64,000 nt of DNA from Oscillospiraceae bacterium. GTDB taxonomy: Bacteria > Bacillota > Clostridia > Oscillospirales > Oscillospiraceae. The position numbers and the translations under genes are program-made. This document shows, piece after piece, positions 1 to 64,000 of the stretch. The first letter of the stretch is position 1; each line of letters starts with the position of its first letter. Location: positions 1 to 64,000 of the forward strand of contig JAAWBF010000183.1 of assembly GCA_022792555.1 (NCBI GenBank), in the 5' to 3' direction. The notes under the pieces are model-generated. The model saw nothing but the letters and a program-made list of their open reading frames with translations, did no database searches and was not told the origin of the DNA.

Positions 1-108
1 GGGATACAGAATGATACGGCCTATGGGGAGCATTATCAAATCGTTATCAAAAGAGGAGCGCAAAACCGTCTATTCGTTGTGCCGCAACGGGTTCAGGACT
101 TCAAAAAC

Positions 109-1653
109 TCATTCCCACTCTATAGTAGCTGGAGGCTTACTCGTAATATCATAAACAATACGGTTTATCCCTTTAACTTCATTAATAATTTTGCTAGAGA
201 TTCGCTCTAAGACTTCATAAGGAATACGAGCCCAGTCAGCCGTCATAAAGTCAGAAGTAGTTACAGCTCGAAGCGCCAAAGTATAGTCATAGGTCCGCCC
301 ATCCCCCATAACACCTACTGAACGGGTATTGGTAAGAACGGCGAAATATTGATGGATATTTTGAGTCAGTGCAGCGGCAGCAATTTCATCCCGATAGATG
401 GCGTCAGCCTCTCGAAGAATGTCGAGTTTCTCTTTCGTAAGTGATCCAATTACTCGTATGGCCAAACCTGGGCCTGGGAAAGGCTGACGTGTTACCAGGT
501 ATTCAGGTAATCCCAACGCCCGGCCCAGCAGCCGGACCTCATCCTTAAACAGCGGGCGCAGAGGCTCAATAATTTCTTGAAAGTCTACACAGTCAGGCAG
601 TCCACCTACATTATGATGGGACTTAATCACTGCGGCGTCTCCGGTCCCTGATTCAATGACATCGGGATAAATAGTTCCCTGCGCCAGAAAGTTTACCTGT
701 CCAATCTTTCTGGCCTCCTCCTCAAAAACACGGATAAACTCCTCACCAATGATCTTCCGCTTATACTCCGGTTCTTCTACCCCAGATAATTTCGAAAGGA
801 ATCTCTTTTCTGCATTCACGCGGACAAAGTTTATAGACCATTTTCTAAAGGCGGTCTCTACCTCGTCTCCTTCGTTTTTTCTCATAAGGCCATGGTCAAC
901 AAAGACACATGTAAGCTGTTTCCCGATGGCCTCAGCCAGCAAAGCAGCACATACAGAGGAATCAACTCCACCAGATAGGGCAAGCAAAACCTTTCCATTC
1001 CCTACTGTCTCTCGGATGGATACAATCGAGGTATTCAGATAATCCTCCATGGTCCAATCCCCAACTGCACCGCAGATCTTGTAGAGAAAATTATGGATAA
1101 TCTCTGTGCCATGTTCCGTATGGTTGACCTCTGGGTGAAACTGAACCCCATAAAAGCCACGACACTCATTCGCAATTGCAGCCGTAGGACATACATCGGT
1201 ATGGGCCGTCATAAAAAACCCCTCTGGTACTTGCGCCATGTAATCACCATGGCTCATCCAGGTGATACTATTACTGGGGAGGCCGTGAAATAGTTTACAG
1301 TTTGGATCAAAATATGTGGTGGTTTTGCCATATTCCCGCGCTATATCGGTCTGTGCAGATGTTACTTGCCCGCCTAGCGAATGTGCAATCAGCTGACAGC
1401 CATAGCAAATCCCTAAAATAGGGACACCGAGCTGGAAAATAGCGTGGTCTATCTGGGGCGCGTCATCCAAATAAACACTGTTTGGCCCACCGGTAAAAAT
1501 AAACCCAATGGGCTGCAAGGACTTGAGTGTATCCAATGAAGTGGTATAGGGCTTGACCTCACAGTAGACGCCGCACTCTCGTACCCGGCGTGCAATCAGC
1601 TGGTTATACTGTCCTCCAAAATCCAAAATGATGATGGTTTGGTGCTGTATCAT
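109..1653 (-). CDS. guaA: GMP synthase (glutamine-hydrolysing)
   Basis: Converts XMP to GMP with ATP and glutamine, the last step of guanine nucleotide synthesis, in the cytosol. The N-terminal class I glutamine amidotransferase domain carries the nucleophile motif GICYGCQ and the FHPEV His/Glu motif. It is followed by the ATP pyrophosphatase loop LSGGVDSSV and a dimerisation domain ending in the family-typical PPATIEWE. Full length at 514 residues. The ATG follows AAGGAGT at good spacing. It stands alone, divergent from the DUF421 gene. I see no purine riboswitch in the 230-bp leader. guaB lies about 20 kb away on the same strand. Confidence 0.98.
719..747 (-). other. placeholder check of guaA interior (no feature)
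   Basis: This short interval lies inside guaA. Nothing separate from the coding sequence is claimed here; the guaA promoter is at 1719-1747 and is listed on its own. Confidence 0.01.
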
Positions 1654-1718
1654 GCGATCAACTCCTTATTCCCTAGGAAATATATCTTACAGATTGAAGA
1701 GCTTTTGAAACAGGCCTC

Positions 1719-1747
1719 ATTTTACACCTTTTTTAGGTTATATGCAA
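1719..1747 (-). promoter_or_regulatory. sigma-A-type promoter of guaA
   Basis: On the minus strand the sequence reads TTGCAT, 17 bp, TAAAAT. It lies about 65 bp upstream of the guaA ATG, which fits a short untranslated leader. It is called by eye from the consensus; there is no transcript evidence. Confidence 0.5.
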
Positions 1748-1803
1748 TGGTTAAGAGGCTTCTCTATACTTCCAGAATTGTCATACAGAGGGCACAAGAT
1801 TTA

Positions 1804-1833
1804 TGAATAGACAGGTCCTGTTTGGTCATACTG
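1804..1833 (+). promoter_or_regulatory. sigma-G-like (forespore) promoter upstream of the DUF421 gene
   Basis: The sequence TGAATA, 17 bp, CATACTG sits about 50 bp upstream of the DUF421 start. The classic sigma-G (and overlapping sigma-F) consensus is TGAATA-N17/18-CATACTA, so 12 of 13 box bases match. No comparable sigma-A promoter was found in this gap. It suggests late forespore expression of the downstream pair. This is pattern matching only. Confidence 0.45.
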
Positions 1834-1884
1834 ACTGAAGACATTCCTTTTGCCGTTTTTGGCATTTCCTGAGGAGGCGGTACT

Positions 1885-2565
1885 ATGGTAATCGCATTTC
1901 TGCGGACCATCATACTCTATTTGCTTATTATTGTAGGGATTCGATTGATGGGGAAACGGCAGGTTGGTGAGCTGGAACCATCCGAGCTAGTTTTGGCTCT
2001 TATTATTGCAGATCTGGCCGCAGTGCCGATGCAAGACTTTGGAATTCCCCTGCTCACTGGAATTATTCCCATCTTTACACTCTTATGTATTACGATGATC
2101 CTCTCTATTCTTACCATGAATAGTGTAAAATTTCGAGCCTTAGTCTGTGGTCGTCCTTCTATTATTGTAGAAAACGGTAAGATTCATCAGCGCGAGATGC
2201 AGAAGAACCGATTTACCCTAGATGAATTGATGGAGGAGCTGCGGATGAAGGGAATCACCGACCTTTCCACAGTGAAGTATGCCATTTTAGAGACAAATGG
2301 CCAGATCTCCGTCCTCCCCTATGCAAACCAGCTTCCTGTTACCGCAGAACAGATGCAGGTAACTCCAGATGATGTTGGACTTCCACTTATTGTAATCAAC
2401 GATGGTCATGTATTAGACCACAACTTAAGGACTCGGGGGCTGGACCGAGCATGGCTGCAAAAACAAATTTCCAAGTATGGTATAAAGGAGCCAGACGATG
2501 TATTTCTACTGACAGTCGATGAACAAAACAGGGTCTATTTTTCTGCCAAGGAGGTGCTGCAGTGA
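1885..2565 (+). CDS. DUF421 family membrane protein (YetF/YdfS-like)
   Basis: A 226-residue membrane protein of the DUF421 family. It has about three hydrophobic segments in the first 85 residues (including FLRTIILYLLIIVGIRLMG) and then a soluble C-terminal domain with the family's RPSIIVENGK and LRMKGITDLSTVKYAILE stretches. The molecular function is unknown. Related Bacillus proteins are found in spores, and DUF421-containing 2Duf proteins affect spore heat resistance. The start follows GAGGAGGCGG. The last codons overlap the next gene by GTGA, so the two are translationally coupled. A sigma-G-like promoter upstream supports, but does not prove, a spore role. Confidence 0.9.
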   Translation: MVIAFLRTIILYLLIIVGIRLMGKRQVGELEPSELVLALIIADLAAVPMQDFGIPLLTGIIPIFTLLCITMILSILTMNSVKFRALVCGRPSIIVENGKIHQREMQKNRFTLDELMEELRMKGITDLSTVKYAILETNGQISVLPYANQLPVTAEQMQVTPDDVGLPLIVINDGHVLDHNLRTRGLDRAWLQKQISKYGIKEPDDVFLLTVDEQNRVYFSAKEVLQ

Positions 2566-2942
2566 AACGGCTTTGGATTGCAATTGCTATTTTGCTGGCT
2601 ATCTTTTCTGCTAGCATCTGGAACGCCAGATTTTTGGCTGGATTTCTGTCTGACTTGAACGAGCTTCTTGTCCAAGCGGAGACATCCGCCGAGTCTGGCC
2701 GGTGGGAAGAGGCACTGCAACTGACCAGTCAAGCCCAGGAACGCTGGAAAAGTCATGACGCTTATCTGCACACTGTACTCCGTCATGCAGATCTTGATCA
2801 GGTAGACACCAGCTTTGGCGAGGTCCAGGAATTTTTGCAATGCCAGGAGCAGGGCGAATATTCAGCCTCTAACGCCAAGCTAATGACCCAGCTCATGCTT
2901 ATCTGGGAAGCAGAACAGCTCACCCTCCAAAATATACTTTAA
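2562..2942 (+). CDS. DUF4363 family protein
   Basis: A 126-residue protein with one N-terminal hydrophobic segment (LWIAIAILLAIFSASIW), probably a membrane anchor or uncleaved signal. The helical, charged remainder matches the DUF4363 pattern of small proteins found next to DUF421 genes in Clostridia. It starts with GTG, overlapping the stop of the DUF421 gene. The function is unknown. The tight coupling suggests it works with the DUF421 protein at the same membrane, with the C-terminal domain outside the cytoplasm. Confidence 0.8.
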   Translation: MKRLWIAIAILLAIFSASIWNARFLAGFLSDLNELLVQAETSAESGRWEEALQLTSQAQERWKSHDAYLHTVLRHADLDQVDTSFGEVQEFLQCQEQGEYSASNAKLMTQLMLIWEAEQLTLQNIL

Positions 2943-2974
2943 CAGAGGGTACAATCCCTCGTTGGTGGAAGTTT

Positions 2975-3621
<647 letters not shown>

Positions 3622-3675
3622 AATCACACAACAGGCTATCTGAATGCGCTCGGTGGCGTTTCTTCTGAAAAGAAG

Positions 3676-5583
3676 TCACTTGACCGATTTTTCCTTTGAG
3701 ATTTGGGTTATGGCTTCAGAGATATAGTTCTCTCCATATAGGAAATCGTATACAATAGAACGGTATAATGCAATGGTCTCCTCAGATTCCGGCGGGACCT
3801 GGTCATAAGCGGTACCGTCTGCACCTACAAAGAGCCGCTCCCGGTAGAGACTCATATCCTCCAATGCCTGGTCGACCCAGAGAAAATAGAGGGGCTTTTC
3901 CAGCCCAGTCCACTCCAGTAGCTTGCTGCCTAAGGCGGTACAGCTCAACTCGTCTGCAGCCTCCAGTTCAGCGCCAAAATTATTCCAAAGTAAAAATTGT
4001 GTACTGTGCATCCACTTGAGCTCCTCGGTTCCCCAATCGTTAGTACTTGCCGAGCTGGAATAGCCGAGCTTAGAGTAGATGGTGTCAGTCTCATCCAAAT
4101 ACAGTCCAGGGAGATGATCTCCCAAAAAAACTAGGAGAACAGGTTCCTCGCAGTCAGAGAAATAATCTACCAGCCGCTGGAGCGCGCGGTCTGCATCTCG
4201 CAATCCATGGACCAGTGCGTCTAAACTTCCAAGTCCCTCCTCATCCAAGATAGAACAGTCCAGTGGTATACCGGAACTGGTATTAAATTTAGCAGAAAAG
4301 TAGGGCTGATGATTTTCCATACTCAGGCCGTAGAGGAAGATAGGCCCCTCCCCTTTCGTTTCGAACTCCATAATAAGCTGATCGACCAGAGCGTCATCTG
4401 AGAGATAGCCGCCCGCTCTAGGGGCATCCTCTGGAAAATTATCCTCGTAGACCACCCGATCAAAGCCTAGACACGGGATATTATAGGCGCGGTTGTAGAG
4501 AGAATTGTTAAAGGCGTGGACCATCACAGTTTGGTAGCCCTGTGCGCCAAAGCTCTTAATCAGTGATGGAACCCGGCGGTAGGCGGTACGATCAGCGAGG
4601 TTGGTAAGCTCTTCCCCGGCACCCAAAAATGCAGAGGGAATTCCGGTAAAGATCTCCATTTCCACATTACCAGTTCCTCCAGCATAGGTATTAGAAAGAA
4701 ACTGTCCAGATGGGAAACGCTCCATCAGCGCATGAAAATTGGGGATGGGATCTGCGCCAAACTGTATATGTGGCAGCTGTGTAACATCAAAGAAACTCTC
4801 TGAGACCAATAATACAACATTAGGATATTGAGAAGGTGCTGAGGCTGGGGCTTCTGCTCTTCTCTGTTCCAACAGTCGTAAGATACGGTTCATGTTGTCC
4901 TCTGTATAGGCGGCTGGCTCCTGCATGGCGCTTTCACACAGTGCACTGTATAGACCAAGAGGGAGCCCCAAACGTTCATTCCGCTGGGCCTGGGTCTCGT
5001 TTTCCAACCCAGATAAGAGAGCGGTTGTGGGGGGAAACCACAGTACATTCAGCAGACTAGATGCGAGCAAGACAGCCGCAAAAGCACGTCTTTGGAGCTT
5101 TAGCGGCCTGACAGGTTTTGAAAAACAGAATGCAGCGGAAAAGAAAACCAAAGTCAAACCAACCGCCTGCCAGGTACCGTTCCCCAAGTTTATGCCCGGC
5201 CGTAAAAATCCAGCGATTTGTCCTGCTTGACCTGCCATCGCCAGATCACTGGCGAGGAGCGGGACGCCATTAACAGCCTCTTTCAAATGGCTTACAACAG
5301 CCAGGAGCAATAGGGGCAGTGTGACCCCAATCGCAGCACAAAGAAAGCTGCCGCTTAAGGCCTCCAGGAAAAGCTGGCACAACAGCAGGACGATGTAACT
5401 CAGAAACATAGCGTGGGTATGGCGGTCGATCCACTCCCATACAGCTGCCATGTCCTGAACTGTAATTAACTGGCAAATAAAAAAGGAAATCAGCGGTGCA
5501 GTAAAAATGAGCGTATACCGTATCCAAGGCCATGTCCGCCAATATGTACTCTTTTTGCTGTAGTTCAACACAGGATGGATCAT
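3676..5583 (-). CDS. LTA synthase family (sulfatase-fold) membrane protein
   Basis: A 635-residue polytopic protein. It has about five N-terminal membrane segments, then an extracellular alkaline-phosphatase/sulfatase-fold domain from roughly residue 250. Visible motifs are VVLLVSESFFD, the putative catalytic-threonine region YAGGTGNVEMEIFTGIPS and the metal-site motif FLGDHLPG. Family members transfer glycerol phosphate or similar groups to membrane polymers. The ORF-track start is too long. The ATG used here overlaps the stop of the SecB-like gene by ATGA and begins MIHPVLNYSKK. Whether it makes true lipoteichoic acid or modifies another glycan is unknown. Confidence 0.88.
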   Translation of the reverse strand: MIHPVLNYSKKSTYWRTWPWIRYTLIFTAPLISFFICQLITVQDMAAVWEWIDRHTHAMFLSYIVLLLCQLFLEALSGSFLCAAIGVTLPLLLLAVVSHLKEAVNGVPLLASDLAMAGQAGQIAGFLRPGINLGNGTWQAVGLTLVFFSAAFCFSKPVRPLKLQRRAFAAVLLASSLLNVLWFPPTTALLSGLENETQAQRNERLGLPLGLYSALCESAMQEPAAYTEDNMNRILRLLEQRRAEAPASAPSQYPNVVLLVSESFFDVTQLPHIQFGADPIPNFHALMERFPSGQFLSNTYAGGTGNVEMEIFTGIPSAFLGAGEELTNLADRTAYRRVPSLIKSFGAQGYQTVMVHAFNNSLYNRAYNIPCLGFDRVVYEDNFPEDAPRAGGYLSDDALVDQLIMEFETKGEGPIFLYGLSMENHQPYFSAKFNTSSGIPLDCSILDEEGLGSLDALVHGLRDADRALQRLVDYFSDCEEPVLLVFLGDHLPGLYLDETDTIYSKLGYSSSASTNDWGTEELKWMHSTQFLLWNNFGAELEAADELSCTALGSKLLEWTGLEKPLYFLWVDQALEDMSLYRERLFVGADGTAYDQVPPESEETIALYRSIVYDFLYGENYISEAITQISKEKSVK

Positions 5584-5945
5584 GATGAGATCTGGAGGCG
5601 TATAGGCATGAAACCCATACTTGAAGACAATTCCTCTATTTTGTCCTCCACTGCATGCTCCATAGCAGTTCGGCAAATTGCTTTTGTACCGGTTCCAAGC
5701 TCCATTGGCAGTGAGTTAAAGCCGAAAATACCGGCGGCTAGCAGTTCCATTTGGAAAACATTCTCTTCAGTCGCAGCCAGCATCAGGGAACATGTCACCA
5801 TTACATTGTGTTCCTCCGGATCCGCATTTCTCTTGATTTCCATTTCCTGGCGCAATGTAAGCTCTATGGTCTGATTGCCAAGGTTCATGGCATCAAAATG
5901 CAATTTTAAAACCTGAAAGCGCAGCATCGTCGGATTTTGTGTCAT
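5580..5945 (-). CDS. SecB-like chaperone superfamily protein
   Basis: A 121-residue cytosolic protein. A beta-strand-like N-terminal half (VTCSLMLAATEENVFQMELLAAGIFGF) and a C-terminal part (CRTAMEHAVEDKIEELSSSMGFMPIRLQ) follow the SecB layout of a conserved GIF turn, a helix at the position of the LFPYARE segment and a final P-x-x-L strand. The match is by eye and remote, so the family call is tentative. Firmicutes usually lack SecB, though SecB-like proteins exist in phages and clostridia. It is coupled (ATGA overlap) to the LtaS-like gene and sits first in the pair. Confidence 0.5.
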   Translation of the reverse strand: MTQNPTMLRFQVLKLHFDAMNLGNQTIELTLRQEMEIKRNADPEEHNVMVTCSLMLAATEENVFQMELLAAGIFGFNSLPMELGTGTKAICRTAMEHAVEDKIEELSSSMGFMPIRLQISS

Positions 5946-6362
5946 AATGAATCAACACCCTTATATCGCTTTTTCGCAACGGTATTATACAATATTTTAT
6001 TGTACCCGTCCAGAGTGGGCTTTAATTTCCATTGAAATCCAATATTCCCTGTGTTGGAAGAGATTTAAGCCTAAATAAGTCCATCTTTTACTTGCCTTTT
6101 AGACAGTTTATCCTATATACTAACTATAGTTTTAATGAAACGGAGATCGCCGTAAATTCTGTCAATTGGGGTTGTAAAATGGACCCGATTGTACTATTAT
6201 GTAAAATACCGCGAATTGTCCGGCACAGTTTGAGCAGGTTGAATTCTACCCTTCAAAAGATATCCGGCTCCTGATAAACCGGAGAAATCTCCTGTGTTCT
6301 CCCTCGAATATTCTATCAAACCTCCGATTTGGAGGGAAACACGAAAGGAATGGTCACTGAAT
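5946..6362. other. 417-bp divergent intergenic region
   Basis: It lies between the SecB-like gene and the activase gene. It holds a minus-strand -10 candidate TATAAT (5984-5989, only a weak -35) and a plus-strand promoter candidate TTGTAA-17-TATTAT (6172-6200). Otherwise it is AT-rich and noncoding. The short ORFs in the track here lack ribosome binding sites and family resemblance. I see no structured RNA that I recognise. Confidence 0.5.
6172..6200 (+). promoter_or_regulatory. candidate sigma-A promoter of the activase/dehydratase genes
   Basis: TTGTAA, 17 bp, TATTAT, about 160 bp upstream of the activase ATG. The leader that follows is long but shows no recognised riboswitch. Confidence 0.35.
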
Positions 6363-9305
6363 ATGAGTCTTCGCATTGGCATCGACATTGGTTCCACCAC
6401 AGTCAAGGTGGTGGTGCTGGACGAACAGGATCAGCTTCTCTTCCGCTCCTATGAGCGCCACTATTCCAAAGCCCGCGAGCGGGCCTGTGAAACCTTGCGC
6501 TCAATCCGGGATAGATTTTCCGGCCAGCAAGTGAAGCTGGTAATCACCGGGTCGGCAGGACTTGGGGTGGCTAAGGCTAGTGGCGTCGATTTTGTTCAGG
6601 AGGTCTATGCTACAGCGGCGGCGGTACAGGAATATTACCCAGATACCGATGCAGTCATTGAGCTTGGCGGAGAGGATGCCAAGATTATCTTCTTTGGTGG
6701 TGCGTTGGAAGAGCGGATGAACGGCTCATGTGCAGGGGGGACTGGCGCTTTTATCGATCAAATGGCCACATTGATGAATGTGCCGATTGACGAATTGGAC
6801 CGGCTGTCCCTTCAGCATGAAAAGATCTACCCCATTGCCTCCCGCTGCGGTGTCTTTGCAAAAAGCGATATCCAGCCCATCCTCAACCAGGGCGGACGGA
6901 AAGAGGATGTAGCGGCGTCCATTTTGCAGGCAGTTGTCGATCAGACCGTGGCCGGCTTGACCCAGGGCCGGGAACTCAAGGGAAAGATTGTATTTTTGGG
7001 CGGTCCTCTCCACTTCCTGATGGGGCTGCGCGCCCGTTTTGTAGAGACCCTTCAGTTGGATGAGGAACACGCAATTTTTCCGGCAGATGGAGACTGTTTT
7101 GCTGGAATTGGTGCGGCTCTGTGTGCATCGGAGTACAAGACCCGGCCGTTTGAAGAATTTCTCCGCCTGCTGGAAGAGAGTGTCGACGCGGCCAATACCG
7201 TAGATACCATGCCCCCTCTCTTTTCTGAACAGGGAGAATTTGACACCTTTCTCGCCCGCCACAATGCCAACCATCCACCAGAGCTTGACATCCGCACCTA
7301 TACTGGAGATGCCTATTTGGGGATTGATGCAGGCTCAACCACCACAAAAATGGTGCTGATCGCACCAGACGGTGGCCTGCTCTATACATATTACCATTCC
7401 AATCAGGGCAATCCAGTGTCCATTGTGCTGGAGCAGCTCAAGGCAATCTATGGGCAGTGCGGGGATCGAATTTCCATGCGAGGGACCGCCGTCACCGGCT
7501 ACGGTGAGGAGCTGATCAAGCATGCTTTTGGCTGTGATTTGGGGTTGGTGGAGACGGTGGCTCACTATAAAGCCGCCGCCCACTTCAATCCAAAGGTTGA
7601 CTTTATCATTGATATCGGCGGCCAGGATATGAAGTGCTTCAAGATTCGCAATGGTGCAGTAGACTCTATCATGCTGAATGAGGCCTGCTCTTCTGGCTGT
7701 GGATCGTTTATTGAGACTTTCGCACGGGCACTGGGCTACGAGATCGCGGACTTCTCCACCCTGGGACTTTTTGCACAGCATCCGGTCAATCTGGGATCCC
7801 GCTGTACTGTGTTTATGAATTCCAGCGTCAAACAGGCCCAAAAGGATGGAGCAAGTGTGGAGGACATCTCGGCGGGATTGTCGATCTCCATTGTTAAAAA
7901 CGCTGTCTATAAGGTGATTCGGGCGGCCAATGCCGATGATCTCGGCCAGAATATTGTGGTCCAGGGCGGGACCTTTCTCAACAATGCGGTCCTTCGGGCC
8001 TTTGAGCAGGAGCTGGGCCGCAATGTAACCAGGCCAACCATTGCCGGGCTGATGGGCGCTTTTGGAGCGGCCCTGGCTGCCAGGGATCTCCACCTGGAAA
8101 AGAGCTCTCTTTTAGACGCCGCAGCCCTCTCAACCTTTACACACAGTGCAAAACCTGTGACCTGCGGCCTGTGTACCAACCACTGCTCTCTCACAGTCAA
8201 TCAGTTTGACGGCGGCCGGAAGTTTATCTCTGGCAACCGCTGTTCCAGGCCGCTTGGGAAAGAGCGGACCGAAGAGCCAGATCTGATGCGCTATAAATAC
8301 CAGAAACTGCGCGGCATGGAGGGCAAGGGAGAGGGAGACGGATCTCAGGGGCGGATCGGGATTCCGCTTGGCCTGAATATGTATGAAAATCTTCCTTTCT
8401 GGTTTACCTTCTTTACAAAGCTCAATTTTGAGGTGGTACTCTCCCCCGCCTCCTCCCGGTCGCTCTACTTAAAGGGACAGCATACCATTCCATCTGATAC
8501 CGTCTGCTATCCGGCAAAGCTCCTCCACGGCCATGTAGAGGCGCTGGTGGAGGCGGGGGTAGATGCCATCTGGTATCCCTGTATGTCCTACAATAACGAC
8601 GAGGGGATCGGTGACAATCACTTTAACTGTCCGGTGGTGGCCTACTACCCGGAGCTCCTGGCCGCCAACGTTCCGGCCCTCAAACAGACCCGCTTTCTTA
8701 TGCCTTATGTAGGGCTGTGGCGGCACAGAGACTTTGAAAAACGGATCGCAAAGCTGATGGAGGACGAGTTCGGAATCGCAAAGCGGCGATCTATTGCGGC
8801 AGCCAAGGCGGCCTATGAAGCCTACGGCGCCTATGTCCAGCAGGTCCGCCAGACAGGACAATCCTATATTGCTTATGCTCGCAGTCACGATAAACCCATC
8901 CTTGTCCTGTGCGGCCGTCCATATCATATCGACCCAGAGATTAACCACGGGATCAACGACCTGATCACTGCCTTTGGGTTTGTGGTGATCACCGAAGATG
9001 CCCTCAGCTATCTGGAAGGTTACTCCCCCCGAAAAGTACTCAATCAGTGGACTTTCCAGAGCCGGATGTATAATGCTGCACAGTATGTCTGCACCCAGCC
9101 AGACATGCAGGTCGTTCAGCTGGTGTCGTTCGGCTGCGGTACCGATGCCATTACGACCGATGAGCTTCGTTCTATTTTGGAGACAGGCGGAAAGCTCTAC
9201 ACACAGCTCAAGATTGACGATATCAACAACTTAGGCGCAGTAAAAATCCGGATCCGTTCCCTAATGGCGGCCATAGAAGCCAGAAAGGAACAGAACGCTA
9301 AATAA
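6363..9305 (+). CDS. Double acyl-CoA dehydratase activase with DUF2229 domain
   Basis: A 980-residue ASKHA-fold protein of the 2-hydroxyacyl-CoA dehydratase activase/BadF family. Two activase modules lie in tandem: IGIDIGSTTVKVVVL with NGSCAGGTGAF and SRCGVF, and LGIDAGSTTTKMVLI with NEACSSGCGSF and SRCTVF. Both copies keep the cysteines that bind the bridging [4Fe-4S] cluster. A CGLCTNHC motif near residue 600 and a DUF2229 region follow. Known activases use ATP to inject an electron into a dehydratase; the substrate of this long-form class is unknown. The start at MSLRIG is preferred over the track start because of the fold and an upstream AAAGGA. Confidence 0.88.
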   Translation: MSLRIGIDIGSTTVKVVVLDEQDQLLFRSYERHYSKARERACETLRSIRDRFSGQQVKLVITGSAGLGVAKASGVDFVQEVYATAAAVQEYYPDTDAVIELGGEDAKIIFFGGALEERMNGSCAGGTGAFIDQMATLMNVPIDELDRLSLQHEKIYPIASRCGVFAKSDIQPILNQGGRKEDVAASILQAVVDQTVAGLTQGRELKGKIVFLGGPLHFLMGLRARFVETLQLDEEHAIFPADGDCFAGIGAALCASEYKTRPFEEFLRLLEESVDAANTVDTMPPLFSEQGEFDTFLARHNANHPPELDIRTYTGDAYLGIDAGSTTTKMVLIAPDGGLLYTYYHSNQGNPVSIVLEQLKAIYGQCGDRISMRGTAVTGYGEELIKHAFGCDLGLVETVAHYKAAAHFNPKVDFIIDIGGQDMKCFKIRNGAVDSIMLNEACSSGCGSFIETFARALGYEIADFSTLGLFAQHPVNLGSRCTVFMNSSVKQAQKDGASVEDISAGLSISIVKNAVYKVIRAANADDLGQNIVVQGGTFLNNAVLRAFEQELGRNVTRPTIAGLMGAFGAALAARDLHLEKSSLLDAAALSTFTHSAKPVTCGLCTNHCSLTVNQFDGGRKFISGNRCSRPLGKERTEEPDLMRYKYQKLRGMEGKGEGDGSQGRIGIPLGLNMYENLPFWFTFFTKLNFEVVLSPASSRSLYLKGQHTIPSDTVCYPAKLLHGHVEALVEAGVDAIWYPCMSYNNDEGIGDNHFNCPVVAYYPELLAANVPALKQTRFLMPYVGLWRHRDFEKRIAKLMEDEFGIAKRRSIAAAKAAYEAYGAYVQQVRQTGQSYIAYARSHDKPILVLCGRPYHIDPEINHGINDLITAFGFVVITEDALSYLEGYSPRKVLNQWTFQSRMYNAAQYVCTQPDMQVVQLVSFGCGTDAITTDELRSILETGGKLYTQLKIDDINNLGAVKIRIRSLMAAIEARKEQNAK

Positions 9306-9344
9306 TGGCGCACGATGAGCAATAGACGAAAGGAATTATCATCT

Positions 9345-10661
9345 ATGGCAGAGCTTCAATATGACAAGACCGGTCGGCTTCTTTTTACCAAAGAGATGAA
9401 GAAGGAGTATACCCTCCTCGTGCCGCAGATGCTCCCTGCGCATTTTGCCATGCTGGTTCGGGTAATGCAGACCATGGGCTATCAGGTAGAGATGCTGAAC
9501 ACCACAGGGAAAAGCATTCTGGACTATGGGCAGAAATATGTCCACAATGACGCCTGCTTCCCCGCCATTCTGGTCATAGGCCAACTGATTGATGCAGTAA
9601 AGAGCGGCAAATATGATCCGCATAAGGTAGCGCTGGTGATCACCCAGACCGGCGGCGGCTGCCGGGCCTCAAATTACATCCATATGCTGCGTAAGGCCCT
9701 GGAAAAGGCCGACCTCGCCTATGTTCCAGTGATCTCAGTTAATCTCTCTGGACTGGAGCACAATCCAGGCTTTCAGCTTACCTTGGGCTTTCTCCGCAAA
9801 GCGGTCTATGCTGTGCTCTACGGCGATCTGATCATGAATGTATCCAATCAGGTCCGTCCCTACGAGGTGACAAGCGGCGATACGGAGCGGGCGGTCGAAG
9901 ACTGTATGGATTTCTTGCTGGAGGAGATGAACCGAGGCAAGGGAATGAACCACCGGAGCATGGCGGTAAACTTTGATCGGATCATCGACCGTTTTAAGGA
10001 GGTCCCAGTGGCTGGTCCGCCCAAAATCCGCGTAGGTGTGGTAGGAGAGATCTATGTAAAATACTCCCCGCTTGGAAATAACAATTTAGAGCAGTTCCTT
10101 CTCTCTGAGGGTGCGGAGCCGGTGGTGCCTGGCCTGTTGGATTTTGTGATCTTTAAAATTTATAACCGGGATGTGGATGTGGATATCTACGGCGGCAAGT
10201 GGATCAAGCAAAAGATCTGCCGTATTTTTGCCAATTACATTAAAAAGCATCAGCGGGCGATGATTGATGCCCTCAAGCGTTCCAACCGCTTTCGGGCGCC
10301 CGGTGACTTTGACGAGCTCCACCACTATATCAAGGGCTATCTGGGAGATGGCAACAAGATGGGCGAGGGATGGCTGCTTACGGCTGAGATGCTGGAGCTT
10401 ATTAATACAGGGGTCCCCAATATTGTATGCACCCAACCCTTCGGCTGTCTGCCCAATCATATTGTGGGAAAAGGCATGATCCGTAAGCTCAAGGATGACT
10501 ACCCCTGGAGCAACATTGTCGCCATCGACTACGATCCTGGGGCAACTAAAATCAACCAGGAAAACCGGATTAAACTCATGCTTGCTAACGCGAAGGGGCT
10601 GGCCCAACAACATAAAGACGCCGCCTCGCGGGATCAGGAACGGGAGCCTGCCTATGTGTGA
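9345..10661 (+). CDS. 2-hydroxyacyl-CoA dehydratase-like (HgdB-family) protein
   Basis: A 438-residue protein with cysteines placed like those of HgdB/FldBC dehydratase subunits (NDACFPAIL, TGGGCRASNY, CTQPFGCLPNH), probably binding a [4Fe-4S] cluster. It begins 40 bp after the double activase. In many clostridia the same modules occur in a single polypeptide of about 1400 residues, so this is likely its separate C-terminal half. The start is the ATG after AAAGGAATT; the earlier in-frame ATG has no ribosome binding site. The 3' end overlaps the GNAT gene by 8 bp. The real reaction is unknown. Confidence 0.82.
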   Translation: MAELQYDKTGRLLFTKEMKKEYTLLVPQMLPAHFAMLVRVMQTMGYQVEMLNTTGKSILDYGQKYVHNDACFPAILVIGQLIDAVKSGKYDPHKVALVITQTGGGCRASNYIHMLRKALEKADLAYVPVISVNLSGLEHNPGFQLTLGFLRKAVYAVLYGDLIMNVSNQVRPYEVTSGDTERAVEDCMDFLLEEMNRGKGMNHRSMAVNFDRIIDRFKEVPVAGPPKIRVGVVGEIYVKYSPLGNNNLEQFLLSEGAEPVVPGLLDFVIFKIYNRDVDVDIYGGKWIKQKICRIFANYIKKHQRAMIDALKRSNRFRAPGDFDELHHYIKGYLGDGNKMGEGWLLTAEMLELINTGVPNIVCTQPFGCLPNHIVGKGMIRKLKDDYPWSNIVAIDYDPGATKINQENRIKLMLANAKGLAQQHKDAASRDQEREPAYV

Positions 10662-11211
10662 GACACTGCATTTTGTAGACGCCTGCACCGAGGCACATTT
10701 TTCCGCCATGTCTCACATTCATGCCATGGGCTGGCACGCCGCCTATCAGGGGGCGGTACCGGCAGAATATCTGGCCCGCGAGGTGACAGACGAGCGTTGG
10801 ACCCCGATTTTTCGGAAAAACTATCGGCTTGGCCGCTACCATGGTCTGCTCCTCTTCCGAGGAGATACCCCCGTCTGCTGCGGTAATTACGGCCCAGCCA
10901 GGGGGCCGGAAGAAATGAAGAATTATCTGGTCTCCTTTCCCGCCGGAGAAATTGAAGGCTGTGGGGAAATCGTCTCTTTTTATACCCATCCGGTGGAGAC
11001 TAGTAAGGGTTACGGCTCCCTCTTGATGGAGGAGATCCTGCGCCGTCTGAAAGCTGAATTTCGCAGCTGTTATGTGTTTGTCCTGCGGGAAAACAGCGGC
11101 GCCAGGCGGTTTTATGAGCGGCATGGTTTCAGCTGGGATGGCGCCTCTATCGACATCCCCTTCCCACCGGATCAAATTTGTGTTGACTTACGATACTACC
11201 GTGATCTATAA
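10654..11211 (+). CDS. GNAT family N-acetyltransferase
   Basis: A 185-residue acetyl-CoA-dependent transferase. The central acetyl-CoA-binding motif appears as VETSKGYGSLLMEEILRRL, and the C-terminal FVLRENSGARRFYERHGF is the usual GNAT motif B. The track ORF is too long at the 5' end. The ATG used here has GGGAG at 8 bp and overlaps the stop of the dehydratase-like gene, so it belongs to that operon. The substrate is unknown; the fold is typical of protein or small-molecule acetylation. It is followed by a clear terminator. Confidence 0.85.
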   Translation: MCETLHFVDACTEAHFSAMSHIHAMGWHAAYQGAVPAEYLAREVTDERWTPIFRKNYRLGRYHGLLLFRGDTPVCCGNYGPARGPEEMKNYLVSFPAGEIEGCGEIVSFYTHPVETSKGYGSLLMEEILRRLKAEFRSCYVFVLRENSGARRFYERHGFSWDGASIDIPFPPDQICVDLRYYRDL

Positions 11212-11305
11212 TAATAGAGACAATAGAATGTCAGACTGTGATTGAAGTTCCCCGACTCTCCCCAACACAGTCCCTGGACACAGGTCCCATGACAACAAAC
11301 TGGCA

Positions 11306-11341
11306 AGCGGGTTTTCCAAATAGGAGAACCTGCTTTTTTTG
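11306..11341 (+). terminator. Rho-independent terminator after the GNAT gene
   Basis: A 12-bp stem (AGCGGGTTTTCC / GGAGAACCTGCT, two G-T/mismatch positions) with a 5-nt loop is followed by seven T. It ends the activase-dehydratase-GNAT transcript before the MATE gene. Confidence 0.8.
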
Positions 11342-11378
11342 TCAAAAATGGGGGTCTTTAGAGAAAGGACAGATGTAC

Positions 11379-12734
11379 ATGAATCAAAGCGAAAATAAAA
11401 TGGCAATTATGCCAGTCAGACGCCTCCTGATCCATATGTCCTGGCCGCCTATGCTCTCTATGCTGCTCCAAGCCCTATACAATATGGTGGACAGTATTTT
11501 CGTAGCGCAGCTCAATGGGGCGGCTTTTATCGCACTGTCTCTATGCTTCCCGGTACAGACCCTTATGACAGCGATTCAGGCGGGAACCGGTGTGGGTGTC
11601 AATGCGATGATTTCCCGCCGTCTGGGAGAAAAGCGTCCAGAAGAGGCAGGCGTTATGGCCACAAACGGATGCTTCCTCTATCTTTTAAGCTGGTTAGCCT
11701 TTTTGGCGTTTGGACTCTTTTTCAGCCGGCCGTTTATGATGCTCTATTCTGAAGACCCGGTTGTCATTGAATACGGCGTTCAATATTTGATGATTGTCAC
11801 CGCAACCTCTATTGGATCTTGTATGCAGTTTGCAGGGGAACGAATTCTTCAAGCCACCGGCAACGCCATAGGCCCGATGGTAATTCAGGGCGTAGGTGCT
11901 ATTGTCAATCTGATTTTGGACCCGATCTTAATTTTTGGTTTGTTTGGATTTCCGAGGTTAGAGGTCGCCGGAGCGGCCCTGGCAACCGGTTTTGGACAGA
12001 TCGTCGGAATGGGAATTGCATTGGTTTTAGTATATCGCAATCAGATGATTAAGCTTAAGCTGCGAGGATTTCGTCCCGACAAAACGGTAATCCTGGAGAT
12101 CTACCGCATTGGTATGCCAGCCATTGCGATGCAGTCCCTTTTTACGCTGATGACCCTCGGCATGAATAAGCTCCTCGATATTTTTACGGATACTGGCGTC
12201 TTTATCATGGGAGCCTATTTTAAAATCCAATCGTTTATTTTTATGCCTGTCTTTGGCCTGAATAACGGTCTAACTCCGGTGGTCAGCTTTAATTACGGTG
12301 CTAAAAACCAAACCCGTGTGGTTGGCCTGATCCGGTTTGCCGTAACCATTGCGGCGGGTGTTATGGTGGGTGGCATGTTGATCTTTCTGATTCTCCCCCA
12401 TGTACTGCTCTCCTTCTTTGACGCGGATCAAACGACACTTGAGGAAGGTGTGCGTATTCTGCGGATCCTCTCCCTCTCTTTCTTGCCTTGTGGTGTCACC
12501 CTTGTGCTCTGTGCCGCCTTTCAGGCGCTTGGCTCCTCTATGCTCAGTTTTGGTTTGAGTATTATTCGGCAGGTTGTGATACTGATGCCGGTAGCCATGA
12601 TATTGGGCTTATTTGTTGGACCAGATATGATCTGGTGGGCCTTTTGTATCTCAGAATCCATTGGTTTTGCAGGCGCCTTGCTCCTCTACCGCCGACTCTA
12701 CCAAACAAAAATTGCGGGTTTGGAGAAGACCTAA
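11379..12734 (+). CDS. MATE family multidrug/sodium efflux protein
   Basis: A 451-residue polytopic membrane transporter of about 12 segments that exports cationic compounds using Na+ or H+ gradients. The N-terminus RLLIHMSWPPMLSMLLQALYNMVDSIFVAQ is the standard MatE signature, repeated in the second half as RIGMPAIAMQSLFTLMTLGMN. The start was chosen at the ATG 8 bp after AAAGGAC, not the longer track ORF. Its last 4 bp overlap the 3' end of a convergent small gene. The substrate is not predictable. Confidence 0.92.
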   Translation: MNQSENKMAIMPVRRLLIHMSWPPMLSMLLQALYNMVDSIFVAQLNGAAFIALSLCFPVQTLMTAIQAGTGVGVNAMISRRLGEKRPEEAGVMATNGCFLYLLSWLAFLAFGLFFSRPFMMLYSEDPVVIEYGVQYLMIVTATSIGSCMQFAGERILQATGNAIGPMVIQGVGAIVNLILDPILIFGLFGFPRLEVAGAALATGFGQIVGMGIALVLVYRNQMIKLKLRGFRPDKTVILEIYRIGMPAIAMQSLFTLMTLGMNKLLDIFTDTGVFIMGAYFKIQSFIFMPVFGLNNGLTPVVSFNYGAKNQTRVVGLIRFAVTIAAGVMVGGMLIFLILPHVLLSFFDADQTTLEEGVRILRILSLSFLPCGVTLVLCAAFQALGSSMLSFGLSIIRQVVILMPVAMILGLFVGPDMIWWAFCISESIGFAGALLLYRRLYQTKIAGLEKT

Positions 12735-13015
12735 AATGGTCTCTGTCCCAAAGCGGATACAATCTGCTCAAACTGCTGATGGGTTAATTTCCAGAGTTTA
12801 GAATCACAGTAGAGCATCGGCGCGGTGTAGTCGGCCCGACATTGCAACACGATGCCATGCTGGATATCTCCTACTACACGCTTTCCCATACACTGGGCAC
12901 AGATTCTAAAAATCTGTTCCGATACCCTGCCTGGACCGCGTTCTATCACCCAAAACCAGCCATCGCTGCACCGTAATCTTTGAAATCCGGCATGGATTAA
13001 ATGATCTCTTGTCAC
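12731..13015 (-). CDS. Hypothetical protein, 94 residues
   Basis: I do not recognise this gene. Starting at a GTG 11 bp after AAGGAG, it encodes 94 residues with a Trp-rich GWFWVIERG segment, a C-x-x-C pair (RICAQCMGK) and a DIQHGIVLQCRADY stretch that looks like a small compact alpha/beta domain. Coding is plausible because of the ribosome binding site and the tidy placement between MATE and the CatA-like gene. The ORF track starts further upstream inside a palindrome, which I reject. The 3' end overlaps MATE by 4 bp. Confidence 0.55.
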   Translation of the reverse strand: MTRDHLIHAGFQRLRCSDGWFWVIERGPGRVSEQIFRICAQCMGKRVVGDIQHGIVLQCRADYTAPMLYCDSKLWKLTHQQFEQIVSALGQRPF

Positions 13016-13074
13016 TGTTGGCTCAACTCCTTGTGTACCTTCTTCTATCATACAGGATTGCAGCGGGATTGACA

Positions 13075-13111
13075 ATACCCTCTCTTTTCCTTGTAAGAAG
13101 AGAGAGGGTAT
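13075..13111. promoter_or_regulatory. Dyad-symmetric element, possible operator between divergent genes
   Basis: The inverted repeat ATACCCTCTCT / AGAGAGGGTAT (11-bp perfect arms, 15-nt centre) lies between two divergently transcribed genes, so it is not a usual place for a terminator. It abuts a TTGACA hexamer on its left and overlaps a possible plus-strand promoter (TTGTAA-17-TAAGAT). A repressor site is the natural guess. Confidence 0.4.
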
Positions 13112-13157
13112 GATAAGATCATAGTACAAGAAAGCCCGCAAGATAGGAGGCGTTGTT

Positions 13158-13811
13158 ATGGCATTTCATCTGATTGATATGGAGACCTGGGAGCGCCAGG
13201 AGCATTATCAATACTACCAAACACAGGTCCACACTGGCTACACTTTGACGGTTAACATGAAAATTACGACACTTCTTAACGAACTCAAACGCCGGAAGCT
13301 GCGTTTTTATCCCACCTTTCTCTATATCACCGCCACTGCTGTCAATCAGCATCGAGAAATGCGCATGGACCGCAATGAGAACCAGGCGCTGGGCTATTGG
13401 GATCAATGCAACCCGTCCTATACGATTTTCCATTCAGACGATCACACCTTTTCCGACATTTGGACCCTCTATTCGGCGGACTTTTCTACGTTCTACCGGA
13501 ATTGTGTCCAGGATATGGAGTGCTGGCAGGAGGTCAAAGGAATAAAGACAAAACCAGGACGGCCAGATAACTTTACCCCTATCTCCTGCCTGCCATGGCT
13601 TTCCTATGGATCCATGAGCTACGATACGCCGATGACTGCGCCAATGCTGTTTCCCGTGATCCTATTTGGCCGATATGAAAGCAAAGACGGCGAAGTCCTT
13701 CTCCCCTTCTCTGTCCATGTCCAGCACAGTGTAGCAGATGGATATCATACCGCAATGTTCCTTCAGACGGTCCAAAGGCTGGCAGATACTTATGCCAATT
13801 GGATGGTTTGA
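13158..13811 (+). CDS. Chloramphenicol acetyltransferase-like (CatA fold) protein
   Basis: A 217-residue protein of CatA length and layout: FHLIDMETWERQEHYQYY at the N-terminus, the NPSYTIFHSDDHTFSDIWT segment, and QHSVADGYH carrying the catalytic His four residues before the conserved Asp. Authentic enzymes transfer acetyl from acetyl-CoA to chloramphenicol. Many chromosomal clostridial homologues do not confer resistance, so activity on the drug is not assured. The ribosome binding site is AGGAGG. The 3' end overlaps the convergent NADAR gene by 22 bp. Confidence 0.85.
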   Translation: MAFHLIDMETWERQEHYQYYQTQVHTGYTLTVNMKITTLLNELKRRKLRFYPTFLYITATAVNQHREMRMDRNENQALGYWDQCNPSYTIFHSDDHTFSDIWTLYSADFSTFYRNCVQDMECWQEVKGIKTKPGRPDNFTPISCLPWLSYGSMSYDTPMTAPMLFPVILFGRYESKDGEVLLPFSVHVQHSVADGYHTAMFLQTVQRLADTYANWMV

Positions 13812-14293
13812 TCGCGAACGAGCTTGTCCCGCACCAGCATGAGGGTAAATCCCAATAAATTTTGTCCACGCCATGCTTCGATCTCAAAGCGTTTTTCATC
13901 TCTCATAGACAGGCCAATCCCCCAAATCCGGTCCTGCACGGCACATTCGGCCAAGATATCCTGCTGAGTCCCAAGGAGCTTGTCCCGCAAAATATCGTTT
14001 TGACGGAACTTCTCCAGCAGTCCCTCATAGACCAGAACCTGCCTCATACCGCTCCAGATAAGATCGTCATAGTGTTGGACAGAACGTCCCAATGCCTTGA
14101 TCTTTCCTACATTTGAGGTCATTAAAATTTGGGAGGCAGTCTCCAAATCATGAAACAGCTCTGCTTTCCGGTACATCATATACTGCTCCATAGAGGAAAA
14201 TGCAATACCAGCTTTCATAAAATCAGAGAGAAACCAATTGCTCAAGTATCCATTGACTTCTTCCGGATTGTGGAAACAGACAATACGCCTCAA
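13790..14293 (-). CDS. NADAR (YbiA/DUF1768) family N-glycosidase-like protein
   Basis: A 167-residue member of the NADAR family. Visible are LSNWFLSDF, SSMEQYMMYRKAELF and the late WGIGLSMRDEKRFEIEAWRGQNLLG, corresponding to the family's WG.G......W.G.N.LG pattern. Characterised members hydrolyse N-glycosidic bonds of riboflavin intermediates or remove ADP-ribose from guanine. It starts with TTG 8 bp after a strong AAAGGAGG. It is last in a three-gene operon. Its 3' end overlaps the convergent CatA-like gene. Confidence 0.85.
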   Translation of the reverse strand: MRRIVCFHNPEEVNGYLSNWFLSDFMKAGIAFSSMEQYMMYRKAELFHDLETASQILMTSNVGKIKALGRSVQHYDDLIWSGMRQVLVYEGLLEKFRQNDILRDKLLGTQQDILAECAVQDRIWGIGLSMRDEKRFEIEAWRGQNLLGFTLMLVRDKLVRDQTIQLA

Positions 14294-14317
14294 GAAAAGA
14301 ACCTCCTTTTCAAACTG

Positions 14318-14668
14318 TCACGATTCGTAAAACTTACCCTTGAAGAAATTTTCATGGCCAAGAGGTTTTGCGGTCAGTTTGAATATCACACAGCCGTCAG
14401 GACAGACAATCACTTTGCTGTATTTGCTCTCACCACCGATATTTTCTAAATCCCCTCCGCTTCGGATCGCTTCCATGATGGGATATAACATCATCATTAC
14501 TTTTGAACAGATGCCATATCCATCTGCATTTACGGGACAGCCATAGGTACATTGATACTTGTCTCCTAGCTCTTCCCCATTGCGGCAATACCGCTCCGTA
14601 TGATCCCCGCGCAGAAAACCGATTACCTCGATTTCAAATTCGTATTCTTCCTCATACCATTTTTTCAC
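14318..14668 (-). CDS. TIGR04076 family protein
   Basis: A 116-residue protein resembling the TIGR04076 family of small Cys-containing proteins, with VIGFLRGDHTERYCRNG, CTYGCPVNADGYGICSK and the closing VIVCPDGCVIFKL. The function is unknown, and the cysteines could bind metal or form disulfides. It starts with GTG after GGAGGAG; the GTG overlaps the stop of the upstream 96-residue gene, so the two are translationally coupled. It is 24 bp upstream of the NADAR gene. Confidence 0.75.
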   Translation of the reverse strand: MKKWYEEEYEFEIEVIGFLRGDHTERYCRNGEELGDKYQCTYGCPVNADGYGICSKVMMMLYPIMEAIRSGGDLENIGGESKYSKVIVCPDGCVIFKLTAKPLGHENFFKGKFYES

Positions 14669-14955
14669 TGTGCTCCTCCTCTAATTTGCTGCATGTTTAT
14701 GGCGTCTTCCTCTAAAACATAGAATCCCCAGATACAATTGCTGAATTCTCCGGCGGCAAAGGTATGTTTCTGATGATGGACAAGAACTGTATAGATAGAA
14801 AAGCGATAGGCTTGCCCGTATAAGGGATCGTGAATCACAACAGACTGACCTGTGCTTTCCCATGGGTACTCAAAAATATTGATGCCGAACAGGGTTATGT
14901 TCCCCTCCACACCGACGGTTTCGTATTTCCAGGTTGTTTCTTTATCAAGATCCAT
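14665..14955 (-). CDS. Hypothetical protein, 96 residues
   Basis: Not recognised. It is a beta-rich 96-residue protein with no signal peptide or membrane segment (for example VGVEGNITLFGINIFEYPW and QAYRFSIYTVLVHHQKHTF). It is first in the operon with TIGR04076 and NADAR, behind a good sigma-A promoter. The ATG follows AAAGG at 11 bp. The fourfold context (promoter, ribosome binding site, coupling, ordered operon) supports a real gene. Confidence 0.6.
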   Translation of the reverse strand: MDLDKETTWKYETVGVEGNITLFGINIFEYPWESTGQSVVIHDPLYGQAYRFSIYTVLVHHQKHTFAAGEFSNCIWGFYVLEEDAINMQQIRGGAQ

Positions 14956-14994
14956 ATATGCCGCGGCCTTTCTGTCTCAGGACGGTTTTTTCCT

Positions 14995-15023
14995 ATTATA
15001 TAACATGGCAAAGCCCACGACAA
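14995..15023 (-). promoter_or_regulatory. sigma-A promoter of the 96aa-TIGR04076-NADAR operon
   Basis: Minus strand TTGTCG, 17 bp, TATAAT, about 40 bp upstream of the first ATG of the operon. Confidence 0.6.
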
Positions 15024-15166
15024 GGAGTTTAGTACAACAAATGGAAGCTACGGCAATCTTCAAAATTGTTGCCGCCGTTTTTCTCCTCTCCCCATACCAT
15101 TTCTATCGTCCAGATTTAAGGAGAAAAGGCCCCTGTCCTGTCTGTAAAAATCGGCAAAACTCACTC

Positions 15167-15195
15167 TTGACAAACGAGAAACCCTTCGATACAAT
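15167..15195 (+). promoter_or_regulatory. sigma-A promoter of the leuA T-box leader
   Basis: TTGACA, 17 bp, TACAAT. It is nearly consensus and sits just before the T-box leader. Confidence 0.8.
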
Positions 15196-15201
15196 AAGGG
15201 T

Positions 15202-15470
15202 CAGTTATAATTTGAACGGCGATGATGGGAAAAAAGACAGTCCCTCCCCTCTCAGAGAGCTGGTGGTTGGTGCGAACCAGTGAGCGGGTGTTCTTGTCCA
15301 ACTGGTCCCGGAGCGGTCTGCCTGAACGATGAGTAGGGCAGAACGGCTGGCCTCGTTATTGGCTGTGGCCTTGTTAGAGGCTGTGAGGGCTGTCCGGGCG
15401 ACCGGTGGCTGAATCAGGGTGGTACCGCGTGATAACGCCCCTGACCGAAATTCGGTCGGGGGCGTTTTTT
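15202..15470 (+). promoter_or_regulatory. T-box leader (leucine-specific) of leuA
   Basis: The stem I region carries the typical AGAGAGCTGGTGGTTGGTGCGAACCAG elements in order. The specifier is most likely CTG (15302-15304): it is followed by a purine and TCCCGGAG as in the class consensus. The antiterminator T-box AGGGTGGTACCGCG is at 15416-15429. Its bulge TGGT would pair with a discriminator A, as in tRNA-Leu. A strong terminator (15435-15470) closes the leader. Uncharged tRNA-Leu should therefore switch leuA on. Confidence 0.92.
15435..15470 (+). terminator. Terminator arm of the leuA T-box
   Basis: A 15-bp stem (ACGCCCCTGACCGAA / TTCGGTCGGGGGCGT, one mismatch) with six T. Mutually exclusive with the antiterminator that contains the T-box sequence. 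Confidence 0.9.
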
Positions 15471-15498
15471 GTCCCCCTGACCATGGGAGGTTTCTAAT

Positions 15499-17184
15499 AT
15501 GAAAAAAGCCTATGAAAAGTACATTCCTTTTGTCCCTATCAAGATGAAAACACGCCAGTGGCCAGATCGGGAGATCAAACATGCCCCTATTTGGTGTTCT
15601 GTCGATCTGCGGGATGGAAACCAGGCGTTGGTAGATCCTATGAATCTGGAGGAAAAGCTGGAGTATTTTCATACCCTGGTGAACATCGGAGTCAAGGAGA
15701 TCGAAATCGGATTCCCCTCTGCCTCAGAGACGGAGTATGAGATTTGCAGAACACTGATCGATGGGGGGCACATTCCAGATGATGTCACCATTCAAGTCCT
15801 GGTCCAGGCCAGACCCCATCTCATCCAGAAGACCTTTGATGCCATTCAGGGTGCTAAGCATGTGATTCTTCACTTCTACAACTCCACCTCTACCCTTCAG
15901 CGTAAAGTGGTCTTCCACTCCGACACTGCGGGCATTACTCAGATCGCCGTCGATGCCGCCAAGCTCATCTATGAGCTCTCCCAGCCCATGATCGCCTCCG
16001 GTATGGACTTGCGGTATGAGTATTCTCCGGAGTCCTTTATGGGGACCGAGATGGATTATGCAGTTGAAATCTGTCAGGCAGTGCTTGAGAACCTCCATGC
16101 TACGCCGGAGAAGAAGGTTATCCTCAATCTGCCTACCACAGTAGAGAACTGTATGCCTAACTACTTTGCCGATGAGATCGAATACTTCATCCAAAAGCTC
16201 CCCAGCCGGGACTGCGCGATCATCTCCCTCCACCCCCATAACGACCGCGGCAGTGGAGTTGCTACTGCAGAAATGGGCTTGCTGGCCGGGGCGGAGCGAA
16301 TTGAAGCCACCCTCTTTGGCAATGGCGAACGGACCGGCAATGTGGATATGGTCACGCTGGCTATGAACATGTACACGCAGGGGATCGATCCAAAACTGGA
16401 TTTCTCTAACATCAATAAGATCCGTGACATGTATGAGCGGTGTACCAAGATGAAGGTGGGAGAACGGCAGCCCTATGTAGGAGAGCTGGTCTTCACCGCT
16501 TTCTCAGGCTCCCACCAAGACGCAATTAACAAGGGAACTCACTATATGGAGGAGAGCAACAGCGAGTTTTGGGAGATCCCCTATCTGCCCATCGACCCTG
16601 CCGATGTGGGACGGCAGTATGAGCCCATCATCCGCATCAACAGCCAGTCCGGCAAGGGCGGCGCGGCCTTTGTCATGCAGCACAATTTTGGGTTTGAGCT
16701 ACCCAAGGCCATGCACGCAGAATTCGGCCATATCGTTCAGGTAGAAACCGATCGGGTAGGTACGGAACTCAAGCCGGATCGGATTTATGAGCTGTTTCAG
16801 ACCCACTATATTAACGCTACAACCCCCTATCAGCTCATCCGCCATTCCTTTGCAGAGTTTACCGATGACGATGGGCACTCCCATGTCACCTTTGCAGGAA
16901 CCCTCCGCCATAAGGAGACCATATTCTCTGTACAGGGATCTGGAAACGGCCCCATTGACGCATTCTTCAACGCTATTCACGGTCAGAAAATCGACCGCTT
17001 TACCTTTGTGGATTACAAGGAACACGCCATTACCCGTGGCTCTGACTCTCAGGCTGTCGCCTATATTCTCCTGCGGGATCAGGCTGGCAGGGATGTCTTC
17101 GGCGTAGGTGTCTCCCATAACATCAACCTAGCGCCTTTAAAGGGAATTCTCTCAGCCATCAACCGCTCCATCAGTGGATGCTGA
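15499..17184 (+). CDS. leuA: 2-isopropylmalate synthase (long-form LeuA)
   Basis: Condenses acetyl-CoA with 2-oxoisovalerate, the committed step of leucine synthesis. At 561 residues it is the long actinobacterial/clostridial type: a TIM barrel with SVDLRDGNQALVDPM at the N-terminus, the metal-binding HPHNDRGSGVA and GNGERTGNVD, then a regulatory C-terminal domain with GPIDAFFNA that normally binds leucine. The ribosome binding site is GGGAGG. No leuB, leuC or leuD is adjacent, so control is by its own T-box. The last 14 bp overlap the convergent symporter gene. Confidence 0.96.
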   Translation: MKKAYEKYIPFVPIKMKTRQWPDREIKHAPIWCSVDLRDGNQALVDPMNLEEKLEYFHTLVNIGVKEIEIGFPSASETEYEICRTLIDGGHIPDDVTIQVLVQARPHLIQKTFDAIQGAKHVILHFYNSTSTLQRKVVFHSDTAGITQIAVDAAKLIYELSQPMIASGMDLRYEYSPESFMGTEMDYAVEICQAVLENLHATPEKKVILNLPTTVENCMPNYFADEIEYFIQKLPSRDCAIISLHPHNDRGSGVATAEMGLLAGAERIEATLFGNGERTGNVDMVTLAMNMYTQGIDPKLDFSNINKIRDMYERCTKMKVGERQPYVGELVFTAFSGSHQDAINKGTHYMEESNSEFWEIPYLPIDPADVGRQYEPIIRINSQSGKGGAAFVMQHNFGFELPKAMHAEFGHIVQVETDRVGTELKPDRIYELFQTHYINATTPYQLIRHSFAEFTDDDGHSHVTFAGTLRHKETIFSVQGSGNGPIDAFFNAIHGQKIDRFTFVDYKEHAITRGSDSQAVAYILLRDQAGRDVFGVGVSHNINLAPLKGILSAINRSISGC

Positions 17185-18556
17185 CTGTACGCTGAAAGCG
17201 GAACAGTAGAGCAAGCGCCTCTGGAGCCAGGAGCAGCAATGCGGTGAGATTGGGCAAGGCCATCAAGCCGTTAAAGACATCGGCCATCTGCCACACGGCG
17301 GACAGATCAATGACGCTTCCAGCAGCGACGGAGACCAGAAATACCAGCCGGTAGGGCCAGATCCAGCGATGGGAGCCGATGAGATAGGTCAGCGCACGCT
17401 CTCCATAGTAGCTCCACCCCAGCAGAGAGGTAAAGGCAAATAACAGCAGACATACAGACACGAGTCTGGCACCCCACGGACCAAACACCGTACAAAAAGC
17501 GGCCGCAGACAGCGGAGCCCCGACCATTGCAGATGTTACCTGCCCACTGGCTTGTGCGAGTAGTGCTGTCTCTGGCTGATAAACTCCAGTCGTCAGGATG
17601 ACCAATGCGGTGATGGAGCAGACAAGCAGAGTGGAAATAAAGACCTCAAAAATGCCCCACATCCCCTGCTCTGCGGGGTCCCTGACCTGGGCGGCAGCAT
17701 GGGCTATGGCGGAGGAACCCATGCCGGCCTCATTGGTAAAGACGCCTCTGGCAATGCCATAGCGCATAGCCGTAGCGACAGAATAGCCTGTTCCTCCCCC
17801 AAGAGCGGCTCTAGGTATAAAAGCGCAGGTTATAATCTGTTCCAGGGCTGGTAGAATGGCGTACCAATGGACGGCGAGTACGATCAACCCACCGCCTAGA
17901 AAGAGTAGCGCCATACAGGGAACGAGTTTTTCACTGACTGCACCAATCCGGCCAATGCCCCCTAAAATGACTGCCCCGGTCAGAAGCGCGGTCACAAGGC
18001 CAACAGGGAACCGATCCCAGCCAAACGTATGCTCTAAGGCAGTGGCAATGGAGTTGCTTTGAACCAGATTACCGCCTCCAAGGGAGGCGGCCACACAGCA
18101 CAGGGAGAAGAAGCAGGCCAAAAACCGGCTACGCAGGCCACGTTCCATATAGTACATGGGTCCTCCCTGCCAGCCGCCCTCCGGGGTGCGCTCCCGATAG
18201 CGGACAGCTAATGTTTTCTCTGCACAGCCGGTCATCATACCAAGGAAGGCAGAGATCCACATCCAAAAGACTGCCCCAGGTCCGCCATAAAAAATGGCTG
18301 TGGCCACACCAGCAATACTACCGGTGCCAATGGTGGAGGCCAGGGCAGTTGCCAGGGCCTGAAACTGAGTCAGCCCCTTCCCTCCCCCATGCTGCTTTGG
18401 CTTGAATAAATTGCCTAGCGTTGTCTTGAGCCAGAGACCACACTCAAATACCTGAAAAAAACCGGTGCGGACCGAGTAATACAGCCCCACCAGCAAAAAG
18501 AATCCAAGCAGCCAAGGATTCCAGATAAAATCCCCCAGCCGTTCCCAAAACGTCAT
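17171..18556 (-). CDS. Sodium:alanine symporter family (AGCS/AlsT) protein
   Basis: A 461-residue membrane protein of the alanine or glycine:cation symporter family, importing a small neutral amino acid with Na+. Visible are the signature region GPGAVFWMWISAFLGMMTGCAEKTLAVRYRE, GGPMYYMERGL and FTNEAGMGSSAIAHAAA. About ten hydrophobic segments. The start was moved to the ATG after AGGAGG; the track ORF extends into an upstream palindrome. Substrate preference (alanine, glycine or glutamine) is not evident. It converges on leuA with overlapping 3' ends. Confidence 0.92.
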   Translation of the reverse strand: MTFWERLGDFIWNPWLLGFFLLVGLYYSVRTGFFQVFECGLWLKTTLGNLFKPKQHGGGKGLTQFQALATALASTIGTGSIAGVATAIFYGGPGAVFWMWISAFLGMMTGCAEKTLAVRYRERTPEGGWQGGPMYYMERGLRSRFLACFFSLCCVAASLGGGNLVQSNSIATALEHTFGWDRFPVGLVTALLTGAVILGGIGRIGAVSEKLVPCMALLFLGGGLIVLAVHWYAILPALEQIITCAFIPRAALGGGTGYSVATAMRYGIARGVFTNEAGMGSSAIAHAAAQVRDPAEQGMWGIFEVFISTLLVCSITALVILTTGVYQPETALLAQASGQVTSAMVGAPLSAAAFCTVFGPWGARLVSVCLLLFAFTSLLGWSYYGERALTYLIGSHRWIWPYRLVFLVSVAAGSVIDLSAVWQMADVFNGLMALPNLTALLLLAPEALALLFRFQRTVSIH

Positions 18557-18582
18557 GTCCACACCTCCTGTCCCAAAGGTAT

Positions 18583-18621
18583 GCAGAAAGCCGCAGGTAC
18601 ATGACACCTGCGGCTTTCTGC
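18583..18621 (-). repeat. Perfect 16-bp hairpin in the symporter leader
   Basis: GCAGAAAGCCGCAGGT / ACCTGCGGCTTTCTGC with a 7-nt loop lies 27 bp upstream of the AGCS start. Neither side has a T-run, so it is not a textbook terminator. It may be a processing site, protector or attenuator between the kinase and symporter genes. Confidence 0.6.
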
Positions 18622-18699
18622 TTCGAGCGGGGATATGGTCCTAATTCAGTGTTTGGTCCCTTCTCATAACCGTCTCATCCAAAGCGGTACACCTCACCA

Positions 18700-19206
18700 T
18701 CATGATTCCATAGTCAACGCTTTGATTTCCGTTGCTGTCTGTTCTGGTGTCAGAGCCGAGATATCAATTTTTATGGTGTTCAGCCGATGATACAGCGGAA
18801 GACGGCGGACACTGTTTTCAATTGCATCTGAAGCCCGCAGGCCGGAGTCAATATCCTTTTGCAGGCGTTTTATAAGTGCTTGAGGGGTGCAGATCAGGGA
18901 GACTGTTGTTACCTTACAGTTTTCCATGTCTAATCTAGAGCAGATATCGTCAAGAATACGCTGCTGATCCATCACCCAGCAAAAAATAATATGTTCATAG
19001 GCACTGCAATGGAGAAACTGGTTTAAAAGATAACAGATATTCTCCATTACCATGGCCTTGGTCTCCTCTGTCACCTGAAATGGGTCCGCATCCCAGCACC
19101 AGTCTCCATCTAGAAAAACAGAGTAACCCAGTTTTTTCTTCAGTATCTGGCAGACAGTGGTCTTTCCCACACCCATTGTGCCGCCGATCAGATAGAGCTG
19201 CTTCAT
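18700..19206 (-). CDS. P-loop nucleotide kinase-like protein
   Basis: A 168-residue single-domain ATP-binding protein. The Walker A loop is GGTMGVGKTT at residues 8-17, followed by DGDWCWDADPF in the position where small-molecule kinases bind substrate, and a KRLQKDIDSGLR lid-like helix. Similar to shikimate/gluconate/chloramphenicol phosphotransferase-type kinases, but the substrate is unknown. It begins 6 bp after malQ and is probably co-transcribed with it. The role in that operon is not clear. Confidence 0.75.
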   Translation of the reverse strand: MKQLYLIGGTMGVGKTTVCQILKKKLGYSVFLDGDWCWDADPFQVTEETKAMVMENICYLLNQFLHCSAYEHIIFCWVMDQQRILDDICSRLDMENCKVTTVSLICTPQALIKRLQKDIDSGLRASDAIENSVRRLPLYHRLNTIKIDISALTPEQTATEIKALTMES

Positions 19207-19212
19207 AGGACC

Positions 19213-20694
19213 TTATCCACCCCGGCGGTATGTCCTAGTAATATGTCTCAAACGGCTGGAGACATCTTGATTCAGGGCAGTCTCCCGAACGCGCCAGCTC
19301 CAGTTATGAGGTCCTATCGTACCTGGTGCGTTCATCCGGGCATCAGCGCCAAGCCCCAGAAGATCCTGCATAGGCGCGATGGCCAGAGCACAGGGAGAGG
19401 CCCAAGCGCCGCATACCGCACCCCAGCCGAAGCCCTCGTCCTCACGGAGACGCAAATAGTCAGAGGCAAAGTCACGCTCCGCTGGAGATGCCTCTCCAAA
19501 CAGCCATTGGACAAAGGTTGGAGTATCATGGGTTCCGGTGTAGATCACGCCGTTGTTGGGGCAGTTGTGGGGCAGATAGGCACTCTCCCCCACCGGATCA
19601 AAGGCGTAAGGCAGAACATTCATACCTGGCAGGCCGCTCTCAGCGATAAAAGCACGAACGCTGTCATCCAGATCGCCCAGATCCTCTGCAATGAGGGACA
19701 GACCAGGGATCTCAGAAAGAGCCTTCACCAGCTCCATGCCTGGGCCCGGTTCCCAATGACCCTCCATGGCAGTTTCGGCCTCAGCCGGGATGGACCAATA
19801 GGTGTGGAAGGCCCGAAAATGGTCAATTCGGACCACATCATAGAGCCGTGCCATATGGCGTCCACGCTTACGCCACCAGTCATATCCGGTTTTCCTGTGT
19901 GTACTCCAGCGGTAGAGGGGATTTCCCCAGTGCTGTCCGGTTGCGGAAAAAGCATCTGGCGGAACGCCAGCCACACCGGATAGGTTCAGCTCATCATCCA
20001 ACATAAAGAGGTCTGGGTGTGCCCAGACCTCTGCGCTGTCCGGGGAGACATAGATCGGTAGATCGCCTATAATAGAGATCCCCTTGCTGTTGGCATAAGC
20101 TTTTAATTCTGCCCACTGGCGGTAGAACAGAAATTGAAGGAAGCTATGATATGCGATCTCCTCCGCTAATTCCTTACGCAGAGGATCCAACCATTTGGGA
20201 TTCCTTCTACGGATGTCAATTGGCCAATCTTGAAGCATGTTGCCGTCCAAATACTCACGCAGTGCCAAAAAGAGGGCATAGTCGGACAGCCATTCTGATT
20301 CCTGTGTGGAGAATGCGGCGAACTCTTTGGCATAACGAGTCTTACCCCGTTTCCAAACCTTTCGCAGCAGCGGAGTCCAAGTTTTATGAAGCTGGGCATA
20401 GTTTACCCGATCCAAATCTGGGCAGACTGCCTGGGCCAACTCGTTTTTGGTTAATAACCCCTCCTTAGCTAGTGCGTCCAGATCCAAAAAGAACGGATTG
20501 CCTGCGAAAGAGGAGGCTGACATATAGGGGGAGTTTCCTTCGCCAGGCGGAACAAGAGGGAGAATTTGCCAGTATCGCTGTCCTGCCGCAGAGAGGAAGT
20601 CTACAAATTTGCGTGCTTTGGTTCCCAGCGTCCCGATACCATAAGGACCGGGGAGGGAAAGGATGGGGAGTAGCACACCACTTGCACGATTCAT
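19213..20694 (-). CDS. malQ: 4-alpha-glucanotransferase (amylomaltase)
   Basis: A 493-residue GH77 enzyme that transfers maltooligosyl units between alpha-1,4-glucans in the cytosol. Family motifs include GPYGIGTLG near the N-terminus, QFLFYRQWAELKAYANSKGI, GDLPIYVSPDSAEVWAHP, VRIDHFRAFHTYWSIP (nucleophile Asp) and LIAEDLGDLDDSV (acid/base Glu), plus TGTHDTPTFVQW. The start used follows GGAGG at 7 bp. The rest of a glycogen or maltose pathway is absent nearby apart from the distant GH13 pseudogene. Confidence 0.96.
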   Translation of the reverse strand: MNRASGVLLPILSLPGPYGIGTLGTKARKFVDFLSAAGQRYWQILPLVPPGEGNSPYMSASSFAGNPFFLDLDALAKEGLLTKNELAQAVCPDLDRVNYAQLHKTWTPLLRKVWKRGKTRYAKEFAAFSTQESEWLSDYALFLALREYLDGNMLQDWPIDIRRRNPKWLDPLRKELAEEIAYHSFLQFLFYRQWAELKAYANSKGISIIGDLPIYVSPDSAEVWAHPDLFMLDDELNLSGVAGVPPDAFSATGQHWGNPLYRWSTHRKTGYDWWRKRGRHMARLYDVVRIDHFRAFHTYWSIPAEAETAMEGHWEPGPGMELVKALSEIPGLSLIAEDLGDLDDSVRAFIAESGLPGMNVLPYAFDPVGESAYLPHNCPNNGVIYTGTHDTPTFVQWLFGEASPAERDFASDYLRLREDEGFGWGAVCGAWASPCALAIAPMQDLLGLGADARMNAPGTIGPHNWSWRVRETALNQDVSSRLRHITRTYRRGG

Positions 20695-20740
20695 AAGGGT
20701 ACCTCCAGCCATTGGATATGTCAGTCAAATTGCGACTGCA

Positions 20741-20767
20741 ATTCCCGGCCCTAACAGGGCCGGGAAT
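20741..20767 (-). terminator. Hairpin between guaB and malQ
   Basis: A perfect 12-bp stem (ATTCCCGGCCCT / AGGGCCGGGAAT) with a 3-nt loop immediately downstream of the guaB stop. The T-run on the minus strand is poor, so it may be a weak terminator or an mRNA 3'-end stabiliser allowing read-through into malQ. Confidence 0.6.
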
Positions 20768-20775
20768 GATAGTTT

Positions 20776-22263
<1,488 letters not shown>

Positions 22264-22282
22264 TCATATTGAAATTTTTCCT

Positions 22283-22311
22283 ATTCTACGCTGGGATACT
22301 GGATGTGTCAA
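22283..22311 (-). promoter_or_regulatory. sigma-A promoter of guaB
   Basis: Minus strand TTGACA, 17 bp, TAGAAT. The -35 hexamer overlaps the last codon of the upstream thioesterase gene. About 35 bp before the guaB ATG. Confidence 0.75.
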
Positions 22312-23057
22312 GGACTTTTTTGGGGAATCGCTGACAGGGTCAGCCAGCCGTCAAAACGGCTCACTCCGGTCTCATCTGCACCATGTACATACCAAGCCCC
22401 GTCTTTATTGCAAGTGGACAGAGAGATGCTCTCTCCTACCCTACACTCTGCCAGGTAGCCGATTTGAAGCTCGGATACATAGTGACCTGGCAATAGAGAC
22501 TCCAGATGAACTGCGTCTGTTATGGCATCCGCATATTTTACGTTGTTAACATGTCCATTGATATCCGCATCACTATAATGAAAGGCCCGTTGGCCTGCTG
22601 GTTCCAGCTCTTCCGGCAGGCGAAGCTTAGAGAGCAGTTTACTTTTACACAGTGTCCCACCAGTGGTATCGTTTGCAATAATTTTAGATGTGCGCAGCAG
22701 CTTTCGGGTGGAGGCATCCACTAGTACCCAGGAAGAGACTGCCTCTCCCACCTGTTTGTCCCCGATAAACAAGTCAAAATCCCGATAGAGCACAGCTCCA
22801 CAACCGCCTCGATGCCAAGTACGGATAAACACCGTGTCTCCCCAACAGATGGGGTGATCTAAGTGATACCACATACGGGCCACCATCCACAAAGCGTTAT
22901 ACTGTTCAAACAGCTCTGGTCCAGAAATATGAAGGGCACAGGCGGCGCCTGTAGCCGCCTCCTGTAGGAGAGCCAATACGCCGGAGGGGCGGCACTGGCC
23001 ATACAATCCTGTGTCCCGGGCCGAAACCTTACAGGTATATTCATAAAAGATGTTCAA
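22308..23057 (-). CDS. Acyl-ACP thioesterase (FatA/FatB family)
   Basis: A 249-residue double-hotdog enzyme that releases fatty acids from acyl carrier protein. Visible are the N-terminal YEYTCKVSARDTGLYGQ, the first-hotdog WMVARMWYHLDHPICWGD and the second-hotdog active-site motif DADINGHVNNVKYADA (D-x-N-x-H). It starts with TTG overlapping the stop of the zinc-ribbon gene (TTGA), with GAGAGGG upstream. Coupled expression with that gene is likely; a biochemical link is not obvious. Confidence 0.88.
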   Translation of the reverse strand: MNIFYEYTCKVSARDTGLYGQCRPSGVLALLQEAATGAACALHISGPELFEQYNALWMVARMWYHLDHPICWGDTVFIRTWHRGGCGAVLYRDFDLFIGDKQVGEAVSSWVLVDASTRKLLRTSKIIANDTTGGTLCKSKLLSKLRLPEELEPAGQRAFHYSDADINGHVNNVKYADAITDAVHLESLLPGHYVSELQIGYLAECRVGESISLSTCNKDGAWYVHGADETGVSRFDGWLTLSAIPQKSP

Positions 23058-23719
23058 ATGGTATTCCCTCTCCCTTTGATCAACAGCCTCGGCTTGCAGC
23101 AGATATCCTCAATATCGCTTGCAGTGGCCGCTGGAATGCGCATCACTCCGCCACAGACAGCACAGGACAAATCCACAGAGCTGTAATTCACCTGGAGCCC
23201 CCACTTGTGAGAACCGCAGGTACAGGAGATCCCATCACGCTGGGCGATATCACGGATCTCGGATAAGACCTCGTGCATCACCAGCTCATCCAAAAAGGTC
23301 CCATGGGCGGCTTTGTTTGTCTCTAGCTTATCCATAGCCTCCTCCAGCCGCCTGACTGCGGCAAAGACAGCGTCCTCCTCCCCAATATAGCAGCAGTCCA
23401 ATCCAGACGCGCAGCAGGAAAAGGCCAAAGCTCGCGCATGTAGAAGAGCCTGTACGGAGCATGTCACGATATGATCTTGACCGCAGAAGCGGCAAGGAAC
23501 TGTGAGCTTCGCATACTCCCCTATCAGCTCCACATGGAGCATAGATTTTCCGCAGGGACATAGAAGTGTATTTGCCGCTGCCGCAAGCTGAAATACACTG
23601 CGTTCCACAACAACAGTCTTTTGGCAGACGGGACAGAGAAAGGCTAACGTCCGCTTTGCTTCTTCCACAGGCAGCTCCCCTTTGTTGTAGCAATGACAGC
23701 AAGCTACAAGTCGTTTCAT
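23054..23719 (-). CDS. Zinc-ribbon-rich hypothetical protein
   Basis: Not assigned to a named family. Its 221 residues contain at least four C-x-x-C-type knuckles (CCHC, CPVC, CPCG, CRFCG) in the first 85 residues and another pair (CTCG, CAVCG) near residues 180-200, separated by a helical segment EDAVFAAVRRLEEAMDKLE. The layout suggests structural zinc binding. It is first in an operon with the acyl-ACP thioesterase. A -10 box lies only 7 bp before the ATG and no ribosome binding site is visible, so the mRNA may be leaderless. Confidence 0.7.
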   Translation of the reverse strand: MKRLVACCHCYNKGELPVEEAKRTLAFLCPVCQKTVVVERSVFQLAAAANTLLCPCGKSMLHVELIGEYAKLTVPCRFCGQDHIVTCSVQALLHARALAFSCCASGLDCCYIGEEDAVFAAVRRLEEAMDKLETNKAAHGTFLDELVMHEVLSEIRDIAQRDGISCTCGSHKWGLQVNYSSVDLSCAVCGGVMRIPAATASDIEDICCKPRLLIKGRGNTI

Positions 23720-23726
23720 TGCTGTT

Positions 23727-23755
23727 ATTATAGCTCAAAAACTCCGGATTGACCA
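23727..23755 (-). promoter_or_regulatory. Promoter directly abutting the zinc-ribbon gene start
   Basis: Minus strand TGGTCA (weak -35), 17 bp, TATAAT, then seven bases to the ATG. The predicted transcript would begin at or next to the start codon. Confidence 0.45.
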
Positions 23756-23828
23756 GCATCTACCGAAATTTACCGCAGACTTTTTCGCTTTTCATATGAA
23801 AAAGTAATTTTTCCCATTTCTATATCCT

Positions 23829-23856
23829 TTGCATTTGGATAGAATTATGCTATAAT
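23829..23856 (+). promoter_or_regulatory. sigma-A promoter of the SDR gene
   Basis: TTGCAT, 16 bp, TATAAT, about 40 bp upstream of the chosen ATG. Its position argues against the earlier in-frame ATG at 23867. Confidence 0.65.
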
Positions 23857-23896
23857 TCCAATATTCATGGATAATTTAGAAAGGGGAAATTTTATC

Positions 23897-24634
23897 ATGC
23901 TGAAAGGCAAGGTTGCAATTGTTACCGGTGGAACCCGCGGAATTGGGCTCGCAGTGGTAAAAAAGTTTTTGGATAATGGGGCCCGTGTAGCTCTGACCGG
24001 TTCCCGTCAAGAGACTGTTGAAAAGGCATTATCTGAACTAAAAGACTACGGGGAACGGGTTATGGGTCTCTGGCCAGATCTGTGCGATCCGGAAGCGGTC
24101 GCCTCAGCGTTTACCTCGGTCAAGGAGAAATACGGCCGGTTGGACATTTTGGCCAACAACGCAGGAGTTTCTGCTAGGGATAGTCTCTACACCTATGATC
24201 CAGCTGACTTTTCTAAGACGATAGACCTCAATATAAATGCAGTATTCGTCTGTGCCCAAGCGGCAGCCAAAATCATGAAAGAACTTGGAGGCGGTGTGAT
24301 TATCAATACAAGCTCTATGGTCAGTCTATATGGACAGCCTTCTGGCTGCGCCTATCCGACAAGCAAATTTGCAGTCAACGGATTGACAAAATCCCTGGCG
24401 CGGGAGCTTGGAAAGGATCAGATCCGGGTTAATGCAGTAGCACCTGGTGTCACAAACACCGATATGGTAGCCGCGCTTCCTGAAGAAATGGTAAAGCGTA
24501 TTTCTGCTGGGATCCCCCTGGGCCGGGTAGGCGAACCAGAAGATGTTGCCAATGCCTTTCTGTTTCTAGCCAGCGATCTGGCCAGCTATGTAACAGGAGA
24601 GATCCTTTCAGTAGATGGAGCCGCCATGACCTGA
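23897..24634 (+). CDS. SDR family NAD(P)-dependent oxidoreductase (FabG/BaiA-like)
   Basis: A 245-residue classical short-chain dehydrogenase. The cofactor motif is VTGGTRGIGLAV, then NNAGV, the catalytic Ser in NTSSMVS and YPTSK (Tyr-x-x-x-Lys), and the C-terminal FLASDLASYVTGEILSVDG. Such enzymes reduce 3-oxoacyl-ACP or oxidise hydroxysteroids; several residues (GGTRGIG, PDL, VAPGV, ASDLAS) resemble the bile-acid enzyme BaiA, but specificity cannot be assigned. It stands alone with its own promoter and terminator, not in a fatty acid cluster. Confidence 0.88.
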   Translation: MLKGKVAIVTGGTRGIGLAVVKKFLDNGARVALTGSRQETVEKALSELKDYGERVMGLWPDLCDPEAVASAFTSVKEKYGRLDILANNAGVSARDSLYTYDPADFSKTIDLNINAVFVCAQAAAKIMKELGGGVIINTSSMVSLYGQPSGCAYPTSKFAVNGLTKSLARELGKDQIRVNAVAPGVTNTDMVAALPEEMVKRISAGIPLGRVGEPEDVANAFLFLASDLASYVTGEILSVDGAAMT

Positions 24635-24652
24635 GAAACCATTAAAAAAGCC

Positions 24653-24696
24653 GATTGGTCCCCCTCTCATGAAGGTAGGGGACCAATCATTTTTTA
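24653..24696. terminator. Bidirectional terminator
   Basis: An 11-bp stem GATTGGTCCCC / GGGGACCAATC has a T-run on the plus side and an A-run (T-run for the minus strand) on the other. It lies between the convergent SDR and PF06541 genes and can serve both. Confidence 0.85.
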
Positions 24697-24707
24697 TACA
24701 GATTACA

Positions 24708-26003
24708 TCACCGTATAGAAATAGCGTCAGGATAGATCAGTTCCATTTTGGCATCCCCATAATGGAGATCCATATAGCGCTCCCATGCTTGACTGGCTGG
24801 AGCTCCAATGGCGCGGGTATCATACCGCAGAAGGGCAAGGCTGCTTACTACTATATTACAGCCCATAAAGAGAATCAATATCCAAGTCAGCCAGGTTCCA
24901 AGGTGAATAGGAATATGTTCAATCCAGTCAGAGATCTTCGGATAGAGGAACTGGAGCCAGATTACAGCGGCAAAGCCCCAGAAAAAACAATATAGGAGGT
25001 TGATCCGTCCACCTAGATTAAATGGAATTGCACTGTAGTCCCAAAAGATAGTTCCAAACACAGCCTCAGTAAACACACTGCACAGATATTCATAGGCACC
25101 ACCCAAACAGGTCCCAGCCAAGAACAGAAAGCTTGAGGATCGCGCCCGATATCGGTAAAGCAGTACAGTGGCCAAAGCCAGTGCAAGTCCCCATACAATA
25201 CTGAAGGGTCCCCATACTACACTGCTACGGCTCATCCAAATTCCAGCCTTAAGACGGCAAAAAATGGTTTCTGTAAGATCGCCCAAAAAAGACCCAATAA
25301 AAAACAGCAGAAAGATCTTATAAAAGCTACATCCCTGCGCAAAGACATGACTTGCCTCCCGCGTTCCATGGATAAATTTCGCGTGTGGATAGGTCTTATG
25401 AATTCGGTGCTCTGTGTGGCTTAAAATCCATTGACCAATACGCAGTGTAAGCATCGCCAGCCGGTTCCCCACCGCCTCTACAGGCGGGAGTCGATGGACA
25501 ATTCCTGCCAATGTTAAAAGGGTTGCGAATAGATCCAGGGCTAGTACAGCCAGTAGGCTCCAGAGAACCACCCTTGCTGCCCAAGATGGGAACAAGCCAT
25601 AGAGTGCCAGTAAACATGTATTGCCCCACTTTACAGTAAGAACCCCCAGCAGCCCCCAAAACAGAGAGGCACTGAGGCAGATGTAACCATCTAGATTCCA
25701 CTGGCGATTAGAGTAATCCCACCAACGGGTATGACTCACCCGCTCCAGCAGATGTCCGGCAGCCCATTCGATAACCGTGGCGTAAATGGCACTTCCGAAA
25801 AAGAGAAATAGCCAATTTTCCTCCAAATCGTGTAGACCCGTGGTGATGATCAGACCGGTAATACCGTAGATCATACAAAGTGGACCAAAGAGTACCCCAC
25901 GGTCTATATAGTGCCGGAACCGAACAGCAGCCATGGCAGTCTCCATAATCCACCCAAGAAAAGAATAGCAGAAAAAAAGCCATATTAGGTTATTAATAGA
26001 CAT
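24708..26003 (-). CDS. Tandem PF06541 (putative ABC-transporter type IV) membrane protein
   Basis: A 431-residue polytopic protein made of two copies of the PF06541 domain. Copy one begins LIWLFFCYSFLGWIMETAM and includes the WDYSNRQWNLDGYICL signature. Copy two begins LFFIGSFLGDLTETIF and includes FWDYSAIPFNLGGRINL. Each copy has about five membrane segments. The function is not known despite the transporter name. Start ATG after GAGGG; promoter TTGCCT-17-TATAAT lies 70 bp upstream. Confidence 0.82.
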   Translation of the reverse strand: MSINNLIWLFFCYSFLGWIMETAMAAVRFRHYIDRGVLFGPLCMIYGITGLIITTGLHDLEENWLFLFFGSAIYATVIEWAAGHLLERVSHTRWWDYSNRQWNLDGYICLSASLFWGLLGVLTVKWGNTCLLALYGLFPSWAARVVLWSLLAVLALDLFATLLTLAGIVHRLPPVEAVGNRLAMLTLRIGQWILSHTEHRIHKTYPHAKFIHGTREASHVFAQGCSFYKIFLLFFIGSFLGDLTETIFCRLKAGIWMSRSSVVWGPFSIVWGLALALATVLLYRYRARSSSFLFLAGTCLGGAYEYLCSVFTEAVFGTIFWDYSAIPFNLGGRINLLYCFFWGFAAVIWLQFLYPKISDWIEHIPIHLGTWLTWILILFMGCNIVVSSLALLRYDTRAIGAPASQAWERYMDLHYGDAKMELIYPDAISIR

Positions 26004-26070
26004 AGGAACCCTCACTTTTTTATTATATTGTCACGATAACATAACAGATTGAACATATTCATTGTATTTT

Positions 26071-26099
26071 ATTATAGCACATGAGGGAGGGATAGGCAA
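26071..26099 (-). promoter_or_regulatory. sigma-A promoter of the PF06541 gene
   Basis: Minus strand TTGCCT, 17 bp, TATAAT. The rest of the 255-bp gap to the response regulator is AT-rich without a further clear element. Confidence 0.6.
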
Positions 26100-26258
26100 T
26101 ATCGCCCTATTTAGTAAAGGAAAAACAGAACATATGAATTGCATTTTCGGTGCCCTTGCGATATAATAAAATAATCTAATCATATAGAATAGAGTAGAAT
26201 ATTTTTTAACAGCTACAAGAGCAGGATATGACATATAATAGAATAGGATGTGTACACC

Positions 26259-26711
26259 GTGTTTAAGATTATGATAGTTGATAATGATCCAACCAGCTTA
26301 GCTATTGGACGTGCGCTTTTGGAGACAGAGTATCAGCTCGTCTTGACCCGTTCTGGACACCAAGCCCTCGGTGCATTAAAAAATGAGATCCTTCCGGATT
26401 TGATTTTGTTAGATATGTTTCTTCCCGGTATAGATGGAATGGAGTTTTTAAAAACACTAAAGTCAGATCTGCGGTATGTCAAGATTCCCGTTATCTTTCT
26501 AAGTCATGAGAGCTACATCGGGAAAAAGGCGGAATGCTTTCAAGAGGGCGCCGCCGATTTTATTGAGAAACCGCTCAATCCAGATATCCTTAAATTTAAG
26601 GTTCAACAGCATCTAGCATTTTTAGAGATTGCACGCGAAAATCAACGACTCAAAAGAGGGATTGGTATGATGCGCAGACAGCTCGATCATCTCTTAACTC
26701 CGAGGCAGTAA
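26259..26711 (+). CDS. Receiver-only response regulator
   Basis: A 150-residue protein consisting of one CheY-like receiver domain and a short C-terminal helix. The acidic pocket is VDND, the phospho-acceptor is Asp52 in LILLDMF, Ser in IFLSHES takes the Thr position, and the conserved Lys is in FIEKP. There is no output domain; the C-terminal helix (RENQRLKRGIGMMRRQLDHLL) could be a coiled coil. The GTG start is placed 10 bp after AGGA, because the track's GTG has no room for a ribosome binding site. No histidine kinase is adjacent. Confidence 0.85.
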   Translation: MFKIMIVDNDPTSLAIGRALLETEYQLVLTRSGHQALGALKNEILPDLILLDMFLPGIDGMEFLKTLKSDLRYVKIPVIFLSHESYIGKKAECFQEGAADFIEKPLNPDILKFKVQQHLAFLEIARENQRLKRGIGMMRRQLDHLLTPRQ

Positions 26712-26768
26712 GAAAGAATCATACACTTCCAGTTCTCTTAGAAAAATAATATATTTTGATTCACCCTA

Positions 26769-26796
26769 TTGCAATTAAAATCAAATCGGTTATAAT
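26769..26796 (+). promoter_or_regulatory. sigma-A promoter of the SprA-like gene
   Basis: TTGCAA, 16 bp, TATAAT, about 30 bp before the ATG, which itself follows AAAGGAG. Confidence 0.65.
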
Positions 26797-26828
26797 AGAA
26801 ATAACAGCTGTAATAAAGGAGTGGTAAC

Positions 26829-27365
26829 ATGGGACCTGTAAACAGTTTATCGATATGGAACAGTGTTAGAAGTCTTTGGCTTGAGCATGGTGCTGCTTCA
26901 ATAGCGCCTTACCGTGCAGCGGAGAAGGTTGACGGTATAGGCCATTTCTCTTCTGATGAAGCAGATCCAAAGAAAGTCTCTGAGCGTGGGCCAATCCCAC
27001 GGATGGACCGCTATGAGTGTGAGACCTGTAAAAACAGAAAGTATCAAGATGGTTCTGACGACCCAGGTGTTTCCTATAAAACACCCACTCGGATCGCTCC
27101 AGATGCCGCCGCTAGTGCAGTGCGCGGACATGAGATGGAGCATGTCACCAGAGAACAGGCCAAGGCTCGCCAAGAGGGTAGAAAGGTAGTCTCTCAAACC
27201 GTCACAATGCACACTGATATTTGTCCGGAGTGTGGAAAAACCTATATCTCTGGCGGCACTACCCGCACTGTTACTAAAGAACAGGAGGAAATGTCCAGCC
27301 GTTTTCAGGTTGGGATGCCAGGAAATGAGCCGACACTTGGGCGCTATTTCTCCGCAGTTGCATAG
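26829..27365 (+). CDS. SprA-like putative zinc metalloprotease (HExxH)
   Basis: A 178-residue soluble protein resembling the conserved core of SprA-related proteins: ECETCKNRKYQDGSDDPGVS at residues 63-82, the zincin-like HEMEH at 101-105 and CPECGKTYISGGTT near 132-145. HExxH suggests a zinc peptidase; the C-x-x-C pairs may bind structural zinc. No signal peptide. The long N-terminal region typical of SprA proteins is missing, so this is a compact form. No characterised function is known to me for the short form. Confidence 0.65.
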   Translation: MGPVNSLSIWNSVRSLWLEHGAASIAPYRAAEKVDGIGHFSSDEADPKKVSERGPIPRMDRYECETCKNRKYQDGSDDPGVSYKTPTRIAPDAAASAVRGHEMEHVTREQAKARQEGRKVVSQTVTMHTDICPECGKTYISGGTTRTVTKEQEEMSSRFQVGMPGNEPTLGRYFSAVA

Positions 27366-27509
27366 TGGTTTTGTGTAATAACGATACACACTAGACCATA
27401 AAAAATCGGCGCGCCGCTCGCCGCAAAGCGGCAACCGCGGCACATATAAAAATGATAGAAGTTAAAAACTTTTAAGGAATGTTTGTGCATAGCGGTATGG
27501 GAGGTTTCT

Positions 27510-27743
27510 ATGCCAAGAACAATTCGTCCAAAGGAAGAGCGTATTGCAGAGATTGAGATGAAGATTGAAGCCCATAAAGAGACCATCAAAAATTTAGAGG
27601 CCAAAAAACAGGCTATTCTCAGCCCTAGAAAGCGTAAGGCTAGACCTACTGCGAAGTCAGTTGTAGATATGGCCATCAAAGCGGGTATGAAACCGGCAGA
27701 AATCATGGAAAAACTGGGTTTAACAACAGAAGAGCAGGCATAA
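27510..27743 (+). CDS. Small basic coiled-coil protein
   Basis: A 77-residue hypothetical protein with a charged helical N-terminus (KEERIAEIEMKIEAHKETIKNLEAKKQ), a basic linker (SPRKRKARPTAK) and a short C-terminal helical domain MKPAEIMEKLGLTTEE that looks like a helix-turn-helix end. The start is the ATG after GGGAGG, not the track start. Followed by a strong terminator. Likely nucleic-acid-associated, which is an inference from charge only. Confidence 0.65.
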   Translation: MPRTIRPKEERIAEIEMKIEAHKETIKNLEAKKQAILSPRKRKARPTAKSVVDMAIKAGMKPAEIMEKLGLTTEEQA

Positions 27744-27752
27744 AAGAAGCTT

Positions 27753-27783
27753 AGAGGGTGCGGATAACGCACCCTCTTTTTTA
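27753..27783 (+). terminator. Rho-independent terminator
   Basis: A perfect 10-bp stem AGAGGGTGCG / CGCACCCTCT, 5-nt loop, six T. Ends the small coiled-coil gene transcript before the BlaI gene. Confidence 0.9.
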
Positions 27784-27794
27784 TACAATTTCGC

Positions 27795-27834
27795 TTGACA
27801 AGTGTCTACCTTTCTGCTATATTTTTGGTAGACA
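27795..27834 (+). promoter_or_regulatory. Promoter with BlaI-type operator
   Basis: TTGACA, 17 bp, TATATT. The inverted repeat TGTCTACC / GGTAGACA (27803-27810 and 27827-27834) brackets the -10 box. Its GTAGACA half-sites resemble known BlaI/MecI sites, so the repressor encoded next probably binds here and shuts off its own operon. Confidence 0.75.
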
Positions 27835-27915
27835 ATAGTATACCGCTTTCTTTTCTCATCCAGAGGCGAAAAGAGCAATAGAATATGAGAGAACCACAAA
27901 TGAGGAGGTAACCTG

Positions 27916-28293
27916 ATGAAGATCAATCTGTCTGACAGCGAATGGAAGCTGATGAACCAGCTATGGAAGAAAAGTCCCATGACCATTACAGAGTTGACTG
28001 CATCGCTCAAGGAGGAGACGAGCTGGGGAAAGAATACCATTATCACTATGCTGTCCCGGCTGGAAGTCAAGGGAGCCGTCTGCTATAAGCCTGGAATTCG
28101 AGCCAAACAGTACTTCCCCACGATTACGCAGAGAGATGCTGCCCAAGCGGAGACAGATAGCTTTTTGGGTAAGGTCTATGGTGGAAGCCTGGGTTTAATG
28201 GTAAACACTATGGTAGAAGGTCAGCGTCTCTCTCAGGAGGACATCGCAGAGTTAGCTGCTATTTTAGAGAAGGCAGGAGGAGAAACACAATGA
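27916..28293 (+). CDS. BlaI/MecI/CopY family transcriptional repressor
   Basis: A 125-residue winged-helix repressor. The DNA-binding half contains LSDSEWKLMNQLWKKSPMTITELTASL and WGKNTIITMLSRLEVKGAV, the family pattern; the C-terminal helices dimerise. In the paradigm the partner M56 sensor triggers cleavage of the repressor. The gene overlaps the M56 sensor gene by ATGA, and a palindromic operator lies over its promoter. The inducer need not be a beta-lactam. Confidence 0.93.
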   Translation: MKINLSDSEWKLMNQLWKKSPMTITELTASLKEETSWGKNTIITMLSRLEVKGAVCYKPGIRAKQYFPTITQRDAAQAETDSFLGKVYGGSLGLMVNTMVEGQRLSQEDIAELAAILEKAGGETQ

Positions 28294-31082
28294 AAGAGAT
28301 TCTTTTAACATCCTCGGCTTTAATTTTCGCACTGCTTATTTTAAGAAAGCTATTTCGCAACAGCGTTTCCCGTCGGATACAATATGCACTCTGGGGACTC
28401 GTACTACTACGGCTTTTGATTCCTATCAACCTTCCAGCAGTAGACTTTAACGTCCTAACCGCCACACAGCCTGTTCAAGAACGTCTCTCTGCCCAATTGG
28501 AGGCCCATCCCCTTCGTATTCAGCTAGGAAAAAATACATCAACCGTTGGGACAACTCCGATAACGCCTCCAGATGAAGAATTACACACCACTAACTATGA
28601 TCCTCTCTCAGTGGCTCAGCAAACCGACACTTCCCCAAAAGACAGATTGACAACAATTCAACTTCTGTGTTGGATCTGGTGGATTGGCAGTCTCAGTATG
28701 GCTATTTGGATGATGCTGTCTAATCTGCGCTTTTGGAAGGTACTGCGGAAAAATAGAATCCCATGTCCGGTAGCGGGCAACAAACGACGGATCTGGCTTG
28801 TCCCAAAGGGACTCCCCTCCCCCTGCCTGTTTGGTCTGTTCCACCCCGCTATCTATCTCACCCCGGCTGCCCTATCCAACGAAACTGGGCTACGGCACAT
28901 TCTGGCCCATGAGGAGACTCACGCCCGGCATCTGGATCCCCTCTGGGCACTCCTGCGCAGCATGTGTCTGATAATCTACTGGTTCGATCCACTGGTATGG
29001 TGGGCCGCTATTGCATCTAAAGTTGACTGTGAGCTGGCTTGTGATGAGGGCGCCCTTCATCTCCTGGGAGAACAGGAACGCATTCCATATGGCCGTACAC
29101 TTCTGTCCCTAATCCCTGTCCGTCAAGCTCCGATTTCTCCGATCCTGTCCGTAACTACGATGTCAGCGGATAAACGGCAGCTAAAGGAACGTATCACCTG
29201 TATTGCGGAGCACCGTCGAACTACAGTTACCGCTCTCCTGGCAGTGGTACTCATCACAGGGCTGGTCTGTGCCGCTACCTTTACCGACGCATCGGCCAGT
29301 GGACAAGACAGAACGCAAAAGCACCAAACACAGAATAGAATACAAAGCTATCCACTTACTGGCGCAGAGCTAACCTATTTTAATGAGGACTTTTTTGGTC
29401 CATCAGACAACCAGATAAATATCCGCTGTCAATTTCTCTCCTCAACCTATGAAACACCAGAAGAAATCAATCTGTTCGAGTTGTTCTATTGTGGGGTTCC
29501 AGATGGTGTTTTAGATCGGCGGAGCGATGTAGAGATGCTGATGAGTGCCTGGCATGAGGAGCTCGCTCCACAGTATGGAGAGCCAGACTGCCCCATCTAT
29601 GCCCTATCCACCGCCGATATGGATGGTCTGTTGTCCCGTTATACTGGCCTGACCTTGGCGCAGACCAACAAAGTTGGATTGGGACAGTTTATCTATCTCC
29701 CCAGTCAGGACGCCTATTATTGGTATCATGGTGATACCAATTACCACGTATGCTCCTTTACTGCCGGACTGCGGGAGAAGGATCTGATCCGGCTGTATTA
29801 TTACGACACCTTCTACGGCGGCGGCTGGAAATGCCTCACCCTGCGGGAGACGGGCGAGCAGAGCTATCATTTTGTCTCCCATCTCCCCTGCAAGAAACCC
29901 ACAATTCCGACGGTCTACCCGGAGTGGGAACCGGATCTGACCCTTCCGCTGAATCAACTGGAGCCCTATCAGGCCCCCGCTTTACAGGTAGAACATCACT
30001 CCAATGACATGGCGGAGTACCTGGACAATCTCATGGCCAATGACAGCGATATGGTGACAATCTATCACTCCACCGACGGCAAGATCTATGCCGCCGTCTC
30101 CAATCCTGGCCGGACGGAGCTTGACTGCTTCCTCACATTGAAGGATGATCGCTATGCGGTCGGCTTTTTCCAGAACCTTTTTGGCTATAATGGTATTGTG
30201 ATTTCCTACGACGACTACATTACCGGTAGCCCCAGTCAGGGCGGCTATGTTGGAACCTATTATGACTACTACACCGTCACAGACGGGACCCCTTCCCTGC
30301 TGCTCCGAGCCTACGGTGTGGAGGAACCCATCATTCTGGATCTGGATGGAGACGGGACCAACGAGCTGGCCGCCGCCACCGGCGTCACCGCACAGATTTT
30401 CTTCCAGCGGGACGGCCAGATCTACGAGGCAAATCTCGTCTCCCTGCTGAAAGACGCCTGGCCTGAGCTGACCTACTGGGATTACAGCCGATGGGACGCC
30501 AACTACCGCCATCTGTACGCCTCTGGTTTTGTCCAGCACAGCCTTGGCGACAGCTCTGCCATCTTCTGGCGCTATCTCTATTTTGACGGAGAAAACGTGT
30601 TAGTTTACAAGGACAATCGGACAACAGTAGACCATGTGTTGGAAGGAATTGATCTTCCAGAGACAGTTTTGACTGCTATCAAGAACTATGTTTTGGAGCA
30701 ATATAACGGGCCATCTACAGAATTCCGTATGATGGAGGACGAGCCCACTTCCTATGATGATTGGAGAATTACCAGCGTGTCTGAGCCATATGAGACAATC
30801 GCAGGCAGTATGATTGTGGAGATTTGGAGGGTAAATTACGAACTGCACACCACCACTCCGGATCGTATTTTCATGGCAGGGGGCAGATATATGACGGAAG
30901 ACAGCTGGGTCAGTCCAGGCTATCCGGACTGTGATTACTTCTACTTCCAGAAAGATGGGGACGGGAGCCGGACTTATCTCTTTCATGATATATCAAATGA
31001 CTGTGTACCAGGGACAGGACTCTTTTTAGAGAACCTGACAAACCGGCTGTACGAACTGGGCCTTCTTCCGGACGAGACATAA
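28290..31082 (+). CDS. M56 (BlaR1-type) sensor metallopeptidase with large extracellular domain
   Basis: A 930-residue membrane protein. The N-terminal part has four or so membrane segments and the gluzincin motif HEETH (about residues 208-212), with CDEGAL downstream supplying the Glu ligand. After a further segment at about 310-330 (VTALLAVVLITGLVCAATF) comes about 600 residues, presumably outside the cell. This region has no penicillin-binding SxxK domain that I can see; it contains an Asp-rich LDLDGDGTNELAA stretch like FG-GAP/EF-hand repeats. It likely senses an envelope signal and relieves BlaI repression. Confidence 0.85.
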   Translation: MKEILLTSSALIFALLILRKLFRNSVSRRIQYALWGLVLLRLLIPINLPAVDFNVLTATQPVQERLSAQLEAHPLRIQLGKNTSTVGTTPITPPDEELHTTNYDPLSVAQQTDTSPKDRLTTIQLLCWIWWIGSLSMAIWMMLSNLRFWKVLRKNRIPCPVAGNKRRIWLVPKGLPSPCLFGLFHPAIYLTPAALSNETGLRHILAHEETHARHLDPLWALLRSMCLIIYWFDPLVWWAAIASKVDCELACDEGALHLLGEQERIPYGRTLLSLIPVRQAPISPILSVTTMSADKRQLKERITCIAEHRRTTVTALLAVVLITGLVCAATFTDASASGQDRTQKHQTQNRIQSYPLTGAELTYFNEDFFGPSDNQINIRCQFLSSTYETPEEINLFELFYCGVPDGVLDRRSDVEMLMSAWHEELAPQYGEPDCPIYALSTADMDGLLSRYTGLTLAQTNKVGLGQFIYLPSQDAYYWYHGDTNYHVCSFTAGLREKDLIRLYYYDTFYGGGWKCLTLRETGEQSYHFVSHLPCKKPTIPTVYPEWEPDLTLPLNQLEPYQAPALQVEHHSNDMAEYLDNLMANDSDMVTIYHSTDGKIYAAVSNPGRTELDCFLTLKDDRYAVGFFQNLFGYNGIVISYDDYITGSPSQGGYVGTYYDYYTVTDGTPSLLLRAYGVEEPIILDLDGDGTNELAAATGVTAQIFFQRDGQIYEANLVSLLKDAWPELTYWDYSRWDANYRHLYASGFVQHSLGDSSAIFWRYLYFDGENVLVYKDNRTTVDHVLEGIDLPETVLTAIKNYVLEQYNGPSTEFRMMEDEPTSYDDWRITSVSEPYETIAGSMIVEIWRVNYELHTTTPDRIFMAGGRYMTEDSWVSPGYPDCDYFYFQKDGDGSRTYLFHDISNDCVPGTGLFLENLTNRLYELGLLPDET

Positions 31083-31088
31083 GGCAAA

Positions 31089-31130
31089 AGCAGCGTCTCC
31101 TTCCCGATTTTGTGGAAGGAGGCGCTGCTT
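31089..31130. terminator. Bidirectional terminator between the M56 and rtcB genes
   Basis: A 16-bp stem AGCAGCGTCTCCTTCC / GGAAGGAGGCGCTGCT (one G-T-type mismatch) lies between two convergent genes, 7 bp after the M56 stop and 2 bp before the end of rtcB. Confidence 0.75.
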
Positions 31131-31131
31131 G

Positions 31132-32343
31132 TTAATCGTCAGACTCTCCGGCCTTGAAGTTATAGATAGGTTTGATCACCGCTTGAATGTCTACAGTGGG
31201 ACTGATGTTGTCGACAATATCCTCCATACACTTATAGGCCATGGGACACTCGTCCAGAGTAGCGCTTCCTACTGAAGTGGAATAAATATTGGCCATCTGT
31301 TTTTTAAACTCTGAGACCGTAAAGGACTGCTTAGCCGCGGAACGGCTCATGAGACGGCCAGCGCCGTGAGGGGCGGAATAATTCCAGTCCTCATTTCCCT
31401 TCCCAACACATAGCAGACTACCGTCCCGCATATTGATAGGAATCAGCAGCCGCTCTCCCGCCTGTGCGGAGACGGCTCCCTTGCGTAGGATCATGGCGTT
31501 GGTGTCAATGTAGTTGTGGATGGTAGTAAATTGATCCTCCACATGGAGCTTCATTCCTTTGACTAACTCATCCATCATCGCCTGCCGGTTCAACGCAGCG
31601 AAGCGCTGGACAATCTGCATATCATGGAGGTAGTCCTCAAACAGCGGGCCGGATACATAGGCTAAGGGCCGCGGAATATTGGTCCGCTTCGTATTTTTTA
31701 GCTTTTTTAAGGCTTTTTGAATTTCATGCTCCCTGCCCTGGGCTTTGAGATCGTTGATGAGCTTTTGTTGCGAAACCGCATCGCACTGGTTCAGGACTTT
31801 ATAGCCCTCTTCCTGATAGTATTTCGCGACCTCTAAACCGAGATGGCGGCTGCCTGAGTGAATGACAAGGTATAAATGCCCTTCCTCATCTCGATCCACC
31901 TCGATAAAGTGGTTACCGCCCCCCAAGGTACCAATGCTCTTCTCTGCACGGGTCAGATGCAGCTGCTTGGCACAGCGCAGGTCCTCCAGTTCCAGCTGAC
32001 TGGCGTACCTGTGGGCCTTCTCCCGAATGGCAAATCCAGAAGGAATGTTCTCTCGGATTAGCCTATCCAGCTTTTGCAATTCCACATGGGTCTCGCGGAC
32101 CCGGACCGTCTCCATACCACAGCCGATGTCTACACCGACTAAATTGGGAACTATTTTATCCGTGATCGTCATAGTGGTTCCAACGGTACATCCAGCCCCA
32201 GCGTGGACATCCGGCATCAGCCGAATACGGCTGCCTGCCGTAAATTCTTGGTTGCACAGTGCGATTACCTGGGAAATAGATGCCTGGTCCACCACATCGG
32301 TAAAAATTGTTGCTGTATTATATTTTCCTGAAAGGGTCAACAT
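31132..32343 (-). CDS. rtcB: RtcB family RNA-splicing ligase
   Basis: A 403-residue RtcB-fold enzyme that joins RNA 2',3'-cyclic-phosphate (or 3'-phosphate) to 5'-OH ends with GTP and Mn2+. Diagnostic stretches are MPDVHAGAGCTVG, LVGVDIGCGM, GTLGGGNHFIEV, HSGSRHLG and SAPHGAGRLMSR. It is a short form compared with E. coli RtcB. The start was moved to the ATG after AGGAGG. It follows gpsA at 54 bp on the same strand, so it is probably the last gene of the DUF512-der-plsY-gpsA operon. No RtcA or archease gene is adjacent. Confidence 0.9.
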   Translation of the reverse strand: MLTLSGKYNTATIFTDVVDQASISQVIALCNQEFTAGSRIRLMPDVHAGAGCTVGTTMTITDKIVPNLVGVDIGCGMETVRVRETHVELQKLDRLIRENIPSGFAIREKAHRYASQLELEDLRCAKQLHLTRAEKSIGTLGGGNHFIEVDRDEEGHLYLVIHSGSRHLGLEVAKYYQEEGYKVLNQCDAVSQQKLINDLKAQGREHEIQKALKKLKNTKRTNIPRPLAYVSGPLFEDYLHDMQIVQRFAALNRQAMMDELVKGMKLHVEDQFTTIHNYIDTNAMILRKGAVSAQAGERLLIPINMRDGSLLCVGKGNEDWNYSAPHGAGRLMSRSAAKQSFTVSEFKKQMANIYSTSVGSATLDECPMAYKCMEDIVDNISPTVDIQAVIKPIYNFKAGESDD

Positions 32344-32397
32344 AGTGCCTCCTGCCGGACTCCTTATGTCCGGCTGTAATATCCCCCTTGTCAAAAA

Positions 32398-33399
32398 CTA
32401 GACCCAGCTCTCCTCCAGCTCGTGCTTTTTGGCACGGGTCATCAGCTCTGTTATGACAACATGGGGATCTTTATTTTTGTAAAGTACCTCATAGGCTGCC
32501 TGGGTGATTGGCATCTCCACGCCCATCTTATCGGCCAGTGTCTTGGCGTTCGCCGCTGCATAATAGCCCTCTACTACGGCGCCAATCTCCTGGATGGCCT
32601 GCTGAACCGGCGTTCCCTGCCCGATCAAAATGCCGCAGCGGCGGTTTCGTGAATGCATGGAGGTGCAGGTGACGATGAGATCTCCGACGCCTGCCAGGCC
32701 GGCGAAGGTCTCTTTGCGTCCGCCCATGGCTTCCCCTAGCCGGGCAATCTCAGTCAATCCGCGGGTCATCAGGGCGGCTTTGGTATTGTCTCCAAATCCC
32801 ATACCATCACAGCAGCCCGCGCAAAGGGCGATCACATTTTTTAAGGCGGCGGCCAGTTCTACCCCGACAACATCGTCTGAAGCATAGACACGAAACCGCT
32901 CATTCATAAACAGATCCTGAATAAATTCGGCGCTCCACTGCTCTTTGGATGCGGCCACAACTGTCGTTGGTACTCTGCGTCCCACTTCTTCCGCATGGGA
33001 AGGACCCGAAAGGGCCACAATGGGATGATTAGAACCTGTTTCCTGTGCGATGGCCTGGGTGAGTGTACAGGAGGTATCCTTTTCAATCCCTTTTGAGACT
33101 GAGACTATTACAGTATCTCTCTCCAGCAGCGAAGTGAGCTGTCGGGCAGTGGACCTGACAGCAAAGGAGGGAGTCGCAAGGATTATAGCTTTACATTCCT
33201 TGACACAGCTCAGATCACTGGTGAGTTTGAGTGTTTTTGGCAGAGGAATCTCCTTGAGCATGGGATTCTCCCCAGTCTCCCGCAGAACGCGGGACTCCTC
33301 CTCCAGATAGGACCAGAGGGTGACATCATGACCATTTTCAAGTAGCACCATTGCCAGGGCTGTCCCCCAGCCGCCGCTGCCCACTACTGCAGTTTTCAT
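32398..33399 (-). CDS. gpsA: NAD(P)-dependent glycerol-3-phosphate dehydrogenase
   Basis: Makes sn-glycerol-3-phosphate from dihydroxyacetone phosphate for phospholipid synthesis. 333 residues with the Rossmann motif VVGSGGWGTALA at the N-terminus, SVSKGIEKDT, the catalytic-Lys region ELAAALKNVIALCAG and GLAGVGDLIVTCTS. The start overlaps the plsY stop by 4 bp, and its product is the substrate of PlsY, a clear functional coupling. Confidence 0.97.
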   Translation of the reverse strand: MKTAVVGSGGWGTALAMVLLENGHDVTLWSYLEEESRVLRETGENPMLKEIPLPKTLKLTSDLSCVKECKAIILATPSFAVRSTARQLTSLLERDTVIVSVSKGIEKDTSCTLTQAIAQETGSNHPIVALSGPSHAEEVGRRVPTTVVAASKEQWSAEFIQDLFMNERFRVYASDDVVGVELAAALKNVIALCAGCCDGMGFGDNTKAALMTRGLTEIARLGEAMGGRKETFAGLAGVGDLIVTCTSMHSRNRRCGILIGQGTPVQQAIQEIGAVVEGYYAAANAKTLADKMGVEMPITQAAYEVLYKNKDPHVVITELMTRAKKHELEESWV

Positions 33400-34052
33400 T
33401 CCTTTGCCTCCTTCTCTGAATGATGATGAAAGCTAAACTGGCTCTCTTCCCCTTTTAAAATACGCTGTAGATTACCACGATGCTTCCAAACAATCAGTCC
33501 TCCAATGATAATGGCTAACAGTAGAAGTACCACATCCCGATATACAAACCAAGTGGCGAAGGGGAAGGAAGTGCCAGCCCAGATGGACCCAAGGGATACC
33601 CATTTTGTAAGGACGGCCAGGATTAAAAATCCACCCCATACCACCAGAGCCACCCGCCAGTCAATCATAATGGCGATGGTGCCGCCGGAGAGAATCCCCT
33701 TACCACCCTTGAATCCAAACATACAGGGAAACATATGTCCCAATAGGCAGAACATGCCAGACCAGTATTTAGAAAAATCAGTGCTGCCCAGCAGTGCCAT
33801 CCCAATCAAAACCGCCACAACAGCCTTGAGTACATCGGTCAGGATTACGACAAGGGTCAGCGGCCCGCCAAAGGTTCGATAGAAGTTGGTCAATCCCGCA
33901 TTGCCGCTACCATGTTTACGGATGTCGTTGCGCAGAATATACTTGGAAACAATTACCGCGCCGTTGAAACAGCCGCAGAAATAGGCAATCGCGGCTGGGA
34001 GAAGCAGCACAAAGATACAATACCGCAGCCAATCCATCACACTAACTGGCAT
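33396..34052 (-). CDS. plsY: Acyl-phosphate:glycerol-3-phosphate acyltransferase
   Basis: A 218-residue membrane enzyme that acylates glycerol-3-phosphate from acyl-phosphate, the first step of phospholipid synthesis. Motifs are CGCFNGAVIVSKY with KHGSGNAGLTNFYRTFG and GFKGGKGILSGG, and there are about five to seven hydrophobic segments. The start is the ATG after GAGGAGGG; the long track ORF adds an untranslated-looking extension. It lies between der and gpsA. Confidence 0.96.
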   Translation of the reverse strand: MPVSVMDWLRYCIFVLLLPAAIAYFCGCFNGAVIVSKYILRNDIRKHGSGNAGLTNFYRTFGGPLTLVVILTDVLKAVVAVLIGMALLGSTDFSKYWSGMFCLLGHMFPCMFGFKGGKGILSGGTIAIMIDWRVALVVWGGFLILAVLTKWVSLGSIWAGTSFPFATWFVYRDVVLLLLAIIIGGLIVWKHRGNLQRILKGEESQFSFHHHSEKEAKE

Positions 34053-34122
34053 CCGAGTTCCCTCCTCATCATTGATGTCATGGTTTCTATCCCTGCATGG
34101 GATTACAACATAAGTTACTGTT

Positions 34123-35448
34123 TTATTTCGTACGCTCTTCCTTTTGACGGATGGTAATCCGGACTGGCGTTCCCTCCAGACCAAAGGTATTCCGGATCTG
34201 ATTTTCCAAATACCGTTGGTAGGAGAAGTGAAAGAGCTGGGTGTCATTACAGAAGATCACAAAATGGGGGGGCTTGATCCCCACTTGTGTCATATAATAG
34301 ATTTTCAGCCGCCTTCCCTTATCTGTGGGGGGTTGGACTCGAACTGTGGCGTCTGCCAGTACGGTATTCAGCATCCCCGTAGTAATGCGCAGAGAAGCCT
34401 GTTGGTGAACCGATTGGATCAGCGCAAAGAGCCGATCGACCCGCTGGCCTGTAAGAGCAGAGAGAAAGAGGATGGGAGCATAGGTCATATAGGACAGATC
34501 TCGGCGGATCTCCTGCCGCATCCGATCCATGGTCTTGTCGTCTTTCTCTACGGCATCCCACTTGTTGGCCACAATGATACAGGCTTTTCCAGACTCGTGA
34601 GCCAGACCTGCTACTTTCGTGTCTTGCTCTGTCACACCCTCGTTGGCGTCGATTAAAATAAAACATACATCGGAGCGCTCAATTGCCATGGTGGCACGAA
34701 GGACGGAGAATTTCTCAATGCGGTCATCTATCTTGGATTTTTTACGCATTCCAGCGGTGTCAATAAAGCAATAAGTCCCAGTTGAATGCTCAAAATAACT
34801 GTCTACCGCGTCCCGGGTCGTTCCAGCCATGTTGGAGACAATCACCCGCTCTTCTCCTAAGATCCTGTTAACTAGAGAGGACTTCCCTACATTTGGCTTA
34901 CCGATTACTGCCACCTTAATTATGCTGTCATCGATTTCCTCTCCCCCTTCCGGCGGGAAATGCTCCAGGCAGGCATCCAGCAGATCACCTGTGCCGTGAC
35001 CGTGGACGGCGGAGACTGCGATAGGATCGCCTAAACCGAGGTTGTAAAACTCATAGATATCTGGGTTTGTCATCCCTACCTGATCCATCTTATTGACGGC
35101 CAGCACAACAGGTTTTCTGGCACGTAGCAGCATACTGGCAACCTCCTGATCGGAGGCAGTCAGGCCGGTTTTGATGTCACAGAGGAAGACAATTACGGTG
35201 GCATTTTGGATGGCGATCTCAGCCTGCTGGCGCATAAAACTCAGAATCTCGTCATCGGTCCCAGGCTCAATGCCGCCGGTATCCACGATGTCAAAGGTAC
35301 GGCCATTCCATTCGCATTGCGCATAAATCCTGTCCCTGGTGACACCAGGGGTGTCCTCTACAATGGAGAGGCGCTGCCCCACCAGCTTGTTAAAGAGCAT
35401 AGACTTGCCCACGTTGGGCCGTCCTACAATTGCGATTAAGGGCCTCAT
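34123..35448 (-). CDS. der: Ribosome biogenesis GTPase Der (EngA)
   Basis: A 441-residue double GTPase needed for 50S assembly. The first G domain has GRPNVGKS, DTPGVTRDRIY, DTGG and NKMD; the second has GKPNVGKSSL, DTAGMRKKSK and NKWD; a KH-like domain ends the protein. It overlaps the DUF512 gene by 4 bp and is followed by plsY after 70 bp. Confidence 0.98.
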   Translation of the reverse strand: MRPLIAIVGRPNVGKSMLFNKLVGQRLSIVEDTPGVTRDRIYAQCEWNGRTFDIVDTGGIEPGTDDEILSFMRQQAEIAIQNATVIVFLCDIKTGLTASDQEVASMLLRARKPVVLAVNKMDQVGMTNPDIYEFYNLGLGDPIAVSAVHGHGTGDLLDACLEHFPPEGGEEIDDSIIKVAVIGKPNVGKSSLVNRILGEERVIVSNMAGTTRDAVDSYFEHSTGTYCFIDTAGMRKKSKIDDRIEKFSVLRATMAIERSDVCFILIDANEGVTEQDTKVAGLAHESGKACIIVANKWDAVEKDDKTMDRMRQEIRRDLSYMTYAPILFLSALTGQRVDRLFALIQSVHQQASLRITTGMLNTVLADATVRVQPPTDKGRRLKIYYMTQVGIKPPHFVIFCNDTQLFHFSYQRYLENQIRNTFGLEGTPVRITIRQKEERTK

Positions 35449-36848
35449 GGTTTCCCCTCCTTCCGTTTTCTTGGCGGATTGTAGTCATAGTACTCAGCGC
35501 TATCTTCCGAGACCATGACATAGGATTCTCCTATCAGATCTGTATCAGGTGCAAAAATGGCATCAAACAGTGCTCCACCATCCTGCTCTACTGGCACAAG
35601 CGGGACGCCTAATACCTCTTCCACCTGTTCGACCGTTACATCGTCCAAAAAGACGTGTTCCTGATGGCGCAGCATGTTGGTAGGGATCAGCAGACGCTCA
35701 CCTAACGGCTTACCTTCAAGCTGCTGTATGAGATCATGCCCCGTGATCAGCCCAGCTACATCAATGGTCTCACCAAAAAAGTGATTGACAATTGGATAGA
35801 CCTCTCCCTGTAGATTGGGGTAAGCACCCTTGGCCATCTCCAGCAGGGCTGTCAAATGAGGCGCCGCAGCTACTCCAGTGGCGATGGAAAAGGGGGATGG
35901 CGTGTCACACTGTTCAAAGGACAGCGCTGCTTGAAATTCAGACTGGAGCAGGGTCAACATGCCAACTCCATTCTCTAATTGAGTAAAGGACTCATAAAAA
36001 TCTTCTGAAGGCAGTTTCCGGCCTGCTTTCAGATAAAATTCGTCTGAACACCATACCAGCCGCGTTCCGAACTGTTCCAAACATCGCTGAGAAAACTGTT
36101 CTACCTGGATCAGGACCTGCTCTGCGCTTTCTGTGGTATATGCCTCTAAAGGATACAGGCTGTCGCGGAAACGTGTAATTCCAACCGGAACCACAGAGAT
36201 ACTGTTTACACCTGGATACAAATCGGACAGCTCAGTCAGGGTGTGGTCCAGCTCCGCCCCGTCATTGAGATTTGGACATGCTACAATTTGACAGTTCATG
36301 GTAATTCCGGCCGCAGCAAAGCGGCGCATTTGCTCTAAGCACTGCCCAGCTCTTCGGTTGCCCAGCATCTGTTCCCGCAGAACCGGCTTGGTCGTGTGGA
36401 CTGAGATATTGATGGGAGAAATGCGCAGGTCTACAATCCTCTGCAGTTCTCGTTCGCTGAGGTTGGTCAGGGTGATATAATTCCCCATTAGGAAGGAGAG
36501 CCGGGCGTCGTCATCTTTAAAATATAAGGTATCCCGCAAGCCGGGCGGCATCTGGTCCACAAAGCAGAAAATACAGCGGTTGGCACAAGAGCGGGCCTTG
36601 TCCATCAAATAGGTCTCAAAATTGAGGCCCAGCCCCTCCCCTGCAGCCTTCCGAAGCTGAACGGTGCGGATCCGCTCTGCTCCATCAGAAAGTGTGAGGA
36701 CCAGCCGCGGATCGTAGGTATAAAATTTATAATCCAAAACGTCTGTAATGGCGTGTCCATTGACTTGGATCAAGGTCTCACCGGGGTGGATCCCCGCCCG
36801 CTGGGCCGGACTGCCCGGATCAACCGACCGGATTACTGTCATGCTCAC
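35445..36848 (-). CDS. DUF512/PDZ-domain radical SAM-type protein
   Basis: A 467-residue protein with an N-terminal PDZ domain (DPGSPAQRAGIHPGETLIQVNG), then a radical-SAM-like core with the cysteine triad RSCANRCIFCFVDQ at about residues 86-95 and a C-terminal DUF512 region. Family members are widespread next to der in clostridia; the function is unknown. It starts with GTG 9 bp after GAGG. It is first in the der-plsY-gpsA-rtcB operon, behind a long leader that contains an inverted repeat. Confidence 0.88.
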   Translation of the reverse strand: MSMTVIRSVDPGSPAQRAGIHPGETLIQVNGHAITDVLDYKFYTYDPRLVLTLSDGAERIRTVQLRKAAGEGLGLNFETYLMDKARSCANRCIFCFVDQMPPGLRDTLYFKDDDARLSFLMGNYITLTNLSERELQRIVDLRISPINISVHTTKPVLREQMLGNRRAGQCLEQMRRFAAAGITMNCQIVACPNLNDGAELDHTLTELSDLYPGVNSISVVPVGITRFRDSLYPLEAYTTESAEQVLIQVEQFSQRCLEQFGTRLVWCSDEFYLKAGRKLPSEDFYESFTQLENGVGMLTLLQSEFQAALSFEQCDTPSPFSIATGVAAAPHLTALLEMAKGAYPNLQGEVYPIVNHFFGETIDVAGLITGHDLIQQLEGKPLGERLLIPTNMLRHQEHVFLDDVTVEQVEEVLGVPLVPVEQDGGALFDAIFAPDTDLIGESYVMVSEDSAEYYDYNPPRKRKEGKP

Positions 36849-36869
36849 AAAATGCAGCCTCGCTTCTTA

Positions 36870-36928
36870 GAGCTTATCCCGAAATTAGGTGCAAGCAAGA
36901 TGTGTGTAACTAATTTTGGGATATGCTC
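36870..36928. repeat. 59-bp imperfect inverted repeat in the DUF512 leader
   Basis: GAGCTTATCCCGAAATTAG and its near-perfect complement CTAATTTTGGGATATGCTC (17 of 19 pairs) enclose 21 bp. It lies between a -10 box (36958-36963, minus) and the DUF512 start. It resembles a miniature inverted-repeat element or IS remnant, or a leader hairpin. Confidence 0.6.
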
Positions 36929-36957
36929 TTAATCACAGCCGTACAGCGGCTGTTACT

Positions 36958-36963
36958 ATTATA
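36958..36963 (-). promoter_or_regulatory. -10 box candidate for the DUF512-der operon
   Basis: TATAAT on the minus strand, with only a weak -35 (TTTCTT at 17 bp). A further small hairpin ACAGCCG/CGGCTGT (36935-36953) follows it in the leader. Confidence 0.35.
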
Positions 36964-37034
36964 TCCTCTTTCCCGGCAAAAAGAAAGACTGCCGCATCAT
37001 ATCTATGACACAACAGTCTCCTTTACAGGCCAAA

Positions 37035-37232
37035 TTACTTCACGGCCTCAGTGGATTCAGCTTTGCTGAACTCATGGCCGTTGTAGCTCATGCAGGACGC
37101 ACACATCCGATGAGGAAGCCGAAATGCACCACACTTGGGGCAAGTGGTGACGCTGGGATTCTCCAGCTTCCACACGGAGCTGCGCCGCTTGTTCCGGCGC
37201 TGCTTGGACACTTTACTCTTAGGGACTGCCAT
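37035..37232 (-). CDS. rpmF: 50S ribosomal protein L32
   Basis: A 65-residue ribosomal protein. The N-terminus MAVPKSKVSKQRRNKRRSS is diagnostic; the zinc-binding form has CPKCGAFRLPHRMCASC. It follows the DUF177 gene by 64 bp in the usual bacterial order and shares its promoter. The ribosome binding site is AGGAGG. Confidence 0.97.
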   Translation of the reverse strand: MAVPKSKVSKQRRNKRRSSVWKLENPSVTTCPKCGAFRLPHRMCASCMSYNGHEFSKAESTEAVK

Positions 37233-37295
37233 CTATGACACCTCCTTAGGTTAATGCCGTCAAGATTGACAGGCATAAAGTTTTCGGTTTGCTGG

Positions 37296-37802
37296 TTACA
37301 GATCCTCTTTTTTATCCAATAGCTGCGCAAGCGCGGCTAAACGTGGATCGATCTCTTTCTGACAACGGCAGGTCTCCCAATTCAGATTGACACCGCAGCC
37401 TGAACAGAGTCCCTTGCAGTCTTCCGTACACAGATGCTTATTATCCATTCCAAGCACAAGGGCGCTGGTGAACACCTCATCCAAATCAACTGCGCCGTCC
37501 TCTAGCAGGAGAATCTCTTCATTCTCCTCATCCTCTAGTGTCTCGGCCAACAGGCTTTCGACCGGAAGGCGAAGCTCCTGGGTGTAAGGCTCCAGACAGC
37601 GATCACAGATAAGCTCTAAGCTGGTAGCAGCTTCCCCCTCTAACAGCAGAGCATCGGCCATATTTCGCACGCGTCCAGATACCTGTACTGGCTTTGAGAA
37701 GGGGTGTTGTCCGTAAAAATCCAACTCCGAGAGATCCAGCTCAAAGGAAAAGGAACGGGATGCACCTGGTACATGGAGGATGTCCTTGAGATTAAAACGC
37801 AT
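37296..37802 (-). CDS. DUF177 (YceD family) protein
   Basis: A 168-residue protein of the YceD/DUF177 family, implicated in 23S rRNA maturation or accumulation in other bacteria and plants. Typical features are SLELICDRCLEPYTQEL with its C-x-x-C and the C-terminal CSGCGVNLN cysteines. It sits directly upstream of rpmF, the conserved neighbourhood. Confidence 0.92.
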   Translation of the reverse strand: MRFNLKDILHVPGASRSFSFELDLSELDFYGQHPFSKPVQVSGRVRNMADALLLEGEAATSLELICDRCLEPYTQELRLPVESLLAETLEDEENEEILLLEDGAVDLDEVFTSALVLGMDNKHLCTEDCKGLCSGCGVNLNWETCRCQKEIDPRLAALAQLLDKKEDL

Positions 37803-37831
37803 GATACCCTCCTTATAATAGTACGCGCAAC

Positions 37832-37860
37832 ATTATAGCGGACTATTTCTAAATTGTCAA
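37832..37860 (-). promoter_or_regulatory. Consensus sigma-A promoter of DUF177-rpmF
   Basis: Minus strand TTGACA, 17 bp, TATAAT: an exact consensus match, fitting high expression of a ribosomal protein operon. Confidence 0.85.
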
Positions 37861-37956
37861 ATCTTTTTTCGACGAGATGACAGAAGATCCTAAATGCGGG
37901 GGCCAGATAAGCCCTTTCAAAAGTAGTATAGTACAAGCAATTGGAAAAAGAAAGAC

Positions 37957-37985
37957 TTGCATTCAACACACCGGCAGATTATAAT
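37957..37985 (+). promoter_or_regulatory. sigma-A promoter of the lytic transglycosylase gene
   Basis: TTGCAT, 17 bp, TATAAT, about 50 bp upstream of the start codon. Confidence 0.7.
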
Positions 37986-38033
37986 ATTACCTGAGATCGC
38001 CGCCTGTGGATATGGCGGCAAGGGATAGGAACG

Positions 38034-38804
38034 ATGTGTCATATGAAAATTGGAATGGATTTAAGGGTACTTGAGAGTAGTCTGTCTGTTTCTGTTGCCG
38101 GTGCAACCAGGACGGCAAACAGCGGACCCAGCTTTGCCCAAGTTCTAGCCTCGACTTATGTCGGTGGAGAGACAGGTTATGACAGCTATTTTGAGGCCGC
38201 AGCGGAAGCTTATCAGGTACCTGTAAACCTACTCAAAGCAGTAGGCAAGGCCGAGTCTGCCTTTACCGCCGATATTGTCTCTCCTTGCGGCGCCCAAGGA
38301 ATTATGCAGCTAATGCCGTCTACTGCCCGTGCGCTGGGGGTAAACAACGCCTTTGATCCGGCTCAAAATATTATGGGTGGGGCTAAATACCTGCGGCAGA
38401 TGCTGGATCAGTTTGATGGCGATGTTTCTCTGGCACTGGCCGCCTACAACGCCGGTCCCGGCGCAGTAAAGAAATACGGCGGCATCCCCCCCTACCGTGA
38501 GACACAGAATTATGTCAATAAGGTGTTGGGCTATGCAGGAAGCGATATCACTGCGACAGCTCCTTCTGTCTCTCGCGGAGTGGTACAGCCGCTCTCCCAG
38601 ACTACAGTCCCCTCCTTTGAACTGGAGAATACCAGCGATGATTTTCTTACCGGAGAAGACTTGGCCGGGATTGTACAGCAGGTGTTTCAATCTGGCGGTA
38701 CAGTAAGTCAAGAATCGGTCCGTCTCTTGCTAGATCGGATGTTAGACAAGGCCTATCAAGATGAGGAGGAAGAGGACCGGCTTGGTGTCAGGACGGTGCT
38801 CTAG
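38034..38804 (+). CDS. Lytic transglycosylase (SLT domain)
   Basis: A 256-residue protein with an SLT catalytic domain at about residues 55-165: the catalytic Glu in AVGKAESAF, then GAQGIMQLMPSTARALGV and LALAAYNAGPGAVKKYGG. It cleaves peptidoglycan between MurNAc and GlcNAc. There is no signal peptide or lipobox at the N-terminus, unlike most family members. An alternative ATG lies three codons in. The acidic C-terminal tail (YQDEEEEDR) is unusual. It stands between its own promoter and a terminator. Confidence 0.88.
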   Translation: MCHMKIGMDLRVLESSLSVSVAGATRTANSGPSFAQVLASTYVGGETGYDSYFEAAAEAYQVPVNLLKAVGKAESAFTADIVSPCGAQGIMQLMPSTARALGVNNAFDPAQNIMGGAKYLRQMLDQFDGDVSLALAAYNAGPGAVKKYGGIPPYRETQNYVNKVLGYAGSDITATAPSVSRGVVQPLSQTTVPSFELENTSDDFLTGEDLAGIVQQVFQSGGTVSQESVRLLLDRMLDKAYQDEEEEDRLGVRTVL

Positions 38805-38818
38805 AACAGAATTACGCC

Positions 38819-38850
38819 GCACGGGCTGTGTAACAGCCCGTGCGTTCTTA
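38819..38850 (+). terminator. Terminator after the lytic transglycosylase gene
   Basis: A perfect 11-bp stem GCACGGGCTGT / ACAGCCCGTGC with a 3-nt loop, followed by GTTCTT. Confidence 0.7.
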
Positions 38851-38874
38851 TCATACAGCAGGAGATGAGCAGAG

Positions 38875-39912
38875 ATGCGGGAATTTACCATCGGTAAGAA
38901 CGACGCTGGACAGAGGCTTGACCGTTGGCTTTCAAAATCATTGCCCCTCCTCCCTGCCCCGTTGGCTCAAAAGTATATCCGTCGCAAGCGGGTTAAGGTC
39001 AACGGAAAAGGTTCTCAGCGGGATGTGCGTCTTCAGATCGGCGATGTGCTACAGTTGTATATTAACGATGAATTTTTTGACGCACCTGCGCCGGAAAACG
39101 CCTTTCTTTCGGTTTTCAAGCCTCATCTGGATCTGGTCTATGAGGATGAAAACCTGTTGCTGATCAATAAACGCCCTGGTCTGGTGGTCCATCCAGATGA
39201 AAACGAGCGGGTCAACACCCTCATTACCCACATTCAGGCCTATCTCTATCAAAAAAAGGAGTGGAGCCCCTACTGGGAGCACAGCTTTACACCCGCACTA
39301 TGCAACCGGATTGACCGCAACACAGGCGGTATTGTAATTGCAGCCAAAAATGCCGAGACCCTGCGGGTGATAAACCAAAAGATTAAGGATCGGGAAATTG
39401 AAAAATACTACCTGGCTGTCATACATGGTCAGATGGTTCCGCCAAATGGCAAGCTGGAGGGCTTTTTGCGCAAGGATGAAGCAAAAAAACAGGTGGAGGT
39501 TTACCGCCATCCAGTTCCAGGCGGAAAGACCGCTGTCACCCACTACCGAACGCTGGCGGTTAAAAATGGGCTGTCTCTGGTGGAGTGTGAGCTGCTGACT
39601 GGGCGTACCCACCAGATCCGTGCGCAGTTTGCTGCCACAGGTCACCCACTGCTTGGGGACGGGAAATATGGCCGGGAGCGGGACAAAAAGACCTATGGAC
39701 GCAGCTTTCAGGCGCTCTACTCTTACAAGCTCTCCTTCCAATTTACAACGGAAGCTGGACTGCTGGAGTATTTGAATCACAGGACCTTTTCTGTTGCGCA
39801 GGTAGATTTTGCAGCGGAATATTTTCCGGAGGTTGTGCGGGATAAATGTATGTTTTTGGAAAGGAAAAGGCGCCAAAGTCAAATTCCGCAAAATCTTGTA
39901 GATTCTTATTGA
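38875..39912 (+). CDS. RluA family 23S rRNA pseudouridine synthase
   Basis: A 345-residue enzyme converting uridine to pseudouridine in rRNA. An N-terminal S4-like RNA-binding domain (QRLDRWLSKSL, YIRRKRVKVNGK) precedes the catalytic domain with LLINKRPGLVVHP and NRIDRNTGGIVI, where the Asp is the catalytic nucleophile. ECELLTGRTHQIRAQFA is also typical. The C-terminal tail of about 40 residues is not conserved-looking. Which uridine is modified cannot be told. Confidence 0.92.
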   Translation: MREFTIGKNDAGQRLDRWLSKSLPLLPAPLAQKYIRRKRVKVNGKGSQRDVRLQIGDVLQLYINDEFFDAPAPENAFLSVFKPHLDLVYEDENLLLINKRPGLVVHPDENERVNTLITHIQAYLYQKKEWSPYWEHSFTPALCNRIDRNTGGIVIAAKNAETLRVINQKIKDREIEKYYLAVIHGQMVPPNGKLEGFLRKDEAKKQVEVYRHPVPGGKTAVTHYRTLAVKNGLSLVECELLTGRTHQIRAQFAATGHPLLGDGKYGRERDKKTYGRSFQALYSYKLSFQFTTEAGLLEYLNHRTFSVAQVDFAAEYFPEVVRDKCMFLERKRRQSQIPQNLVDSY

Positions 39913-39937
39913 CTTTTCTTCGGATAACATATATATT
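39909..39937 (+). promoter_or_regulatory. Candidate promoter upstream of the pot operon
   Basis: TTGACT, 17 bp, TATATT at the end of the rluA-like gene. A strong terminator hairpin follows only 11 bp later, so either this promoter feeds an attenuated leader or the true pot promoter lies after the hairpin. Confidence 0.4.
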
Positions 39938-39947
39938 TGAGTCGTTG

Positions 39948-39986
39948 AAAAGGCGTACCCAACCGCCAGTTGGGTACGCCTTTTCT
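39948..39986 (+). terminator. Strong terminator between the RluA-like gene and potA
   Basis: A perfect 16-bp stem AAAAGGCGTACCCAAC / GTTGGGTACGCCTTTT with a 5-nt loop; good on both strands. Confidence 0.88.
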
Positions 39987-40069
39987 TAGAATCTGTCAAC
40001 ATAATTTTTTCTTCCAGATGGGAGGAAAGCATTCGTGGCCGAAAGGCCATAAGAAACGGGGGAGGATAC

Positions 40070-41197
40070 ATGTCCAAAGAGCTTATCCGCTTGTCGGATT
40101 GTGTCATGAAATTTGACGATGACTTGATCTTGGATCACATCAATCTCTATATAAACGACAAAGAGTTCCTTACACTGCTTGGTCCCAGCGGGTGCGGTAA
40201 GACAACCACGCTCAGGATCATTGGTGGGTTTCAAAAGCCCACATCGGGGGATGTCTTTTTTGACGGCGTGAGGATTAATGATCTCCCCCCCCATAAACGA
40301 AAGGTGAATACTGTCTTTCAAAAATACGCACTATTTACCCACATGAACATCTTTGAGAATGTGGCATTTGGCCTTCGGATTGCCAAGATCCCTCCAAAGG
40401 AACTCACAGTGCGGGTGGAGGAAGCCTTGACACTGGTGAACTTAGGGGGCTATGGAAAACGGACTGTAGATTCCCTCTCCGGCGGCCAGCAGCAGCGTGT
40501 CGCCATTGCCAGAGCAATTGTAAACCGACCTCAGGTCCTCCTGCTGGACGAGCCATTGGGGGCCTTGGACCTCAAGCTGCGAAAAGACATGCAGATTGAG
40601 CTGAAAAAGATTCAACAGCAGGTTGGAATTACCTTTGTCTATGTCACCCATGACCAGGAGGAGGCGCTCTCTATGAGCGATACCATTGTGGTCATGAATC
40701 AAGGCCGGATTCAGCAGATTGGTACTCCCCAGGATATCTATAACGAGCCGAAAAATGCCTTTGTAGCCGATTTTATCGGGGAGAGCAATATCATAGATGG
40801 GATTATGCACGCCGACGGTGTCGTTGGCATGTATGGCAAACGTTTCCCATGTCTGGACAGCGGCTTCTCTCCCAACGAGCCTGTAGATGTGGTGATCCGC
40901 CCGGAGGATATCGACATTGTCCCGGTGGAGCAGGGACAGCTCACTGGCGTGGTGACAGAGGTCACATTTAAAGGCGTACACTACGATACCATTGTGGACT
41001 TTAGAGGCTTCAAGTGGCTGATTCAGACCACGGACTACTCACCCGTCGGCGCAAAAATTGGAGTGAAGATCGATCCAGATGGCTTTCACATCATGAAAAA
41101 GAGCCGGTATTCCGGTATGTTTGGGGACTATAGCTCTTACAGCGCGGAATATGACGAGTTGAGTGAGTCTGCGGAGGACAGCGGCGATGAAGAATAA
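40070..41197 (+). CDS. potA: Spermidine/putrescine ABC transporter ATPase
   Basis: The 375-residue ATPase of the polyamine importer. Walker [10 protein letters not shown], signature [14 protein letters not shown], Walker B LLLDEP and the switch His in YVTHDQEEA are all present; the C-terminal TOBE domain spans roughly residues 280-350. The ribosome binding site is GGGGGAGG. A small TGGCC-GAAA-GGCCA hairpin lies just upstream. First gene of potABCD; its end overlaps potB by 11 bp. Confidence 0.96.
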
Positions 41198-42065
41198 GCT
41201 GTTGGGTATCCCCTATATTATCTGGATGGCAATTTTTGTGGTAGCCCCGCTGATTCTGGTGGTTATCTTCGCCTTTACAGGCCGGAACGGTGGATTTACT
41301 CTGGAGAACTTCTCTACCATGAACCAGTATGTGGGGGTTTTTGGAGATTCTTTTTTGCTCGCTCTTGTGGCCACCATGGCTTGTATTTTCATCGGATATC
41401 CTCTGGCTTACTTTCTCAGCCGGGAGAACGCCGCCCTCAAAGGGATGGCCATGATGCTGATCATGCTGCCCATGTGGATGAACTTTCTGCTGCGCACCTA
41501 CTCCTGGATGTCTCTGCTGGAGGACACCGGCTTGCTGAACCGCCTGTTTCAGGCGATCCATTTGATTGACCTGGTCAATGTCATCGGCAGCAGTATGGCG
41601 GGACTGCTAAACCAGCCCTATGAGCCCATCGAATTTTTCCATATGATCAACACGCCAGGGGCGGTCATCCTGGGCATGGTCTACAATTTTCTCCCCTTTA
41701 TGGTCCTTCCCATTTTCTCTGTGATTGATAAAATTGACCATCGTGTCATAGAGGCGGCCCAGGACTTGGGGGCGGACAGCACGGTGGTCTTTCGGCGGAT
41801 CATCTTTCCACTCTCTCTTCCAGGTGTATTGTCCGGTGTGACCATGGTCTTTATTCCATCGGTGTCCACCTTTGTCATCTCCGGTCTGCTGGGAGGCGGA
41901 AAGACAATGCTTCTGGGTGATCTGATCCAGATGCAGTTCTCTGGCAACACCTATAATCCAAATCTTGGATCTGCTATATCCCTTGTGATGATGGTGATCG
42001 TGCTGGTGTGCATATCCATCATGAATCGCTTTGGCAGCGGCGGAGAGGAGGCGGTGGTGCTATGA
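41187..42065 (+). CDS. potB: Spermidine/putrescine ABC transporter permease PotB
   Basis: A 292-residue membrane permease. The N-terminal membrane segment begins [21 protein letters not shown]; the [25 protein letters not shown] loop is the ATPase-docking EAA motif. The start was taken at the ATG after GGAGGACAG, giving an 11-bp overlap with potA rather than the longer track ORF. Confidence 0.95.
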
Positions 42066-42886
42066 GACAAAATGGATTCCTCTCCCGTATTTTTATCGCG
42101 CTTGTATACCTCTTTCTCTATGCGCCTATCTTTGTGCTCATCGCTTTTTCTTTCAACTCCACCAAAAGCCGGACGGTTTGGAGCGGTTTTTCCCTGCAAT
42201 GGTATCGGGATCTGCTGCGAAATGCAGAAATCATGGACGCACTTCAAACAACGCTCTTGGTTTCCGTTTTGGCCGCTGTAATTGCGACCATAGCGGGCAC
42301 TGCTGCGGCTATTGGCTTTTTTAGCATGAAGCGCCGTCCACGGGGAATCTGTTTGGCAATCAATAATATTCCTATGACAAACGCGGATATCATCACGGGT
42401 GTGTCATTAATGCTGTTATTTGTCTTCGCAGGCCGGGTTTTGAACTTAAATTTTAGATTGGGTTTTGGGACACTCCTGCTAGCCCATATTACCTTTGATA
42501 TCCCCTATGTCATTCTCTCGGTACTGCCCAAGTTGCGGCAGCTGGACCCTAACATCTATGAGGCCGCCCAGGATCTTGGGGCGACAGGTCTATATGCGTT
42601 CCATCGGGTGGTGTTCCCTGAGATCGCGCCTGGGGTGATTAACGGCCTGATGATCGCCTTTACCATGTCGATAGACGACTTTGTCATCAGTTACTTTACA
42701 GCCGGTCAGACCTCAACCTTGGCCATGGTCATCTACTCTATGACCCGTAGAAAGGTCTCACCGGAGATCAACGCCTTATCTACCCTGATGTTTCTTGTAG
42801 TCCTCTCTCTCCTGCTCATTATCAATTTGAGACAGATTCAGCAGGAGCGCGCTGTAGCGAAAAAGTTAGCCCACGCAAAACACTGA
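42062..42886 (+). CDS. potC: Spermidine/putrescine ABC transporter permease PotC
   Basis: A 274-residue second permease. The docking loop [25 protein letters not shown] is present, as is NNIPMTNADIITGVSLMLLF, typical of PotC. The ATG overlaps the potB stop by ATGA. About six membrane segments. Followed by potD after a 104-bp gap. Confidence 0.95.
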   Translation: MRQNGFLSRIFIALVYLFLYAPIFVLIAFSFNSTKSRTVWSGFSLQWYRDLLRNAEIMDALQTTLLVSVLAAVIATIAGTAAAIGFFSMKRRPRGICLAINNIPMTNADIITGVSLMLLFVFAGRVLNLNFRLGFGTLLLAHITFDIPYVILSVLPKLRQLDPNIYEAAQDLGATGLYAFHRVVFPEIAPGVINGLMIAFTMSIDDFVISYFTAGQTSTLAMVIYSMTRRKVSPEINALSTLMFLVVLSLLLIINLRQIQQERAVAKKLAHAKH

Positions 42887-42990
42887 TAACATGCTCTGAC
42901 GTATGTACGGCAAGAGCTTGTTATAGGGCACTCACCGGATACCGGTAGAACCCATCCAATTTTTACTCTGAAAGGGGCAAACGAAAGAAA

Positions 42991-44031
42991 TTGAAAAGAA
43001 CTCTGGCTGTTTTCCTGACGGCGGCCCTGCTGGCTGCCGCCCTCCCCGGCTGCGGCGGCAGCAAAAATGTAGTCAATGTCTACAACTGGGGTGAGTACAT
43101 TGATATGTCGGTGCTGGAGGACTTCGAAGCTCAGACGGGAATTCAAGTCAATTACCAGACCTTTGACAACAACGAATCTATGTACTCCCTGCTCAGTTCG
43201 GGCGGCAGCAGCTATGATGTGATCATTCCCTCAGACTATATGATCTCTCGGATGATCGAAGAGGACATGCTGGAACCTCTGGATTTTGACCAGATTCCAA
43301 ACTTTGAGGACATCGATCCGGCCCTGAAGAATCCAGAGTACGATCCCACCAACGCCTACAGCGTCCCCTATATGTGGGGCACGGTGGGGATCATCTATAA
43401 CACGGAAAAGGTATCCAGTCCTGTAGACAGCTGGGACATTCTCTTCGACCCCGATTATGCCGGGCAGATCCTGATGTTCGACAACTCCAGAGACGCCATT
43501 GGAATTGCTCTCAAATCTCTGGGTTACTCCTACAACACCACAGATGAGACCCAGATTACCCAGGCGGTAGATCTGCTGGTAGAGGAAAAGCCCCTGGTCC
43601 AATCCTATGTCATGGATCAGATCTTCGATAAATTAGAGGGCGGAGAGGCCGCCGTAGGTCCCTACTACGCAGGCGACTATATCACGATGGTAGAGAATAA
43701 CCCTGCCCTCGCCTTCTGTCTACCGAAAGAGGGCTCTAACCTCTTTGTAGATGCAATGTGTATTCCAAAGGGGGCCCAAAATAAGGGAAATGCAGAGACC
43801 TTTATCAATTTTATGTGCTCTACTGAAGTTGGGATAAAAAACTGCACCGAGATCGGCTATTCCACTCCCCTGCTGAGTGTCAAGGAGGCCCTGCCCGACG
43901 AAATTAAAAACAATCCTGTGGCCTATCCCAGTGCTGAAGTTTTGGCAGGCTGTGAGACCTTTACCAATCTGCCCGAAAATATTCTGATGCTGTATGACAG
44001 CGAATGGACCCGTCTAAAGACCACCAAGTAA
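42991..44031 (+). CDS. potD: Spermidine/putrescine-binding lipoprotein PotD
   Basis: A 346-residue extracellular solute-binding lipoprotein. The signal sequence ends in the lipobox LPGC at about residue 21; the mature part begins NVVNVYNWGEYID, a hallmark of PotD/PotF proteins, with YDVIIPSDYMISRMIE and VPYMWGTVGIIYNTEKV further on. It starts with TTG, with AAAGGGG 13 bp upstream, a rather long spacing. It captures polyamines for PotABC. Confidence 0.95.
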   Translation: MKRTLAVFLTAALLAAALPGCGGSKNVVNVYNWGEYIDMSVLEDFEAQTGIQVNYQTFDNNESMYSLLSSGGSSYDVIIPSDYMISRMIEEDMLEPLDFDQIPNFEDIDPALKNPEYDPTNAYSVPYMWGTVGIIYNTEKVSSPVDSWDILFDPDYAGQILMFDNSRDAIGIALKSLGYSYNTTDETQITQAVDLLVEEKPLVQSYVMDQIFDKLEGGEAAVGPYYAGDYITMVENNPALAFCLPKEGSNLFVDAMCIPKGAQNKGNAETFINFMCSTEVGIKNCTEIGYSTPLLSVKEALPDEIKNNPVAYPSAEVLAGCETFTNLPENILMLYDSEWTRLKTTK

Positions 44032-44033
44032 CC

Positions 44034-44077
44034 AAAGACGGCGGAGAGAACACAAATTTCTCTCCGCCGTCTTTTTG
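44034..44077. terminator. Bidirectional terminator between potD and ribH
   Basis: A 16-17 bp stem AAAGACGGCGGAGAGAA / TTCTCTCCGCCGTCTTT followed by TTT on the plus side; it lies between convergent operons. Confidence 0.85.
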
Positions 44078-44100
44078 AACCTTTCTCTTTCAAAAAAGGA

Positions 44101-44568
44101 TTAAGCCTCAATCTCCCGGATCAGATTGACCATCTCAATGGCACTGAGGGCACAGTCATAGCCCTTGTTGCCTGCCTTGGTCCCGGCGCGCTCAATGGCC
44201 TGCTCAATGTTTTCAGTGGTCAGCACACCAAAGAGGACGGGGAGATCGCTGTGTAGGGCGACCTGTGCGATCCCTTTGGAGACCTCATTGCACACATAGT
44301 CATAGTGGCTGGTACTGCCACGGATGACCGCGCCCAAGCAGATGATTGCGTCATATTTGCCGCTCTTGGCCATCTTGGAGGCGATCAGCGGTATTTCAAA
44401 GGCGCCGGGAACCCAGGCTACAGAGATATTCTCCTCCTTGACATCATGGCGCAGTAGTCCGTCCATAGCGCCGTCAAGCAGTTTGGACGAGATGAACTCA
44501 TTAAACCGGGTGACAACAATACCAATCCGAATTTGATTGGGGATCAGTTTTCCTTCAAAGGTTTTCAT
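44101..44568 (-). CDS. ribH: 6,7-dimethyl-8-ribityllumazine synthase
   Basis: A 155-residue enzyme joining the ribityl-uracil amine with dihydroxybutanone phosphate. Motifs include [45 protein letters not shown] (catalytic His region) and [17 protein letters not shown]. Last gene of the rib operon, 20 bp after ribBA. Confidence 0.98.
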
Positions 44569-44588
44569 CGTAATATTCCTCCTATTTA

Positions 44589-45713
44589 TTAAATTGGGAT
44601 GTGTTCCACAATCTCCATGCCAAAGTCAGAGAGCTGATAGACCTTGTCAGCGTTATTGGTCAGCAGACGCATGGTTTTGACCCCAAGGTCACGCAGGATC
44701 TGCGCGCCGATAAAGTATTCCCGCTGGTCTCCCTCAAAACCTAAGGCGCGGTCAGCCTCTATGGTATCCATCCCCTTATCCTGCAATTCATAGGCCCGTA
44801 GCTCATTGATTAAACCAAGCCCTCGGCCCTCCTGCCGCATATAGAGGAGGACTCCTCTGCCCTCCTGGTTGATCTGAGTCAGGGCGGAGGCGAGCTGTGC
44901 ACCGCTGTCACAGCGCAGGGATCCAAAGGCATCCCCAGTCAGACACTCAGAATGAACCCGGCACAGCAGATTCTGTCCATCTCCAATCTCGCCCTTGACC
45001 AGGGCGACATGGTGGGTCCCATCTAGCAGGCTTACATATCCATGGGCCATGAAGTCACCGTACTTAGTGGGCATTTTCGTAGCGGCTACCGGTTCTACCA
45101 GCCGGTCATACTTCTTCCGGTATTCCTGGAGATCCTTGATGGTGATAAACACAAGGCCAAATTTCTGGGCCAGCTCAATTAACTCTGGAGTACGCATCAT
45201 AGTTCCGTCTTCCCGCATGATCTCACAGCATAGCCCGCAGGCTTTGAGTCCGGCCAGACGCATAAGGTCTACCGTCGCCTCGGTGTGGCCGTTGCGCTCC
45301 AAAACGCCGTTTCGCTTGGCCAGCAGAGGAAACATATGGCCGGGACGGCGAAAGTCCTCCGGCTTGACACCATCCTCTACACATTTCATCGCGGTAATGG
45401 AGCGCTCTGCTGCGGAAATGCCGGTTGTGGTATCGACATGGTCAATTGAGACGGTAAAGGCGGTCTCATGGTTGTCTGTATTTTGGGAGACCATCTGGGG
45501 AACCTGGAGCTTTTTGACAAACTCCTCCGCCATAGGCATACAGATTAAGCCCTTTCCATGGATGGCCATAAAATTGACATTCTCCGTGGTGGCAAACTGG
45601 GCGGCGCAGATGAAATCGCCCTCATTCTCCCGGTCTGGGTCGTCCGTGACAAGGATAATTTTACCCTGCCGCAATGCCTCCAGGGCATCCTTAATAGTGT
45701 GAAATGAAAACAT
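44589..45713 (-). CDS. ribBA: Bifunctional DHBP synthase / GTP cyclohydrolase II
   Basis: A 374-residue fusion. The N-terminal RibB half has [19 protein letters not shown] and RRPGHMFPL; the C-terminal RibA half has the zinc-site [18 protein letters not shown] and [17 protein letters not shown]. It supplies both precursors of riboflavin: dihydroxybutanone phosphate and the pyrimidine from GTP. It lies between ribE and ribH. Confidence 0.98.
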
Positions 45714-45726
45714 AGGGCGGAACCTC

Positions 45727-46374
45727 CTAAAATCCGTACTGGATTAAAAATTCTCTGGTCAGGCCGCCTGCCGGCTTGGCCGTGGACTCCGGCTGGAGCA
45801 GCCGCTCCACATACTTTCCAATGATGTCATTTTCCAGATTCACGATATCTCCAGGGCGTTTCCCGCCCAAGCTTGTGACCTTGGCTGTGTGGGGGATTAC
45901 GGAGACCTGAAAACGATCTGATACGACTTTAGCCACCGTTAAGCTGATACCGTCAATGGTGATAGATCCCTTTTCCACAATATACTTCATCAGTGGGGCC
46001 CCAGCCTTGATGGTATACCAGACTGCGTTATCGTCCTCCTTCACTGCCGTGATCTCTCCCGTACCGTCGATATGGCCGGATACAATATGCCCGCCGAACC
46101 GCCCGTCTGCCGCCATGGCCCGTTCCAGGTTGACCTTGGTGCCTGGACGAATGTTTTCTAAAGAGGAACGGTCCAGTGTTTCATGCATGACATCGGCAGT
46201 AAATTGACCACCATGAATCCCGGTGACGGTCAGGCAGACGCCATTCACGGCCACGCTGTCTCCCAGCTTTAAATCAGAAAAAATCAACGTTCCGCTGATA
46301 GTGAGTGCCGAGGAATGAGGACCGCGCTTCACCGCTGCGATCTCGCCGACCTCCTCAACAATTCCTGTAAACAT
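45727..46374 (-). CDS. ribE: Riboflavin synthase alpha subunit
   Basis: A 215-residue enzyme dismutating two lumazines into riboflavin. The duplicated barrel begins with [15 protein letters not shown] and repeats as [30 protein letters not shown] and [12 protein letters not shown] are the paired lumazine-site motifs. The start was set at this MFTGI ATG; the track ORF runs upstream. First gene of the operon; ribD, which is normally before it, is absent from the window. Confidence 0.97.
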
Positions 46375-46436
46375 CCTGTTCAACCTCGCATTTCCGCTCC
46401 GTCTGCCCCACCTATAATTCAGAACAGACAAAAACA

Positions 46437-46460
46437 CCCTGAACCAAGTCAGATTCAGGG
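46437..46460 (-). terminator. Second terminator of the rib leader
   Basis: On the minus strand CCCTGAA / TTCAGGG (7-bp stem, 10-nt loop) followed by TGTTTTTGTC. It is downstream of the first leader terminator and upstream of ribE. Confidence 0.6.
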
Positions 46461-46494
46461 CGCTGACACAGCAGAGAAAGAACTACAATCAACC

Positions 46495-46528
46495 AAAAAG
46501 CCCTGAAATGACAACGTCATTCCAGGGC
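46495..46528 (-). terminator. First terminator of the rib leader (expression platform)
   Basis: On the minus strand GCCCTGGAATGAC / GTCATTTCAGGGC with a 3-nt loop and five T. It is the probable OFF arm controlled by FMN binding. Confidence 0.85.
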
Positions 46529-46557
46529 CACAGTTCATCACAATTCCTATCCGTTGC

Positions 46558-46668
46558 AATCTTCTCTCATCCCGACTATACGGTCGGCTTCGGAATTTCA
46601 CCGAATCATGCCTTATGGCGCGTGGGCTATACCACCGGTAGGGACTCACACCCTGCCCTGAAGATCTT
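46558..46668 (-). promoter_or_regulatory. FMN riboswitch (RFN element)
   Basis: Minus strand reads GATCTTCAGGGCAGGGTG, GAGTCCCTACCGGTGGTA, AGCCCACGCGCC, GATTCGGTGAAATTCCG, AGCCGACCGTATAGTCGGGATG and AGAGAAGAT, in the order of the RFN consensus with closing P1. FMN binding should favour the downstream terminator and repress ribE-ribBA-ribH. Confidence 0.96.
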
Positions 46669-46683
46669 GATTCAATTTCCTTA

Positions 46684-46712
46684 ACTATAGCATGGTCATC
46701 TATCTTTGTCAA
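46684..46712 (-). promoter_or_regulatory. sigma-A promoter of the rib operon
   Basis: Minus strand TTGACA, 17 bp, TATAGT, about 15 bp before the FMN aptamer. Confidence 0.85.
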
Positions 46713-46772
46713 GGAATTTTTTCTGTAAAATTCTAGAAATTACAAGCAAAAAGCTCCTTTATTAGAAAACAA

Positions 46773-46818
46773 GGCCACCCCTAGCGATCCAGATCTTAGA
46801 TCGTAAAGGGTGGCCTGT
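46773..46818 (-). terminator. Terminator of the spoIIIA operon
   Basis: A stem of GGCCACCC / GGGTGGCC extended by CGATC / GATCG across small internal loops, followed on the minus strand by TTGTTTTC. Directly after the spoIIIAH stop. Confidence 0.75.
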
Positions 46819-46822
46819 TTTA

Positions 46823-47446
46823 TCAGGGATCGGCCTCAATAATTTTGATTTGGCCGGCCTCCAGCCCGGTCTCTCCGGTGACAATCTCGGTGATCTTGGC
46901 GATATCTGCATCAGTTAGCCCAGTTTCCGTAGCAGCCACCACAACACTGACGCTGTCATCACCGATAAAGGCCACACAGTCTGCATAACCCTTGGCAGTG
47001 ACGAGGTTTTCGATTTGTGCCTCAGATACGGTATAGTTGGCCAGAGTCTGAATAGCAGCACCGGCCTGATCTTTCATCGTTTGATCGGCATCTGCATTTC
47101 CTACTGTCTGTTGGAGGATGGAAAGAGCACCATCGCGAGCCTGCTGACGATTAAGACGGGCGGAGTCAAAATACCCGCTTTGGAGTTGTTCCTGCTCTGA
47201 AACAGAGGGCTGGGCGCTTCCAGCTGGAGAAATGCCGGCTCCGCTGGTACTGTCTGTGGGTGTAGCCGGTGTATTGGTGGGTGCGTTGAGTAGAGGATCC
47301 GAGCTTTGGGCTCCTACTTGGGTCGCCTGACCCAGCACTTTTCCCGTGTCTGCGGCGTCCTTCGTATACGACCAGTTGAGGTACACCGCCGCACAGACAA
47401 ACAGGACAATTGCGGCTACCACCATATTGCGTTTCCATAGCTTCAT
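46823..47446 (-). CDS. spoIIIAH: Stage III sporulation protein AH
   Basis: A 207-residue mother-cell protein with one N-terminal membrane segment (MVVAAIVLFVCAAVYLNW), a Pro/Thr/Ser-rich linker and a C-terminal ring-building domain (from about residue 85). In the forespore channel it pairs with SpoIIQ across the intermembrane space. The start was placed at the ATG 8 bp after AAAGGATGG, four codons inside the track ORF. Last gene of the operon, before a terminator. Confidence 0.92.
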   Translation of the reverse strand: MKLWKRNMVVAAIVLFVCAAVYLNWSYTKDAADTGKVLGQATQVGAQSSDPLLNAPTNTPATPTDSTSGAGISPAGSAQPSVSEQEQLQSGYFDSARLNRQQARDGALSILQQTVGNADADQTMKDQAGAAIQTLANYTVSEAQIENLVTAKGYADCVAFIGDDSVSVVVAATETGLTDADIAKITEIVTGETGLEAGQIKIIEADP

Positions 47447-47523
47447 ACCAAAATCCATCCTTTCTAAATGATACGTTTTTTTGAGTCGTTATTGAGCAAT
47501 TCTTTTTTGCGTTCATGAAGCGA

Positions 47524-48048
47524 TTAAGTACCCTTGCACACAGAGATCCGATCGGATCCCAATCCAGTCAATGCGGCTACCGCCTCCACTACCTTGAGCC
47601 GGACTGTGGGATCTCCTCCCCCAGAGCATACCACCAGTGCGCCCCGAAATTCGGGCGAAAGCTGTTGGAGCAAGACAGTGGATTCTCGGCCTGATCCCTC
47701 TGAAATAACCACCGTGTTCCAAGTACTGTCCTTATGTTCCTCCGTCTGGGAGATCGCGCTGTCCTGGGCCAAAACTCGGCGGCTACCTCCCTTGACGGTC
47801 AGAACAACTGTCACCTGTCCAGCTCCTTCAATTTGAGAGAGGGCATGTTCGAGTTTTTGCTCCATCTCCTCCACGCTACAGCTGTCCTCTGGCAATTCTG
47901 CCTGAGTTTGTTTCGTTTCCAGACGCGCTTTGTCAGGGAGCAGGAGGAGGAGTACACCAGCTAATATCACAAGACAGACATATTTGTACTTCCCTACCAC
48001 AGTCCCCAGTCTACCAAGCTGTGCCTGCCAATTGGATAGATTTTTCAT
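47524..48048 (-). CDS. spoIIIAG: Stage III sporulation protein AG
   Basis: A 174-residue protein with an N-terminal membrane segment (YVCLVILAGVLLLLLP) and the ring-forming domain with LEHALSQIEGAGQVTVVLTVKGG and GALVVCSGGGDPTVRLKVVEAV. It forms the large ring of the mother cell-forespore feeding channel. ATGA overlap with spoIIIAF. Confidence 0.93.
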   Translation of the reverse strand: MKNLSNWQAQLGRLGTVVGKYKYVCLVILAGVLLLLLPDKARLETKQTQAELPEDSCSVEEMEQKLEHALSQIEGAGQVTVVLTVKGGSRRVLAQDSAISQTEEHKDSTWNTVVISEGSGRESTVLLQQLSPEFRGALVVCSGGGDPTVRLKVVEAVAALTGLGSDRISVCKGT

Positions 48049-48539
48049 TCTGCATCCTCCAGGTAATGTTGCTGATCGGCCGGCAGAGCAAGATCGGCCT
48101 CCAACTGCCGGGTCAGTACAGTCCGCTGGTAGTCGGTCAGATTGCCGTGGATGACAACAGATGTCGGAATGGGATAGTATCCCTCCCCACCGTCCTGAGC
48201 TGTCACCTCAACCTGGCACTCAATCCCAAAGGAAGCCGCCTTGTCCAAAATATATGCGCCTGTCTGCTCCTCTATGAGTTCTTTCATAAGGGTGAGATTA
48301 GTATCCTCCAGTGGGAGTGCTTCCTCCTGCCATACCGCCTGATAAGAGAGGAATGAGCGGGCCAATATCCCGCTGTCAAGCTGGAGCACTGGCTGTACCA
48401 CCGCCAACAGGAGTACTAGCCCGCTGGTTAAACGCCCAATTTTGCGGACCGGTCCCTCCGGCATCAGCGCCCCTGCCAAAGCCACAAACATGGCTGCGCA
48501 GGTAATCCCAACCAACCATTCCTTGATGAGCGCTATCAT
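48045..48539 (-). CDS. spoIIIAF: Stage III sporulation protein AF
   Basis: A 164-residue protein with two N-terminal membrane segments (WLVGITCAAMFVALAGALMP and LTSGLVLLLAVVQPVL) and a soluble tail. It is part of the spoIIIA channel complex. ATGA-type overlaps on both sides couple it to AE and AG. Confidence 0.9.
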   Translation of the reverse strand: MIALIKEWLVGITCAAMFVALAGALMPEGPVRKIGRLTSGLVLLLAVVQPVLQLDSGILARSFLSYQAVWQEEALPLEDTNLTLMKELIEEQTGAYILDKAASFGIECQVEVTAQDGGEGYYPIPTSVVIHGNLTDYQRTVLTRQLEADLALPADQQHYLEDAE

Positions 48540-49648
48540 GGCGTCACCACAGAGAGAGAGACAACCAGGGAGACCAACAGCAGCAACGCTCCGGCCCCTG
48601 TCATCCCTAAGATCAGGCCAAAGGCCCCTCCAATGGCATCGATCAGTCCGGCGATCCGTCCATCAGCTACCGTGGCCGTCAGTGCAGCTGTCACTTTATA
48701 GGTCAGATAGTGGATCCCAAGCTGGAGGAATGGCGCAATACACAGAAAGAGAATCACCAACATACCGAAGATCCCTACCATATTTTTGAGCAATCCGGCT
48801 CCCGCCAAGACCGCCTCTGCCGCGTCCGACAGGATGCCACCTACTACAGGCACCATCCCCGAAATGGTGAGCTTGGCAGTCTTGACAGCGGCGGCATCCG
48901 CAGAACCTGCAATCACCCCGCTGACCGTCAAATAACCTACAAAGAGGAGGAGTACCCCGGTCAAAGCCGAGGTGACAATCCATTTGAGCAGATTCCCAAT
49001 CCGCTTGAGTCCCTCATTGCCTAAAGCGGCATAGGCCAAGCTTGAGGCCACATAGGCATACACCAGAGGGAGCAGCAGGCAGTTGATGAGAGACATCAAC
49101 AGATTAGAAAACAGAACTGTAGCGAGCTGGCGAGCCGCCGCACTGGAGGGGGAGCCTGTGGCAGTACAGGCCGCAGTCACAACCGGGAGAAGTACTTTAG
49201 AAAACCCATCCATCCCCTCCAGCGCTCCTCTGCCCAGACCAACTAGGGCATGAACATCGGCAGCGGCTACAGCGGTGATAGCCAGCGATCCGGCTACTGC
49301 AACAGTGTCCGGTATTTTTCCACCTCCAAATCCGCTCTGGAGCCCATCAGCCACCCCACACAACAGGACGATGACCAGCAAGAGTACCCCGCTGTGTACC
49401 GCCTTTTGCAGCGCCGCCGGTGCCTGGGCGCGTCCGGCATCCAGAATTGTCTGGAGTCCCTGATCCCAGTCCATCTCCTGGGTTGGTCCGCTGCCATCCA
49501 GATAGCGGTCTGCCGCCGCCTGCAGCCTGTCCAGTTCCAGGGCATCGGCCTGGGCAGATAGGATTTCCTCTCCAGCGGCGGCAGCCGGTCCAATTAAAAC
49601 AGCCGCAGTCAGCAACAGAGACGGAAAGCAAGTCCAATTGATACGCAT
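48536..49648 (-). CDS. spoIIIAE: Stage III sporulation protein AE
   Basis: A 370-residue polytopic membrane protein, with an N-terminal signal-like segment (LLLTAAVLIGPAAAAGE) and about seven to eight further segments. Conserved parts include LLVIVLLCGVADGLQ and SGMVPVVGGILSDAAEAVLAGAGLLKN. It is the major membrane component of the channel, likened to type III secretion export-gate proteins. Confidence 0.93.
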   Translation of the reverse strand: MRINWTCFPSLLLTAAVLIGPAAAAGEEILSAQADALELDRLQAAADRYLDGSGPTQEMDWDQGLQTILDAGRAQAPAALQKAVHSGVLLLVIVLLCGVADGLQSGFGGGKIPDTVAVAGSLAITAVAAADVHALVGLGRGALEGMDGFSKVLLPVVTAACTATGSPSSAAARQLATVLFSNLLMSLINCLLLPLVYAYVASSLAYAALGNEGLKRIGNLLKWIVTSALTGVLLLFVGYLTVSGVIAGSADAAAVKTAKLTISGMVPVVGGILSDAAEAVLAGAGLLKNMVGIFGMLVILFLCIAPFLQLGIHYLTYKVTAALTATVADGRIAGLIDAIGGAFGLILGMTGAGALLLLVSLVVSLSVVTP

Positions 49649-49679
49649 AGGGTCTCCTTCCTTTACACGTCTACACGTC

Positions 49680-50066
49680 TTATATCAGCCCGGTGATGGT
49701 CTCCAAAACTGCCTCCATCAGCGGCAGAGCGACAAACAGCGCCAAGGCGGCCCCGGCGGTCTCAACGAAGGCAGCGATCCCCCCCTCTTTGGCATCCCGG
49801 CAGATCTCGGCGGTAATACGAGTGACAACCGCGATTCCAACCGTTTTGACGACGGGAGACAAAACTGCTGGAACCATACCGGCTGTCTCTCCTAAGGCGT
49901 CCATCAGGCTTAAAACACCCTCCGACGCGTGGAGCGCAAAGCCTAGGATAAGAATTCCTGCGGCTAGGGCCAGAACGAGGCCCAATTCCTGTGCGTTTTT
50001 TTGGAGGATCATGGCGCAGAGCGCCGCTGTTACCGCGATTGCAGACACCTTTAAAATCTCTTCCAT
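49680..50066 (-). CDS. spoIIIAD: Stage III sporulation protein AD
   Basis: A 128-residue membrane protein with about three to four hydrophobic segments (VSAIAVTAALCAMILQ, LGLVLALAAGILILGFAL). The segment GIAVVTRITAEICRDAKEGGIA is the typical family stretch. Lies 6 bp after spoIIIAC. Confidence 0.92.
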   Translation of the reverse strand: MEEILKVSAIAVTAALCAMILQKNAQELGLVLALAAGILILGFALHASEGVLSLMDALGETAGMVPAVLSPVVKTVGIAVVTRITAEICRDAKEGGIAAFVETAGAALALFVALPLMEAVLETITGLI

Positions 50067-50072
50067 GGCGCA

Positions 50073-50267
50073 TTACAATCCAAAGAGAGTTTTGACCAAT
50101 TGGAACAGGTCGCTGATTTTCTGGACCACCATCATTAACACGACCACAAGGCCAGCCAAGGTTGTCATAGTCGCCTGCTCCTCCCGCCCTGAACGGGACA
50201 ATACCTGGTTGAGCACCGAGACCAAGATCCCAATGGCCGCAATTCTAAAGATCAGATCAATATCCAT
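50073..50267 (-). CDS. spoIIIAC: Stage III sporulation protein AC
   Basis: A 64-residue membrane protein with two segments (LIFRIAAIGILVSVLNQVL and LAGLVVVLMMVVQKISDLF). The start is the inner ATG giving MDIDLIFRIAAIG, matching the family's usual length; the track start adds nine residues. Part of the spoIIIA channel. Confidence 0.92.
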   Translation of the reverse strand: MDIDLIFRIAAIGILVSVLNQVLSRSGREEQATMTTLAGLVVVLMMVVQKISDLFQLVKTLFGL

Positions 50268-50300
50268 CTGTATCTGCTTCCCTTCTCCGAACATTGGAGG

Positions 50301-50813
50301 CTATAAGAGCAATACGGCCAAAAAGCTGCCGATAGTCAGCCCAAGCGCACCATAAACCCGCCCCATACGGCCCCTCTCCTCCTCCGCATTGGCTAGGCTG
50401 TGGTTGAGTCTGGTATGGATTTCCGCCAATGCCGCCCGCTGACCTGGTCCATCATAGCGCCCTAAGACCTCCCCCAGCTCTTCCAGCGTACAACAGTCTT
50501 CGCTGCTCAGATCCATCGGATAGGATACCAGCGCTGTATGCCAGATCTGGCACAAGCTCTGTTCTCCAAGGTGATCAAGTCCGGATGTGCAGCGGGCGAA
50601 AAAATGGCAGGCGGGCGCCTGTGCCCGCTTGGCCAGTAGGGCCAGCAGTTCTGGCGTAGGAGTCAGCCGGAAGGAAAGCTCCCTGTCCATTAGTGCCAAT
50701 GCACCAAGTATGGCCCGCAGGCTGTTCACACGGCGGTTTAAATGTCCCGCGGCAGAAAAGCCAAAGGCCGCAGCACCACTGGTGAGAAGAACAGCGCCAA
50801 GTATCTTCAGCAT
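50301..50813 (-). CDS. spoIIIAB: Stage III sporulation protein AB
   Basis: A 170-residue protein anchored at both ends by hydrophobic segments (ILGAVLLTSGAAAFGFSA, GLTIGSFLAVLLL) with a helical soluble domain between. RVNSLRAILGALALMDRELSFRLTPTPELL is the family-typical start of that domain. It is likened to type II secretion protein F and acts with the AA ATPase. Overlaps spoIIIAA by 7 bp. Confidence 0.92.
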   Translation of the reverse strand: MLKILGAVLLTSGAAAFGFSAAGHLNRRVNSLRAILGALALMDRELSFRLTPTPELLALLAKRAQAPACHFFARCTSGLDHLGEQSLCQIWHTALVSYPMDLSSEDCCTLEELGEVLGRYDGPGQRAALAEIHTRLNHSLANAEEERGRMGRVYGALGLTIGSFLAVLLL

Positions 50814-51745
50814 AGGGGTTTCTCCAGAGAAAAAATATGGAATTGACGGATTCCCTGTTCACGTTCTATCAAGACCGCCCGCTGAAAGAGCTTTAGGGAT
50901 AATAAACGCTGGTAAAGGGGTCGGGTACCCAAATCCTCCAGGCTGCGTGCGTGGGCAGTGGCCAACAGGATGACGCCGCAGTTGGCCGCCGTCTCCAGGG
51001 CGGCAATATCTCCAGGTGCGGTGATCTCATCGGCAGCCAGAACCTGGGGATTCATTCCCCGCAGCAGCATCATCAATCCCTCCTCTTTGGGGCAGCCATC
51101 CATGACGTCTGTGAGAGGCCCAACCTCCATCTGAGGGACACCATGGTATAATGCACACAGCTCTCCACGCTCATCAGCCACCCCTACCCGCAGGGGCATG
51201 GTTCCAATTCCAGCAGAGATCCGCCGGATCAGATCCCGGAGCAGTGTCGTCTTACCACCGCCTGGCGGGGAGAGAATCAAGGTACTGCGCAGTCCGCCTC
51301 CCACGGTTAAGGCGGGCAGAACCTGCTCTGCCGCCCCTGAAATTTCCCTGGCAATTCGGATGGCCAGAGAGGAGAGCTGGCGGAGGTTGGTAATACTCCC
51401 CTCCTGTACCACAGCCGCTCCGCACAGCCCGATCCGATGTCCCCCCTGTACGGTGATAAAACCGTTGCACACGCGATCCAACACCGTATGGGCTGATGCC
51501 TGTGTGGCGATTTCAAATACTGCGGATAGGTCCTCTCCTTGAATGGGTTCTGGACAGCCGGGAACCGGAACCTCTCCTCTGGGGAGCAATACTGTGAGTG
51601 GTTGTCCCATACGCAGGCGGAACTCCTCGGCGCGAGCTTTGTCTATCTCACTGAATGCGGCCAAAGCATGTCGCTGTCGGGGGGGTAAAAGAGCTGCCGC
51701 CTGCATAAACCGCTGGATTGCCAGCTGGTCTGAATTGTTTCTCAT
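50807..51745 (-). CDS. spoIIIAA: Stage III sporulation protein AA (ATPase)
   Basis: A 312-residue secretion-type ATPase driving the mother cell-forespore channel. Walker A is LSPPGGGKTTLLRD; the region VLAADEITAPGDIAALETAANCG holds the Walker B acidic residues. First gene of the operon. Ribosome binding site GAGGAG; a sigma-E-like promoter lies 30 bp upstream. Confidence 0.95.
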   Translation of the reverse strand: MRNNSDQLAIQRFMQAAALLPPRQRHALAAFSEIDKARAEEFRLRMGQPLTVLLPRGEVPVPGCPEPIQGEDLSAVFEIATQASAHTVLDRVCNGFITVQGGHRIGLCGAAVVQEGSITNLRQLSSLAIRIAREISGAAEQVLPALTVGGGLRSTLILSPPGGGKTTLLRDLIRRISAGIGTMPLRVGVADERGELCALYHGVPQMEVGPLTDVMDGCPKEEGLMMLLRGMNPQVLAADEITAPGDIAALETAANCGVILLATAHARSLEDLGTRPLYQRLLSLKLFQRAVLIEREQGIRQFHIFSLEKPLC

Positions 51746-51775
51746 AACCTCACGCTCCTCTTTTGTTGTTGGAAT

Positions 51776-51805
51776 ATCCTATGAACGGTTGTCCATGTTT
51801 ATGAC
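51776..51805 (-). promoter_or_regulatory. sigma-E-like promoter of the spoIIIA operon
   Basis: Minus strand GTCATAAA, 14 bp, CATAGGAT. The mother-cell sigma-E consensus is about GTCATAtt-N13/15-CATACAnT, so the -35 matches well and the -10 in six of eight positions. The operon is sigma-E-controlled in Bacillus. Confidence 0.65.
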
Positions 51806-51831
51806 GAGAAAAAAGAGACCAGCAAAGCACA

Positions 51832-51866
51832 AAACGGTCTCACTCCTCCAGGAATGAGACCGTTTC
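51832..51866. terminator. Terminator after lgt
   Basis: A stem AAACGGTCTCA / TGAGACCGTTT with a 12-nt centre; T-rich on both sides. It separates lgt from the spoIIIA promoter. Confidence 0.7.
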
Positions 51867-51880
51867 TTACATTATTCAAC

Positions 51881-52843
51881 TTATCTTTCTTCTTCCGCGC
51901 TGGATTCACCCTTAGACTGCATGGGTCCCGCCCCCTCTGAAGGGGCCTGATTTTGTTCGTCCTGTGTTTCAGGCGGCAGGGACTTCTGCGCAGCTTGTTC
52001 CACCCAGAGGGTTTTTGGATGCCGTTTGATATGGGAGAAGTTCCAGAACAGCAGGACTAAGGCCGCAAGAGAGGAGAGAAAGCCCAGCGCCTGAGAGACA
52101 CGGATCCCTGTACCAAAGAGATAGAGACTGTCAGAACGCAGGCCCTCAATGAGACCGCGCCCAAACCCATACCAAGCCAGATAGCTCAAAAAGATCTGCC
52201 CATCGAATTTGCGTCCCTGTTTGACTGCCCAAGCCAGAAGGAAAAATCCGGCCAGATTCCACAGAGATTCATAGAAAAAGGTAGGATGGACCTCGACATA
52301 CTGATAAGTGCCATTTACAAATTCGTAGATCCCCATCCGCCAGGGCAGCGTGGTGGGGCCGCCGTAGGCCTCGATGTTGACAAAATTGCCCCAGCGCCCG
52401 ATACACTGGCCAATCAGCAGACCGAAGACGCCCAGATCTGCAAAAGCCAGAAAGCTGATTTTTTTCCATCTGCAAAAGACAAGGACGGTCAGGATGGCCG
52501 CAATCACAGCGCCATAAATAGCGAGTCCGCCGTCCCAGATGCGCACCATTTGTACAAAATCCAGCCCACCGTCCGCTGTCCGGTACAGATCCAGATAAAA
52601 CACGATGTAGTACAGCCGTGCCCCGATCACTGACAGCGGCACGGCAAAGAAGAGCGCGTCAATCAGATCGTCCTGCCGGATGCCGAATTGTACAGATTTA
52701 CGGCTGCAATAGAAGACAGCCAACAGGAATCCGGTGGCAATGATAACACCATACCAGTAGATGGGCCAGCTCCCCAGATGGAACGCAACCCGGTTAAGCG
52801 AAATCTCCAGGCCGCCCAGCCCTGGAAAGGAAACGGAACGCAT
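51881..52843 (-). CDS. lgt: Prolipoprotein diacylglyceryl transferase
   Basis: A 320-residue polytopic enzyme that lipidates the lipobox Cys of prolipoproteins such as PotD. The signature GRWGNFVNIEAYG and the region VHPTFFYESLWNLAGFFLL are present. The C-terminal 45 residues (AAQKSLPPETQDEQNQ..., Glu/Gln-rich) extend beyond the usual length. The ATG overlaps the stop of the M16 peptidase gene. Confidence 0.96.
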   Translation of the reverse strand: MRSVSFPGLGGLEISLNRVAFHLGSWPIYWYGVIIATGFLLAVFYCSRKSVQFGIRQDDLIDALFFAVPLSVIGARLYYIVFYLDLYRTADGGLDFVQMVRIWDGGLAIYGAVIAAILTVLVFCRWKKISFLAFADLGVFGLLIGQCIGRWGNFVNIEAYGGPTTLPWRMGIYEFVNGTYQYVEVHPTFFYESLWNLAGFFLLAWAVKQGRKFDGQIFLSYLAWYGFGRGLIEGLRSDSLYLFGTGIRVSQALGFLSSLAALVLLFWNFSHIKRHPKTLWVEQAAQKSLPPETQDEQNQAPSEGAGPMQSKGESSAEEER

Positions 52844-54129
52844 TACATCTCACCCTTGGGGCGAACAACGGCCAGGGAGGCACGCTGGGGTGTAAATATA
52901 GTGCGGATACAGGCGGTGACATCCTCGGCATGGATGGTGTCAAACACCGCTGGGAAGTCCAGCATATCTACCCCATCAAAATGGGACTGGGCCAAACCGA
53001 TACAGACAAATTCAAAGGAGTTTAACTGCCGTACCCGGTTTCCGTAGATCGCCTTTTTCTGCCGCTGGAAGAATGCATCATCTACCCCTTCCCTGCCTAA
53101 ACGCTCTGCCTCTGCGAGAACAGCATCGCGGACAGCCTCTGGATCTCGGCTCTCTCCACAGGCCAGGAAGAGGGCACAGGCGGGATAGGCCTCATAGCCG
53201 CTGCCAAAGCTCTTGTTGATCAGGCCCTCACTATAGAGCCGTGCATAGAGTGGACTGGAAGCCCCCATCAGAACCTCGCAGGCCAGCTCACTTACCAGCT
53301 CCTGCCGCAGACGCGACGGGCCTTTTGAGGCTGGATCCGCCTTAAATCCAAGCTGAAAAATGGGGGTAGATACCTCCATGGATAGGGTTTTTCCGCTGTG
53401 AACTGCCGTGGGCATCTCTGGGGCGCCGTAGTCCCGTTCTATCTTGCCGTTGGGAGCCTGCGTCAGGATCTCCTTGGCCAAGGCATAAATCCGCTCCGGA
53501 TCCACATCCCCGGCTACGCACAGAACCATATTAGAAGGATTATAAAATGCCTTATGGCAGGCGTAGAGGGTATCTGCCGTAATGTGGGAGATGGATTCCC
53601 GCGTTCCCGCCACCGAGACCTTGAGGGGGTGATGATCGTAGAGCCCATCCAGCATGGCATAGAAAACCTGGTGAGAGGGATCGTCCTCGATCATCTGGAT
53701 CTCCTGACCGATGATACCCTGCTCCTTGTCCACACTCTCCTGGGTAAACCAGGGAATAGAGACAAAGGACAGAAGGATTTTTAAGTTTTCATAGAATTTT
53801 TCCGTACTCTCAAAGTAATACCCCGTGATAGCAGAGCTGGTAAAGGCATTAGGGCTGGCGCCGTTTTGCGCCAGGTCCTGGAGTGCATTTCCATCCTGCG
53901 TGTCAAACATCTTGTGTTCCAAAAAGTGCGCCACGCCAGCTGGTGTATCGTGCCAGGCCCCATCGAGCTGAAACCGCATGTCCATCCCGCCGTAACAGGT
54001 GGCAAAAAAGGCGTAGCACTTTTGGAACTGGCGCTTTTCATCTACATAGATGTGCAGGCCGTTCTCCAGCTGTCCGTGCCAGAGCCGTTCCCCAAGCCGG
54101 GCGTATTCCTTGCTTACCATATTTGCCAT
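52843..54129 (-). CDS. M16 family metallopeptidase (active, YmfH-like)
   Basis: A 428-residue inverzincin. The zinc motif HFLEH (H-x-x-E-H) lies at about residues 68-72, with the distal Glu in GIIGQEIQMIEDD. Family members form heterodimers in which one subunit is catalytic; this is the catalytic one. The product of the next upstream gene lacks the motif. Substrate unknown. 4 bp after the partner gene. Confidence 0.9.
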   Translation of the reverse strand: MANMVSKEYARLGERLWHGQLENGLHIYVDEKRQFQKCYAFFATCYGGMDMRFQLDGAWHDTPAGVAHFLEHKMFDTQDGNALQDLAQNGASPNAFTSSAITGYYFESTEKFYENLKILLSFVSIPWFTQESVDKEQGIIGQEIQMIEDDPSHQVFYAMLDGLYDHHPLKVSVAGTRESISHITADTLYACHKAFYNPSNMVLCVAGDVDPERIYALAKEILTQAPNGKIERDYGAPEMPTAVHSGKTLSMEVSTPIFQLGFKADPASKGPSRLRQELVSELACEVLMGASSPLYARLYSEGLINKSFGSGYEAYPACALFLACGESRDPEAVRDAVLAEAERLGREGVDDAFFQRQKKAIYGNRVRQLNSFEFVCIGLAQSHFDGVDMLDFPAVFDTIHAEDVTACIRTIFTPQRASLAVVRPKGEM

Positions 54130-54133
54130 GGGC

Positions 54134-55417
54134 CTAATCCTCCTTGCCTTTCAGGAAGTAAACAGTATCCAGAGACAGGCGTTGGGCTGCCGCAATCACC
54201 TGCTCTTTTGTGACCCCCTCTATCCGTGCGGCCAGCGCCTCCGGTGTCTCGGCCAATCCGGCTACTATCTGGGCCAGCCAATAGTCCTCAAGGCGGCTCT
54301 GAGAATCTAATGTGGTATATAAGGTACTAACCAAGGAACGGCGCGCACCCTCCAGCTCCCAGTCTTCTATCTGCCCACGCTTGCAGTGCTCCAGCTGAGC
54401 CAAAATCTCCGCCTTGGCCTCCTCTACTTTGTCAAACTCCACACCGGAGGAGACCAGCATGACACCTTTAAGCTTTTCCAGCTGGGCGCTGGCGTAGTAG
54501 CACAGGGAGAGCCGCTCCCGCACGTTGAGGAAGAGCTTAGAGGTTGTCGTCCCGCCAAAGACCGCAGTACACAGCGCCAGGGCAGGATATTCGGGATCCT
54601 GTACAGTAATCCCGTCGGTCCGCAGGCCCATCGTGAGTTTCCCCTGGGTCACATCCAGAGCCTCCTCTACAAGCTTGGGAGGGACCGAGGCAGCTTTCTG
54701 CGTACAGGGAGAGGGCTGGAACCGGGCCTCAGTTTTAGGCAGGCCTTCCAGCGCAGATAGAAACGCCTTTTTTACTCGTTCCGGCGCAGCTGAACCGCAG
54801 AAATAGATCTCAATAGCAGCCTGTGACAGAAGGGCCTGATACCGGTCCCAGAGCGCCCTGCCGTCCAGTGCAGCAGCCTGGGCCTCGCTGCCCAATTTAT
54901 CCACACCAAAGGGTTCTCCACTGCACATCTCAGCGGTAACACGGTTCAGAGCGTACTGGCGTTTTTCGTTGATCTGCGCTCGAATGCGGTCAATGAGGTT
55001 GCCTCGCTCTCCCTCTACATAGGCTGGGACGAACCCCTCCCCTGCCTGTGCCGGATGGAGCAGCAGTTCTCCAAACAGCATAGCTGCTGGCTCCAAGATC
55101 TGGCTTCCATCCATAGTATAGGCGTCATCTAAAAAGCTGCCCGTAAAACCGATGCATTGGGTCTCTCCCTTTTTGCGTACCGCCGGCTCAATCCATCCAC
55201 CATAGAGATCGTCCAATGCAGTTGACAGGGACTCCATATCGGGACAACGCTTGGTCCCGCGGCGCAGGACCATAGGGACAAGCGCATTTGCCGAGGCGGT
55301 TTCTGCACGGATAGGAGTAAGCAGCTCCACCCCAATCAGGCTGGATTTAAACTTTTTTGTATGCACCGCCGTCAGATGGACGCCGGAAAACAGCTCCATA
55401 CGGGTGACATTGGCCAT
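54134..55417 (-). CDS. M16 family peptidase partner (inactive, YmfF-like)
   Basis: A 427-residue M16-fold protein without the H-x-x-E-H motif: the equivalent region reads ANALVPMVLRRGTKRCPD. It therefore is the non-catalytic half of the heterodimer with the following gene, as for YmfF/YmfH. The start used is the ATG after AAAGGA giving MANVTRMELFSG; the long track ORF includes noncoding sequence. Confidence 0.86.
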   Translation of the reverse strand: MANVTRMELFSGVHLTAVHTKKFKSSLIGVELLTPIRAETASANALVPMVLRRGTKRCPDMESLSTALDDLYGGWIEPAVRKKGETQCIGFTGSFLDDAYTMDGSQILEPAAMLFGELLLHPAQAGEGFVPAYVEGERGNLIDRIRAQINEKRQYALNRVTAEMCSGEPFGVDKLGSEAQAAALDGRALWDRYQALLSQAAIEIYFCGSAAPERVKKAFLSALEGLPKTEARFQPSPCTQKAASVPPKLVEEALDVTQGKLTMGLRTDGITVQDPEYPALALCTAVFGGTTTSKLFLNVRERLSLCYYASAQLEKLKGVMLVSSGVEFDKVEEAKAEILAQLEHCKRGQIEDWELEGARRSLVSTLYTTLDSQSRLEDYWLAQIVAGLAETPEALAARIEGVTKEQVIAAAQRLSLDTVYFLKGKED

Positions 55418-55609
55418 CAGCCACCATTCCTTTCCTAGTGGAAATTGCAGGCCTCCTGATCGGCGGCCAGGCCGTACCGGCAGGTACCATCGGCTTCCGA
55501 CCAGTGCGGCAGCTTGTATTATACAACATTTTTCCCGGTTTGACACCCTAAAAAACAAAATTAGCTGGCTTTTCTCTGTCCTCTTCCTGAGACGAAGAAA
55601 ATTTCAAGT

Positions 55610-58600
55610 TTACAGGACTACTTCTACCATATGCTCGCCCTCCATCTGGTTCATGTCGATCCCTGTCTGGATGGCACATCCGTCCAAATAGGTCCCTTTC
55701 TCCTCTCCACGCCTGACTGAGAACTGACAGGTAGCTTTTTCAGTCCGCCAAACGGCAGTGTACCCTGACCAGTGCTCTGGAAGGACAGGTTCGATAAAAA
55801 GCCTGTTCTCCCGAAGTTGGAACCCCAAAAGCACCTCTGTTGCGGTGCGGTAATACCAGCCAGCCGCCCCGGTGTACCAGCTCCAGCCCCCCCGGCCCAG
55901 ATGGGCGGGATTAGAATAGACATCTGCAGCCAGGACAAAAGGCTCCGTTTTAAAAATCCCAGTGTCATGGTGGGCCGGAAGAAGGGTTCGGAGTATATCA
56001 TACCCCTCCTCAGCCATTCCGAGGCGCAGGCAGGCCAGTGCAAGCCAAACTGCCGCATGGGTGTACTGCCCGCCGTTCTCTCGGACACCGGGAACGTAAC
56101 CGCCAATATAGCCTGGGTCCTGCTCCCCGCCGTCAAAGGCAGGTGTGAAGAGCTTTATCAGACCCGCTTCCCGGTCAAACAGTCGGTCCAGAGCAGCCTG
56201 TACCCCCTGAACAGCCTTGTCACGGTGATCCCCTGGCGCCAGGACGGCCCAGCTTTGGGCAATGGAGTCCAGCGTACAGGCGGCAGCGCCACTCGTGCCA
56301 AGCGGGGTCCCATCGTCATAGTAGCCGCGCAGGAACCAACTGCCGTCCCAGGCATCCCCGGCGGCTTGGGCCAGCGCGGCAGACGTCTGACGGTATTTCT
56401 CGGCCCGATCCGGCTCCCCCATTCGCGCACAGATTGGCGCAAAAGACTCCAGTACAGCTGCTGTAAACCAAGTAAGCCATACAGATTCACCGCGCCCCTC
56501 TATGCCAACTCGGTTCATGCCGTCGTTCCAATCCCCTGTTCCCATCAGGGACAGGCCGTGGATACCGGTTCCCCGTGTCAAGGCCTGCTCTACGGCCAAA
56601 ACCGCATGGCGATAGACACTGTCTGTCTCTTCAGAGCTGGTGGGCTGTTCATACCGCTCAACTTCCTCATCCCCCAGGATGGGGGAACACAGGTAAGGGG
56701 TCTCTTCCCGTAAAATGGTCCAGTCACCCCGCTGCTCCAGATAGGCACAGAGGGTGTAGGGCAGCCAGAGCAGGTCATCACTGATGCGGGTACGGACCCC
56801 CTTTGAGCGGCCATCCTGGTCTTCATGCCACCAGTGCTGGACATCGCCCTCTCGGTATTGGTGGGCACAGGCCCGCAGAATCTGAGTCTTGGCATACTCC
56901 CCCGTTTGCAGGAGGGTCGCACAGACATCTTGAAGCTGATCACGAAAACCGAAGGCCCCGCCGTTTTGATAGCGGGAAGTCCGGCCCATCAGGCGGCAGG
57001 CTAGAACCTGATAGAGTGCCCAGCCGTTGAGATAGTGATTCAGCATCTCGTCTGGTGTGTGAAAATGCAGCGCAGAGACCTGCCGGTTCCAGTATATGGT
57101 GGTCTGGTTGAGGAGCTTTCTGACCTGACCAAGGCTGGGACGAAGCTTGGTCTCCTCAGGAGTGGTAACAAGAGCAATGGTATCATCAAGTCTGTAAAGT
57201 TTAATTGCTTTATCTGCGCTCTGATAAAAAAGTTTACAGGGTTCTCCTTTCAGCGTAATAAGCAAAATCCTGGCTTGCTCTTCCATAGGCACAAAGGCTG
57301 TGGTTGTGATATGTCGGCTCCCCCACTGTTTTTCCCAGCGAGCAAAGCCCGGACCATAGGTGACGGTGCAGGACAGACCGTCCCCGCCGGCAAAGAGGGC
57401 ACAGCGTTCCTCCTCTGCCTGGAGCCAAAACTCCTCTGGACCGCCAATGGCGAGGGGATCGTTACACCAAGGGGTCAGCTGGTGTTCTCTGGCATTGTCA
57501 AGCCACAGGTGGCCGCAGCCAGTCTCATCTGGCATCCAGCCAAATGAGCCGTTGGTTAGTATCTGACTCCATCCAAGAGGCGGCAGTCTGGGGCCGGTGA
57601 AGCAACGGAAGGTTCCATCTGCGCCAAACTCCCATCTTGGCGCTCCCGGTTCAATTGTAAAGTGATTTTCCTGTTCAGATATTGGAGATTCCTGTATTTC
57701 TTCTTCTGGAGAATCCAGTAAGATGGTCGCCGCCCGCTTAACTGGTTCGCATGCATCCACCAAATGGACACCACCCTTGGCACCCAGCATGTGCTCCCAC
57801 TGGAGGGCATGTAATCCCTCCAACAGACTTGAACGGGCAGGCCGCCGATAGTCTCCCCCCTCCCTAATTAAAAACACCAAATCAAAAGAAAAACCGCTCT
57901 TACATAACAGCTTATGTGCCCCAAGCCAAAAGAGGTGTGCTTCTGCCTCACCCAGTCCCTCAATCTCGGCTGCCGCAATGGGAACGTCACCGGAGATGCC
58001 AAAGGGCCACAGTGTACTGGGTTCTATTGGACAGTGTCGGGCCGGATAGGCGAGATTTTTCAGTAATTTATAGGCATGGAAAGCTTCTTCCCTTGACAGC
58101 TTACAGGCCTGGAGTAGACCGCCAAGGATGTTCTCGCCGTTGGTAAGTTCCAAGAGTCGGAGGGCGGCTTGGACAGCTCCAGAGCTGCTGTCTGAGGCCG
58201 CCAGCGCAAACCGGAAACTTCGCTGCTCCCCCTTTGCGAGTTTGAAGGGGATACGCACTAGCAGGCATGGATCAAGTACTGCACCTGCTGTACTATGGGC
58301 CGGTCCTTCTAATGCCTGTTGTAGGGCGTGTCTGCCGCCTCGTCCCAGTGCAACCTCACGGCTGGTGTCAAAGAAAGCCTCTGGAGCGTCCCAGAGGACT
58401 GCCAGTGCAGGCCGCCCCTCTAATTGACTGCGTGGCCGCCTGGTAAAAACCACCCCATCTCCAGTATAGGCGCTCTCAAGGAAGAGTTTGGAAAACGCAG
58501 GATGTGCGTCATAATCGATCTGGCGGGCTAAGACAGGCTCCAGATAGCAGACCAGTTCTCCGCGCAGCGGCGTCTCTCCACGCCATTCCAGAACCAGATC

Positions 58601-61600
58601 CCGCAGCTCTCCATTTTCACGTCCAGGGACCTGGAGGGTCTGAACTGCAGTAAGCTGATCTATCCGGGTCTCCCAGGCGGCGCCACTGTCAAAGTGCCAA
58701 AAACCGGGCCGCAGAGGAAGCAAGCCCTCCGCCGTACTGAGATAGAACGAAATTCCATCCCGTGTGGTCAGCGCAGTCTCCCCCATCTTGGAGTAGTTTG
58801 TGCCGTCTGAGGCGCAGAAGACGGTGTAAGCGCCGTTGGAGACCAGGTGACACGCCGGCCGGCCGCCTGTCCAGGTTCCCTCTCGAACCAGACCGGGATC
58901 AGCCAGCCGCTTGGGTTTGTCCGGGATCTCGCAGCTTGGGGATTTCATGACAGAGGCTCCCACCGGAACCTTCTCCTGGAGCAGTTCCCGATAGGCGGAC
59001 ATATTGCAGTCCCGCAGAAAGCGCTGCTGCATAATGTTATTGTTTAACGCGTTGTCAATGGCTGTCAAGCTCATACCAAGGTGGTGGGCCATATAGGATT
59101 TTACTAGTTCACAGGACCGCTCTCCTGTGAGGCGTGCAGAAGTGAAATCCAACGCCTCATAAAGGCCGTATTTCCCCTCCGCACCCAGATCCCGGAGTCG
59201 CCGCAGGTTTCGTCCTGCCCTGCCTGGGGCTAATAACAGGGCTAAAAAGGAGGCGTAGGGGGCTATCACTAGCTCCAGGTCCAGATCCCGCTTGAGGCCG
59301 AGCTTCTGCACCCCATGGGCCTTGTACTGATAACTCAACCCCCCGTCAAAGGCGTAAAAGCCAGACTCGGAGATCCCCCAGGGGACCTTGCCGCCGGTAC
59401 GGCGGCGCTGTTCATAGAGACAGAAGGCCAGGGATTCGTACATCAGACTGTTGGGTTCAATAGGGAGCAGAAGGTTGGGCATAAAGTATTCAAACATGGT
59501 GCCCGTCCAGGAGGCCATGCCGCTATAGTCGTTGTCCCCTACCAGCATCCGGCTCAGACGCCGCCAGTGCCGGGGTGCCACCTGCCCTTGGGCTACCGCG
59601 ATATAACTGGTCTGCCGGGCCTCACTGGCCATCAGGTCATACCAGCCTGGAGTATACTGTTCGGCTTCCACATCGTAGCCGATGGTAAAGAGCTTACGTT
59701 CGGCGTCATAGAGCAATGAAAAGTCCATCCCGTTGGCCAGGGTCTCTGCCCGCCGGGCCAGTACGTCCTCCCCCCACTCATAGAGCCCCTCCCGCAGGGC
59801 AATGAGACAGCCACAGAGATTCCCGCCGTCCACGGTGGAGACATAGCGGGGGAACAGGGGCTTGGCGGTTGCGGTGTCATACCAGTTATACAGATGGCCT
59901 CTCCACTTGGGCAGGGCCTCCGCTGTATCCAGCATGTGGCCAATCAGCGCCACTGCCCGCTCTCTGGTGATAAAATCCAGATCCACAGCGGCCAGACAAC
60001 ACAGCAGCGCCATACCTAAATTTGTAGGAGAGGTCCTGCGGGCCAGTCCGACAGCGGGTTGCTCCTGCCAGTTGTCCGGCGGCAGCCAGTGGTTTTCTGG
60101 ACCGAGAAAGTCAGAAAAATACTGCCAGATCAGAGCCCCCTGATGGAGCAGAAAGGCCCGGTCTGTTGTGGAGAGAGTCCGCTTTTGATTGATTGGCCGG
60201 CTTAAGGCCCAGGAAAAAATGGGGGCGCAGATCCACACCAGCCCCACTGCCGCACCGGCTGGAAAACGGGAAAAAAGGACGGCAACTCCCCCGGCCGCTA
60301 CACAGGACCAGCCCTTTCGGTAGTGGCTCCCAATACCATCCCCCGACTTTCGCTCCGCATCGGCAGCCGTCACCCAGGCCAGCCGCTCCTTATGGGTGAT
60401 ATAGCTCCGCCATAGAGCGGTGCAGATGGCGCTGGCGCAGGTCCAAGCGTGAAGCGGAAGAAAAAGCAGCTGAACCAAGGTCTGGAGGATCACCCCGCCT
60501 AATCCGGCAATGATGGTAGAGTGATAGCGGTTGCGTAGTCCTTGTCCCCCACGGAAGGCTAGATCGGCACTGGAAAGCAGAAGATTCGACCAAGCTGCCA
60601 AAATAGCGGCAGCGGCAGCGGCGGTAAAGTCCGCCCCTGCAAGGCACATCCCCAGCAAAAGAGCCAGCAGCGTACATACCGGCGATAGACTGCGGCGCAG
60701 ATTGTCAAATATCTTCCATTTTGAAATGGAAGATATAGGGTTTAATTCTACACCTCCAAACTGGTTGGATACGGTCCGGCCCAGCCAGGGCAAAAGCTGC
60801 CAGTCCCCCCGGATCCACCGGTGAAGGCGGGCAAAATAACTTGTGACCTTGTAGGGATAGCCGTCGGTAAGCTCGATATCTCCAATCAATCCTGCATGGA
60901 GATAGGAACCTTCCAGCAGGTCATGGGACAAAATCGTATTTTCAGGGAAACGACCATCCAAGCAGGTAAAAAAGGCGTCCACATCAAAGATCCCTTTTCC
61001 GGTATAAGTCCCTTGGTCAAAAAGATCATGGTAGACATCGCTTGTCGTAGAGCCGTAAGGGTCTACACCCCCCTGTCCGGCAAAGATGCGGGAAAATTGG
61101 CTTCGATTCGCGGCGTTGAGCTCTACGCCTACCCGCGGCTGCAACAGTCCATAGCCCGCGGTGACGATCCGCCGACGTGGGTCCACCTTGGCACGATTAA
61201 GGGGGTGAAGCATGGCGCCTACCAGCTCTTTGGCGGTTCCCACGTTCAGACTGGTATCTGAGTCCAAGGTAATGACATACTTTACCCCATTGAGTGCCCT
61301 GCGATCTCCGGAACGGACAGTCAAGCCAGTCCGGCGGCCCTTGAGAAGCCGTACCAGCTCCAACAGCGCCCCACGTTTGCGCTCCCAGCCCACATAGCGT
61401 TCATCAGTAGGCTGAAACACTGGGGGCCGAAAGAAAAGGTAAAACCCTCCACCATGCTTTTCATTCAGTGCATCTACTGCTCTCTGGGCTGCGGCTACGG
61501 TCCTTCGGGCCTCCGAGCCCATGGGAAGCGCCCTGTCCGGCAGATCGGCCAGCAGACCAAAGAGAAGCTGATCACCGGCATCTCGGTTGGCCAGTCGGTA

Positions 61601-62704
61601 ACGCTCCATCAGCGCCGTATACACCCCGCCGCTGTCCTCTCCAGTGAGCAGGCCGGCAATGACACACAGGGTTTTTCCCTCCGCAGGGATACCGCCCTCA
61701 AGTGCCATCCGGCAGACTGGTCTGGGCGACACTACCCGCACAGCTAGAAAGTCCAGCAAGTTTTTCACAATATCAGATACTGGGAGCAACAGTAAAAGAG
61801 TGACAACCCAACTGTGCAACCGAAACCCCAGCAGCAGAACAAAAAACAGGGTAGGCAGCACCACAGCCGCAATATAACCTCCCCCTGTATGGCATTTTAC
61901 CGGCTCTCCCATAGGCACCCGGAAGAGATACCAGCCCACATGCCGTTCTTCTCCACTCCCCTGTTCACAAAGAGACAAAACGCGCTGGGCCGCCTCCCAC
62001 TCGGTAAGGCCATGCTTACGGGCCAACTGGCAGAGCTGGGTCCGGTAACGGTTTCGAGTCCCCTCCTCCATCTCTGGATAGAGACCTGCTGGATCTTGGC
62101 GCAAGGCCTGCTCCACCTGGCTGGCTTCCTCCAGCAGAGGGCCAAAGGGCAGGATGGATAAGGTGCGGAAGGAGGTAAAAATTTGATCAAATACTGCCGC
62201 CAATTCTGTAGCAGTCCAACCATCTTTCTCTAATTGTGTGCATGCCAGTGCCAGCCGCTCTACCAGTGCCCCGCGGAAGGCAGAAACCACCAGGGAGAGC
62301 TCCCGTTCGGTTAAAGGATGCAGCCGCTGAAACCCATTCAAAAATGCAGAAAAGCCACGCTGATCCAGCGGTTCTCTTCTAGCGGCCAATCCACGGCCCA
62401 ATCCCACAATTAATATCAAATGTTCTGTGCTGTGTCGGACTTCGCGTAGCCGCCCCGTCCGGCGGAATGCACGCACTGCCTCACTTCCCTCTCGCTGGGC
62501 CAGATACCAGTTATCCAACAGCCACTCGACCGCCTGTGGAATCTGGCGCTGCCCAACGCTCCACTGGCTAGCCCGATCCCGCGTCTGACGGATCTGTCTC
62601 AAAGCGGCCTGGAGTGAGCGGGCATACTGTCCTCCGGAAGCACGGCCCTCTATTTGAAGGGCAGCCGCAGTCTGCTCCCCCAACTGTTCCCAGCCAAGTT
62701 CCAT
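55610..62704 (-). CDS. Cyclic beta-1,2-glucan synthase-like protein (GT84-GH94)
   Basis: A 2364-residue multidomain membrane protein. Order: N-terminal region with membrane segments near residue 280-320; GT84 glycosyltransferase with TLDSDTSLN near 480 and RWIRGDWQLLPW near 630; more membrane segments at 690-770; a glucoamylase-like PF10091 domain with GMASWTGTMFEYFMPN near 1070; and a C-terminal GH94 phosphorylase domain with GTGDWNDGMNRVG near 2058. Related enzymes make and cyclise beta-1,2-glucan in the envelope. It begins after GGGAGG and is monocistronic. Confidence 0.88.
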   Translation of the reverse strand: MELGWEQLGEQTAAALQIEGRASGGQYARSLQAALRQIRQTRDRASQWSVGQRQIPQAVEWLLDNWYLAQREGSEAVRAFRRTGRLREVRHSTEHLILIVGLGRGLAARREPLDQRGFSAFLNGFQRLHPLTERELSLVVSAFRGALVERLALACTQLEKDGWTATELAAVFDQIFTSFRTLSILPFGPLLEEASQVEQALRQDPAGLYPEMEEGTRNRYRTQLCQLARKHGLTEWEAAQRVLSLCEQGSGEERHVGWYLFRVPMGEPVKCHTGGGYIAAVVLPTLFFVLLLGFRLHSWVVTLLLLLPVSDIVKNLLDFLAVRVVSPRPVCRMALEGGIPAEGKTLCVIAGLLTGEDSGGVYTALMERYRLANRDAGDQLLFGLLADLPDRALPMGSEARRTVAAAQRAVDALNEKHGGGFYLFFRPPVFQPTDERYVGWERKRGALLELVRLLKGRRTGLTVRSGDRRALNGVKYVITLDSDTSLNVGTAKELVGAMLHPLNRAKVDPRRRIVTAGYGLLQPRVGVELNAANRSQFSRIFAGQGGVDPYGSTTSDVYHDLFDQGTYTGKGIFDVDAFFTCLDGRFPENTILSHDLLEGSYLHAGLIGDIELTDGYPYKVTSYFARLHRWIRGDWQLLPWLGRTVSNQFGGVELNPISSISKWKIFDNLRRSLSPVCTLLALLLGMCLAGADFTAAAAAAILAAWSNLLLSSADLAFRGGQGLRNRYHSTIIAGLGGVILQTLVQLLFLPLHAWTCASAICTALWRSYITHKERLAWVTAADAERKSGDGIGSHYRKGWSCVAAGGVAVLFSRFPAGAAVGLVWICAPIFSWALSRPINQKRTLSTTDRAFLLHQGALIWQYFSDFLGPENHWLPPDNWQEQPAVGLARRTSPTNLGMALLCCLAAVDLDFITRERAVALIGHMLDTAEALPKWRGHLYNWYDTATAKPLFPRYVSTVDGGNLCGCLIALREGLYEWGEDVLARRAETLANGMDFSLLYDAERKLFTIGYDVEAEQYTPGWYDLMASEARQTSYIAVAQGQVAPRHWRRLSRMLVGDNDYSGMASWTGTMFEYFMPNLLLPIEPNSLMYESLAFCLYEQRRRTGGKVPWGISESGFYAFDGGLSYQYKAHGVQKLGLKRDLDLELVIAPYASFLALLLAPGRAGRNLRRLRDLGAEGKYGLYEALDFTSARLTGERSCELVKSYMAHHLGMSLTAIDNALNNNIMQQRFLRDCNMSAYRELLQEKVPVGASVMKSPSCEIPDKPKRLADPGLVREGTWTGGRPACHLVSNGAYTVFCASDGTNYSKMGETALTTRDGISFYLSTAEGLLPLRPGFWHFDSGAAWETRIDQLTAVQTLQVPGRENGELRDLVLEWRGETPLRGELVCYLEPVLARQIDYDAHPAFSKLFLESAYTGDGVVFTRRPRSQLEGRPALAVLWDAPEAFFDTSREVALGRGGRHALQQALEGPAHSTAGAVLDPCLLVRIPFKLAKGEQRSFRFALAASDSSSGAVQAALRLLELTNGENILGGLLQACKLSREEAFHAYKLLKNLAYPARHCPIEPSTLWPFGISGDVPIAAAEIEGLGEAEAHLFWLGAHKLLCKSGFSFDLVFLIREGGDYRRPARSSLLEGLHALQWEHMLGAKGGVHLVDACEPVKRAATILLDSPEEEIQESPISEQENHFTIEPGAPRWEFGADGTFRCFTGPRLPPLGWSQILTNGSFGWMPDETGCGHLWLDNAREHQLTPWCNDPLAIGGPEEFWLQAEEERCALFAGGDGLSCTVTYGPGFARWEKQWGSRHITTTAFVPMEEQARILLITLKGEPCKLFYQSADKAIKLYRLDDTIALVTTPEETKLRPSLGQVRKLLNQTTIYWNRQVSALHFHTPDEMLNHYLNGWALYQVLACRLMGRTSRYQNGGAFGFRDQLQDVCATLLQTGEYAKTQILRACAHQYREGDVQHWWHEDQDGRSKGVRTRISDDLLWLPYTLCAYLEQRGDWTILREETPYLCSPILGDEEVERYEQPTSSEETDSVYRHAVLAVEQALTRGTGIHGLSLMGTGDWNDGMNRVGIEGRGESVWLTWFTAAVLESFAPICARMGEPDRAEKYRQTSAALAQAAGDAWDGSWFLRGYYDDGTPLGTSGAAACTLDSIAQSWAVLAPGDHRDKAVQGVQAALDRLFDREAGLIKLFTPAFDGGEQDPGYIGGYVPGVRENGGQYTHAAVWLALACLRLGMAEEGYDILRTLLPAHHDTGIFKTEPFVLAADVYSNPAHLGRGGWSWYTGAAGWYYRTATEVLLGFQLRENRLFIEPVLPEHWSGYTAVWRTEKATCQFSVRRGEEKGTYLDGCAIQTGIDMNQMEGEHMVEVVL

Positions 62705-62761
62705 GTCTACCTCCCGTTGATGAATTCAGATATATCATCCATCTTTCCCTTAAATATACCA

Positions 62762-62791
62762 TTTATACAAATTAACAACACCTATTGTCAT
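62762..62791 (-). promoter_or_regulatory. Candidate promoter of the glucan synthase gene
   Basis: Minus strand ATGACA, 18 bp, TATAAA, about 60 bp before the ATG. Weak match, listed because no better one is visible. Confidence 0.3.
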
Positions 62792-62883
62792 TTAACTGGT
62801 ATGATCCCCCAGGCTATGCGGCATACTACCAACACCACATCCTCCGAGGTGTGAGAAATTTTGATATTGAGGTGACAGAAGCT

Positions 62884-63066
62884 ATGAACCATCAAACTGC
62901 GTCTGCTGTTGCATTTGGCGCCATTCTGCGGGAAAATCCCGCTGCCGCTCGTTTTTACGATAACTGTACACCGGCCCAGCGGGAGGCTATCCTACTCCAG
63001 CTCCAGGAGCTCCCCCCGGAAAATATCAGAGCTTTTGTAGAGGAGCTCCCCAGCGCCGCCCTATAA
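62884..63066 (+). CDS. Small hypothetical protein, 60 residues
   Basis: Not recognised. A 60-residue helical protein (MNHQTASAVAFGAILRENPAAARFYDNCTPAQREAILLQ..., then ENIRAFVEELPSA) with a good ribosome binding site GAGGTGA and a following terminator. The N-terminal extension in the track starts at a TTG without a ribosome binding site, and is rejected. Its arrangement resembles small Clostridia-specific proteins seen beside metabolic genes. Confidence 0.6.
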   Translation: MNHQTASAVAFGAILRENPAAARFYDNCTPAQREAILLQLQELPPENIRAFVEELPSAAL

Positions 63067-63075
63067 AAAATATGC

Positions 63076-63106
63076 GGGCTGCAGCAAAAAGAACTTGCTG
63101 CAGCCC
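63076..63106. terminator. Terminator hairpin between the small gene and pepT
   Basis: A perfect 12-bp stem GGGCTGCAGCAA / TTGCTGCAGCCC with a 7-nt loop between two convergent genes; modest T content follows. Confidence 0.65.
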
Positions 63107-63129
63107 ATATAAATAAGACTTACTTATAA

Positions 63130-64000
63130 TTAAGATACGGTATCCTCCAGATTTTGATTGACACGGACTAGCTGAACCAAAACCTGGCTCATCTGCTCCA
63201 GAGCTTGGGTTGGAATATACTCATAAATGCTGTGGAAGTTAATCCCTCCCGTAGAGAGATTGGGACAAGGCAAACCCATATAGGACAATTTTGCTCCATC
63301 GGTTCCACCACGGATGGGAATTTCTATTGGTTCCACCCCAACAGCCTGCATAGCGGCCCTGGCCCTGAGGATCAGATACATATGAGGCTCAATCTGGGCA
63401 CGCATATTATAATATTGGTCCTGTAAATCAAGCTCAACTGTCCCCGTGCCATACTTTCCATTCAAAAAAGCAGTTGCGGCTTTTAACAGTGTCTTCCTAT
63501 TTTCAAAAGCTGAACGTTCAAAATCCCGGATGATGAGGGAGAGCTTGGCGGTGCTCTCGTTCCCCTCCAGTCTGCTCAGGTGAAAAAATCCCTCGTACCC
63601 ATCGGTATGAGCGGGTGTCTCGGCTGGAGGGAGTAAATTTACCAACTCTACTCCAATCAACAAAGCATTTTTCATCTTATGCTTTCCGGCGCCTGGGTGG
63701 GTATTGAGTCCATGAATTGTGACCGTGGCGCAGGCAGCATTGAAGTTTTCATACTCGATCTCTCCCAATGCGCCACCGTCCACCGTATAAGCCACCGCCG
63801 CGCCAAAGCAATCCACATCAAAATGGTCGGTCCCTCTTCCAATCTCCTCATCTGGTGTAAATCCTACAGCAATCCGGCCATGGGAAATCTCCGGGTGCTG
63901 GATTAAATACTCTACTGCTGTCACAATTTCAGCAACTCCGGCCTTATCATCAGCACCAAGCAGGGTGGTGCCATCAGTTACAATCAGATCCTGTCCTCGA
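63130..64000 (-). CDS. pepT: Peptidase T (tripeptidase), 3' part
   Basis: The C-terminal 290 or so residues of an M20B aminotripeptidase; the gene runs off the window's right edge, so the start is not seen. From the edge the reading frame gives TLLGADDKAGVAEIVTA (metal-binding Asp), then VGFTPDEEIGRGTDHFDVD with the catalytic Glu pair, HTDGYEGFFHL, and the final PIRGGTDGAKLSYMGLPCPNLSTGG. It removes N-terminal residues from tripeptides in the cytosol using two zinc ions. Ends 23 bp after the terminator. Confidence 0.95.
   Translation of the reverse strand, partial: RGQDLIVTDGTTLLGADDKAGVAEIVTAVEYLIQHPEISHGRIAVGFTPDEEIGRGTDHFDVDCFGAAVAYTVDGGALGEIEYENFNAACATVTIHGLNTHPGAGKHKMKNALLIGVELVNLLPPAETPAHTDGYEGFFHLSRLEGNESTAKLSLIIRDFERSAFENRKTLLKAATAFLNGKYGTGTVELDLQDQYYNMRAQIEPHMYLILRARAAMQAVGVEPIEIPIRGGTDGAKLSYMGLPCPNLSTGGINFHSIYEYIPTQALEQMSQVLVQLVRVNQNLEDTVS

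Follow-up and report, generated by a model that had tools for sequence, protein, structure and literature searches.

Positions 1885–2942 of the window (the whole 64-kb stretch of DNA analysed, from a gut-type Clostridia genome) hold a DUF421 (YetF-like) gene followed by a DUF4363 gene, preceded by a forespore-type promoter at 1804–1833. The coupling of the two genes and the promoter are both widely conserved among spore-forming Clostridia, and the pair co-occurs with sporulation genes. YetF-type control of wet-heat resistance, membrane rigidity and germination in Bacillus spores was shown between 2023 and 2025. We consider it likely that the pair is a forespore-transcribed two-gene operon encoding a spore inner-membrane module related to YetF, the function being assigned by analogy to YetF. 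A forespore-loaded membrane module had already been put forward in a preliminary description of this DNA; the idea gains support from the orthologous promoters and from the Clostridioides difficile operon CD1789–CD1788 (PMC3789822), with the location and the function of the module here being predicted ones.

The gene pair and its promoter

The DUF421 gene (1885–2565, + strand, 226 aa) begins with an ATG 7 nt downstream of a ribosome-binding site, GAGGAGG, at 1871–1877, and its product matches PF04239, the YetF C-terminal domain, at 141 bits against a cut-off of 23.6 (E 1.5e-41). The DUF4363 gene (2562–2942, + strand, 126 aa) uses a GTG start that overlaps the DUF421 stop by 4 nt (GTGA); its ribosome-binding site, AAGGAGG, lies inside the DUF421 gene at 2548–2554, and its product scores 81.4 bits for PF14276 against a cut-off of 27.5 (E 5.7e-23). 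Given this overlap and a good ribosome-binding site for each gene, translation of the two is probably coupled. The source genome has a single gene of each family. On the − strand, the divergent GMP synthase gene guaA (109–1653, identified by eye from the translation in the list of open reading frames) lies outside the module. Behind the operon, frame-broken fragments of a glycoside hydrolase family 13 alpha-glucosidase-like gene (2975–3610, − strand; motif DNARTPMQW, by eye) constitute a pseudogene remnant, and the product of the gene at 3676–5676 (− strand), a membrane protein in which an LtaS-like sulfatase domain is recognized (PF00884, E 2.9e-31), is probably a lipoteichoic-acid-synthase-type enzyme.

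Read directly from the + strand, a −35 box TGAATA (1804–1809) and a −10 box CATACTG (1827–1833) are separated by a spacer of 17 nt. Scored against the sigma-G consensus TGAATA-17/18-CATACTA, the site agrees at 12 of 13 positions, as the preliminary description had stated; in a scan of both strands of the window at spacings of 17 and 18, no other site has at least 12 matches and just one further site reaches 11/13. The 2.75 Mb assembly contains two instances of the strict pattern KGHATA-N17-MATACTR, versus one of a reversed-pattern control. The other strict forespore-type box pair of the assembly (G000:C122:12737-12766, locus L273) is located just 5′ of an iron-alcohol-dehydrogenase-like gene, as identified by eye. 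A loose forespore pattern was uninformative across the whole assembly, with 21 matches versus 29 for its reversed control.

The absence of a visible sigma-A promoter, also noted at the outset, was upheld by a sigma-70-like scan of positions 1600–3100, which returned two matches in total versus 2.4 expected and nothing usable upstream of the pair. Because these matches come at chance number, and the lone + strand match (1859–1886) overlaps the DUF421 start codon, a credible sigma-A promoter is absent, and vegetative transcription of the pair from such a promoter was rejected.

Promoter conservation and co-occurrence with sporulation genes

To avoid circularity, SASP genes of the same order were the sole source of upstream regions for training a two-box profile. 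Its seed was the sigma-G consensus, a motif that it hence favours, and shuffles and gene controls were scored identically. DUF421 upstream regions scored a median of 9.5 bits versus −0.1 bits for shuffles (p 3e-24) and, with a local background, 9.8 bits versus 0.1 bits for dinucleotide shuffles (p 1e-23). Scores of at least 7.9 bits were attained by 72% of order-level DUF421 genes and by 0/43 other genes of the window (p 9e-14), with about a quarter of the order-level orthologues lacking a convincing site. Among 80 named Clostridia loci, 25% reached at least 10 bits, versus 0.5% of 198 neighbouring genes there (p 9e-16). Matches to the consensus at 10 or more of the 13 positions were present in 44% of DUF421 upstream regions versus 5.7% of dinucleotide shuffles. 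The best orthologous sites are mostly positioned 15–50 nt 5′ of the start codon; a CATACTG or AATACTG variant recurs upstream of orthologous pairs, and among close relatives the −10 box often ends in G, as it does at 1827–1833. An alignment of orthologous upstream regions had been proposed as a check on the promoter, and the comparison made here with the SASP profile was positive, recovering the same type of boxes. A chance match was rejected on the basis of the shuffles, the real-gene controls and the orthologues. The promoter thus appears to be conserved across the order and the class, which is new as far as the literature searched shows.

The source genome carries SpoVAC and a SASP gene. 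Across 196 Clostridia genomes, 124 possess both DUF4363 and SpoVAC, 24 SpoVAC only, six DUF4363 only, and about 42 neither; SpoVAC is therefore present in 124 of the 130 DUF4363-positive genomes (odds ratio 36, Fisher p about 2e-19, relatedness being ignored). The six DUF4363-positive genomes without a SpoVAC match count against the sporulation reading.

Could the boxes have arisen by chance, with the pair serving as a general membrane module expressed vegetatively from an unrecognised promoter? DUF421 proteins are also found in non-spore-formers (E. coli, Lactococcus and Deinobacterium, among the controls), and some orthologues have no detectable site. However, conservation of the orthologous promoters far exceeds both shuffled and real-gene controls, a sigma-A-like promoter is absent, and the phylogenetic profile of DUF4363 tracks that of sporulation genes, which together make this explanation highly improbable.

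Sigma-G and sigma-F at the promoter

The three bases 5′ of the −10 box are GGT, giving an extended −10 region GGT-CATACTG at 1824–1833, and a GG immediately before the −10 box (here 1824–1825) is a known feature of sigma-F promoters. The site is consequently better described as forespore-type than as strictly sigma-G: of the sigma-G-like promoter originally described, the forespore character, conserved in orthologues, stands, and the strict sigma-G assignment does not. In C. difficile, sigma-F promoters bear a conserved G before the −10 box (PMC3789822), and the SigF and SigG consensus sequences overlap broadly (PMC7438776). As the SASP-trained profile from the same order possesses the same G, and given the overlap in C. 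difficile, the two sigma factors are not separable at this site by sequence, which points to the forespore as the compartment.

Transcription mainly by sigma-F, earlier in the forespore and with a minor contribution from sigma-G, would resemble that of B. subtilis yetF, which has a sigma-F promoter (PMC10126465). Consistent with it are the GG at the sigma-F position, which recurs in 11 of 33 tabulated orthologous sites, and an assembly in which the SigF gene adjoins the spoIIAB gene and a SigG match is missing. We nevertheless regard it as unlikely: i) the G does not discriminate, since SASP promoters of the same order bear it; ii) in C. difficile, SigG but not SigF affects CD1789, though its promoter is SigF-like in sequence (PMC7438776); and iii) most relatives possess SigG. 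In the source assembly (G000, 85.8% complete), no SigG gene scoring above the SigF level was found; because of this incompleteness, and because most relatives have the gene, its absence is probably an assembly gap. In our preferred reading, the operon would be transcribed in the forespore from 1804–1833 by sigma-G, possibly also by sigma-F.

Two further genomes, G048 (100% complete) and G012 (95%), also lack a SigG match above the SigF level, and these two and G000 all have SpoVAC and the DUF421–DUF4363 pair. In four other relatives, sigG is broken near codons 91–107: G022 (L182, G022:C20:1-9500), G003 (L183/L184), G004 (L185/L186) and G037 (L187/L188). In G022 the two parts of the gene share a contig, with 6.4 kb between them, and in the other three they are on separate contigs. 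In all three genomes with readable junctions (G022, G003 and G037), the break falls at one conserved place, between STYGVPM and IGEIRR, and both junctions have a common short core, CCGATGA, extending up to CCGATGATTAT; in two of these three, the 3′ half lies directly against a gene for a large serine recombinase (PF00239, PF07508). This recalls intervening elements of the skin type, with the difference that a forespore gene is interrupted and that excision there would be inherited; an assembly error or a rearrangement could also account for the break.

The proposed DUF4363 partner and the YetF family

The DUF421 protein has three N-terminal hydrophobic stretches (residues 1–19, 36–54 and 60–78), and its AlphaFold2 model, of moderate confidence (pLDDT 78.7), shows three long helices together with a pair of similar alpha/beta lobes. 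It matches the YetF crystal structure PDB 3c6f (E 2.6e-23). As modelled, it would have the YetF-family organization of three N-terminal membrane helices and a C-terminal two-lobed soluble domain, which, by the positive-inside rule, given the positive GKRQ loop that follows the first stretch, should face the spore core. YetF itself is a homotetramer in the spore inner membrane.

Hydropathy of the DUF4363 protein reveals a single N-terminal hydrophobic helix, and the confident AlphaFold2 model (pLDDT 93.6) a long membrane helix that continues into a bundle of helices. The N-side of this helix is the more positive one in 74 of 85 proteins, and the soluble domain is probably outward-facing; a lipoprotein-like Cys motif in two spoVA2-linked DUF4363 copies, with a similar Cys in a third (L142, by eye), likewise places the domain outside. 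With the soluble domains predicted on opposite sides of the membrane, any contact between the two proteins should run through the membrane helices. A Foldseek search with the DUF4363 model yielded generic four-helix bundles, none with E ≤ 0.001, some of which are extracytoplasmic sensor domains such as that of NarQ. The signal for a distant relationship to YpjB (Spore_YpjB, PF09577) was too weak to adopt it: against 44 DUF4363 members, PF09577 gave three weak matches (best E 3e-4), below the cut-off and comparable to those of other helical families.

A model for the pair emerges in which the DUF421 protein would cross the membrane with three helices and point its soluble domain towards the core, and the DUF4363 protein would be inserted by a single helix and expose a four-helix bundle at the outer face. 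The two would most likely reside together in the spore inner membrane. Both would stiffen the membrane, raise wet-heat and chemical resistance and modulate germination, as YetF and its relatives do in Bacillus; the outer-face DUF4363 protein would most simply be a subunit or an anchor of a YetF-like complex.

The DUF4363 family is present in 47 of 60 relatives, and in all 46 of their loci that were read the DUF421 gene is directly upstream on the same strand. Class-level DUF4363 loci are paired with DUF421 in 30/30 cases, and DUF4363 adjoins DUF421 in 76 of 80 named DUF421 loci, mostly from Clostridium and other Clostridia; the scan of named genomes gave no locus from C. difficile. The coupling is near-absolute, and it spans proteins whose identity falls to about 20%. 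A second DUF421–DUF4363 pair lies directly beside a cluster of 2Duf, spoVAC, spoVAD, spoVAEb and DUF1657 genes at five loci (L138–L142; domains checked in one example of the five), an arrangement that is new as far as the literature searched shows. The promoter signal of these spoVA2-linked DUF421 genes is weak (median 4.6 versus 1.6 bits, p 0.016).

The predicted opposite placement of the soluble domains, and fold matches that are generic four-helix bundles, some from extracytoplasmic sensors, would also suit a DUF4363 protein that is a translationally coupled passenger with its own job, for example in cortex or germination signalling at the outer face, and not a subunit of a DUF421 complex. 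The essentially absolute coupling over very divergent lineages, retained in the spoVA2-linked second pair, favours a joint function and leaves the passenger explanation rather improbable. Tentatively, and with slightly more hesitation than conviction, we suggest that DUF4363 could be a dedicated, obligate outer-face subunit of clostridial YetF-type complexes and an unrecognised constituent of the spore inner membrane. Bacillus would lack this subunit or have a substitute for it, and Clostridia would employ it in two settings, in the stand-alone forespore operon and beside 2Duf/spoVA2. The five YetF homologues of B. subtilis work in a genome with no DUF4363 protein above the Pfam cut-off, which weighs against the proposed module. 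The family was not found by name in the literature searched, and as far as that literature shows an obligate DUF4363 partnership would be new.

The pair is itself of an already known kind, since C. difficile CD1789–CD1788 is listed as a SigG-controlled DUF421 operon whose CD1789 product is spore-associated (PMC3789822). Both systems are single operons in which a DUF421 gene precedes a small membrane-protein gene, and the mapped forespore promoter of CD1789–CD1788 (PMC3789822, PMC7438776) shares the sigma-F/sigma-G ambiguity. They differ in lineage, and CD1788, described as a membrane protein (PMC6174930), is at most a candidate DUF4363 protein. The C. difficile YetF homologue is also present in the spore inner-membrane proteome (PMC10126465).

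With B. subtilis YetF, YdfS, YrbG, YkjA and YdfR, the protein described here shares the DUF421 fold, three membrane helices and forespore expression, which here is predicted (PMC10126465, PMC12548441); in contrast, a DUF4363 partner is not described for the Bacillus proteins, and B. subtilis has five DUF421 proteins versus one here. The likeness to 2Duf (spoVA2mob) extends to the DUF421 domain and the forespore operon. However, 2Duf carries a fused C-terminal DUF1657 and has spoVAC/AD/AEb as neighbours, whereas DUF421 is the sole domain found in the 226-aa protein, which is therefore not a 2Duf, and the pair at 1885–2942 is flanked by guaA and the sulfatase-domain gene.

Loss of YetF-family proteins in Bacillus lowers heat and chemical resistance, alters germination and increases inner-membrane fluidity (PMC10126465, PMC12548441). 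If clostridial YetF-type proteins need DUF4363 as an obligate partner, models of spore resistance based on Bacillus miss a component.
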